Positions 1 to 39,777 of a stretch of 39,777 bases of DNA are shown in pieces. The position numbers and the translations under genes were made by a program. Position 1 is the first letter of the stretch. Each line of letters starts with the position of its first letter. Origin of the DNA: Gemmatimonadaceae bacterium (GTDB lineage: Bacteria; Gemmatimonadota; Gemmatimonadetes; Gemmatimonadales; Gemmatimonadaceae); NCBI GenBank assembly GCA_022843265.1, contig JALHNZ010000018.1:15109-54885 (forward strand), written 5' to 3'. Under the pieces are notes generated by a model, which saw only the letters and a list, made by a program, of their open reading frames with translations, made no database searches and had not been told where the DNA came from.

Positions 1-2349
1 GTCGCGCGCCGAGATCCTCGTGGCGCGACGCGCTGGCGCCGCGCACGCTAGCGCCGAAACGGTCAGCGCCACCGCAAACCACAGCACCACCGACGGTAGC
101 ACGGGCGTCAGCGACACGGGCACGGGGAACATCATACGGCCGAAGGCCACGCCTAGCACTACGCTCATCGGTAACGAGAGAGGCACGGCCACTAGCGAGC
201 TGACGAACGCGATGAGCAGTCCCTCCCCCTGCACCGCGGCCATGATCGCACGCGGCGTCGCACCCACCGCGCGCATCACTCCTATCTCGCGCGTGCGCTC
301 CAGCACCGCGAGTCCCATGGTAGAAGCCAACCCCAGCGCCGCAACGAGTACCGTGAGCTGCGCCGCGGCAATCAGGAAGTCCACGACCATTACCAGATGC
401 GCCTCGGCCGCAGAACGCGCCTCACTCATGCGCTGCGCCCCGCTGAGCGTCACGCCGGCCGATTCGAACGCGCTGCGCACCTGCTCCAGCGTAGCCTGAT
501 GCGTGGTAGAGTCCCGGTTGGTGAATCGCACGGCGAGTGTGCTGGCGCTGCTCACACCCAGCGCCGTCGCAACGAATTGCTGGTTCGCGTACGCGACGCG
601 CCCCGGAATGGAGACCACGCCCACCACCTCCCAGTTACGTGACGCGCCGTCAATCACGAGCGTGGTCCGCGACCCGAGCGACAGCGACGGTTCCGCATCG
701 GCCAGTTCGCGGCTCACGACCAGCGCCGTGCTATCCTCTTCGCGCAGCCACCGTCCGCGAGTGGGGCGCATGTCGAGCAACGGCGTTTCCGCCAATGGTG
801 CCGTGATAGTGAATCGGTTCTCAAGCCGCCCGTCGGCAACAATGGCGGCCCGCACGGTTGGCCAACCTTCGGCGCGCGCGACTCCAGGCACGGCGCCCGC
901 GCGGGAGGCCAGCGCCGCCACTGGCGTCGCCTGCTCCATGCGCACAGTCGCATCGTAGAATAACGTGCGCTCGTACAGCACCGCGACCGATTGCTGAATA
1001 GACCGGCGCAGCTGCAACGCGCCCAGAAAGACGGCGCCACCGCTCGCCAATGTGAGCACGGTAAATACCACGCGTCGCTGATGACGCCACAGGTTGCGTA
1101 CCGCATAGGGCACGGCTGGGAACGCGCGCAGCCGTGCCGGCAACCAGGCGAGGCGCGGCAGTGGCTGTAGCACCGCGGACGGCCGCAGCGCCTCGGCTAT
1201 GCTCATGGAGCAGGCGCGCTGCACTGGAATCCATGCCGCGACCACCGGTAACAGCAGCGCCGTCGCTCCCTGTATGAGGTACATGTACCAGGGGATCACA
1301 AAGCCCTGCACGGTGAAGTTGAGCAGCGCGGCAACAAACTCCGCATAGGCGTGGCCGATGATAGCTGCGAGCGGCAGCGCCACAAGCGCGCTCACCGCAC
1401 CGAGTGCCGCAGCCTGCGCGAGATACAGACCTACCAGCTGCTGCGGTGGGGCGCCCATCGCTTTCATCACACCGACGAGCGGACGCTGAGAAATCAGCAG
1501 GGCGGACATCAGGTTCACGATCAGCACGGCACTGAAAAGCAGCGCCACCACGCCGAATGCACCCTGGATGAGCAGGAAGGACTCAATCTGTCCGGCATGC
1601 ACATGCACGCCGGGTTCAGGGACGTCCGTGTGCGTCACGGTCACATCGTGCGCAGCGAGCCGATCTGCGATCGTGCGACTCAGCACTCTGATGTCGTCGC
1701 GCGACGACACCTGCGGTGTGGCGGTGAAGCGCAACTCCGTGATCGGCTGCGGCACTAACTGTTGCAGTACGGAATCCGTGACGAAGAGGTACACCACGTG
1801 ATCCATCCAGCCGGGGGGCAGGCCCGCGTCGCGCACCACCGTCGTAACAGGAAGCACCACGCGACGGTCCGGTCGCTCGAAGGAAACGGAGTCGCCAACA
1901 CCCACCCCTGCAAACTCCAACACTGAGTAATCCATGGCCATCGCCCGCCCGCGCAACGGCCACGCTCCTTGCTCATACTCCACGCGTCCGATCGGCTGCG
2001 TGGCCAGATCGTCCGCAGTGAAAAGCATGGCCGTGCGGGCGACCCCGCGAATCATCACGCGCGAGAATGCCGTGCGGCGCGCGTGCACTTCGGAAACGCC
2101 TGGCACCGAACGCACGTCGGTGATCGCGGCAGCGAGCGACGTTGCATCGCCTTGTGCCAGACGCAACGTGGCGGACGGAGGGTTGGTGGCGTCGTATCCG
2201 CGATGCGTGGCGGCTTCGACCAGTGACCACGTATTCAGCACGACACTCGCACCAAATAGTCCCACACTCATCGCGCACACCGTGGTCAGTGACCGACCGC
2301 GGTGCTGCCACAGGTCACGCCAGACTTTGCGGAGGCGGGCATCATGCAT
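1..2349 (-). CDS. FtsX/MacB-type ABC transporter permease (3' end cut by window edge)
   Basis: Inner-membrane permease of an ABC exporter, in the long form with two FtsX domains. The reading frame is open for 783 codons from ATG at 2349 to base 1. The N-terminus ([13 protein letters not shown]) is basic and is followed by a first membrane segment at about residues 17-37. A large extracytoplasmic domain follows. The first FtsX core has SQRPLVGVMKAMGA near residue 287. After a second membrane anchor and second extracytoplasmic domain comes the second FtsX core, with ERTREIGVMRAVGATPRAIM at residues 684-703. Hydrophobic helices continue to the edge, so only a short tail is likely missing. The start overlaps the end of the upstream ATPase gene by 8 bp, so the two are co-translated and should form one transporter. 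Substrate is unknown: lipoprotein, lipid or peptide export are the usual roles. Family assignment is firm, substrate is not. Confidence 0.9.
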   Translation of the reverse strand, partial: MHDARLRKVWRDLWQHRGRSLTTVCAMSVGLFGASVVLNTWSLVEAATHRGYDATNPPSATLRLAQGDATSLAAAITDVRSVPGVSEVHARRTAFSRVMIRGVARTAMLFTADDLATQPIGRVEYEQGAWPLRGRAMAMDYSVLEFAGVGVGDSVSFERPDRRVVLPVTTVVRDAGLPPGWMDHVVYLFVTDSVLQQLVPQPITELRFTATPQVSSRDDIRVLSRTIADRLAAHDVTVTHTDVPEPGVHVHAGQIESFLLIQGAFGVVALLFSAVLIVNLMSALLISQRPLVGVMKAMGAPPQQLVGLYLAQAAALGAVSALVALPLAAIIGHAYAEFVAALLNFTVQGFVIPWYMYLIQGATALLLPVVAAWIPVQRACSMSIAEALRPSAVLQPLPRLAWLPARLRAFPAVPYAVRNLWRHQRRVVFTVLTLASGGAVFLGALQLRRSIQQSVAVLYERTLFYDATVRMEQATPVAALASRAGAVPGVARAEGWPTVRAAIVADGRLENRFTITAPLAETPLLDMRPTRGRWLREEDSTALVVSRELADAEPSLSLGSRTTLVIDGASRNWEVVGVVSIPGRVAYANQQFVATALGVSSASTLAVRFTNRDSTTHQATLEQVRSAFESAGVTLSGAQRMSEARSAAEAHLVMVVDFLIAAAQLTVLVAALGLASTMGLAVLERTREIGVMRAVGATPRAIMAAVQGEGLLIAFVSSLVAVPLSLPMSVVLGVAFGRMMFPVPVSLTPVLPSVVLWFAVALTVSALACAAPARRATRISARD

Positions 2350-3055
2350 GCGCCAGATCCTCCGCGCGTTGGCCGCGCAGGCGTCCGTCTACAATGCGCT
2401 CGGTGCGCGTCGCGTACGACTGCGCCGCCGGATCATGGGTTGCCATGATCACGGTATGTCCATCGGCCGCCAGCTCCGCGAAGGTGCGGTAGATCTCCTG
2501 CGCCGTGCGACTATCGAGATTGCCCGTTGGCTCATCAGCCACCATGAGCACCGGACGGTTTGCAAGCGCACGTGCGATGGCGACGCGCTGCTGCTGCCCG
2601 CCGGAGAGAGTCGCCGGCAACTTGTCCGCCTGCGTATCCACGCCGAGACGAGTGAGCAGCGCACGCGCGCGCTCCTCACGCTCGGCCCGAGGCCATCGTC
2701 CCACGAAATCCATCGCCATCGTGACGTTTTCGAGCGCCGTAAGCGTTGGCATGAGCTGAAACGATTGAAAGACGATGCCGACATGCTGACCGCGCCAGCG
2801 CGCCATCTGCGCTTCATCAAGGGCTGGCACTGAGGCGCCTGCCACCATCAGCCGTCCCGAGGTGATGCGTTCGATGCCAGACACCAAATGCAGCAACGTG
2901 GACTTGCCGCTCCCCGAGGCGCCAACCAGTGCGAGCAGCTCACCGGATTGCACGTCGAGGGTCACCGCGTTTAGTGCGATGAACACACCGGCTGGTGTGG
3001 TGAACTGCTTCGTAACCTCGTGCAGCTGCACGACGGCGGTGGCCGAATAACTCAT
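2342..3055 (-). CDS. LolD/MacB-family ABC transporter ATP-binding protein
   Basis: Cytoplasmic ATPase that powers the adjacent FtsX-type permease. From ATG at 3055 it is 237 residues, normal for LolD-type subunits. Walker [10 protein letters not shown] is at 45-53, the Q-loop glutamine at about 97, the signature LSGGQQQR at 150-157 and Walker B with catalytic glutamate (MVADEPTGN) near 171-179. I chose ATG 3055 because the alignable domain begins just after it ([11 protein letters not shown]). The reading frame stays open to a GTG at 3106, which would add 17 unlikely residues. The stop codon overlaps the permease start. The gene diverges from the secreted protein/LytS/LytTR chain, which suggests control by that two-component system, as is common for exporters that respond to envelope stress. 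That control is inferred. Confidence 0.92.
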
Positions 3056-3144
3056 GAGCGGAGGCAGTAAGTGGAACAAATGGGCGGCGTAGTAGCGACA
3101 CTGCACGGTACGAAGGCCGGGACGCGCGGGCTACAGACGGAACT

Positions 3145-3195
3145 GCCGTTCAACGGCGTGATTCGACCATTCAGCGATTAGGCGGCCATTCGACC
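3145..3195. promoter_or_regulatory. Candidate operator: 13-bp palindrome plus 8-bp direct repeat
   Basis: In the divergent spacer between the ABC exporter and the two-component gene chain, GCCGTT-C-AACGGC forms a perfect inverted repeat at 3145-3157. ATTCGACC occurs twice, at 3161-3168 and 3188-3195, 27 bp apart. LytTR regulators usually bind paired direct repeats about 21-22 bp apart, so the 27-bp spacing is not a perfect fit. The repeats are seen directly; binding by any protein is inferred. Confidence 0.35.
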
Positions 3196-3277
3196 GCGTG
3201 TAGCAGGTGCTCACGGGATACCATGCACGCATTCACAGTCGCGCCACGCGCGTCCACCGTCTCAACCTGTCCTTCGT

Positions 3278-3889
3278 ATGCGCAGCAACTTTCCGGTGAT
3301 CATTGGTGCCCTTCTCGTTATTGCGGCGCCGCATGCCTGTGGCGAAAGCATCGCGGCCCAGTCACAGGTCGCGCCGTTTAATCGGCAGAGCGTTGTGCCG
3401 CCGTCACCAGCCGCACGCGACACGCTCTTCGACTTTCTCGTGGGCGACTGGCGTGTGGAAGCAACACCGCGGGTGTCGAAGCTTGCGGCGTTCGTGCACG
3501 GCGTTCCCCGCTACACGGGACATTGGCGCGGCCGGCGCACCGAGGCCGGTGTCTCGGACGAACTGCGGGTAGCTGATGCAGGTGGCACCACGCAAATGCT
3601 GCTGCGCTTTGAACGCCTCTATGACGCGCCATCGCGTTCATGGAGTGTCCGAGAGATTGACCGCGATGGCGCGAGCTCGGCGCGCCTCAAGCCGATCTTG
3701 ACGAAAGACGCGATCACCCTACTCGCCGCCACCCGCATGGCGCGCACTAGATTCGTCGAGCGCACACCCACACGCTTTCGTTATCTGCGTGAAGTCTCCA
3801 ACGACGGAGGACGCACGTGGGAGGAACCAGTGTTTGTCGTCACCGCAACGCGCATCCCCGACACCCGCTCCCGCCACGATGACCGGTGA
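3278..3889 (+). CDS. Secreted protein of unknown function (DUF1579-like start)
   Basis: A 203-residue protein with an apparent Sec signal peptide. A short basic start (MRSNF) is followed by a hydrophobic stretch, with likely cleavage near residue 28 after IAA. The cysteine in APHAC does not make a good lipobox, so a soluble periplasmic or secreted protein is more likely than a lipoprotein. The mature part opens with DTLFDFLVGDWRVEA at about residues 48-62. This resembles the hydrophobic-GDW start of DUF1579 and related lipocalin-like domains. The rest reads like a beta-rich domain, with VSNDGGRTWEEPVFVV near the end. The gene overlaps the histidine kinase gene by 11 bp, so the two are probably co-expressed and the protein could be a sensor partner. 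No strong ribosome binding site is visible. Function not known. Confidence 0.75.
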   Translation: MRSNFPVIIGALLVIAAPHACGESIAAQSQVAPFNRQSVVPPSPAARDTLFDFLVGDWRVEATPRVSKLAAFVHGVPRYTGHWRGRRTEAGVSDELRVADAGGTTQMLLRFERLYDAPSRSWSVREIDRDGASSARLKPILTKDAITLLAATRMARTRFVERTPTRFRYLREVSNDGGRTWEEPVFVVTATRIPDTRSRHDDR

Positions 3890-4949
3890 GTCCACCTCGC
3901 GCCCTGCGGTCGAGACACCATCCGCCTACACCACGCGGCGAAGGACGCGTGTGAGTCTGCTCCTGGCGTGGGTACCCATGTGGATGCTTTGCGCGGCACT
4001 GCTCGCAGCGGTGCACGATCTTTCGGCGGGTACCGCAGCGGTGGTGGCGCTGCGGCTCGTGCTGCCTGCGGCGCTCATGGGCTTCGCTGTGCAGGCATTG
4101 GTGGCCCGGTGGCCATGGCCCGCGCGACTATCACTACCGTTCGTCGCGCGCCACGTCGCGAGCGGCGTGGCGTACGGGCTCGCGCTGGCCGTGCTGGTGC
4201 TCGCGCAGGAGTCCGTCGTGCGCGGACGCGTGTGGATCGAACCGGGGTGGCGCGTCGTCGGCGTCGTTGTGCTTGGGATATGGCTCTACGTGATGATCGT
4301 CAGCTTCAGCTACACGGTGGAGGAGGCACGTCGCGCCGCACGCGCCGAAGCGGCCGCGGTGCGCACCCAACTTGATGCGCTGCGCGGACAGCTGCAGCCG
4401 CATTTCCTCTTCAATGCGCTACATACCGTCGTGCACCTCATTCCAGTCGATCCTGCCACGGCCGCACGCGCTGCCGAGGAGCTGGCCGACCTGTTGCGCA
4501 CCGCCATGTCCGAGAGCCGCGACCTCATTCCGCTGCGCGAAGAGCGGGCATTCGTAACGCGGTATCTGGCGCTCGAACAGTTGCGCTTCGAAGAACGGTT
4601 GCAAATCGAATGGACCTGGAGCGAGGCTGCCGACGACGTGCTTATCCCCTCATTTGCTGTGCAGACACTCGTCGAGAATGCGGTGCGCCATGGCGCGGCG
4701 CAGCGACTGGGTGCCACCCAGCTCCAAATCTCGGCCGCACTCACGCCCACGGGAGCGATCGTCGTGGTATCGGACGAGGGGCACGATGTCGGGCGGCGCT
4801 TCGAGCGCCGAGCAGGCACGGGGCTCGACCGGCTCGAGGAGCGACTGCAACTGCTCTACGGCGGCGGCGCCTCGTGCACCGTGGCTCAACAGTCAGATGA
4901 CCGCGTAGAAGCCCGGCTGGTGGTACCGGCGCTGGAGGATACATTCTGA
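3879..4949 (+). CDS. LytS/YehU-type sensor histidine kinase
   Basis: Membrane histidine kinase of 356 residues that should phosphorylate the LytTR regulator encoded 2 bp downstream. Four membrane segments are visible at about residues 25-47, 53-77, 91-112 and 125-145, with no large extracellular domain, so the signal is probably sensed in or near the membrane. The His_kinase domain has QLQPHFLFNALHTV with phospho-acceptor H175. The N-box is TLVENAVRHG (N267), and a glycine-rich box (GTGLDRLEERLQLLYGG) closes the ATP site. I chose ATG 3879, which overlaps the preceding gene by 11 bp. The frame is open upstream to 3789, but that extension is low-complexity and lies inside the neighbouring gene. 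Signal unknown. Cell-envelope stress is a reasonable guess from the divergent exporter. Confidence 0.92.
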   Translation: MTGESTSRPAVETPSAYTTRRRTRVSLLLAWVPMWMLCAALLAAVHDLSAGTAAVVALRLVLPAALMGFAVQALVARWPWPARLSLPFVARHVASGVAYGLALAVLVLAQESVVRGRVWIEPGWRVVGVVVLGIWLYVMIVSFSYTVEEARRAARAEAAAVRTQLDALRGQLQPHFLFNALHTVVHLIPVDPATAARAAEELADLLRTAMSESRDLIPLREERAFVTRYLALEQLRFEERLQIEWTWSEAADDVLIPSFAVQTLVENAVRHGAAQRLGATQLQISAALTPTGAIVVVSDEGHDVGRRFERRAGTGLDRLEERLQLLYGGGASCTVAQQSDDRVEARLVVPALEDTF

Positions 4950-4951
4950 CC

Positions 4952-5683
4952 GTGCCCATGGTGACGACGCGGGTCGCTATAGTCGACGATGAGCCCATCG
5001 CGCGGCGGGCGCTGGCCAATATGCTCGCGGCGCATGAGTGGATCGAATGCGTGGGCTACGCGAGCGATGGCCCATCCGCCATCGAGCTGGTGAACCGTCT
5101 AGTGCCCCATGTGCTCTTCCTCGACGTGCAGATGCCCGGGTGTTCGGGTATCGAGGTGGCGCGACAGTTGGTGCATCGTCCAGCCATCGTCTTTACGACC
5201 GCGCACTCCGAACACGCGGTGCTCGCCTTTGAACTCGGCGCGGTGGATTACCTCCTCAAGCCCTTCGGCGCCCGTCGGCTGGCTACTTGCCTGACACGGC
5301 TGCAAGCTGCCGGGGAGCGTACGACCGCCGAGCAACTCGCCGACGTGGGTGCAAACGGCCCGGTACATCGCATCTTCGTGCGCGGAGGCGCCGGCATTAC
5401 GCCGGTGCTGTTGCAAGACGTGCACTGGCTCGAGGCCGACGGCGACTACGTGGTGCTGCACACGGCCACCGGCCGTCACTTCGTGCACGTTGCGCTGCAC
5501 CGGCTGGAGCAGCGACTCGATGCCGCTGACTTCCTGCGCATTCATCGAGGGTGCGTGGTGAACCTCGCACACGTGCAGACATTTCGCAGTGCCGCGGGAG
5601 GGTTGCAAGCGGTCATGCGCACCGGAGTGCGGCTAATGGTGAGCCGAACGCGCGCGCAGGCAGTACGAGCGCGGGGGCTATGA
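4952..5683 (+). CDS. LytTR-family response regulator
   Basis: A 243-residue transcription regulator, partner of the LytS-type kinase. The receiver domain covers residues 6-120, with acidic residues D12/D13, phospho-acceptor D58 (VLFLDVQMPG) and K103 (DYLLKPF). The LytTR DNA-binding domain spans about 135-240, with VHWLEADGDYVVLHT and FLRIHRGCVVNLAHV typical of the family. Translation starts at GTG 4952 or ATG 4958, 2 or 8 bp after the kinase stop. The stop overlaps the next gene (ATGA). A likely target is the divergent promoter near 3145-3195. That is inferred from gene order and from repeats there, not shown. Confidence 0.93.
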   Translation: MPMVTTRVAIVDDEPIARRALANMLAAHEWIECVGYASDGPSAIELVNRLVPHVLFLDVQMPGCSGIEVARQLVHRPAIVFTTAHSEHAVLAFELGAVDYLLKPFGARRLATCLTRLQAAGERTTAEQLADVGANGPVHRIFVRGGAGITPVLLQDVHWLEADGDYVVLHTATGRHFVHVALHRLEQRLDAADFLRIHRGCVVNLAHVQTFRSAAGGLQAVMRTGVRLMVSRTRAQAVRARGL

Positions 5684-6213
5684 CCGCGAGCCCCCTCGGC
5701 CTGCCCTCAGGTCTGGTGGTGCTGGCGCAATCGGATGCGTCGTGGTCCGAACACTTCATGCGCGAGCAGGCGCGACTTCGCGACGCGATGGGCGGACTGG
5801 TGGCCCGCATTGAGCATGTGGGCAGCACCGCCATCCCCGGGCTGTTGGCGAAACCCATATTGGACGTCATGATCGTACGCCCGCGCGCGTCAGTGCTCGC
5901 GCCGTATTTGCGCGCCCTCGTGAATGCCGAGTATCGATACCGCGGAGAAAACGGATTGCCTGGGCGGGAGTACTTCCTGCGCGAGTTGCCCGACGGGCGG
6001 CGCACGCATCACCTGCATCTTGTGCTCGAAGGCGGCAGGTACTCGGACGAATACCTGGCATTCCGTGATTACCTGCGCCGTGTGCCACTGCGCGCCGCTC
6101 AATACGCCTCGCTGAAACAGGCGCTTGCCGCGCAGTTTGCGGATGATCGTGAGAGCTATACGAACGGCAAAGCGGAGTTTGTGCGGGACACGTTGCGGCT
6201 GGCCCGGGCGTGA
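5680..6213 (+). CDS. GrpB family protein (UPF0157)
   Basis: A 177-residue member of the GrpB/UPF0157 family, which has a nucleotidyltransferase-like fold and mostly unknown substrates. Diagnostic stretches are IEHVGSTAIPGLLAKPILD and, later, YFLRELPDGRRTHHLHLV, followed by FRDYLRRVPLRAAQYASLK, all usual in this family. The start is ATG 5680, which forms an ATGA overlap with the regulator stop and implies translational coupling. The frame is open upstream to 5551, but that part lies inside the regulator gene and reads as low-quality sequence. The coupling to a LytTR regulator is unusual for a GrpB protein. It may simply reflect operon packing. Family assignment is confident; biochemical role is unknown. 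Confidence 0.9.
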   Translation: MTASPLGLPSGLVVLAQSDASWSEHFMREQARLRDAMGGLVARIEHVGSTAIPGLLAKPILDVMIVRPRASVLAPYLRALVNAEYRYRGENGLPGREYFLRELPDGRRTHHLHLVLEGGRYSDEYLAFRDYLRRVPLRAAQYASLKQALAAQFADDRESYTNGKAEFVRDTLRLARA

Positions 6214-6249
6214 AAGAGCGGGATCTCCGCGACACCGGAGCCCGCGCTC

Positions 6250-7512
6250 GTGCGTAGTGCGCGCATGACTTCTCACACTGTCTTTCAGAACTTGCGGGTC
6301 GGTGCGGACGCATTGCGCGCCAACCCCCTACGGACCACGCTCTCCACGCTCGGGATGATCATTGGCGTGGGCTCGCTGGTGGCCGTGCTCTCCGTCGGCG
6401 ATGGCCTCGAAGACACCATGCGGGCACAGCTCGACCAGACGACATCGGTCATGTACTTCAGCGTGGACCCGGTAACCACAGAAGAAGTGGACGGCCAAAA
6501 CTTTCCGCTTGACCGCTATCCATTGTTTGTCGCTGCCGATGTCCGGGAGGCGGCGCGCATACCGGGAATCGAGGGGCTCAGCGCGCAGGTGACGGCGCGT
6601 GGTGAAGTCACTGATTCGTCGGGGCGAGTGCGGCGCATGGCCATGATTGTCGGCGTCACCGAGGGGTGGAGTGAGATCGGCGGCGTAAGGCTCGCCGCCG
6701 GACGCGCGTTCACCGTATACGATGTGAACGACACGACGGGGCGATTGGTCGTCCTGTCGGGTGGGCTGGCCCGTCGCATTGTAGCTACCAATTCGCTCAA
6801 TGGCGTGTCCGAACTCCTGGGGCGCACGGTGCGGCTGCAGTCCACCGCCTTTACGGTCGTGGGCGTCAGCGCCGACAGCAGCGCCAACGACATGGCGTGG
6901 GTGCCGCTGCCTGCGGCGACGGCTGCCATGCCCGCGACGTCGCGCCCTCGGGCAGTGTCGTTGCTCGGCAAGCTGCGCACCGTCGAGCAGGCAGACAGCG
7001 TACGGATCGCGATCACGCGCTGGGCCACGACCCGATTTGGCGCGGGCACGGTGAGCTTCAAGAGCAACGAAGGCCGGTTGCAGCAGGCGCAACAAGGCAT
7101 CCTGCTCTTCAAGCTGTTCATGGGCGCGATCACTGGTATCTCGCTGCTGGTGGGCGGAATCGGCATCATGAACGTGCTGCTGGCCGCAGTCACCGAGCGT
7201 ACGCGGGAAATCGGCATACGCAAAGCGGTTGGGGCGCGCTCGCGTGACGTTCGCTCGCAGTTTCTCGCCGAGTCTATCGTAATCTCGGGATTCGGCAGCG
7301 CGGTAGGAGTAGCACTTGGGCTGGCCGCGGCTTTCTCGATCACCGCGCTCATGCGCGCGCAGTTACCCGGTATGCAGATCGCGGCAAGTGTATCGATGAG
7401 TACGGTGGCCGTGGCAGTACTGAGCGCGGTGCTTGTCGGGCTCGTCTTCGGCATGTATCCCGCGGTGCGCGCGGCTCGCCTCAATCCTATCGATGCGATC
7501 CGGCACGAGTAG
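6250..7512 (+). CDS. MacB-type ABC transporter permease (FtsX domain)
   Basis: A 420-residue inner-membrane permease of the MacB/YknZ class. It has one N-terminal membrane helix (about 28-50, ending with GVGSLVAVLSVGDG), a MacB_PCD periplasmic domain to about residue 270, and a C-terminal FtsX domain with three helices. The FtsX signature ERTREIGIRKAVGARSRDV lies near residues 315-333, and the C-terminus PAVRAARLNPIDAIRHE is the usual closing motif. GTG 6250 is preceded by GGAG at 6237-6240; ATG 6265 is an alternative start. No ATPase gene follows, so it must use an ATPase from elsewhere, perhaps the LolD-type subunit at 2342-3055. MacB-like systems export peptides, lipoproteins, siderophores or antibiotics. 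The substrate cannot be told here. Confidence 0.92.
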   Translation: MRSARMTSHTVFQNLRVGADALRANPLRTTLSTLGMIIGVGSLVAVLSVGDGLEDTMRAQLDQTTSVMYFSVDPVTTEEVDGQNFPLDRYPLFVAADVREAARIPGIEGLSAQVTARGEVTDSSGRVRRMAMIVGVTEGWSEIGGVRLAAGRAFTVYDVNDTTGRLVVLSGGLARRIVATNSLNGVSELLGRTVRLQSTAFTVVGVSADSSANDMAWVPLPAATAAMPATSRPRAVSLLGKLRTVEQADSVRIAITRWATTRFGAGTVSFKSNEGRLQQAQQGILLFKLFMGAITGISLLVGGIGIMNVLLAAVTERTREIGIRKAVGARSRDVRSQFLAESIVISGFGSAVGVALGLAAAFSITALMRAQLPGMQIAASVSMSTVAVAVLSAVLVGLVFGMYPAVRAARLNPIDAIRHE

Positions 7513-7639
7513 GGACGCGGTCCGTTCGTTTCGTGTTTGCCGGGCTGACCTCACGCCGGCGGCCGCGTCCGCGGCATCCGCGCCAGCTTCGTGCGCAGTG
7601 TGCCGCCACGCACCGACTCAGCGAAGGACCGCGCCATCC

Positions 7640-8512
7640 TCACTTCCGTTCCATATACAGCGCGATCCCATCCATCACCCGCTCCAACCCCCAGTCGAAG
7701 CACTCATCCATCGTCCGAGGCTTGCCGTGCTTCGTCGGCAGTGACGATGTCTCGGTGATCCCGCCGGAACTCGACGCGAGGATACCGGAGAGCATTGGAT
7801 ATCGCGGATCATTGATCGCACGACAGAGATCGGCGCCGACGGCCGCCGCCCATTGTTCTGGCGTGATGCCACGCGACGTCGCGCGGGCGAGCGAGATGAT
7901 GGTGTCGGAGCTGCCATGCACATAGCCTTGCACGACGCTGAGCACATCCATCAAGTCTTCGGGGCTGAGCCCGGTGTGCGCGATGGTACGCAGGAACGCC
8001 TCATGCCAGCTGAGCCAGTTGGGGCCGTGCGGTGCCGCGACGAATGGCAGTTCCGCGAGCCAAGGGCGTGCGCACAACATTGCACGCTTGGCATACGACC
8101 AATGCCGAATCTCCGCGCGCCAGCCTTCGTGCGGACCGGGGCGTGCCGGTGGGCTGCCAAGCGCGGCATCGACGGCGGCATCGACTAGCGCTTCCTTGTT
8201 CGGGAAGTAGCGGTAGAGCGCCATCGGCGTGAAGCCGAGCTCCGATGCGACAGCATGCATGGTGAGCGCGGCCAGATCGCCCGCGTCTGCCACGCGGATC
8301 GCGGCTGCCACCACGTCATCCCGGGTGAGCGCCGCCTTCGGTCCACGTGTCGGTTTGGCCGGCGCCTCCCACAACAACTCGCTGCGCCGCGCGATGTCCG
8401 CGCTATCGAACGCGACGCCGGACGATGCCGCCGACAGTGACTCGGCCTTCGTCTGCTTCAAGGCTTTTGCACCGCCATTCTTCCGCGGCTTCGCTGCAGG
8501 ACGTCCCGCCAT
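7640..8512 (-). CDS. TetR-family transcriptional regulator
   Basis: A 290-residue DNA-binding regulator. The first 60 residues are basic, alanine-rich and probably disordered (MAGRPAAKPRKNGG). The TetR HTH covers about residues 62-113, with TMHAVASELGFTPMALYRYF as the recognition region. The rest is a helical ligand and dimer domain, resembling the TetR_C domain of tetracycline-repressor-type proteins (RAMLCARPWLAELPF, then YVHGSSDTIISLA). I chose ATG 8512, preceded by GGGAG on the coding strand. The frame is open to 8575, but that would run through the promoter repeats. It diverges from a small protein and a DUF2306 membrane protein and should repress itself and perhaps them through the repeats at 8555-8592. 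The gene converges with the MacB-type permease. The ligand is unknown. Confidence 0.92.
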   Translation of the reverse strand: MAGRPAAKPRKNGGAKALKQTKAESLSAASSGVAFDSADIARRSELLWEAPAKPTRGPKAALTRDDVVAAAIRVADAGDLAALTMHAVASELGFTPMALYRYFPNKEALVDAAVDAALGSPPARPGPHEGWRAEIRHWSYAKRAMLCARPWLAELPFVAAPHGPNWLSWHEAFLRTIAHTGLSPEDLMDVLSVVQGYVHGSSDTIISLARATSRGITPEQWAAAVGADLCRAINDPRYPMLSGILASSSGGITETSSLPTKHGKPRTMDECFDWGLERVMDGIALYMERK

Positions 8513-8537
8513 CTCGCTCCCGTAGTCGGTCTGCCTC

Positions 8538-8592
8538 TTGACAGGCCTGAAACTGTGTATAACGTATACTCTCAACAGTGTATGACGTAAAC
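8538..8592. promoter_or_regulatory. Divergent promoter with two TetR-type operator repeats
   Basis: The direct repeat GTGTAT[A/G]ACGTA occurs at 8555-8566 and 8578-8589, 23 bp apart. The first copy sits in a perfect inverted repeat, GTATA-ACG-TATAC (8557-8569). The second copy is a weaker palindrome (8580-8592). On the minus strand a promoter with TTTACG (8586-8591), a 17-bp spacer and TATACG (8563-8568) would overlap both repeats, as expected for autorepression. On the plus strand TTGACA is present at 8538-8543, but no -10 lies at standard spacing. The repeats are seen directly; TetR binding is inferred. Confidence 0.55.
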
Positions 8593-8617
8593 ATAATCCG
8601 CGTTCCGGAGCGACACA

Positions 8618-8800
8618 ATGTCACAGACCGCCGCAGCACGTCCCTCGGTGCGCTCACGCTTCGAGTTCATCGTGTCGGACGGCGTCCTGCTGCCGACGGA
8701 CGACCAGCGCGATGCGCTGAAGAACGCCCGGATAAACCTCGCGCAGCTGTCGCGTAATGATGTGAGCCTGATGGGCGGTTTCCGCACCGCAACGCGCTGA
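8618..8800 (+). CDS. Small protein of 60 residues, unknown
   Basis: A short gene with a good ribosome binding site (GGAG about 8 nt before ATG 8618), directly downstream of the TetR-type operator region and 2 bp before the DUF2306 gene. The product (MSQTAAARPSVRSRFEF at its start) has no signal peptide and no membrane segment. The middle (SDGVLLPTDDQRDALKNARI) looks like a short helical, charged domain, and the C-terminus is basic (GGFRTATR). I recognise no family. Its place as first gene of a regulated operon, with tight spacing to a membrane protein, supports it being translated. It could be a small partner or adaptor, or the N-terminal remnant of a longer protein. Confidence 0.6.
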   Translation: MSQTAAARPSVRSRFEFIVSDGVLLPTDDQRDALKNARINLAQLSRNDVSLMGGFRTATR

Positions 8801-8802
8801 TC

Positions 8803-9474
8803 ATGTCGACGCCACACGGCCAGCGCTCGTCGGACTGGAAGATCCTCGCGGCGCTGGTCGCATTGAGCGCCGTGCCGGCGCTGGCCGGCACGGCGCGACT
8901 CAGCGAACTGGCTCGCGATGCCGCGGTCACCACGGCCAACGCACGGTTCTTTGCGATGCCGCTGCCGGTGGTGCTGCACATTCTTGCCGTCATTCCGTTC
9001 AGCATCCTCGGGGCGCTGCAGTTTGCGCCGGCGTTCAGGACACGCCATCGCACGTGGCACCGCGCATCGGGGCGAGTGGTGGTGGGATGCGGCCTCATCG
9101 CTGCGGTGTCGGGCCTCTGGATGACACTGTTCTATCCCTGGCCTGCGGGCGACGGCGAAGCGCTCTACATCGAACGACTGGTGTTCGGCATCGGCATGCT
9201 GATCTCCATGCTGCTGGCGATCAACGCCATCCGGCAACGCCACTTCACCGTGCACGGGCGATGGATGCTTCGCGCGTATGCCATCGGGATGGGTGCGGGC
9301 ACGCAGGTGCTGACGCATCTGCCGTACGTCCTGCTCGTCGGTCAGCCGGACGAATCGACACGGGCGGTGCTGATGGGGGCGGGCTGGGTGATCAATGTAG
9401 CCGTCGCCGAATGGATCATCCGCAAGTCGTCGGCACGACGCACAGTCGTGCACGCACGGCCCGCGCGTCCCTGA
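8803..9474 (+). CDS. DUF2306-family membrane protein
   Basis: A 223-residue integral membrane protein with about six or seven hydrophobic segments. Conserved-looking histidines sit at helix ends: H59 (VVLHIL), H82 and H86 (RHRTWHRASGR), H147 and H151 (RHFTVHGRWMLRAYA) and H172. This pattern, an HR..GR motif followed later by H-x-RWMxRAYA, matches DUF2306. The paired histidines recall heme-binding b-type membrane proteins, but heme binding is my inference. ATG 8803 is 2 bp after the stop of the 60-residue protein, so the two are co-transcribed, probably under the divergent TetR regulator. The C-terminal tail is basic and probably cytoplasmic. Confidence 0.87.
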   Translation: MSTPHGQRSSDWKILAALVALSAVPALAGTARLSELARDAAVTTANARFFAMPLPVVLHILAVIPFSILGALQFAPAFRTRHRTWHRASGRVVVGCGLIAAVSGLWMTLFYPWPAGDGEALYIERLVFGIGMLISMLLAINAIRQRHFTVHGRWMLRAYAIGMGAGTQVLTHLPYVLLVGQPDESTRAVLMGAGWVINVAVAEWIIRKSSARRTVVHARPARP

Positions 9475-9569
9475 CGAGAACGAAATCGGGGCGCGACGCT
9501 CTGACGGGTACTGCAACGCTGAAGCAGCGGGATTGGCCCGCCGCCCCCACCTGCAACCGACGAGCCCCT

Positions 9570-10076
9570 ATGCCGCAGTCCAGGCTTGTTTCCACCGGAC
9601 GGCTCTTCGTCGTGGCGCTGCTTGCCAGCGCCCGCTCCAATGCCACTGGTCCCGCTGGTGGCGCGCCGGACTCACTCACGGTACGCCCGCGAGCACGCCG
9701 TATTGTCTCAGCAGCCCTTCTGCTTGTCGCCGCAATCCACGCGATTCCACTCGTCGGCGTGCTGAGCGCCGCACGTGTATCGTCACTCTATGGCGTGGTT
9801 GTTGACGATGCGAACCTTGAAATTCTGCTGCGCCATCGGGCCGTACTTTTCGGCTTGTTTTCCGTCATGACGGGCTATTGTGCGTTACGACCCGCGTTAC
9901 ATGGCATTGGCTTAACGGCGGCGGCGATCAGTGTTGTATCGTTTATCGTCATTGCGCAGAACGTTGGAGGTTACAACGACGCGTTGAGAACCGTGGTCCG
10001 CGTTGACGTTTTCGCGGCAGTCCTTGTCGTGATCGGCGCTGCGGTGCACCTGTTCTCAAGGCCAGCAGTCCGATGA
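9570..10076 (+). CDS. Small four-helix membrane protein of unknown function
   Basis: A 168-residue protein with four predicted membrane helices in its last 125 residues: about RIVSAALLLVAAIHAIPLV, LFGLFSVMTGYCALRPAL, LTAAAISVVSFIVIAQNV and VDVFAAVLVVIGAAVHLF. The stretches LEILLRHRAVLFGLF and VGGYNDALRTVVRVDVFA are typical of a small membrane family that I recall is often labelled phosphopantetheine adenylyltransferase in databases. Nothing here resembles that enzyme. ATG 9570 is the only ATG before the first helix in this frame that leaves a plausible N-terminus. The first 40 residues are low-complexity and may not all be translated. It follows DUF2306 by 95 bp on the same strand and may share its regulation. 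Confidence 0.72.
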   Translation: MPQSRLVSTGRLFVVALLASARSNATGPAGGAPDSLTVRPRARRIVSAALLLVAAIHAIPLVGVLSAARVSSLYGVVVDDANLEILLRHRAVLFGLFSVMTGYCALRPALHGIGLTAAAISVVSFIVIAQNVGGYNDALRTVVRVDVFAAVLVVIGAAVHLFSRPAVR

Positions 10077-10235
10077 CGCTGCAGTTCATGTGAATGGCGG
10101 CGCGGCGCAGCGCGCGTGGGCGCGGCGGGTGCGCCTGTTCGTCCACGGGCAGACGCATCCGACGATGATCGCGACCGATCTCAGGATGGGGCCGAAGGCG
10201 GCCTGTCGCTCCCTGGGTCTTGCGGAGCGAAACGG

Positions 10236-11156
10236 CTACGGTTGGTGCGCGGAACGTGGTGGGTTGATTCGCACGCGTGTGCGCTGCTGTGTAACCAGAA
10301 GAAGGCTGAGGCTCGCCGCCGTCAGCAGACCAAGCGTGTAAATACTCCCTTCCGGCCCCTCCCCCGCGCCATTGAGATAGGCCGGTCCGACAGGCACCAA
10401 CTTCACAATCAGTGCGGGTAGTCCGACATCTAATCCCGTAACCGGCACTTCAAAGCCGGTGGCGGTAAACCAGTTCCAGCCGGTGTGCCAGCCCATCACG
10501 CCCCAGAGCGAATTTGAACGACGCACCCAAGCGCAGGCGAAAATCGAGTAGACGAAGGTCATGGCCAACATCAACAGCGATGTTCTGGGTGAAAAGTGCA
10601 GAAAGGTGAACGCGGCAGACGACAAGATGAAGGCGGCACTCGTGTTCCAACGCCGCATGATGGTCGAGAACAGCCAGCCGCGAAAAACGAATTCCTCCAC
10701 GCTCGCTTGCACGGTAAAGCAGGCGAGCAACAGGGCGATCCAGCCGAGCGCAGCAGGGCTGGCAAAGGCTGGTGCAAGATCAGCGACACGGTATCCGCCA
10801 GACAGTGCTATTGCGGTCACGATCGCGCCCATCATGGCTATGCCTACGGCCAGTCCGATCAGGAACTTTTCGAGCCGTTGTTCTCCGCGAAGTCCAACAC
10901 TTGCGAGGCTTCTCTTTTCGACCCAGCGCACCCAGCCAAATACCGCAAGCCCCACGGCGATAAACGAAGCCAGAAGGAGGCAAAAGCCCAAAGGCCCCCG
11001 CGGCGAACCCATCGCGTCAGTCAAGCCAAGATGTTCGAGTCCGATATCGAACGGCGTCATGCTGATGGCAAAAATGAAAATGCAGATGAAGGGGGCGGCG
11101 ATACTCGGCGGTAGCCAGCCCTTTGGCGTCTCGTCGGAGAAGATGGTCTGTGTCAT
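10236..11156 (-). CDS. CPBP (CAAX protease / bacteriocin-processing) family membrane protease
   Basis: A 306-residue membrane protein of the CPBP (Abi) intramembrane metalloprotease family. The catalytic pattern is complete: EEFVFRGW with E154, E155 and R159, FLHF with H187, and HTGWNWF with H224 and N228. About eight hydrophobic helices cover residues 20-290. I chose ATG 11156 (MTQTIFSDETPKGW). The upstream open frame to 11411 lies inside the AraC gene. It follows the AraC-type regulator by 31 bp on the same strand, so the two probably form a bicistronic unit. CPBP proteins process prenylated proteins in eukaryotes and, in bacteria, bacteriocins or act in self-immunity or signalling. The substrate here is unknown. 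Confidence 0.9.
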   Translation of the reverse strand: MTQTIFSDETPKGWLPPSIAAPFICIFIFAISMTPFDIGLEHLGLTDAMGSPRGPLGFCLLLASFIAVGLAVFGWVRWVEKRSLASVGLRGEQRLEKFLIGLAVGIAMMGAIVTAIALSGGYRVADLAPAFASPAALGWIALLLACFTVQASVEEFVFRGWLFSTIMRRWNTSAAFILSSAAFTFLHFSPRTSLLMLAMTFVYSIFACAWVRRSNSLWGVMGWHTGWNWFTATGFEVPVTGLDVGLPALIVKLVPVGPAYLNGAGEGPEGSIYTLGLLTAASLSLLLVTQQRTRVRINPPRSAHQP

Positions 11157-11187
11157 ATTGCGCAGGCTAAACGCCCGCCGAGGACCG

Positions 11188-12012
11188 CTATAGAATGATC
11201 GTGCGGAACAAGTCCGAGCAAAGCCACTCTTTTGGCGTGAGGCCAACTGTCTTGCGGAATGTGCGGCCAAAATGGCTCTGATCCGCAAAGCCAGCACCAT
11301 GAGCAGCATCGGCCAGCTTCGCGCCTTCGCGCAGAAGCCGCTTGGCGAGATCGACCCGCCGGTACTGCAGATAGCGATAGGGGCTAGTGCCGAGCAAAAC
11401 CCGGAAGTCACGCGAAAGCTGCCAACGGTCGCAGCCAGTCACTTGCTCAAGTTGATCGAGACTCGCACCGCAAACGACGGCGGTTTCGAGAAATTCGCGC
11501 GCCCGCATCACGGCTGTTCGATTGGCGATCCTCACGGCTGCCGTCCTGCCAGCCGCATTGCTCATGGCATGGGCTAGATCGTAAAGCGCGTCTTCATAAG
11601 CACCGGGATCCTCAACGCCCGCGCAGTAGATAACCATGTTGAAGGCTGCCGCAATCAAGGCGGGATTCGTCGACACGCCATTCACGACAAACGGTAGTTC
11701 CGCGCCTCCAAGCACCGCCTGGATATGAGATGGCGGAACATAGGCCGCCCGATAGCTAAATCCCGCCTCATCATAGCAGTAGCCGTCGTGTACTTCTTCG
11801 GGATGCAGGATGAGCACCTGCCCTGGCAGCGAATGTCGCAACGACCCGCGATAGTTGAACGCTTGCACCCCAGCCATAGTCAAAGCGACGGTGTACGTAT
11901 CGTGCCGATGCGGCGAAAACGCTGCCCCGACCAGCCGGTGTGCGACTCTCTCGATCAGCTCGAACGTGCCGGCCGAATGCGATGAAATCGCGGAATGCGT
12001 TGCAGAATTCAT
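11188..12012 (-). CDS. AraC-family transcriptional regulator
   Basis: A 274-residue regulator. The N-terminal part (about 20-110) is an AraC-type cupin sensing domain, with SPHRHDTYT at 33-41 and LHPEEVHDG near 69-77. The C-terminal 95 residues carry the two AraC HTH motifs: LDQLEQVTGCDRWQLSRDFR, then LADAAHGAGFADQSHFGRTF with the usual GLTPKEW ending. I chose ATG 12012 (MNSATHSAIS). The frame stays open to 12192, but that part has no recognisable domain. The following CPBP protease gene begins 31 bp downstream and is the most likely target besides its own promoter. The ligand is unknown. Confidence 0.91.
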   Translation of the reverse strand: MNSATHSAISSHSAGTFELIERVAHRLVGAAFSPHRHDTYTVALTMAGVQAFNYRGSLRHSLPGQVLILHPEEVHDGYCYDEAGFSYRAAYVPPSHIQAVLGGAELPFVVNGVSTNPALIAAAFNMVIYCAGVEDPGAYEDALYDLAHAMSNAAGRTAAVRIANRTAVMRAREFLETAVVCGASLDQLEQVTGCDRWQLSRDFRVLLGTSPYRYLQYRRVDLAKRLLREGAKLADAAHGAGFADQSHFGRTFRKTVGLTPKEWLCSDLFRTIIL

Positions 12013-12074
12013 CGGAAATTCATTGTGCGTAGGAAGCAGGTAGGCAGCCTTGCGAGTTGGAGTAGGGTTGTCGG

Positions 12075-12102
12075 GTTGCTGGCAAAACTGGCCGCCAGCA
12101 AC
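12075..12102. repeat. 9-bp inverted repeat upstream of the AraC gene
   Basis: GTTGCTGGC (12075-12083) and GCCAGCAAC (12094-12102) form a perfect 9-bp stem with a 10-nt loop. It lies 63 bp upstream of the AraC start and is not followed by a T tract on either strand, so an operator or leader hairpin is more likely than a terminator. Confidence 0.4.
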
Positions 12103-12274
12103 ATTCCCTGCAACGAGCCAAGGAGTGCCACCAGTTGCTACCGAGGAGCAACAGACACTGATGCTGCTCGAGAACGCGGGGGACACACGCATCGTCGCTC
12201 CAGCCGCGGCTCGGGGTGCGCGCCAAAATCAGGGCCGAAAGCCTCCCTACGGAACCACCTTCGAACCATCACGA

Positions 12275-12308
12275 AACCGCCGGCCCCGAAAAATCGGAGC
12301 CGGCGGTT
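12275..12308 (-). terminator. Long hairpin after tRNA-Gly, likely end of the tRNA operon
   Basis: AACCGCCGGC (12275-12284) pairs perfectly with GCCGGCGGTT (12299-12308). On the minus strand the stem continues inward by four Watson-Crick pairs and one G-U pair to a 4-nt T loop, about 15 bp in all. The wobble pair forms only in the minus-strand RNA, which fits a role downstream of the minus-strand tRNA genes, 30 bp after tRNA-Gly. Only a short T run follows, so termination may be partial. Confidence 0.6.
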
Positions 12309-12337
12309 CTCGCGCGTATTCACATGCACGTATTCAG

Positions 12338-12410
12338 AGCGGGAGACGGGACTCGAACCCGCGACATCAAGCTTGGAAGGCTAGCGCTCTACCAACTGAG
12401 CTACTCCCGC
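12338..12410 (-). tRNA. tRNA-Gly(TCC)
   Basis: The minus strand reads a complete cloverleaf. The 7-bp acceptor stem is GCGGGAG/CTCCCGC, the D arm GCTCAGTTGGTAGAGC and the anticodon loop CTTCCAA with anticodon TCC (12375-12377). The T arm is GCGGGTTCGAGTCCCGT. The discriminator is T, as expected for tRNA-Gly, and no CCA is encoded. The anticodon stem has one T-T mismatch. It is the third and last tRNA in the transcript. Confidence 0.95.
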
Positions 12411-12452
12411 GTACTGGTCCTGCACATTCGCCATAACAACCGACGAACAACA

Positions 12453-12535
12453 TGGTGAGGGAAGGATTCGAACCTTCGAAGGCTTGCGCCGTCAGATTTA
12501 CAGTCTGATCTCGTTGGCCACTTGAGTACCTCACC
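12453..12535 (-). tRNA. tRNA-Tyr(GTA)
   Basis: The minus strand gives an 83-nt class II tRNA with acceptor stem GGTGAGG/CCTCACC, anticodon loop containing GTA (stem CAGA...TCTG), a long variable arm and T arm with GGTTCGAATCC. The discriminator is A. No CCA is encoded. It is the middle gene of the Thr-Tyr-Gly cluster. Confidence 0.95.
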
Positions 12536-12571
12536 GAACTCTGCGCACCAGCACCGCTGATGCCCCGGACA

Positions 12572-12644
12572 AGCTGACGACCGGAATCGAACCGGTAACC
12601 GCCTGATTACAAATCAGGTGCTCTGCCAATTGAGCTACGTCAGC
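12572..12644 (-). tRNA. tRNA-Thr(TGT)
   Basis: The minus strand gives a 73-nt tRNA with acceptor stem GCTGACG/CGTCAGC, D arm GCTCAATTGGCAGAGC, anticodon stem-loop CCTGATTTGTAATCAGG with anticodon TGT, and T arm ACCGGTTCGATTCCGGT. It is the first gene of the cluster, 119 bp downstream of the cysS stop. No CCA is encoded. Confidence 0.95.
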
Positions 12645-12743
12645 ACAACACGGCATGCGTCGAGCAAACACTCCCGCAGCGCCGCTGGCTGCGCGCACTA
12701 CGAGATCCGGACAAGACCTTCAGGTTAACCGCTACCAGCCCCC

Positions 12744-12764
12744 AAAATCAAGCCGTAGCGGCCT
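12744..12764 (-). terminator. Rho-independent terminator of cysS
   Basis: On the minus strand AGGCCG-CTA-CGGCTT forms a 6-bp hairpin (one G-U pair), followed 2 nt later by TTTT (12744-12747). It begins at the last base of the cysS stop codon, so it should end cysS transcription before the tRNA genes, which then need their own promoter in 12645-12743. Confidence 0.5.
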
Positions 12765-14173
12765 CACCCCACCCGCCATTTTGTCCCGTTGGCCGTGTCT
12801 TCCAGCGCGATACCCCGGGCCACGATCTCGGCCCGGATTGCATCCGCCGCCGCAAAGTCCCGGCGAGCCCGCGCATCACGACGTGCCCCCAGCCGCTCTT
12901 CCACCCAGGCGGCCAGTTCACCGTCGGTGTTATCCGCCGCGGGCACGAGATCCAGCACACCGTCGATCACCCCAAACACCCGGCGCGCCTCGGCCAGCGC
13001 CGCCACATCACCGCCGCCAGCATCCAGCTCGCGATTGCCTTCGGTGATGAACGTGAACAACGCGGCCAGTCCTTCCGGTGCATTCAGATCGTCAAACAAT
13101 GCCGCGCGAAATGCGTCTTCGGCGCGCTTCGCTGCGTCGGCCAATGCGGCGGTGCCGCCGGTTGCCTCCGCGAGACGGCGCGCAAACGTACCGATGCGAC
13201 GCACCGCGGCCTGCGACTGTTCAAGCGAGTCTTCACCAAGATTGAGCTGCTTGCGATAGTGCGCGTTGAAGATGAAGTGCCGATACACCGCGCCATCAAT
13301 GCCCTGCTCTCGCAGATCAACTACCGTGGCCACGTTGCCAACACGCTTGGCCATTTTTGCGCCGTCGGTGAGCAGAAACTCACCATGGCACCAGCACCGC
13401 GCAAAGGTTTTTCCGGTCGCCGCTTCGGATTGTGCGATTTCGTCTTCGTGATGCGGGAAGATGAGATCAATGCCACCCGCGTGCAGATCAAACGTTTCGC
13501 CGAGGTACTTCATGGCCATCGCCGAGCATTCGAGATGCCATCCCGGGCGACCACGTCCCCACGGTGAATCCCACGCCGCGCCTGACGCTTCGTCTTCGCC
13601 TTTGGCACTCTTCCAGAGCGCAAAATCCTGCGCGTTTTCCTTGGCGTATTCGTCCTGCGCCACACGTGCGCCGGCGCGTACTTCACGCTTGTCGAGTTGC
13701 GACAGCTTGCCGTAATCCGCAAACCGATCAATCGCGAAATACACCGAGCCGTCATCCGCCACATACGCCGTGCCGTTTGCGACAAGCGTTTCGACCAGCG
13801 CGATCATTTCCGGAATGTGCTCCGTGGCCTTCGGATACACTTCGGCGTCTTGAATGCGCAGGTAGCGACGGTCCTGGTGAAACAGTTCGGTGAACGGTTC
13901 GGTGACCTGCGTAATCGTTTGCCCGTTCGCGGCCGCTTTGCGAATGATCTTGTCGTCCACATCCGTCAGGTTCATCACCTGCAACACATCCCAACCGTAC
14001 AGCGCAAACGTGCGCCGCATGAGATCCTCAAAGAGGAACGTGCGGAAGTTGCCGAGATGCGCCGGATTGTAGACCGTTGGTCCGCAGGCGTACATGCGAA
14101 CGGTGGATCCATCAACCGGTGCAAACGGCTCGACGCGGCGCGTGAGCGTGTTGTAGAGGCGGAACTCGGACAT
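12764..14173 (-). CDS. cysS: Cysteinyl-tRNA synthetase
   Basis: Charges tRNA-Cys with cysteine in the cytoplasm. It has 469 residues from ATG 14173, matching the usual size (about 460). The class I HIGH motif is HLGN at 39-42. Zinc ligands match the family spacing: C30, C216, H241 and E245. The second active-site motif, normally KMSKS, is KMAKR at 273-277; the second lysine is kept. Other hallmarks are CGPTVYN, MNLTDVDDKII and GRGRPGWHLECSAM. The C-terminal anticodon-binding part ends in the usual RRDFAAADAIRAEI stretch. The open frame upstream to 14242 is not supported by the family. A terminator hairpin overlaps the stop codon. Confidence 0.96.
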   Translation of the reverse strand: MSEFRLYNTLTRRVEPFAPVDGSTVRMYACGPTVYNPAHLGNFRTFLFEDLMRRTFALYGWDVLQVMNLTDVDDKIIRKAAANGQTITQVTEPFTELFHQDRRYLRIQDAEVYPKATEHIPEMIALVETLVANGTAYVADDGSVYFAIDRFADYGKLSQLDKREVRAGARVAQDEYAKENAQDFALWKSAKGEDEASGAAWDSPWGRGRPGWHLECSAMAMKYLGETFDLHAGGIDLIFPHHEDEIAQSEAATGKTFARCWCHGEFLLTDGAKMAKRVGNVATVVDLREQGIDGAVYRHFIFNAHYRKQLNLGEDSLEQSQAAVRRIGTFARRLAEATGGTAALADAAKRAEDAFRAALFDDLNAPEGLAALFTFITEGNRELDAGGGDVAALAEARRVFGVIDGVLDLVPAADNTDGELAAWVEERLGARRDARARRDFAAADAIRAEIVARGIALEDTANGTKWRVG

Positions 14174-14257
14174 GGAGACTGAGCGAAGAGCGAGAGGTTG
14201 ATCGCGTACCGTCGCGTACGGCCTGCTGAGCGTACCTAGCATGATGCAGTCTCCAAT

Positions 14258-14950
14258 CTAGCGCGAAACAACGGGACGCAGCATGCCACTCTCGCACACC
14301 ACGTGTGATCGCCACAACGGTGCCGGAACGTGCGGTACGTGGCCGCCGATCATGTCATGCATTGCGTTGTGCGCCGGCCGCACGGGACCCTCCCGGGTGG
14401 CGGTCAGCGCGGCCCAGCCACGCCTGAGGCAGCGCGTCAGCACACGGGCCGCGGAGCCCGCCGTGAGGGCATCGGCACGCGTGGATTCGCTCAGCAGGAG
14501 CAGTCCGGCCGGCGATCGCACCGCAAACCCTCCAGCCACCCTGGGTTCAGCGACCCTGAGCGGACGATCTACCCGCGACGGTGGCGCGTCAGTCAACGCG
14601 CCGCGCTCGGGTACGGCGCGCCACCGTCTGAGTTGGAGCGCGTTAACCGCCGGCCACACACCAGAGAGTGGTGACTGCACGGCCATCCAGCGTGCGGCCA
14701 CCGCCGACGTGGCCCTCCACGGTCCCTCGCTGCCACGCTCAAGCGCGACACGATACACGTGGGCGAGCAAACGCTCAGCCGTCAGACCAAGCGGATCGTG
14801 GACCACGAGCACCTGACCTGCGTCGAATGACAGCTCGGTCTCGTGCAGCAGGGTGATCGTCAGCATCGCACCGGCGGCCCCGGCGCTGATGTGCATGGAC
14901 GGCACCGGTACACACCAGTGGGCGGAAGACGAAAATGAGCGTGTGGTCAT
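14258..14950 (-). CDS. Hypothetical protein, 230 residues
   Basis: An open frame from ATG 14950 on the same strand as cysS and the DUF1611 gene, in the gap between them. The product is rich in Arg, Ala and Val with no obvious signal peptide or membrane helix. The best-structured stretch, about residues 29-75 (MLTITLLHETELSFDAG, then LTAERLLAHVYRVALERG), looks like an alpha/beta fold. I recognise no family. The opposite strand also has a long open frame (14283-14816), but its composition is poorer (Ser, Arg, Thr-rich). Strand choice rests on gene direction and protein-like composition. An internal start at about 14866 (MLTITLL) is possible. Confidence 0.5.
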   Translation of the reverse strand: MTTRSFSSSAHWCVPVPSMHISAGAAGAMLTITLLHETELSFDAGQVLVVHDPLGLTAERLLAHVYRVALERGSEGPWRATSAVAARWMAVQSPLSGVWPAVNALQLRRWRAVPERGALTDAPPSRVDRPLRVAEPRVAGGFAVRSPAGLLLLSESTRADALTAGSAARVLTRCLRRGWAALTATREGPVRPAHNAMHDMIGGHVPHVPAPLWRSHVVCESGMLRPVVSR

Positions 14951-15006
14951 GCGCGCAGATTACGCGCTGGCCACACGCTCACGTCACCGAAACAACGCGC
15001 ACCGCA

Positions 15007-16080
15007 TCACATGAGCGCGGCGCGTGCCTCGACTCGCTCACGATGGAACGCATCAATCGCTTCACTGAGCGGCGCGGTACTGAAGCGCACCGGATCCGTG
15101 ACCGGCAATCCCGTTTCGGCTTTGGCCCGTTCGACGGCCTCGCGCGCCTCAATGTCCGACAGATCGTACGTGTTCAACGCGACACCAATCACCGGCGACT
15201 GACGCAGTGGTTCAGCGAGCTGCTCGTACAAACGAATCAGTTCGCTGAGTGAAGGAATCGGTACCCACGGATTGCGATTGATCGTGGTGCGACTGGGCTG
15301 CGCACACAGAATCATCGCGTGCGGCAATGACCCATGCATCAAGCCGAGCGTGACGCCGGAGTAGGCCGGGTGCACAATCGAGCCTTGTCCTTCAACCAGC
15401 ACGATGTCGTGATCAACCGCCGCTTCGAGCGTGAGCTGCTCCGCTGCACCGGCGATGAAATCCGCAATCACCGCGTCAACCGCAATGCCCCGTCCTTCAA
15501 TCAGGATTCCCGTTTGTCCTGTCGCCGCAAAAGACACACGATGGCCAAGCTTTCGTACGCCATCCTGAATCTGCAACTGCGTGGTCATCTTGCCGATGTT
15601 ACAGTCGCTGCCTACGGTCAGAATCACCGTCGCATCGGTCTCACGAACGCGACCGTATGACACATCGAGATTTTCTGGTGGGCGACGCAAGTCGCGAATC
15701 GTGGCACCATGCGCCGCGGCAACAGCGGCGAACTCGGGGTCATCACCAAGCAGCGAGTGCAGTCCACTCCACACATCGAGCCCGGCGGTGAGCGCACGCA
15801 CAACCAGCTCGCGCCAGGCGTGCGGAAACTGACCACCGGCCGGCGCGATACCGATCAGCATCGCCGTTGGCTCGAAGCGCATGGCTTCGTCGAACGTGGC
15901 GACAACAGGAATGCCTCCGCCAAAGCCAAGCACATCATCGGCGGTGCGTCCAGCCGCCGCGCTATCAAGCACGACGGCGACTTCATGCGGTGCATATCGA
16001 ATGCACGCATTGGCGGTCTTGGACGTCAACGGGCCGAAGTTACCCTCGGCGAGAACCAGGAAGCGACGCGAGCGAGACAT
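15007..16080 (-). CDS. DUF1611 family protein (DgcN-like D-glutamate N-acetyltransferase)
   Basis: A 357-residue cytoplasmic protein of the DUF1611 family. The N-terminal Rossmann-like half includes LVLAEGNFGPLTSKTANACI. The C-terminal half is P-loop-like, with GSDCNIGKMTT at 157-167, GQTGILIEGRG and VLVEGQGSIVHPAYSGVTLG. One branch of this family, DgcN, is reported to N-acetylate D-glutamate and usually sits beside the racemase-like DgcA. I see no DgcA gene within this window, so the substrate remains open. The start at ATG 16080 fits the family N-terminus. The gene follows pspA on the same strand by 62 bp. Confidence 0.85.
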   Translation of the reverse strand: MSRSRRFLVLAEGNFGPLTSKTANACIRYAPHEVAVVLDSAAAGRTADDVLGFGGGIPVVATFDEAMRFEPTAMLIGIAPAGGQFPHAWRELVVRALTAGLDVWSGLHSLLGDDPEFAAVAAAHGATIRDLRRPPENLDVSYGRVRETDATVILTVGSDCNIGKMTTQLQIQDGVRKLGHRVSFAATGQTGILIEGRGIAVDAVIADFIAGAAEQLTLEAAVDHDIVLVEGQGSIVHPAYSGVTLGLMHGSLPHAMILCAQPSRTTINRNPWVPIPSLSELIRLYEQLAEPLRQSPVIGVALNTYDLSDIEAREAVERAKAETGLPVTDPVRFSTAPLSEAIDAFHRERVEARAALM

Positions 16081-16123
16081 ACCGGGAGTTCGAGGTGGGC
16101 GAACATGGGGATGATCGCCCTAA

Positions 16124-16138
16124 GTCAGATGGTCTGAC
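16124..16138 (-). terminator. Weak hairpin downstream of pspA
   Basis: GTCAGA (16124-16129) and TCTGAC (16133-16138) form a 6-bp stem with a 3-nt loop, 4 bp beyond the pspA stop. Only TT follows on the minus strand, so if it terminates transcription it is probably partial. Confidence 0.3.
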
Positions 16139-16142
16139 GCCT

Positions 16143-16946
<804 letters not shown>

Positions 16947-16949
16947 CGG

Positions 16950-17354
16950 TTAACGCACCTCGCGGAAGGAAGCCAGCTCGCGCATGTGCGAGGCCAGCGA
17001 CAGCGTCATGCTTTCGTACGACGCGCGGAACTCCTCGTAGTCGAGGTGTGAAAGCTCCAGCGCCTCGGTCAGAACAACAGCATCACCATCGATGCCGTAT
17101 GAACCGTGCAATAGATCGGTCGCGTTGAGCTCAAGCAAACGCCGCGAGAGCGCCGCAATTTCGGCGGCCTCAGCAGGCATCGGCATGACTTTGACGCGCA
17201 GCAGCAGCACCGGTGGTGTGTAGCTGACGACCACGTCGAACTCGAGGGCACCACCGGGGCGAACCGTCCAGAGCCCCTGCTCGACTTCTTCGTGCGTAAC
17301 GCCTTCGGCGGTCATGCGGTCGAGAAACGACTCGACATCTTCTCGGGTGATCAT
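16950..17354 (-). CDS. YbjN/CesT-like small protein
   Basis: A 134-residue protein whose fold appears to be that of YbjN and type III secretion chaperones: an alpha-beta-beta-alpha-beta-beta pattern. MITREDVESFLDRM is followed by LWTVRPGGALEFDVVVSYT and VLLLRVKVMPMP, then LLELNATDLLHGSYGIDGDAVVL and a final helix. No signal peptide or membrane segment. ATG 17354 is preceded by GAGG on the coding strand; the frame is open to 17393 without support. Its stop lies 3 bp before the pspA start, so it is the first gene of a two-gene operon. Proteins of this fold often act as chaperones or regulators by binding partner proteins, and PspA is the obvious candidate. That is inferred. Confidence 0.8.
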   Translation of the reverse strand: MITREDVESFLDRMTAEGVTHEEVEQGLWTVRPGGALEFDVVVSYTPPVLLLRVKVMPMPAEAAEIAALSRRLLELNATDLLHGSYGIDGDAVVLTEALELSHLDYEEFRASYESMTLSLASHMRELASFREVR

Positions 17355-17532
17355 GCCTTCCTCTCGGGGTGGGGTCGACCATCCACTACGCACAACACAC
17401 CCTGGCAGGTTTCGATCGGCCGAACACCGTTCGAACAGGCGGCGCAGTGACTACGAGACTACCTAACGATATCGCCCCTTCGCGCTGGAGGCCAACCAGA
17501 GGCGGCGGGTCACCGTGGCAAGCCGCGCTACG

Positions 17533-18555
17533 CTAGGGACACCGCAGCGCGCGCAGCGGGGCGAACCGCTTCTCCGACGTGAGCAGCACACGGCCGTCTG
17601 GCAACCACGTGATGCCCTCGCCCTGCTTTTCCTCGAGCGGTGTCAGATCGCATACCCCAAGCAACGAATCGGGTTGCCCGGAGCGCCGTGGCACTCGAAA
17701 GACGTACAGTCGTTCGTAGGTGCGCACCGCAAGTTGCGATACAATCGTGCTGTCGCCGAAGGGATTGGAGAGCGACGCATCCGTGATTTGTGTACCAAGA
17801 TCGCGTGTTGGCACGTTCGGCAGCGAATCGACCAGCTCGGCCAGCGCCGTATCCGCCGAGTTCCACTGTGACGGCACCAAACGATAGAGCTGCGCCGGAC
17901 GCGGTTCCCCGCGTGCGTTGGTGATCGGCCGTTTGGTCGCCAGCCAGACCACCGTGTCGGCGTCCACCCACATCGCTTCAACATCTCGCGGGCCGTCCGG
18001 ATAGGTGAAAAACAGCGGCACAGCGTCCATCACATCGGTTCGGCGCGATTCACCGGGCGGCGCGATTTCCGGGATTCGCCAGATAGCCACCACGGCGTAT
18101 CGCGCAAGATTGTCGCCGGTTTCGCCGATATACAAACAGTGACCCGCTGCACACGGACCAGTCGCGAGTGCTTCCCAATCGCGATTGCGTACGCCGCGCA
18201 CTCGGAGCGTTCCGAGATCCGCACCGCTCGTATCAAACGCAAAAAGCCGTTCGTTGTTGCCGCTGTCATTCAGTGTCCAGAACACGCCAGCAAACTGGTG
18301 ACTCCGCACCGCCGCCGACGATTCTTTGACGTCCGGTTCCGCGAACGAACCAGTGGTTGACGTGTCGCGAATGGCGAGCAATGCATCGACGCCCGCATAC
18401 GAAGTGAATGCTGGCGCGGAGGCGCTATCAGGTGACGCGTTCCCTGTTCGCGACCGATCGACACTGCCGCAGGCTGCGAGCGCAACGGTCAGTCCTGACA
18501 ACATCGCGCAACGCACCACGTGCCACGCTTCGTGCCGAACGCAGTACTGAATCAC
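17533..18555 (-). CDS. Lipoprotein, predicted beta-propeller
   Basis: A 340-residue probable lipoprotein. The hydrophobic stretch LSGLTVALAACGS gives a lipobox with C29 (LAAC). The mature protein shows repeated beta-strand blocks such as VFWTLNDSGNNERLFAFDTS, NRDWEALATGPC, GHCLYIGETGDN and ITWLPDGRVLLTSEKR. These suggest a six- or seven-bladed propeller of the kind seen in esterase-like or phytase-like proteins. No catalytic set is clear. GTG 18555 overlaps the sdaAA stop (GTGA), so it may be translationally coupled. ATG 18504 would give a shorter, more classical signal peptide. Function unknown; the serine dehydratase link could be simple packing. Confidence 0.78.
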   Translation of the reverse strand: MIQYCVRHEAWHVVRCAMLSGLTVALAACGSVDRSRTGNASPDSASAPAFTSYAGVDALLAIRDTSTTGSFAEPDVKESSAAVRSHQFAGVFWTLNDSGNNERLFAFDTSGADLGTLRVRGVRNRDWEALATGPCAAGHCLYIGETGDNLARYAVVAIWRIPEIAPPGESRRTDVMDAVPLFFTYPDGPRDVEAMWVDADTVVWLATKRPITNARGEPRPAQLYRLVPSQWNSADTALAELVDSLPNVPTRDLGTQITDASLSNPFGDSTIVSQLAVRTYERLYVFRVPRRSGQPDSLLGVCDLTPLEEKQGEGITWLPDGRVLLTSEKRFAPLRALRCP

Positions 18556-19433
18556 GCGCGACGTTTGATGTCGTACAGGCGCTCCTTCGCCAAACGTCGA
18601 CCCGTTGGCGTGGCCGCGAGTCCGCCACCGGCCGTTTCGCGATAGCGCACATCCATGTTCTTGCCGATCTCGCCCATCGTGTCGATGACTTCATCCACCG
18701 GAATCGCAAACGTGACGCCGGCCATCGCCATTTCAATGGCGGCGAGTGCAATCGCGGCACCCGTAGCGTTTCGAAATACGCACGGCAGTTCAACGAGCCC
18801 ACCGAGGGGATCACACACGAGGCCGAGCGTTCCCTGCTGCGCAAGCGCCGTGGCATGCCCGACTTGAGAGGGCGTGCCCCCGAGCATTTCGGTCGCAGCA
18901 CCGGCGGCCATACCTGCGGCAGCACCGGTTTCTGCCTGACACCCACCCTCGGCGCCCGAGAGCGATGCACGTTCGGCAACAACTGCACCGATCAATCCGG
19001 CCGTTGCGAGTGCGTCCACCACGTGATCCTCGCTAATGCCTTTAGCGGCCGCGAGACCAGTGAGCACAGCGGGCAACACGCCCGCGCCACCGGCCGTTGG
19101 TGCGGCGACAATCACGCCCATCGCCGCGTTTACTTCCTGCACGGCGAGTGCACGTGCGAGAACATCGCGAAATGGCGTGCCCGCCAGCGGTCCGTCGGGT
19201 CCCGTGCGCATTTTGGCCGCGTCACCGCCGACCAATCCAGACGCGCTAAAGAGGTCGCCTTCCATTCCACGATCCACTGCGCCCTGCATCACGTGCAACG
19301 CGCGCCGCAGCGCATCACGAATTTCTTCAACCGGTCGGCCCTGATCACGCGCTTCCGTCTCGAGCGCAAGTTTTGAGAGCGTGATGCCACGCGCTTCGGC
19401 GTCGGCAATTGCATCAGCAAGACTCTTGTACAT
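18552..19433 (-). CDS. sdaAA: L-serine dehydratase, alpha subunit (iron-sulfur)
   Basis: Catalytic subunit of the two-subunit iron-sulfur L-serine dehydratase, which converts L-serine to pyruvate and ammonia. It has 293 residues, normal for the bacillus-type alpha chain. The three cluster-binding cysteines are C165 (GGCQAETG), C207 (GLVCDPLGG) and C218 (ELPCVF). Other hallmarks are APTAGGAGVLPAVL and NAAMGVIVA. ATG 19433 was chosen because it overlaps the sdaAB stop by 1 nt (TGATG). The frame is open to 19466, inside sdaAB. Order is beta then alpha, as in Bacillus. The lipoprotein gene overlaps its stop. Confidence 0.96.
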   Translation of the reverse strand: MYKSLADAIADAEARGITLSKLALETEARDQGRPVEEIRDALRRALHVMQGAVDRGMEGDLFSASGLVGGDAAKMRTGPDGPLAGTPFRDVLARALAVQEVNAAMGVIVAAPTAGGAGVLPAVLTGLAAAKGISEDHVVDALATAGLIGAVVAERASLSGAEGGCQAETGAAAGMAAGAATEMLGGTPSQVGHATALAQQGTLGLVCDPLGGLVELPCVFRNATGAAIALAAIEMAMAGVTFAIPVDEVIDTMGEIGKNMDVRYRETAGGGLAATPTGRRLAKERLYDIKRRA

Positions 19434-20101
19434 CAGGCACTCACCTTGTCGAGACGAAACGCCCACTTCACCCAGCTGAGCCCACGAATTTGATCGCGCA
19501 CGGCTTCCGATGGCTTTTCGTCGACCTCGAACACCATGAACGCATCACCGCCGCGTTCTTTGCGCGATAAACGCAGCGTGGCGATGTTCAGATCAGCGTC
19601 GGACAGAATCGTGGCGATACGCGCGACGGATCCCTTCACATCTTCGGCCACGAGCACAATGGTGTGCAAGTTGCCGGTCACATTCACCGGATATCCGTCA
19701 ATCTCAGTCACAAGTACGCGACCGGCGCCGAGTGACGAACCCACCATGACTGATTTGCGATCGCCGCGTTCAACCGTGATGCGCACCGTGTTCGGATGCG
19801 AATCTTCGTTGAGCGTGGTCTTTTCAAAGCGGTAGTCGAGCCCTTCGGCCTCCATGATTTCGAGCGCGGTGCGCAGTCGCTCGTCGTCGGGGCGAAATCC
19901 CATGAGACCACCAACGAGCGCCTTGTCGGTACCGTGGCCCTCACCGGTGCGCGCGAACGAGCCGTGGAGTTCGAGGAGCGCCCGATCTGGCGTATCGCCA
20001 ACGAGACAGCGCGCCAGCAAGCCGAGACGGCAGGCGCCAGCCGTGTGACTGGAGCTCGGCCCGACCATCACGGGACCGATAATATCGAGGAGGGAGACCA
20101 T
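19433..20101 (-). CDS. sdaAB: L-serine dehydratase, beta subunit
   Basis: Partner of the alpha chain. It has 222 residues, starting at ATG 20101 (MVSLLDIIGPVMVGPSSSHT). The N-terminal SDH_beta domain has the GPSSSHTAGACRLG motif and GSFARTGEGHGTDKALVGGL. The C-terminal ACT domain (HTIVLVAEDVKGSVARIATI, about 147-220) likely senses serine or stabilises the dimer. The alpha gene begins at the stop codon. GGAG-like bases precede the start. The frame is open to 20128 (MRCCTTDYG), without family support. A 10-bp palindrome, GTTGTACAAC (20112-20121), sits just upstream, too short to call an operator. Confidence 0.95.
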   Translation of the reverse strand: MVSLLDIIGPVMVGPSSSHTAGACRLGLLARCLVGDTPDRALLELHGSFARTGEGHGTDKALVGGLMGFRPDDERLRTALEIMEAEGLDYRFEKTTLNEDSHPNTVRITVERGDRKSVMVGSSLGAGRVLVTEIDGYPVNVTGNLHTIVLVAEDVKGSVARIATILSDADLNIATLRLSRKERGGDAFMVFEVDEKPSEAVRDQIRGLSWVKWAFRLDKVSA

Positions 20102-20175
20102 ACCGTAATCAGTTGTACAACACCGCAACGCGCCAGTGCAGCGACGGCAACTGACGCGTCAATCCGCGAACGGCG

Positions 20176-23043
20176 CTATTTCAGCAACGGTTTGAGATAG
20201 TGTCCCGTGTAGCTGCCCTTGGTCGCGGCCACCTGCTCCGGCGTACCTGATGCGACGATCGTGCCACCGCGCACGCCGCCCTCCGGGCCCAGATCCACAA
20301 TCCAGTCGGCCGTTTTGATCACGTCAAGATTGTGCTCAATGACCAGAACCGTGTTGCCGCGCTCCACCAGCTTATGCAACACCTCGAGCAACACGCGCAC
20401 ATCTTCAAAATGCAAACCCGTGGTTGGCTCATCGAGGATATACAACGTGCGCCCCGTGTCACGCTTGGCCAGCTCGGTAGCCAGCTTCACGCGCTGCGCT
20501 TCACCGCCCGACAACGTGGTGGCGCTCTGCCCGAGGTGGATGTAGCCCAGACCCACGTCGCGCAGGGTGATCAGACGCTGCGCGATGCGCGGCTGATTTT
20601 CGAAAACGGTGCACGCTTCTTCCACGGTGAGATCAAGGACATCGGCAATGGAGAGCCCGCGAAAACGCACTTCGAGCGTTTCCCGGTTGAAGCGCTTTCC
20701 TTTGCACACATCACATGACACAAACACGTCGGGCAGGAAATGCATTTCAATCTTGACGAGTCCGTCGCCCTGACACGCTTCGCAGCGCCCACCCTTCACA
20801 TTGAATGAAAAACGCCCGGGTCCGTACCCGCGAATTTTGGCTTCCGGCAACTCGGCAAACAAGTCGCGCACGGGCGTGAACACACCCGTGTACGTGGCCG
20901 GATTGGAGCGCGGCGTACGGCCGATCGGACTTTGGTCGATGTCGATAATCTTGTCGAGATGCTCGATGCCGGAAATGCGATCGTGCGCGCCGGGAATCAC
21001 ACGCGCACGAAAAAAGTGGCGCGAAAGGGAGCGCTGCAGAATGTCGGTCACAAGCGTAGACTTTCCGCTCCCCGACACGCCCGTCACCGCGACAAACAAA
21101 CCGAGCGGAACCTCGGCGGTGACTTCTTTCAGGTTATGCTCACGCGCCCCTTCGATACGCAGCATGCGCTGCGCATCCGGTTTCCGGCGCTTTTTCGGCA
21201 CCGGTACCATGCGCGCGCCGCTCAGAAACTGTCCGGTCATGGACGCGGGTGCGCGCTTGATGTCCTCAACGGTACCCGCAGCAATCACCTCACCACCGTG
21301 CTTGCCGGCGCCCGGTCCGAGATCAATCACATAGTCGGCTTCGCGGATGGTTTCTTCGTCGTGCTCAACCACGATGACCGTGTTGCCCAGATCGCGCAGC
21401 TGTTTGAGCGTGCCGAGCAATCGATCGTTGTCACGCTGATGCAAGCCAATGCTCGGCTCGTCGAGAATGTAGAGTACGCCAACGAGACGCGAGCCGATTT
21501 GTGTCGCCAGTCTGATGCGCTGCGCTTCGCCGCCGGAGAGTGATTCCGCGGAACGATTCAGTGTGAGGTAATCGAGACCGACGTCCACCAGAAAGCGGAG
21601 GCGGTCTTTGACTTCTTTCAGAATGGGGCCGGCGATTCCGGGATCAAGTCCAGGTTTCCCCTTGCCGCGCACCGGTACGGCGTCAAAGAACGTGAATGCG
21701 TCGGCCACTGAAAGCTGGACGAGCTCGCCGATGTTCTGGCGATGCACCGTGACCGCCAACGACTCCGCACGCAATCGCTTCCCCAGACATGTTGGGCACG
21801 GCGCGGCGACCATGTACGCATCGAGCTCGAGGCGAATGCCATCGGAACTCGTTTCGTCGTACCGACGCTGCAGGCTCGCAATAATGCCGTCCCACGTGGC
21901 CACATCTGCGCTCGCCGACACCGACTTGGTCACGGCACGCTTGATACCGCTGCGCTTTGCCGGCGCGCGTCCTTTGTTTTCGATGCCGTACAGCAGCTGC
22001 TTGCGCACCGACGCCGTAAGCTTGCCCCACGGTGTTTTCAGATCGAATCCGAGCTCCTTCGCGAGGCCCGGCAGCAACACGCGCCGCAAAAAACCGTCAG
22101 GCTCGCCCCACGGCAGGATCACACCCTCAAGCAGCGTGAGACTCGGATCACCGAGCAGCAGCTCTTCGCTGACCGATCGTGTGGTGCCGAGACCGCTGCA
22201 CGTTTCACACGCACCGAATGGTGAGTTGAACGAGAAGTGACGCGGTTCGAGTTCGGGCAACGAGATGCCACACTCCGGACAGCCCTGCTTCTCAGAAAAA
22301 AGTGTGGCCTCGGGCTCTTTTCCGTCGTAACGCACAACTTCGACCAAGCCATCGGCGAGTCGAAGGGCCGTCTCAAGCGAATCGGTCAGACGCCCACGAT
22401 CTTCTGCTCGCACCACAAGACGATCCACCACCACGGAGATCGAGTGATTGGCGCGCTTGTTCAGCTTTGGCGGATCGGCGAGTTCAATCAGTTCACCATC
22501 AACCACGGCGCGCACAAATCCCTGACGACGCGCTGAGTCAAAGAGATCGCGGAACTCGCCTTTGCGCCCCTGCACGAGCGGCCCACGAATTTCAATGCGC
22601 GTGTCCTCCGGCCATACGAGAATCTGCTCGGCGATTTGCGCCGGGCTCTGCCGTTGCACCGCACGTCCGCAGTTTGGACAATGCGGCGTGCCCGCACGTG
22701 CATAGAGCAGGCGCAGGTAGTCGTAAATTTCCGTGACCGTGCCAACCGTCGATCGCGGATTGTGTCCGGCCGATTTCTGTTCAATCGAAATGGCGGGCGA
22801 CAGTCCCTCAATCGCGTCGACGTCGGGCTTCTCCATGAGCCCCAGAAACTGTCGCGCGTAGGCCGACAGCGACTCCACGTAGCGTCGCTGTCCTTCGGCG
22901 TAGATCGTGTCGAACGCCAGCGACGATTTGCCCGAGCCGGACAGGCCCGTGATGACCGTCAGTCGGTCGCGGGGAATCGTGACGTCGATATTTCGAAGAT
23001 TGTGCTCGCGGGCCCCGCGAACGATCAGCGCGTTTTCTGGCAT
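20176..23043 (-). CDS. uvrA: Excinuclease ABC subunit A
   Basis: Damage-recognition ATPase of nucleotide excision repair. It has 955 residues, full length for the family. The first Walker [10 protein letters not shown], is at 33-41, followed by [20 protein letters not shown]. There is a zinc motif with [16 protein letters not shown] and CETCSGLG. The first signature is [16 protein letters not shown], with [16 protein letters not shown]. The second half has [16 protein letters not shown], a second zinc motif (CEACQGDG...CDVCKGKRF), [17 protein letters not shown] and [16 protein letters not shown]. It diverges from cutA. I see no clear LexA box in the 100-bp spacer. sdaAB follows on the same strand after 74 bp. 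Confidence 0.98.
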
Positions 23044-23143
23044 AGTCTTGTAAGTAACCGGGATTGCAGCCTCTCAGACAAGACCAGGGTGCGGCTTGCA
23101 GGTTCCCGTTCGCGTCCGGGCGCATTTTGCGCTATCGTCGAGG

Positions 23144-23506
23144 ATGCCAACTTCCCTCGATCCCAGCGATGTGGTGCTCGCCATCACAACGGTTGCTACC
23201 GCGGACGACGCCGAGCATCTCGTGCGCGCCTTGCTCAGCGCGCGGCTGATTGCGTGCGGCACGCTCATGCCAGGAGCGCGATCCCTGTACCACTGGGAGG
23301 GTGAGGTCACGGACGAGAGCGAGGTGGTCGTGCTGCTCAAAACGGTTGCCGAGCAACTCGAGGCCATCGGTGACGCCTTCACGTTGCACCACCCGTATGA
23401 CGTGCCCGAGCTGCTCGTGTTCCCGACGGCCGCCGGGCTTGAGGGATACCTGAGTTGGGTGCGCGACGAAACGTCGCTCGGTCAGGTGCCGCCAAACCAT
23501 TCGTGA
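23144..23506 (+). CDS. cutA: CutA1 divalent-cation tolerance protein
   Basis: A 120-residue member of the CutA1 family, small trimeric proteins with a ferredoxin-like fold linked to copper tolerance, whose exact role is debated. Family blocks are VLAITTVATADDAEHLVRALL, LIACGTLMPGARSLYHWEGEV, ESEVVVLLKTVAEQLE and HPYDVPELLVFP. The cysteine in LIACGT and the motif SLYHWEGEV match CutA. ATG 23144 was chosen; the frame is open to 23096, but that segment lies in the divergent promoter. The gene is convergent with phoD, with a 10-bp gap and no visible terminator. Confidence 0.94.
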   Translation: MPTSLDPSDVVLAITTVATADDAEHLVRALLSARLIACGTLMPGARSLYHWEGEVTDESEVVVLLKTVAEQLEAIGDAFTLHHPYDVPELLVFPTAAGLEGYLSWVRDETSLGQVPPNHS

Positions 23507-23516
23507 CCGTAGTCGC

Positions 23517-25112
23517 TCAGGAGCGTTGCGGCTCGAGCTCCACACTCCAGAGTTTCTTTCCTGTGACATCCCAGATTGCGGCCGTGAGCGACTGCCGCTG
23601 CGGATCCAGATCAAGCGTGCCATAAAACTGGAGGTCATCGCTTGGCGGGCGGTTCGGCTTGGGCGCCGTGCTTGCAAAGCGCACTTCTGGTCCGAAGGTG
23701 TTGTCGAGCGCGTTTGGTCCGAAAGTCCCCGCATGCATCGGCCCGGCGACAAACTCCCAGAATGGATCAAACTCGGCGAAGCTCGCCCGCTCCGGCGAGT
23801 AGTGATGCGCGGCGGCGTAGTGTACGTCAGCGGTCAGCCAAACCACATTCCGCACCTTCGCCTGTTTCAGACCGCGCAGCAGCTGCGCGATCTCGTGCTC
23901 TCGGCCCAGCGGCCGACCGTTGTCGGCATTGGCCACCGCTTCGAAGTTTCGTTCGCCGCCACGCATGCGATCCGGGACCACCAGCCCGATCGGCATGTCA
24001 CTGGCGACGACTTTCCACACGGCGCTGCTTGCACGAAGCGACCGCTCAAGCCACGCGAGTTGTGTCTCACCAAGCAACGCGGTCGCGGCCGACGGCTCCG
24101 CCTGTCGATTGTTTGAGTTGGCGCCTCGATAGCTGCGCATATCAACGACGAATACTTCGAGCAGCGGCCCGTAGGAGAACGAACGATACACGCGCCCCGG
24201 TTCTTCAACAGAACGACGTATCGGAACGAACTCAAAGAGCGCTTGTTTGGCCCGTTCCGCGAGCACGCGCACGCGCTTCTCGGTGTATCGCGGGTCCGAC
24301 TCAAGCACGAGATCGTGAAACCAGTTGTCGACCACTTCGTGATCGTCCCACTGCGCAATCATGGGCACGTGTGCACCGAACCGTTGCGCGTTCGCGTCCA
24401 TCAAATTGTACGCGTACTGTCCGCGATAGTCGTCCAAGGTCTCCGCCACCTTGGATTTTGCTTCCGTGACCACATTGCGCCATACGGTGCCGTCGTCGAG
24501 CGTGACCTCCGCGTTGAGCGGTTGGTCAGCATACACGTTGTCGCCAGAGTGAATGAACACATCGGGGTCGGCGCGCCGCAGCGCGTCGTACATGCGAATG
24601 CCGCCGCGCGACTCATCGATGCCCCATCCCTGGCCCACCATGTCGCCGGACCAGGCAATGCGCAGCGGGCGCCGCGCGGCGCGCGGGGCCGTACGGAACT
24701 GTCCCTCGACGGGCTCGCTCAGCGCACCTGGCGAATCAACGCTCTCGTAACGCGCTCGGTAGAAAACAGTCTCACCGGACGGAAGGTCCGTCAGATCGAG
24801 GTGCGTCGTAAACGCGTGATCCGCGTGCGACGGAATCGATTGCACGCGGCGCACATTCGAGAAGCGCTCAGAGGTCGACCATTCAACCGAGAGAATGGCA
24901 GGCCGGTCGGACCGACTCCACAGCATCGCACGGTCAGCGAGCGGATCGCCGCACTGCACACCGTTCGGCATCACCGGCCGCAACCGATCAGCGGTGATGA
25001 TCGCCGGTGCACCGTGAATCGGGAGCCATGGAACCCGATTCACGAGCACTGACGCCGTTGCCGCCAAAGACCCGCTGAGGAATGCGCGCCGCCGAAGCAT
25101 CAACTCATCCAT
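23517..25112 (-). CDS. phoD: PhoD-type alkaline phosphatase / phosphodiesterase, Tat-exported
   Basis: A 531-residue metallophosphatase of the PhoD family, which removes phosphate from phosphomono- and diesters outside the cytoplasm using metal ions. The N-terminus carries a Tat signal (RRRAFLSGSLAATASVLV). A PhoD N-terminal Ig-like domain spans about 40-140 (PNGVQCGDPLADRAMLWSRS). The catalytic domain has metal-site blocks AWSGDMVGQGWG, VFIHSGDNVYADQPL, AQWDDHEVVDNWFHD and WLTADVHYAAAHHY. It begins 4 bp after the susD stop, so it is the third gene of a susC-susD-phoD operon. That implies a phosphate-ester substrate imported by the SusC-type receptor. The exact substrate is unknown. Confidence 0.93.
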   Translation of the reverse strand: MDELMLRRRAFLSGSLAATASVLVNRVPWLPIHGAPAIITADRLRPVMPNGVQCGDPLADRAMLWSRSDRPAILSVEWSTSERFSNVRRVQSIPSHADHAFTTHLDLTDLPSGETVFYRARYESVDSPGALSEPVEGQFRTAPRAARRPLRIAWSGDMVGQGWGIDESRGGIRMYDALRRADPDVFIHSGDNVYADQPLNAEVTLDDGTVWRNVVTEAKSKVAETLDDYRGQYAYNLMDANAQRFGAHVPMIAQWDDHEVVDNWFHDLVLESDPRYTEKRVRVLAERAKQALFEFVPIRRSVEEPGRVYRSFSYGPLLEVFVVDMRSYRGANSNNRQAEPSAATALLGETQLAWLERSLRASSAVWKVVASDMPIGLVVPDRMRGGERNFEAVANADNGRPLGREHEIAQLLRGLKQAKVRNVVWLTADVHYAAAHHYSPERASFAEFDPFWEFVAGPMHAGTFGPNALDNTFGPEVRFASTAPKPNRPPSDDLQFYGTLDLDPQRQSLTAAIWDVTGKKLWSVELEPQRS

Positions 25113-25116
25113 GTGA

Positions 25117-26622
25117 TCAGTTCTTGAAAGGCATGATCAGCGGCGAGGTGCGATTCGCCACAAGAATCGCGTTCAGGTCATGACGAATCTCGACCGTGCG
25201 AGCAGACGTGTTCATAACGAACGCATCCATTCCCGTCTCACCCGGAAGAAATGATGGAATGACCGCCGTTAGTGCGTTGTCGCTTCCGCCCACGTTGCTG
25301 TTCGACTGTGCTTCGGCGAGCGGTGCTGGAAACCGCATACCGAGATCGCTCATGCGCCGACCCTCTGCCAGAAAGATCTCCTGTCGCATCAGATACAGCA
25401 CGTAATATCCATCGTTGTCGGTCGCGATCGCGTTGATCCGGTCAGCGGTGACCGTTGTGCCAGAGATTGTTGGCACGCGTACCGGCGCGTTGAGCCGATA
25501 CAAAATCAGTCCGGCTCGAAACTCTGATCCTGGTCTGAAGGCAACGCGATAGTCGCTGCTGTCCGGATACAGCACCAGCCCACCGTTTCGACCACGACGC
25601 TGGTTCCGCGTATCAACAAGCTCCGTCGGCCGTTGCTGCACAAGTGTCAGCAGCTGCAGCAATCGTGACTTCGCTTCGCTCAGATTGCTGGTGGCAAGCG
25701 CCGATTCCGCCAGAATCAGATGCGATTCTTCCGCCTTGAGCACAGAAAGTGGGCTCTGGGCTTGCGCCGCGCGATTGGGGTACTTGGGGTCCAACAACTC
25801 CATGCGTGGCAGCACCTGATAGTTGTTGTTCGCTGTTGAGATCAACGCCTGAAAAGAGTTGCCAGGCCCGCTCACCCCGTCAAAGACGGCCGTTCGCAAA
25901 AATGCAGGCGCCGCCGCAAGCAACGCCGTTGCTTCGGTCACTGCAGATGATCGCTCGCCCAGACGATAGTGCGCACGGGCCAGTGCAGCGGTGCACGCAT
26001 TGCGGAGCGCCGCATCCGCGTAGAGTGAGCGCGCGCGGCGCAGATCCGCGATCGCCAGTCGTAAATGCCCCGGGCCATCGACTAGCGGACCAAGGGCAAC
26101 GGCGGGCATGGCGGTGAAGTTCTCGCCAGCGAAAATCGAACCCATGGCGCGGTAGAACAACAGGTCGGCTTCGTTGCGTACGCGATTCACCGTATCCGAA
26201 ACGATCACCTTGTCGAGTCCGTACGTGGCACTTTCGCGCAAGCGAGCGATCGCCGTGAAGGTCGATCGAACATCGAGGTCCTGATTGTCGAACCGCGGAA
26301 TGTCAAAGACCTTATTTTGCGTTGTGTAGTTGTTGAAGTAGTTATCCGACGCGATCTCCACGTTGTCCATGACCGCGTTGATCGCCTGGAGGTACGCGCG
26401 TTCCGTGCCACGAACCCACGTGCGAGCGGCGTCAGGCGAGCGGAGAAACGCGTCCGTGGTCACGTTCGGATTCTGCACGCCCGTTGGATCGAACTGATCG
26501 CAGCCGAGGCTCAGCAAAAGGGTGGCGCATGCCGCCGTGTACACGAGGTGGCGCAGCGCGCTGTACATTCGTGATGGTCGTGTGCGAATCGCGTGCGCAG
26601 GAACTGCAGGTGAGCTATGCAT
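25117..26622 (-). CDS. SusD/RagB-family outer-membrane lipoprotein
   Basis: A 501-residue surface lipoprotein that should cap the SusC-type channel and bind its substrate. A signal peptide ends in a lipobox, LSLGC, with C41. Alternative start M19 (ATG 26568) gives a shorter signal. The mature start (DQFDPTGVQNPNVTTDAFL) and the TPR-like helices (SATYGLDKVIV, ADLLFYRAMGSIFAGENF and later ACTAALARAHYRLGE) match the helical SusD fold. The start codon lies 1 bp after the susC stop. The gene closes with HDLNAILVANRTSPLIMPFKN, and phoD begins 4 bp on. SusD proteins are known mainly for glycans. The phoD neighbour suggests a phosphorylated ligand here. Confidence 0.88.
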   Translation of the reverse strand: MHSSPAVPAHAIRTRPSRMYSALRHLVYTAACATLLLSLGCDQFDPTGVQNPNVTTDAFLRSPDAARTWVRGTERAYLQAINAVMDNVEIASDNYFNNYTTQNKVFDIPRFDNQDLDVRSTFTAIARLRESATYGLDKVIVSDTVNRVRNEADLLFYRAMGSIFAGENFTAMPAVALGPLVDGPGHLRLAIADLRRARSLYADAALRNACTAALARAHYRLGERSSAVTEATALLAAAPAFLRTAVFDGVSGPGNSFQALISTANNNYQVLPRMELLDPKYPNRAAQAQSPLSVLKAEESHLILAESALATSNLSEAKSRLLQLLTLVQQRPTELVDTRNQRRGRNGGLVLYPDSSDYRVAFRPGSEFRAGLILYRLNAPVRVPTISGTTVTADRINAIATDNDGYYVLYLMRQEIFLAEGRRMSDLGMRFPAPLAEAQSNSNVGGSDNALTAVIPSFLPGETGMDAFVMNTSARTVEIRHDLNAILVANRTSPLIMPFKN

Positions 26623-26623
26623 G

Positions 26624-29569
26624 TCAGAAACCCAGGGAGAGCGTCAAAAGGAAGCTGCGAGCCGATGAGTCGGTCGAGTAGTTGAAGCCGCCTACCGCAG
26701 CAGAGCCTTGGCCAATGGCGCCTGACAGATCGACTTCCGGATCAAAGCTCGAGGCAGACCATGCCCAAGGGTTTGTTATGGCAAACGCGATGCGCGCGGA
26801 TGACGCGCCGCGCGGGACGAGTGATTCAGGCAGGCGATAGTCGGCCGATAAGGTGCGCATCTTGACGTAGTCGGTCTTCTCTACGAACCGGTCGAAGACA
26901 TCAAGCCAGATTGCCGAACGCTGATTCGCGGTGACGACGACTTCGGGCAGCGCGTCTTGCGGCAGTCCGTAGAGGAAACGGAAGTGGCGATCAAAAGAAT
27001 GGGAGGACGCACCGAACTGGTAGTCGGCATTGGCGCCCAGTGTGAGTCGGCTCCCGAGCTGCAGCTGTGCCGACATCGTTCCGAACTTGTCCGGATGCGG
27101 CTTCCCGAGATACTGCAGGAACTCCGTCTGCACACGCTTGCCTTGCTCATCGAACGTTGTGCGCGCACCGCGCAGATATCCTACCGGTTGGCCCGCTTCG
27201 ACCACCGCCTGAATGGTACGCTCGCTCAACCCACCGAGATTGAAGACCGGCGTACCGCCGGTGTTCACCATGCGGTTACGCAACGTGTTGTAAGAGGCAG
27301 AGAGCGTCAACCGCGCGCCGGACATGGCGATCGGTACAACGGACGCCCGCACTTCGCTTCCCTCATTCGAAATTTCGCCAACGTTGCGAAGCTGCGCCGG
27401 TGCGCCGGTCGAGGGCGGCGACGGGGCATTGAGCAGCGCATCGCTCGTCAGTGAGTTGTAGATCGTTGCACTGATGGTTGCACGTTCACCAGCGAAGCTC
27501 AGATCAAAACCGCCCTCGAATGTCCGTGTGCGCTCGGGGCGGAGTTCGTTGTTGCCGGGCTGACCAAAGGTTGCCGCGAGCGCGCCGCCGAGGGAGTTGA
27601 ACGCAATCGTCTCGTCGTTTGCAAAGGGGCGCGGGAAGTTACCAGCGACACCGTAGTTTCCGCGCAGGCGAAGCTGCGACACCCAGGCCGTCGGAATCGA
27701 TTTGCGGAACCAGGACTCGCTCGACAGGTCGTAGGCCAGTCCAAGCTTGGGATAGTACTGCGCGCCGACCGTTGTGCCGAAGGCGGTGTTCTGGTCAGCT
27801 CGGACACCCACTTCGACGAAATACCGGTCGAAGAAGCCAATGTTGGTCTGTCCGTACAGCCCGTAGTTTGCGACGCGCAAGGTTGCATCGGCGCCCGCAG
27901 TGACGCCCGCACCAGTAATCGTCTCGGCGCCATCGCGCACATTCGTCGCGGTGTAGGCAACCTGCTCATCATCATTGCGAAATAACTGTCCGCCCAGCAC
28001 CGAGATAAACGACATCGGTCCCAGGCTCGCCGTGTGCTGTGCGTTGAGCTCGGCCGTCAGCCCGGCGTAGGTGCGCTGAAAGTTCTGAATGGTGCCACGA
28101 TCCGACGTTCCTGCGGGAAAGCTTCGGACGTGGATCAGGTATTCGTTGGTTGTGATCGAGCGTTCGGTGGAAAGACGCTGATCGAGCCCGACGTTGGCTT
28201 TGAAAAGCAGTGCATCCGAAGCCTGAAACGACACGCCATGTGACGTGGTAAAGCGTCGAACACGGACACTGTTGTCCTGCAGCGCCTCGGCCCGTGCAAC
28301 GAAAGCCTGCAGTGCGTTCCACGCCGAGTCGCCGAGCAGGCCCAGATCCGGATTGAAACCAAACGCATTCGAGCGGCCGCCCTCCACGAACCAGAGCGAG
28401 TTGTAGCCACCCGAGTTACCGTTTCGGAATCGCGGATAGAAATCCTGATTGTAGCTCAACGAGCCTGTATAGCGTCCGCGTGTGCCCATTTCGGCACCCA
28501 CACCCGTGCGGAACGCCAGCGCCGAGTTTTCTCCTTCAACGCGATGACTTTCTGAACCGCGCGCGCTGCCCGACACACTGAACGAAAATCCGCCGCTTCC
28601 GCCTTCCATACTCCCGCTGTACTGCTGCGTTGTCCCGTTGCGGTAGAGCAGGTCCTTGGTGCGTTCAAAATGGTGCCACTGCGTCTGCGGTGTTTCCGTG
28701 CCCACCTGCGCCGACATCGAAAAGCGAGTGGGTCCGGCCGACCCTTTGCGCGTGAAGATCTGAATCACGCCATTCGCTGCGTCGGAACCGTAGAGCGTTG
28801 TGGCCGCACCGCCTGGCACGTACTCAATACGTTCGATATTGTCGAGCGGCAAGTCGGCTATCGCACTCGTCGCATTGCCCTGATGCGAGTTACCACCAAG
28901 GTTCATGCTCAGCGTCGCGGGTGTGTTCAGATTGTCAACGCGTACCCCGTCCACATAGATCACCGGCGTTGAGTTCGTGCTGACCGAGTTGATGCCGCGC
29001 GTACGAATCAATGATCCCGTCCCGGCCTGTCCGGACATCATACGGATCTGAGCGCTGGGAAGCTTTGCCTGCAGCAGTTGATCAAGACGGGTGACGGGCG
29101 CGCCTTCAATTTGTTCACGTGTGATCACGTCAATCGTCGTGGAGAGGCGACGCTGTTCGATCTCACCACCTTGTCCGGTGACGATGACGTTTTCCAGCGA
29201 CAGTGCGCTGCGCGACAGGGTGACGGCCACGCTGTTTGGCCCCGCGGACAACGTCTGCTGGATCTGTCGTGGAGCGAAGCCGATGCGGCGGATATCGAGT
29301 GTGGTACTTCCTACTGGAAGCCCGGTGAGGACGAACTGTCCTCGGTCATCGCTTTGCGCCACACGCGTGCTGCCAGCAATACGGACCTGCGCGCTGGCGA
29401 CTGGGGCGCCGGACTCGTCGCGCACTTGACCGTTAAGCGTGGCTGGACCCTGCGCTTGCAACGCAGTCGCGCCGAACGTCGCAGACAGTATCATACACGC
29501 TACGAGTGGGGCCGCCCGTAAACGCGCGACGAGACGGCGCAAGGCGAACAGTTCTCTGATAGCAGTCAC
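26624..29569 (-). CDS. SusC/RagA-family TonB-dependent receptor
   Basis: Outer-membrane active transporter, about 981 residues from GTG 29569. After a signal peptide (LVACMILSATFGATALQAQ) comes a carboxypeptidase-regulatory-like domain (LNGQVRDESGAPVASAQVRI, GQFVLTGLPVGSTTLDIRRI). The plug domain follows (STTIDVITREQIEGAPVT, RTRGINSVSTNSTPVIYVDG). The rest is a large beta-barrel ending in the typical aromatic terminus LLTLSLGF. The start is uncertain: the frame is open to TTG 29713, with ATG 29701 also possible, but those parts do not look like a signal. No clear TonB box is seen. The susD gene begins 1 bp after the stop, followed by phoD. Confidence 0.9.
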   Translation of the reverse strand: MTAIRELFALRRLVARLRAAPLVACMILSATFGATALQAQGPATLNGQVRDESGAPVASAQVRIAGSTRVAQSDDRGQFVLTGLPVGSTTLDIRRIGFAPRQIQQTLSAGPNSVAVTLSRSALSLENVIVTGQGGEIEQRRLSTTIDVITREQIEGAPVTRLDQLLQAKLPSAQIRMMSGQAGTGSLIRTRGINSVSTNSTPVIYVDGVRVDNLNTPATLSMNLGGNSHQGNATSAIADLPLDNIERIEYVPGGAATTLYGSDAANGVIQIFTRKGSAGPTRFSMSAQVGTETPQTQWHHFERTKDLLYRNGTTQQYSGSMEGGSGGFSFSVSGSARGSESHRVEGENSALAFRTGVGAEMGTRGRYTGSLSYNQDFYPRFRNGNSGGYNSLWFVEGGRSNAFGFNPDLGLLGDSAWNALQAFVARAEALQDNSVRVRRFTTSHGVSFQASDALLFKANVGLDQRLSTERSITTNEYLIHVRSFPAGTSDRGTIQNFQRTYAGLTAELNAQHTASLGPMSFISVLGGQLFRNDDEQVAYTATNVRDGAETITGAGVTAGADATLRVANYGLYGQTNIGFFDRYFVEVGVRADQNTAFGTTVGAQYYPKLGLAYDLSSESWFRKSIPTAWVSQLRLRGNYGVAGNFPRPFANDETIAFNSLGGALAATFGQPGNNELRPERTRTFEGGFDLSFAGERATISATIYNSLTSDALLNAPSPPSTGAPAQLRNVGEISNEGSEVRASVVPIAMSGARLTLSASYNTLRNRMVNTGGTPVFNLGGLSERTIQAVVEAGQPVGYLRGARTTFDEQGKRVQTEFLQYLGKPHPDKFGTMSAQLQLGSRLTLGANADYQFGASSHSFDRHFRFLYGLPQDALPEVVVTANQRSAIWLDVFDRFVEKTDYVKMRTLSADYRLPESLVPRGASSARIAFAITNPWAWSASSFDPEVDLSGAIGQGSAAVGGFNYSTDSSARSFLLTLSLGF

Positions 29570-29806
29570 TGGAGGAGGGGCTGAGAGGGTGTCAAACACA
29601 TCACACGCATGAACGAACGACCATGTAGTGACGAGACTACCCAATCCCCAACTGCACGCGACGACGTCGCGGTCACAGCATGGCAACGAGCACGTTGCCA
29701 TTGCATGGTGCAATGGCGCGCGACGAAACCGTAACCGCAGATGCCAGTTCCGTTACACCACGGGCACGCGTTGACACTTGCGTGACGCTCGGTCGTCAAT
29801 GTTGTG

Positions 29807-30559
29807 ATGATAGAACTCTCCGCCCTCACGAAGCGGTACGGCAAGTTCACCGCCGTAGATCGCCTCGACCTCGTTGTGCCGGCTGGCGAACTGTTTGGAT
29901 TCCTCGGACCGAACGGCGCTGGCAAGACCACCACCATGCGCATGATCGCGGGCATCTTGCGGCCCAGCGAAGGCACTGTTCGCATTGCCGGCGCCGATCT
30001 TGTGCGCGATCCGCTCGCGGCCAAACGCTCGCTCGGGTTCATTCCCGATCGTCCGTTCATTTACGAGAAACTCACCGGCATTGAATTTCTGCGCTTTGCC
30101 GCCGGGCTCTACGGCGCGCAAGGAAAAGCCGTGGATCACCGCGCCAACGAGTTTCTCGCGCTGTTCGATCTGGAGCCGTGGCGCGACGAGCTCGTGGAGA
30201 GCTACAGCCATGGCATGCGACAGAAACTGATCATTGCCAGTGCGTTCGTTCACGAACCGGCCGTTATCGTGGTGGACGAACCAATGGTTGGTCTTGATCC
30301 CAAGTCGTCGCGGACGCTCAAAGAGCTGTTCCGCCGCTACACCGACGACGGACACACCGTCATGATGTCCACGCACACACTCGAAGTGGCCGAGGGCATG
30401 TGTGATCGCATTGGCATCATGCAGCGCGGCAAACTGGTCGCGTGTGGCACCATGAAGGAACTGCGTCTCGAGAATGATGCGGACGATCTCGAGGATATTT
30501 TCCTCAAGCTCACTGGCGAAAAGATCACGCGCGACGTGGCTGAGGTGTTGCATGCGTGA
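29807..30559 (+). CDS. ABC transporter ATP-binding protein (ABC-2 type exporter)
   Basis: A 250-residue cytoplasmic ATPase. Walker A is GPNGAGKTT, the signature SHGMRQKLIIASAF (a variant of LSGGQ), Walker B VIVVDEPMVGLDP and the switch histidine in MMSTHTLEVAEG. This is the class that drives ABC-2 permeases. Start is GTG 29804 or ATG 29807. The gene ends 8 bp inside the permease gene, so the two are co-translated. A TTGACA (29771-29776) lies upstream, but no matching -10 at normal spacing. The gene diverges from susC. Substrate unknown. Confidence 0.92.
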   Translation: MIELSALTKRYGKFTAVDRLDLVVPAGELFGFLGPNGAGKTTTMRMIAGILRPSEGTVRIAGADLVRDPLAAKRSLGFIPDRPFIYEKLTGIEFLRFAAGLYGAQGKAVDHRANEFLALFDLEPWRDELVESYSHGMRQKLIIASAFVHEPAVIVVDEPMVGLDPKSSRTLKELFRRYTDDGHTVMMSTHTLEVAEGMCDRIGIMQRGKLVACGTMKELRLENDADDLEDIFLKLTGEKITRDVAEVLHA

Positions 30560-32246
30560 GCCGCTGCGTGCGGCGAGCGTCTTACACCTGCTTGGACCCA
30601 AGTGGCGCATCGCGAAGGCTCGCGCCGGGTCGGCGGGCGAAACGCACATGGCACGCGCGCTTGTGCTCGCGCTGCTCGGCAGTGGTTTTTTCTACGCCGC
30701 CTTCGCACTCTCGCGCAAAGTGCTCACGTATTTCATGGGCACGGAGGACATTGGCGCCATTCTCGCCGGCAAGGTGCTGGCGATGATGTTGTTGGCGTTT
30801 TCGTCGATTCTGTTGCTCTCGAACGTGATTGGCGCGCTCTCGAGCAGCTTTCTGGCGCGCGACCTGGATCAAATTGCGTCAGCGCCGGTGAAACGCGCGG
30901 CACTGTACGGCGCGCGGCTCATTGAAACTGGTGTGCACGCCAACTGGATGGTCATGCTGCTGCTGCTACCGCTGCTGAGCGCATACGCTGCGGTGTATCA
31001 GGGTGGCATTCAGTTTCTCGGCTTTGCGCTCGCTGTTTTCGTACCGTACTTCGTGATTCCCACCGCGCTGGGTTCACTGATCACGCTCGTGCTCGCGAAT
31101 GTGTTTCCCGCGCGGCGCACGCGCGACATTCTGTCGGTGGTTACAGTGCTGGCCATCGCCGCCCTGGTGGTGATGTTTCGCATGGCGCGTCCCGAGCAGC
31201 TGGTGCGTCCGGAAGGTTTTGAGAACTTCATGGATTTCGTGGCGGCCATCAACACGCCGAGTTCTCCGTGGCTGCCAAGCGAGTGGGCCAGCGACGCCGT
31301 GATGGGATATTTGCGTGGTGGTCCCATCAGCACAGCCATGTTGCGTCTCTGGGGCGCAGCGCTTGCGCTGGTGAGCGTTGGGCTGGCGGCGCATCAACTG
31401 CTCTGGGCACGCGGTTTCAGCGCGGCGCAGGAGGGTGCGGGCAAGCGGACGAGTGTGGCCGTGCGTCCGCTCATCGACCGCATGTTCGGCTGGCTGCCCG
31501 CCAATCGTCGCGAACTGGTGCTCAAAGAGCTGAAGGTGTTCGCGCGCGACACCACGCAATGGAGTCAGCTCATTCTGCTCTTTGTACTGCTCGTGGTGTA
31601 CGTAGCCAACGTGCGCTACCTGCCGCTGTCGGGCGACGGCATGACCGTGCTGTTACGACAGCTGGTGCCATTCCTGAATCTCGCCGTGGCCGGGTTTGTG
31701 CTGGCTTCCATCGCCGGTCGCTTTGTCTTTCCGTCAATCAGCCTCGAAGGACGCGCGCTGTGGTTGTTGCGCTCGAGTCCGCTCGCCATGCGTGATTTGT
31801 TGTGGGCCAAGTTCTGGGTAGGCGCCGTGCCGCTGTTCTTGTTGGCGATCGTGTTGGTGGTCGCCACCAACCTGCTGCTCGACGTGTCGTTGTTTGTGCA
31901 CGTGGTGAGCACGGCGGCGATCGCCTGCCTGGTGTTTCCACTCACGGCCATGGCGCTCTCATACGGCGCATTCTATCCGCAGTACGATTCCGAAAACGCG
32001 GCGCAGATTCCCACGTCGTTCGGTGGGCTGCTGTTCATGTTGTCGGCGATTGTGCTGATTGCAGCCGTAGCCTACGGGGCAGGACGCCCGGCGTCACGCT
32101 GGGTTGTGGCGGATCATTTTGGCTGGGAGTTCGACAGTTGGCGGTTGCTGTTACCGTTCGCGTTGGTGATCACGACGTGTTGTGCGTTCACCGTGTTGCC
32201 GCTGCGCATGGCGCGGCGCAAGCTTGATGCGTTGGAGCGGGGGTAG
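30552..32246 (+). CDS. ABC-2 type transporter permease
   Basis: A 564-residue membrane protein that partners the overlapping ATPase gene. From ATG 30552 the first 30 residues are cytoplasmic and basic (MREPLRAASVLHLLGPKWRI). About a dozen hydrophobic segments follow in two blocks, with a central cytoplasmic part (VAVRPLIDRMFGWLPANRRE). The stretch LVLKELKVFARDTTQWSQL resembles the cytoplasmic loop of ABC-2 and EcsB-like permeases. The last helix block ends in RMARRKLDALERG. The frame is open to 30474 inside the ATPase gene. It converges with the zinc-ribbon gene. The transported molecule cannot be named. Confidence 0.88.
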   Translation: MREPLRAASVLHLLGPKWRIAKARAGSAGETHMARALVLALLGSGFFYAAFALSRKVLTYFMGTEDIGAILAGKVLAMMLLAFSSILLLSNVIGALSSSFLARDLDQIASAPVKRAALYGARLIETGVHANWMVMLLLLPLLSAYAAVYQGGIQFLGFALAVFVPYFVIPTALGSLITLVLANVFPARRTRDILSVVTVLAIAALVVMFRMARPEQLVRPEGFENFMDFVAAINTPSSPWLPSEWASDAVMGYLRGGPISTAMLRLWGAALALVSVGLAAHQLLWARGFSAAQEGAGKRTSVAVRPLIDRMFGWLPANRRELVLKELKVFARDTTQWSQLILLFVLLVVYVANVRYLPLSGDGMTVLLRQLVPFLNLAVAGFVLASIAGRFVFPSISLEGRALWLLRSSPLAMRDLLWAKFWVGAVPLFLLAIVLVVATNLLLDVSLFVHVVSTAAIACLVFPLTAMALSYGAFYPQYDSENAAQIPTSFGGLLFMLSAIVLIAAVAYGAGRPASRWVVADHFGWEFDSWRLLLPFALVITTCCAFTVLPLRMARRKLDALERG

Positions 32247-32290
32247 AGGCGGGGCGGAGTTTCGTGTGCGGAGTCGCGGAGGGCTTCGCA

Positions 32291-32307
32291 GTCTCTGCGT
32301 CTCTGCG
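32291..32307. repeat. Tandem TCTCTGCG repeat between convergent genes
   Basis: TCTCTGCG occurs twice in tandem (32292-32299 and 32300-32307) in the spacer after the ABC-2 permease. I recall tracts of this kind in intergenic regions of several environmental phyla, but that cannot be checked here. Confidence 0.4.
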
Positions 32308-32311
32308 TTCC

Positions 32312-32340
32312 ATGCAGTTCAGAGAGCGCCGAAACTGCAT
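32312..32340. terminator. Possible bidirectional terminator hairpin
   Basis: ATGCAGTT (32312-32319) and AACTGCAT (32333-32340) form a perfect 8-bp stem with a 13-nt loop, between the stop codons of two convergent genes. A second, smaller hairpin, CACGG-AGTCG-CCGTG, lies at 32345-32359. There is no long T tract, so the strength is uncertain. Confidence 0.4.
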
Positions 32341-32359
32341 TCATCACGGAGTCGCCGTG

Positions 32360-32911
32360 CTACGCCGCCGCGAGCGCCCCGCCACAACTATCACAGAAAC
32401 GCGCGCCCGGCAGCTTCACCGTGGCACCACACGAACCGCACGCGCCCGGCAAATAGCTACCGCACCCTGAGCAGTACACAGAATCACTCTCGGGGCGCGG
32501 ACCGCAGGTCCCACACTTGGGCCGGCGCGCCTGCACCGCACGCACTGCGGCTTCCACCGGATCCTCGTTCGCCGCGGCGCCTTCCTGCGCGGCCGAACGC
32601 ACGTAGCTCGCATCATCCTGCTCGCGCAGTTCAAGCAGCGCGAGTTTGGTGTACTTCACCTTGAGCTCGTCGTAGTCCTTGTCCGACAGCTTGCCCGTCG
32701 CGCGATCAAACTCGATCTCTCGCAGCGCGGCCACGGCCATTCCATCTTCCTTCACCACGTTCGCTTGTTGCGCCACGCCCTTCGCCGCAGAGCGGGATAC
32801 GGCCGCCTGCGTTTCCTCCGCCGTATTGAGCAGCGGCAGCAGCACGTACGACAGCGCACCGAGTGCGAGCAGCGTACCGAGGATGAGCGGGAGCGAGGCA
32901 CTTTCAAACAT
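32360..32911 (-). CDS. CcmI-like protein fused to double zinc ribbon
   Basis: A 183-residue membrane-anchored protein. One helix lies at about 8-28, and the cytoplasmic part REIEFDRATGKLSDKDYDEL at about 64-83 matches the conserved coil after the CcmI/CycH membrane anchor. The C-terminus is two zinc ribbons: C133/C136 with C147/C150, and C158/C161 with C173/C176. The usual periplasmic TPR domain of CcmI, which holds apocytochrome, is absent. It is the last gene of the ccmE-ccmF-ccmH operon, 10 bp after ccmH, so a role in cytochrome c maturation is likely. The zinc-ribbon function is unknown: metal binding or protein contact are both possible. Confidence 0.8.
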   Translation of the reverse strand: MFESASLPLILGTLLALGALSYVLLPLLNTAEETQAAVSRSAAKGVAQQANVVKEDGMAVAALREIEFDRATGKLSDKDYDELKVKYTKLALLELREQDDASYVRSAAQEGAAANEDPVEAAVRAVQARRPKCGTCGPRPESDSVYCSGCGSYLPGACGSCGATVKLPGARFCDSCGGALAAA

Positions 32912-32921
32912 GTGTCACGAG

Positions 32922-33524
32922 TCAGCGTGAGTCGTCGCGGAGCGCCGCATTCAGGCGCTCCATTTCTTCGTCGGTGGCCTGCACGCCAATCGAGCGCACG
33001 CCGCTTGTGGTCGCCAGCGCGGCAGCGGCAACGGCATTGTTCCGCCATGTGCGCAGCAGGTAGGCTATCGCCAAACCGCCGGTGCCAATGGCAACGAACG
33101 GGAAAAACCAGCCGACCAGATTGAATCCTTCCTTGCGCGGCAACGCAAGAATCCGCTGACCGTACACATCCATTAACTGCGAGACAATCTCGTCGCCGGT
33201 ATACCCGCCTTCGACCATGCGCACCACATCGCGGTGGATAGCCGGCGAGTTGGTGCACAACACGTCGGTCGTACGACAGGTGTACACGTCAAGCGTACAC
33301 GGGCACGGGCACGCGAGCGTGCGTTCAAGCGCCTGAATGGCGTCGTCGTCGAGCTGTGCCGTGGCGTTGGGCTTGGGTGCGGGTCGAACAGGGATGTAAA
33401 AGTCCCCGTTCATATTCACCGTGCTGCTGTTTTGCGCACGCAGCAGCGCTGGCGCCGCGAGAACAACCGGCGCGAGCACTGCGGTGCGCACGAAAAACGC
33501 ACGGCGCGTCATACCGCTGCTCAC
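32922..33524 (-). CDS. ccmH: CcmH-type cytochrome c maturation protein, altered cysteine motif
   Basis: A 200-residue protein of the CcmH/CycL family, which holds or reduces apocytochrome thiols for heme attachment. It has a twin-arginine-like signal (MTRRAFFVRTAVLAPVVLAA). The family's core follows, but in place of LRCxxC the sequence is LACPCPCTLDVYTC, with C72, C74, C76, C83 and a further C90. After it come VVRMVEGGYTGDEIVSQLMD and VYGQRILALP, which match CcmH well. A C-terminal membrane helix is at about 136-158. GTG 33524 overlaps the ccmF stop (GTGA). M5 (33512) is an alternative start. The extra cysteines may change its redox partner. Confidence 0.88.
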   Translation of the reverse strand: MSSGMTRRAFFVRTAVLAPVVLAAPALLRAQNSSTVNMNGDFYIPVRPAPKPNATAQLDDDAIQALERTLACPCPCTLDVYTCRTTDVLCTNSPAIHRDVVRMVEGGYTGDEIVSQLMDVYGQRILALPRKEGFNLVGWFFPFVAIGTGGLAIAYLLRTWRNNAVAAAALATTSGVRSIGVQATDEEMERLNAALRDDSR

Positions 33525-35554
33525 ACGCCCGCCCCAACCAATGCGCCATCGTGCTGCGGCGAAAGCTCCGCCACGTATCCACGCTCACGACGTTCAGCCT
33601 GCGGCCACATCACGATCACGCCACCAAAGGCCATGATGAATCCGCCAATCCACACCCAGATCACCAGCGGATTGAAGTTGAACGTGAGCACCGCCGTGTC
33701 CGCATCACGCAGGCCCGAGAAGAACACGTACACATCCTGACGCGCCATTTCCATGATCGCGACTTCGGTGGACGGCTCGAACGTCTCGGCCTTGTTGCTG
33801 TCAAAATGCTGGCGCTTTTCGGCCAGCATACGGCCCATCGGCTTGCCATTGTATGTGGCCACGAGACTAATGGCCGTCACGCGACGGTTCAAGGTCTCGA
33901 AGGAGTTCATGCCCTCGCTCGTGAACGTCCACGTGTCGCCCCACGGATCGGTGGCCGTAAACGTGTCGCCCGTTTTCAGGTCGACTTCGGCGTAGTCCTT
34001 CTTGAAGTACGAACCGGCGAACGCCGCAAACATCACCACCACGCCAAAGTGCACCACGTAGCCGCCGTAACGACGACGATTGCGCACAACGAGACGCACG
34101 CCGGCCGTGGCCAGATTCTCCTGGTACATACGACGTCGCGCACCGATGCCCTTCACGAACTCCATCGTGATGGTAGTGGCCACAAACGCCGCCAGCCCGT
34201 AAAACACAAGCGCGTAGAAGTGGCGCATGCCGAGGGCCAACAGAACGACCACGGCCAATACACCAACTATGGACGGCGCCAGGAACTGCCGCTTGAGATT
34301 TGCGCTCGACGCACGTCGCCATGCGATCAGCGGGCCAATGCCGGTGAGCGCGAGCAGCAACAAGCCGAGCGGCGTGTTCACCGAGTTAAAGAACGGCGGA
34401 CCGACCGTGATCTTCTCGCCCTGCACCCATTCCGACAAAATCGGGAAGAGCGTGCCCCACAACGTGGTGAACGCAATACCAACCAGCACGAGATTGTTGT
34501 ACAGGAACGCCGCCTCTCGGCTCACCATGCTTTCCAACTCGGCCTTGGCTTCCATGTCCTTGAGTCGCGTGGACACGAGCACCGCAGTGAGAATGGTGGA
34601 GATTATCAGGAACCAGAGGAACCACGGGCCCACGTTTGACCGTGCAAACGCGTGCACACTTTCGATCACTCCGCTGCGCGTGATGAACGTGCCAAGGATC
34701 GAGAGAAGGAAGGTGAGCACAACGAGCGTCACGTTCCACTTCTTAAGCATGCCGCGCTTTTCCTGAATCATGATCGAGTGCAGGAATGCGGTACCGCTCA
34801 ACCACGGCAGCAGCGACGAGTTCTCCACGGCGTCCCAGGCCCAATAGCCGGACCAGCCGAGTTCCACGTACGCCCACCACATACCCAGCACGATGCCGAT
34901 CGTGAGGAAGAACCACGACAGCAGCGACCAGCGACGCACGGCGGCCAACCATTCGCCATCCAGCTGACGCGTAATCAGCGCACCGATCGCGAACGCAAAT
35001 GGCACCGCCGTGGCGACATACCCGAAGTAGAGCATAGGCGGATGAATCGCCATGCCGGGATTCTGCAGCTGCGGATTCATGCCGCGACCGTCGGCGGGCA
35101 CCCAATCGAGTCGTTCGAATGGGTTGGCACCAAATGCGGTGGTGAGCAAGAAGAAAAGCGTCACCAGGCCCATCGTGCCCGTCACCCACGGCATCATCGC
35201 GCGCAATCGATGGCGATTGAAGAACACCGCGAGCGCGCCGTAGCCGGCCAAGATGAGCGTCCAGAACAGCATCGAGCCCGCCTGCCCGGCCCAAAAGCTC
35301 GAGAACAGATAAACGGACGGCAGATTGCGACTGCTGTACGACGACACAAACTTCAAGGAGAAGTCGTGTGTGAAAATGGCGTACCACAGACCGATTGAGG
35401 CCACTGTGGTAAACGCGAACGTAGCGTACATGGCCCGTTCGCCACTGAAGACCAGGTCAGAGCGGCGCTGATATCCGCCGGCCCAGGAGACCGTGGTCGT
35501 CCAGGCAGCCATAAGAATGGCCACCCAGAGCGACAACTCGCCTACGAGAATCAC
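33521..35554 (-). CDS. ccmF: Heme lyase subunit CcmF
   Basis: A 677-residue integral membrane protein that attaches heme to apocytochrome c. The WWD domain is GMWWAYVELGWSGYWAWD at about 224-241, followed by AVENSSLLPW. A likely heme-ligand histidine is H171 (MAIHPPMLYFGY). About 14-15 helices are visible, with a large periplasmic loop before the last helix. The start is MILVGELSLWVAILMAAW. The ccmH gene overlaps its stop by 4 bp, and ccmE is 24 bp upstream. ccmA, ccmB, ccmC and ccmD are not in the window, so heme export to CcmE must be encoded elsewhere. Confidence 0.96.
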   Translation of the reverse strand: MILVGELSLWVAILMAAWTTTVSWAGGYQRRSDLVFSGERAMYATFAFTTVASIGLWYAIFTHDFSLKFVSSYSSRNLPSVYLFSSFWAGQAGSMLFWTLILAGYGALAVFFNRHRLRAMMPWVTGTMGLVTLFFLLTTAFGANPFERLDWVPADGRGMNPQLQNPGMAIHPPMLYFGYVATAVPFAFAIGALITRQLDGEWLAAVRRWSLLSWFFLTIGIVLGMWWAYVELGWSGYWAWDAVENSSLLPWLSGTAFLHSIMIQEKRGMLKKWNVTLVVLTFLLSILGTFITRSGVIESVHAFARSNVGPWFLWFLIISTILTAVLVSTRLKDMEAKAELESMVSREAAFLYNNLVLVGIAFTTLWGTLFPILSEWVQGEKITVGPPFFNSVNTPLGLLLLALTGIGPLIAWRRASSANLKRQFLAPSIVGVLAVVVLLALGMRHFYALVFYGLAAFVATTITMEFVKGIGARRRMYQENLATAGVRLVVRNRRRYGGYVVHFGVVVMFAAFAGSYFKKDYAEVDLKTGDTFTATDPWGDTWTFTSEGMNSFETLNRRVTAISLVATYNGKPMGRMLAEKRQHFDSNKAETFEPSTEVAIMEMARQDVYVFFSGLRDADTAVLTFNFNPLVIWVWIGGFIMAFGGVIVMWPQAERRERGYVAELSPQHDGALVGAGV

Positions 35555-35578
35555 ATCAGGAGGGGTGAGCGCCGGGGC

Positions 35579-36028
35579 TCACGCAGCGGGCTTGGTGCCC
35601 GTGGGATAGCTCGGCGATTGTGGATACCTGTCCGGCTCGTTTTCGTAGCGGGACGCGCACTTGGCAAGCAGAGTGGTGGCTTCGAACACGCCCTCGTCGT
35701 TCAGACGCCCCTCGACGACCACGCTGACACCCTCGGTGAACGTGTCGGGAATGACGCCGCGATACACCACCTTATAGGTGGTCGTCGTGTCCGTCATGCT
35801 GAACTTCACGCTCCGACCGTCCTGCGCCCGCTCAATCGTGCCGTTCACGACGGCTGCGCCAACCTTCACGCCGACTTTCACGAACTTGGGATTGTCTACG
35901 ACTTTCGCAGCCAGTTCCGTTGGCGTCAGAAAGTACTGCGCCGTTTCTCTGGTCGAACTGGCCATCAGGATGCCCGACGTACCGAGTACGAGCAGTCCAC
36001 CGATCAGAAACTTGCTGCGAGCTTTCAC
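35579..36028 (-). CDS. ccmE: Heme chaperone CcmE, CxxxY type
   Basis: A 149-residue membrane-anchored heme chaperone. It has one N-terminal helix (KFLIGGLLVLGTSGILMASS) and a beta-barrel OB domain (ELAAKVVDNPKFVKVG, VKFSMTDTTTTYKVVYRGVI, VVVEGRL). The heme-binding site is C124 in LLAKCASRYENE, that is C-x-x-x-Y (C124, Y128), where most bacteria have H-x-x-x-Y. The Cys form is known from archaea and some anaerobes, in systems called I*, often without CcmH. Here CcmH is present. It is the first gene of the ccm cluster and should pass heme to CcmF. Confidence 0.94.
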   Translation of the reverse strand: MKARSKFLIGGLLVLGTSGILMASSTRETAQYFLTPTELAAKVVDNPKFVKVGVKVGAAVVNGTIERAQDGRSVKFSMTDTTTTYKVVYRGVIPDTFTEGVSVVVEGRLNDEGVFEATTLLAKCASRYENEPDRYPQSPSYPTGTKPAA

Positions 36029-36183
36029 GTGACTCCACCTGAGTTAGTGCGTTACCAGCACAAGGTAAAACCTTCGCCCTGCGGCGTAGTTCCTGAGACT
36101 GGTCCTTCCTGCAACATAGCAGCGTGGGACACGAACGTCACGGGTCGGGTGACCGAGAGCGTCCCGAGCAGCTGCAGAGCGCG

Positions 36184-37656
36184 CTACGAACGGTCGCGGG
36201 CCCAGGAGAGTGTCGCCCGAACCGCTCGTCGCCAGCCGGCATGTCCTGACTGCGCGGCCGCCGTGCCGTCGCCCGGCACAAAGCGCGTAAACCGGCGCGC
36301 ATTGATGAACGCCTCCGCGTCTTTCCAGACCCCGCCGGCAATGCCCGCCAGCCCGGCCGCACCGAGCGCCGTTGTTTCTACAATATCGGGACGCTCCACG
36401 GGTACGCCGAGCGCATCGGCCTGAAACTGCATGAGCCAGTCGTTGCTGGTGGCCCCGCCGTCCACGCGCAGCCGGTCAAAGGGCACGCGACCCTTGGCAC
36501 GCATCAATGAAAGAACGTCGACGGTTCCGAAGGCCATGGCCTCAAGCGCCGCGCGCACCAAATGCGCCGACGTGGTTCCGCGGGTGAGGCCGGTAATGGT
36601 GCCACGCGCGTGCGGTTCCCAATCGGGAGCGCCAAGGCCGGTGAGCGCCGGGACAAAATAAACGCCGTCCGTGCTCGCCACCGAGCGCGCGATCTCTTCG
36701 GTCTCAGACGCGTTCGTAATGATGCCCAGTCCATCGCGAAGCCACTGCACCGCTGCTCCGGCGACAAAGATCGAGGCTTCGAGCGCGTACGTGGGGTTGC
36801 CGCTGGCATCGCACGCAATCGTGGTGAGCAGACCGTCGCCGGGCTCGGGGCGCGTCTGTCCGGTGTTGAGCAGCAAGAACGCGCCGGTGCCGTAGGTGTT
36901 CTTGCCACCACCCGCATTCCAACCGCCCTGTCCGAACAGGGCCGCCTGCTGATCGCCGGCCACGCCAAGAATGGGCAGTTCGACGCCAATAGAGCCGGCA
37001 GTGGTCGTACCAAAAAATCCGCTCGAACGACGCACGTCAGGAAGCAGTGATGACGGAACACCGAACAACTCGAGCAGCTCCGGACTCCACGCGCGCTTTT
37101 CAATGTCGTACAACATGGTGCGCGACGCGTTCGTTGGATCGGTTGCATGCACCGTACCACCGGTGAGGTGCCAGATCAGGAACGAATCAATGGTGCCGGC
37201 AGCCAGATCACCGCGTTGCGCGCGCGCGGCAAGTTTCGGCTGACCGAGTAACCACTCGAGCTTCGTGGCGCTGAAATAGGGATCGGTGACAAGACCGGTG
37301 CGTTTCTGAATGTCTGAAGCGCTTGAGTCGAGCGCGCGGCAACGATCCGCCGTGCGACGGTCCTGCCACACAATGGCACGGTGCACCGGCTCGCCCGTGG
37401 CGCGATCCCACAAGACGATCGTCTCGCGCTGATTCGTGATGCCAACCGCCTTGGGCGTCACGCCCGCGTTCGCAATTGCTTCGCGCGCGGCTTCGAATGT
37501 GCGCGACACAATTTCCATGGCGTCGTGTTCGACCCAGCCGGGCTGCGGGTAGTACTGCGTGATTTCGCGGTAGGCGCGTCCAACAATGCGACCGTCAGCG
37601 GCCAGCACGAGACACGTGGAACCAGTGGTACCCTGATCGATCGCCAGCACATGCAT
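36184..37656 (-). CDS. glpK: Glycerol kinase
   Basis: A 490-residue FGGY-family kinase that converts glycerol to glycerol-3-phosphate. The start, MHVLAIDQGTTGSTCLVLA, has the phosphate-binding DQGTT. Later come QPGWVEHDAMEI, AVGITNQRETIVLWDRATGE, RTGLVTDPYFSATKLEWLL and the C-terminal GGATSNDWLMQFQADALGVP. GLGAPDWEPHARGTITGLTRG is also a family hallmark. The gene starts 10 bp after the mtnA stop, so the two are probably co-transcribed. The 155-bp spacer after it holds imperfect nested inverted repeats (GGGAC/GTCCC at 36126-36165), possibly a terminator. No glpF or glpD is in the window. Confidence 0.96.
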   Translation of the reverse strand: MHVLAIDQGTTGSTCLVLAADGRIVGRAYREITQYYPQPGWVEHDAMEIVSRTFEAAREAIANAGVTPKAVGITNQRETIVLWDRATGEPVHRAIVWQDRRTADRCRALDSSASDIQKRTGLVTDPYFSATKLEWLLGQPKLAARAQRGDLAAGTIDSFLIWHLTGGTVHATDPTNASRTMLYDIEKRAWSPELLELFGVPSSLLPDVRRSSGFFGTTTAGSIGVELPILGVAGDQQAALFGQGGWNAGGGKNTYGTGAFLLLNTGQTRPEPGDGLLTTIACDASGNPTYALEASIFVAGAAVQWLRDGLGIITNASETEEIARSVASTDGVYFVPALTGLGAPDWEPHARGTITGLTRGTTSAHLVRAALEAMAFGTVDVLSLMRAKGRVPFDRLRVDGGATSNDWLMQFQADALGVPVERPDIVETTALGAAGLAGIAGGVWKDAEAFINARRFTRFVPGDGTAAAQSGHAGWRRAVRATLSWARDRS

Positions 37657-37666
37657 CGCAGCGTCC

Positions 37667-38731
37667 TCAGATGTGAAAGGGCGGCGACAGTACGCCGCGC
37701 TCGGTGATGTAGTGGGTGATCAACTCGCGTGGTGTGACATCGAACGCGGGATTGTTCACGGGCACGTGCGTGGGCAGAACGATACGTTCACCCGCCAACG
37801 CAATTTCGTCCCGATGACGATGTTCAATCTCAATGTCGTCGCCGGTTGCGGTGTTTGCATCAAAGGTGCTGTACGGCGCGCATACATAAAACGGCACACC
37901 GTGCGCACGGGCCGCAAGCGCAAGCGGGTACGTACCAACCTTGTTCGCGACATCACCATTGGCGGCGATGCGGTCGGCGCCCACAAACACGGCCTGCACA
38001 ACGCCCGAGCGGAGCAGTGAGGCCGCGGCACCATCCGGCTGCACCGTCACCGGAATGCCCGCACGCTGCAGCTCCCAACTTGTGAGCCGCGCACCTTGCA
38101 ACAGCGGACGGGTTTCATCGGCGAAGACGTGAAACGTCACGCCCCGCGCGTGCGCCACGTACATGGGCGCGAGCGCCGTGCCAATGCCCGCCGTGGCAAG
38201 TGCACCCGCATTGCAATGCGTGAGCACACCCGATCCTTCGGTGATGAACGATGCACCCGCTTCACCGATGGCCAGACACATGGCACGGTCTTCTTCAAGA
38301 ATGCGCGTGGCTTCGGCGCGCAGTCCGCGCATGAGCGCATCGTCGGACAACGACTCCGACACACGTAACATCCGCTGCAGCGCCCAGCGCAAATTCACTG
38401 CGGTGGGGCGCGAGGCGTCGAGCAGCGCGGCAAGACCACGCAACTCGCCGCGCGCGGCTGAGTGCAACAGCGCATGCTCCGGCTCCAACTCGTGCTCCAA
38501 CACGTGTTCGAGTGCAACCACGAGCCCGAGCGCGGCCGCTACGCCAATCGCGGGCGCGCCTCGCACGGCGAGCGAACGAATGGCCTCGACCGTGTCGTGC
38601 ACATGGCGTGTCTCCAGATACTGCTCCACGCCTGGCAGAACACGTTGGTCAAGCAGACGCAGCGCGCGGCCATCGGCCGACCAGCTGACTGTCGCAAACG
38701 GTGGTTCCAGCAGAGGGGCGCCATTTGACAT
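37667..38731 (-). CDS. mtnA: Methylthioribose-1-phosphate isomerase
   Basis: A 354-residue enzyme of the methionine salvage pathway that isomerises the aldose methylthioribose-1-phosphate to the ketose. Hallmarks are RSLAVRGAPAIGVAAALGL, a catalytic cysteine in THCNAGALATAGIGTAL, and a catalytic aspartate in GADRIAANGDVANKVGTY. Also present are VPFYVCAPYSTFDANTATG and the late VPVNNPAFDVTP. It is read leftward, divergent from the enoyl-CoA hydratase gene, and precedes glpK by 10 bp. No other mtn gene lies in the window. Confidence 0.96.
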   Translation of the reverse strand: MSNGAPLLEPPFATVSWSADGRALRLLDQRVLPGVEQYLETRHVHDTVEAIRSLAVRGAPAIGVAAALGLVVALEHVLEHELEPEHALLHSAARGELRGLAALLDASRPTAVNLRWALQRMLRVSESLSDDALMRGLRAEATRILEEDRAMCLAIGEAGASFITEGSGVLTHCNAGALATAGIGTALAPMYVAHARGVTFHVFADETRPLLQGARLTSWELQRAGIPVTVQPDGAAASLLRSGVVQAVFVGADRIAANGDVANKVGTYPLALAARAHGVPFYVCAPYSTFDANTATGDDIEIEHRHRDEIALAGERIVLPTHVPVNNPAFDVTPRELITHYITERGVLSPPFHI

Positions 38732-38857
38732 GCGGTATCTTACTCCGAGTCAGCCGTTGGCGCGTGTGACGGCTACAGGGCTCGCGATCATTCACATGCG
38801 CCAGCAGCACCGTGGAGCCTGCCGCTAGATTTCCGGGTTCACCCAAGCCTGCCCCCA

Positions 38858-39637
38858 ATGTCCTACATCAATCTCACCTTCGACGTTGCTGACCGGATCG
38901 CCACGATCACCGTGAACCGGCCGGACAAATTGAACGCACTCAACGACGCGACCATCGCCGAGCTGGGCGTGGCGATTGACGAAGCCAATGCGCGCGCCGA
39001 TGTGGGCGTGGTACTGCTCACAGGGGCTGGCCGCGCGTTTGTTGCCGGCGCCGACATTTCTGAACTAGCCAGTCAGAGTCCGCTTGAGGCGCAGCAGCGT
39101 GCACGCGCTGGTCAGCGTGTGTTTCGCCGTTTTGAGACCAGCGCCAAACCAACCATCGCGGTGGTGAACGGATTTGCCTTGGGTGGCGGCTGTGAACTGG
39201 CCATGTCATGTCATGTGCGCATTGCGAGCGACAAGGCAAAGTTTGGTCAACCGGAAGTAAAGCTCGGCATTGTGCCTGGATTCGCAGGCACGCAGCGCCT
39301 GCCCCGCCTGATCGGGCGCGGCGCCGCGCTCAAGCTGCTGCTTACCGGTGATATGATCGACGCCACGGAAGCACATCGCCTGGGTTTGGCCGACGAGCTG
39401 GTGCCTGCCGCCGGCTTGATGGAACGCGCCAAGGCGTTGGCGAACGTGATGCTCGCCAATGCACCGCTGGCTATCGCAGGCTGCATTGACGCAGTGAACC
39501 GCGGACTCGACAGCACCCTCGAAGAAGGCGCACTCGCCGAGAGTGATTTGTTCGGCGTGATGTCGGCGACGCAGGATGTGAAGGAAGGCATGCAGGCGTT
39601 TCTGGAGAAGCGCACACCGACGTTTCATGGCCGCTGA
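38858..39637 (+). CDS. Enoyl-CoA hydratase/isomerase (crotonase family)
   Basis: A 259-residue crotonase-fold enzyme that most likely hydrates trans-2-enoyl-CoA in fatty acid oxidation or a related route. The oxyanion-hole block is FVAGADISEL (63-66). Both catalytic glutamates are present, E113 in ALGGGCELAM and E133 in FGQPEVKLGIVPG, followed by GTQRLPRLIG. This pair fits short-chain enoyl-CoA hydratase, including crotonyl-CoA hydratase, rather than an isomerase. Its closest pattern is the anaerobe-type crotonase used in butyrate or beta-oxidation. It is the upstream neighbour of recF, with only 17 bp between them. No other fatty-acid gene is near. Confidence 0.94.
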   Translation: MSYINLTFDVADRIATITVNRPDKLNALNDATIAELGVAIDEANARADVGVVLLTGAGRAFVAGADISELASQSPLEAQQRARAGQRVFRRFETSAKPTIAVVNGFALGGGCELAMSCHVRIASDKAKFGQPEVKLGIVPGFAGTQRLPRLIGRGAALKLLLTGDMIDATEAHRLGLADELVPAAGLMERAKALANVMLANAPLAIAGCIDAVNRGLDSTLEEGALAESDLFGVMSATQDVKEGMQAFLEKRTPTFHGR

Positions 39638-39654
39638 GCCGCTGCGCTGCACGC

Positions 39655-39777
39655 ATGCTTGAACAGCTCACCATTCGCGACTTCCGGAACCTCAGCTCGC
39701 TTGATCTCGAGGTAGATTCGGCCGGACTCGCAGTGGTTGGCGATAATGGGCATGGCAAGACAAACCTGCTCGAAGCG
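39655..39777 (+). CDS. recF: RecF recombination mediator (5' part only)
   Basis: The first 41 codons of recF, running off the right edge. The start MLEQLTIRDFRNLSSLDLEV and the Walker A GDNGHGKTNLLEA at 29-41 are typical of RecF, the SMC-like ATPase that loads RecA at gaps. RecF genes usually follow dnaN near the origin. Here an enoyl-CoA hydratase precedes it instead. ATG 39655 is the only sensible start. The rest is outside the window. Confidence 0.9.
   Translation, partial: MLEQLTIRDFRNLSSLDLEVDSAGLAVVGDNGHGKTNLLEA

Follow-up and report, generated by a model that had tools for sequence, protein, structure and literature searches.

A recurrent susC-susD-phoD operon of Gemmatimonadota is a candidate system for uptake and dephosphorylation of pantetheine compounds

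Here we describe a susC-susD-phoD operon located in the window, which is the whole 39,777-nucleotide stretch of a Gemmatimonadaceae genome that was analysed. In this soil-type bacterium, the operon probably serves to pull a phosphate-bearing molecule across the outer membrane and to clip phosphate from it. Our preferred reading, to which we assign a probability of roughly 0.45 based on genomic neighborhoods and homology, is that the cargo would be a pantetheine compound (CoA, dephospho-CoA, or 4'-phosphopantetheine), which would be taken up across the outer membrane and dephosphorylated in the periplasm. SusC and the surface lipoprotein SusD would capture the small phosphorylated molecule, import would be driven by TonB energy, and the Tat-exported PhoD would strip the phosphate off the cargo in the periplasm. 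Gene content, linkage, and homology were observed directly, and every substrate and reaction proposed here is inferred from them.

The operon consists of three intact genes on the minus strand, with intergenic gaps of 1 bp (susC/susD) and 4 bp (susD/phoD) (Table 1). This arrangement, with phoD as the sole enzyme gene, had been put forward in a first-pass annotation of the same DNA and was confirmed from the coordinates and translations. The susC gene starts with GTG, and the mechanically called ORF begins at position 29713 with TTG. The flanking genes (uvrA, a convergent cutA, and an ABC transporter pair, with a glycerol kinase gene farther away) are unrelated to the operon. No sigma-70-like site was detected in 29570-29803, a scan across 23000-30000 returned no promoter-like site, and terminator-like sites in that interval were not above the number found in shuffles. 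Elsewhere in the window, a gene encoding a DUF1611 protein (15007-16080) adjoins a PspA/IM30 gene.

Table 1. Features of the susC-susD-phoD operon, in window coordinates.
Feature	Position	Strand	Description
phoD	23517-25112	-	531 aa; Tat-type secreted PhoD phosphatase/phosphodiesterase, predicted Asp-ligand subfamily; Pfam, relative of 2yeq, alignment
PhoD catalytic domain	23580-24641	-	PF09423, residues 158-511 of P0001
Twin-arginine motif RRRAFL of PhoD	25077-25094	-	Translation and motif scan
susD-like surface lipoprotein gene	25117-26622	-	501 aa; 1 bp after susC; lipobox
Lipobox LSLGC of SusD-like protein, Cys41	26500-26514	-	Read off the translation
susC, TonB-dependent outer-membrane transporter	26624-29569	-	981 aa from GTG; PF13620, PF07715, PF00593
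Plug domain of SusC	28766-29155	-	PF07715, residues 187-316 of P0003
CarboxypepD_reg N-terminal domain of SusC	29219-29440	-	PF13620, residues 92-165 of P0003
Region upstream of operon	29570-29803	-	Common with divergent ABC transporter gene; operon promoter expected here

Judged by Pfam, the PhoD and SusC assignments can be regarded as secure. PhoD matches PF09423 with 307.9 bits (cut-off 27) and PF16655 with 71.3 bits (cut-off 30), and its best fold match is the PhoD of Bacillus subtilis (2yeq, E 2.1e-25). For SusC, the CarboxypepD_reg, Plug, and barrel domains all score above the Pfam cut-offs; the protein falls below the cut-offs of the SusC/RagA model TIGR04056 (318.6 versus 368.25 bits) and of the signature TIGR04057 (27.4 versus 46.2 bits). 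The evidence for SusD identity is weaker than that for SusC and PhoD, and consists of the lipobox, the position after susC, and weak homology. Searched directly, the SusD-like protein had no Pfam or NCBIfam match. It is weakly homologous to proteins from L044 and L045 (E 2.2e-4 and 4.8e-4), both of which pass PF07980 (SusD_RagB), and the lipobox cysteine is invariant in 4/4 rows of alignment A1. The AlphaFold model is of low confidence (pLDDT 50.7) and TPR-like, and its matches to SusD structures, all at E>0.001, occur together with other TPR proteins.

The PhoD family, with B. subtilis PhoD and Streptomyces phospholipase D as exemplars, also includes an Asp-ligand subfamily (excerpt of PMC4223295). 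By inspection, and at a place where the alignment is gapped, the window PhoD has SGD where the B. subtilis type has ASC, which contains the Cys-180 iron ligand. D157 of the window protein is invariant in 8/8 aligned rows, and identity to classical PhoD is ∼22-29%.

The operon is real and recurrent, yet patchy. A PhoD search over 395 Gemmatimonadota genomes found close orthologs in 20, and the surroundings of all 20 were inspected. The susC-susD-phoD genes occur in identical order and strand in 5/20 (G000, which is the window genome, G012, G026, G095, and G288), and because the arrangement recurs in four genomes besides the window genome, it is more than chance. None of these five operons contains an enzyme gene other than phoD. 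A SusCD pair (43-50% alike) is convergent to phoD in four genomes of one other family, f5 (G096, G125, G126, and G186), where the arrangement in G125 was read across two contigs. The other 11/20 have no SusCD in the inspected flank, which extends upstream of phoD by 7.9 kb or more in every genome. In G003, which belongs to the genus of the window genome, phoD is found at the equivalent place beside the ABC genes and SusCD is missing. The conserved linkage on which the first-pass annotation had staked its reading is thus present in relatives, but patchy. Its statement that the three genes are co-transcribed is supported by the spacing, by the recurrence, and by the PusCD precedents discussed below. 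Two side observations concern these loci: in G003, the space between phoD and the ABC genes is taken not by SusCD but by a lipoprotein carrying Big_2 and FGE-sulfatase domains (L029:1826-3778), and the genome search flagged one in-frame TAG in the PhoD matches of L051 and L053 (G083 and G106).

The candidate cargo is suggested by the wider neighborhoods of this SusD. When the same 395 genomes were searched with the SusD alignment, 28 rows from 25 genomes scored above 490 bits, and the next score was 290. Of these rows, 21/28 lie in a locus with a gene for a ThnT-like S58 hydrolase and 5/28 lie beside phoD alone (26/28 together); the remaining two are an orphan second copy in G096 and a contig-end fragment (G108 C222). 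In a search of its own, the ThnT-like gene exceeded 540 bits in 22/395 genomes (next score 252), and 21 of these 22 have a SusD of this clade alongside, the exception being G094. From the SusD group ranking next (36 rows, 245-290 bits), eight loci were inspected, and none carries any pathway gene. The phoD-linked proteins form a single clade in the SusD tree (100/100). Its neighbor is the clade of ThnT-linked proteins from the same family, a placement that is moderately supported (87/61), and the loci with both genes fall outside. In both trees, of PhoD and of SusD, the window proteins fall among these groups. The orphan SusCD of G096 (L194:6632-10909) has neither a phoD nor a ThnT-like gene, is 54-63% identical to the f1 clades, and lies near a GNAT/CN-hydrolase fusion gene. 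A second SusCD clade was observed within a conserved cluster of Gemmatimonadaceae, a candidate pantetheine/pantothenate catabolic locus (L187:54-12019, L190:788-11827, and L042:6660-18627), which comprises genes for SDR, SSF, M20, SusC, SusD, ThnT-like S58, a metallo-beta-lactamase-fold protein or class III transaminase, and an aldehyde dehydrogenase.

The PhoD orthologs of the four f5 genomes are linked to the locus with the ThnT-like gene, and an association of PhoD with ThnT-like genes was also found apart from SusCD. PhoD was scanned against 84,980 species genomes, and the best 80 of 278 loci were examined. Within this set, five contigs labelled Acidobacteria or Cyanobacteria (L074, L076, L092, L095, and L096; Acidobacteria-type contigs below) have PhoD near a ThnT-like gene, which is 45-47% identical; the gene order differs, and four of the five contigs add SDR, tartrate-dehydrogenase-like, M20, SSF, or transaminase genes. 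SusCD is absent from 5/5, and therefore the PhoD/ThnT-like link arose or persisted apart from SusCD. Three of these loci contain a TonB receptor with a PF25183 barrel and are without SusD (L092:3578-5803, L095:4661-8002, and L096:453-3650); the receptor overlaps phoD in L095 and is short (741 aa) in L092. The other PhoD loci among the best 80 of 278, which come from Proteobacteria, Actinobacteria, Verrucomicrobia, and others, have no ThnT-like neighbor. In the PhoD tree, the five Acidobacteria-type rows and L101, a 5.8-kb contig with no pathway gene on it, form one clade (starred in the tree). In a Methylibium MAG (L120:15734), this PhoD subfamily is represented twice, the second copy lying ∼6 kb away and on the other strand.

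The identities of the neighboring genes in the relatives' loci were taken from homology; simple ORF picking gave some wrong-strand ORFs. The S58 family includes D-Ala esterases, nylon hydrolases, and aminopeptidases. Among solved proteins, the relatives' S58 hydrolase is nearest to ThnT in two comparisons (228.3 bits versus 135.2 for the next different protein, and 207.6 versus 119.5). The nucleophile threonine of ThnT was located via mutant entries in the alignment, and Asn-Thr-Thr is invariant in 10/10 relatives. ThnT cleaves CoA-derived pantetheinyl groups and itself acts on one attached to a carbapenem (excerpt of PMC6097109). The class III transaminase of the relatives scores above the AptA cut-off and is nearest to the beta-alanine:pyruvate transaminase 4b98, the PF00180 enzyme passes the tartrate dehydrogenase cut-off, and the M20 hydrolase passes NF009558. 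The loci also encode a secreted type I phosphodiesterase (PF01663), an SSF symporter, aldehyde dehydrogenases, an SDR, and a GntR/FCD-type regulator; the PanF pantothenate-symporter model matched weakly (72.4 and 119.2 bits versus a cut-off of 328.05). Two loci lack phoD, and the phosphatase place is held by a Tat-type calcineurin-like metallophosphatase (L195:4309-5901 and L196:2599-4200), which in L196 carries PF16370/PF16371. Judged from the N-terminal sequence by inspection and a hydropathy scan rather than a signal-peptide program, the ThnT-like protein, the phosphodiesterase, PhoD, and the metallophosphatase look exported, and the M20 hydrolase, the transaminase, and the dehydrogenases do not.

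Classical bacterial pantothenate degradation begins with pantothenase and continues with the oxidation of pantoate and dimethylmalate. Starting from CoA, the route proceeds through phosphopantetheine, pantetheine, and pantothenate to pantoate and beta-alanine. The reaction types predicted for the relatives' locus resemble this breakdown of coenzyme A/pantothenate. In the relatives, the secreted type I phosphodiesterase would cut CoA, PhoD or the metallophosphatase replacing it would dephosphorylate, the secreted ThnT-like hydrolase would cleave pantetheine, and the SSF symporter would bring pantothenate into the cell. The M20 hydrolase would split pantothenate into pantoate and beta-alanine; the beta-alanine branch may then be served by the beta-alanine:pyruvate-type transaminase and an aldehyde dehydrogenase, and the pantoate branch by the short-chain dehydrogenase, an aldehyde dehydrogenase, and the tartrate-dehydrogenase-like enzyme. 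Put in its widest form, the SusCD/TonB system would import CoA or 4'-phosphopantetheine as a nutrient, and PhoD of this subfamily would be the enzyme that removes phosphate from phosphopantetheine in the periplasm. The loci of the relatives would cover every step that leads from CoA into central metabolism, with the M20 protein as the bacterial pantothenase and with a dimethylmalate dehydrogenase among the enzymes encoded. We offer this wide form tentatively and consider it less likely than not. As of 2023, no protein was known for pantothenase (PMC10393543).

A genome search of the window genome (95% complete) found no ThnT-like gene, the best M20 protein scored 131.6 bits (cut-off 428), and no close tartrate-dehydrogenase ortholog was found, the best match being 43% identical versus 73-82% in locus-bearing genomes (a range that leaves out the query's own genome). 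Orthologs of all three are likewise lacking from G012, G095, and G288, such that 4/5 operon genomes are without the downstream route. Of the 20 genomes with phoD, six pass the M20 model (G026, G096, G126, G186, G191, and G312), and these six also hold the close tartrate-dehydrogenase orthologs; G125 has an M20 fragment at 423.5 bits. Only G026 combines the operon with the full route, which there is equipped with a separate SusCD copy. It follows that the window system has to function in the absence of the route, whether for phosphate supply, for salvage, or with a changed cargo. Since the window genome keeps the front end only, the operon there would be mainly a phosphate source, and perhaps would supply pantetheine for salvage.

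These absences also fit the main rival explanation, in which the operon is a general organophosphate scavenger similar to PusCD, with SusCD importing assorted phosphodiesters (lipid headgroups and nucleic acid pieces) and PhoD freeing phosphate under limitation. We consider this a credible account, though one we would bet against. The PusCD pair of Flavobacterium is co-located with phosphomono- and diesterases and is induced by phosphate depletion (excerpt of PMC8115612), and B. subtilis PhoD acts as both a phosphomonoesterase and a phosphodiesterase (excerpt of PMC4223295). A survey reports pstSCAB, PhoR-PhoB, and phoD in Gemmatimonadota (excerpt of PMC10581226), and the window genome has a pstB above its cut-off. 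However, its best PhoB relative scores 219.5 bits, below the TIGR02154 cut-off of 296.2, and the search for a Pho box upstream of the operon, a check proposed in the first-pass annotation, gave no match that stands out: the best match in the window covers 12/18 positions and is equalled in 23% of shuffles, those of four relatives cover 11-13/18, and, with the window included, 6-23% of shuffles reach such scores, so that 5/5 upstream regions have no Pho box above shuffles. The relatives' loci carry a GntR/FCD-type regulator, and the tie to a ThnT-like gene in 21/28 rows of the SusD clade is unexplained by phosphate scavenging alone.

More specific cargoes fare worse. The phosphoester reading of the first-pass annotation is partly supported, by the spacing, by the operon recurrence in 5/20, and by the PusCD precedents; its particular suggestions of phospholipid, teichoic acid, or nucleotide gained no support of their own, and the neighborhoods of the SusCD clade and the PhoD subfamily point to coenzyme A/pantetheine. 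A system in which PhoD cuts the phosphodiester backbone of teichoic acid or a phospholipid and SusCD imports the pieces would agree with the family exemplars named above, yet the window PhoD appears to be of the other subfamily and is distant from classical PhoD, 5/5 operons have no further enzyme gene, and the transaminase, tartrate-dehydrogenase-like, and M20 genes of the relatives are a misfit, which makes this very improbable. Teichoic acid was at first attractive as cargo via the D-Ala esterases of the S58 family, and was dropped; the transaminase belongs to the beta-alanine type, and ThnT is the solved protein closest to the S58 hydrolase. We also consider it unlikely that phoD is an incidental passenger with an unrelated job beside a SusCD that imports unphosphorylated cargo such as beta-peptides or nylon-like amides. 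The 11/20 phoD genomes without SusCD nearby, the retention of phoD in G003, the nylon hydrolases of the S58 family, and the orphan SusCD copy of G096 are consistent with a passenger. Against it, PhoD accompanies the ThnT-like pathway in the Acidobacteria-type contigs, where SusCD is missing, phoD lies beside a convergent SusCD in the four f5 genomes and in one operon with SusCD in five genomes, and a different secreted phosphatase substitutes in the two phoD-less loci (L195 and L196).

Should the pantetheine reading be true, a coenzyme would be eaten as phosphate, carbon, and nitrogen via a dedicated outer-membrane system, a substrate would be assigned to a PhoD subfamily of Gemmatimonadota and Acidobacteria-type genomes, and the relatives' loci would give a candidate gene for the bacterial pantothenase, the first enzyme of the breakdown route of vitamin B5. 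Among the matches listed for open-licence papers, judged by title, none links SusD to coenzyme A and pantetheine, PhoD to phosphopantetheine, or TonB/SusC to pantothenate; no title on gemmatimonad SusD concerns such a system, and none of the matches listed deals with dimethylmalate in pantothenate catabolism.

Several known systems can be compared with the operon and the relatives' loci. The window PhoD shares with B. subtilis PhoD (2yeq) the Pfam domains PhoD and PhoD_N, the fold match, and a Tat-type signal, but is 22% identical to it and, by inspection, has Asp in place of the Cys-180 iron ligand. As compared to classical pantothenate degradation, the M20, SDR, aldehyde dehydrogenase, PF00180, and transaminase genes of the relatives match the reaction types; the M20 protein is a putative assignment to the pantothenase step, for which no protein was known in 2023 (PMC10393543). 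In thienamycin biosynthesis, ThnR-ThnH-ThnT convert CoA to cysteamine (excerpt of PMC6097109), and the pyrophosphatase, phosphatase, and ThnT-like cuts of the relatives would follow the same order; the window genome has no ThnT-like gene, and the relatives' enzymes appear to be secreted versions and are tied to uptake and catabolic genes. A parallel to the window operon is the PusCD system of Flavobacterium, in which a SusCD-like pair is likewise clustered with periplasmic phosphomono-/diesterases. Its enzymes are other phosphodiesterases and PhoA, with phoD rare (15/102 strains), and its induction by low phosphate has been shown, whereas the window operon has PhoD and comes from another phylum (excerpt of PMC8115612 for PusCD). 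A SusCD pair with a phosphatase is therefore of a known kind, and the new part is the probable cargo family together with the proposed route of the relatives.
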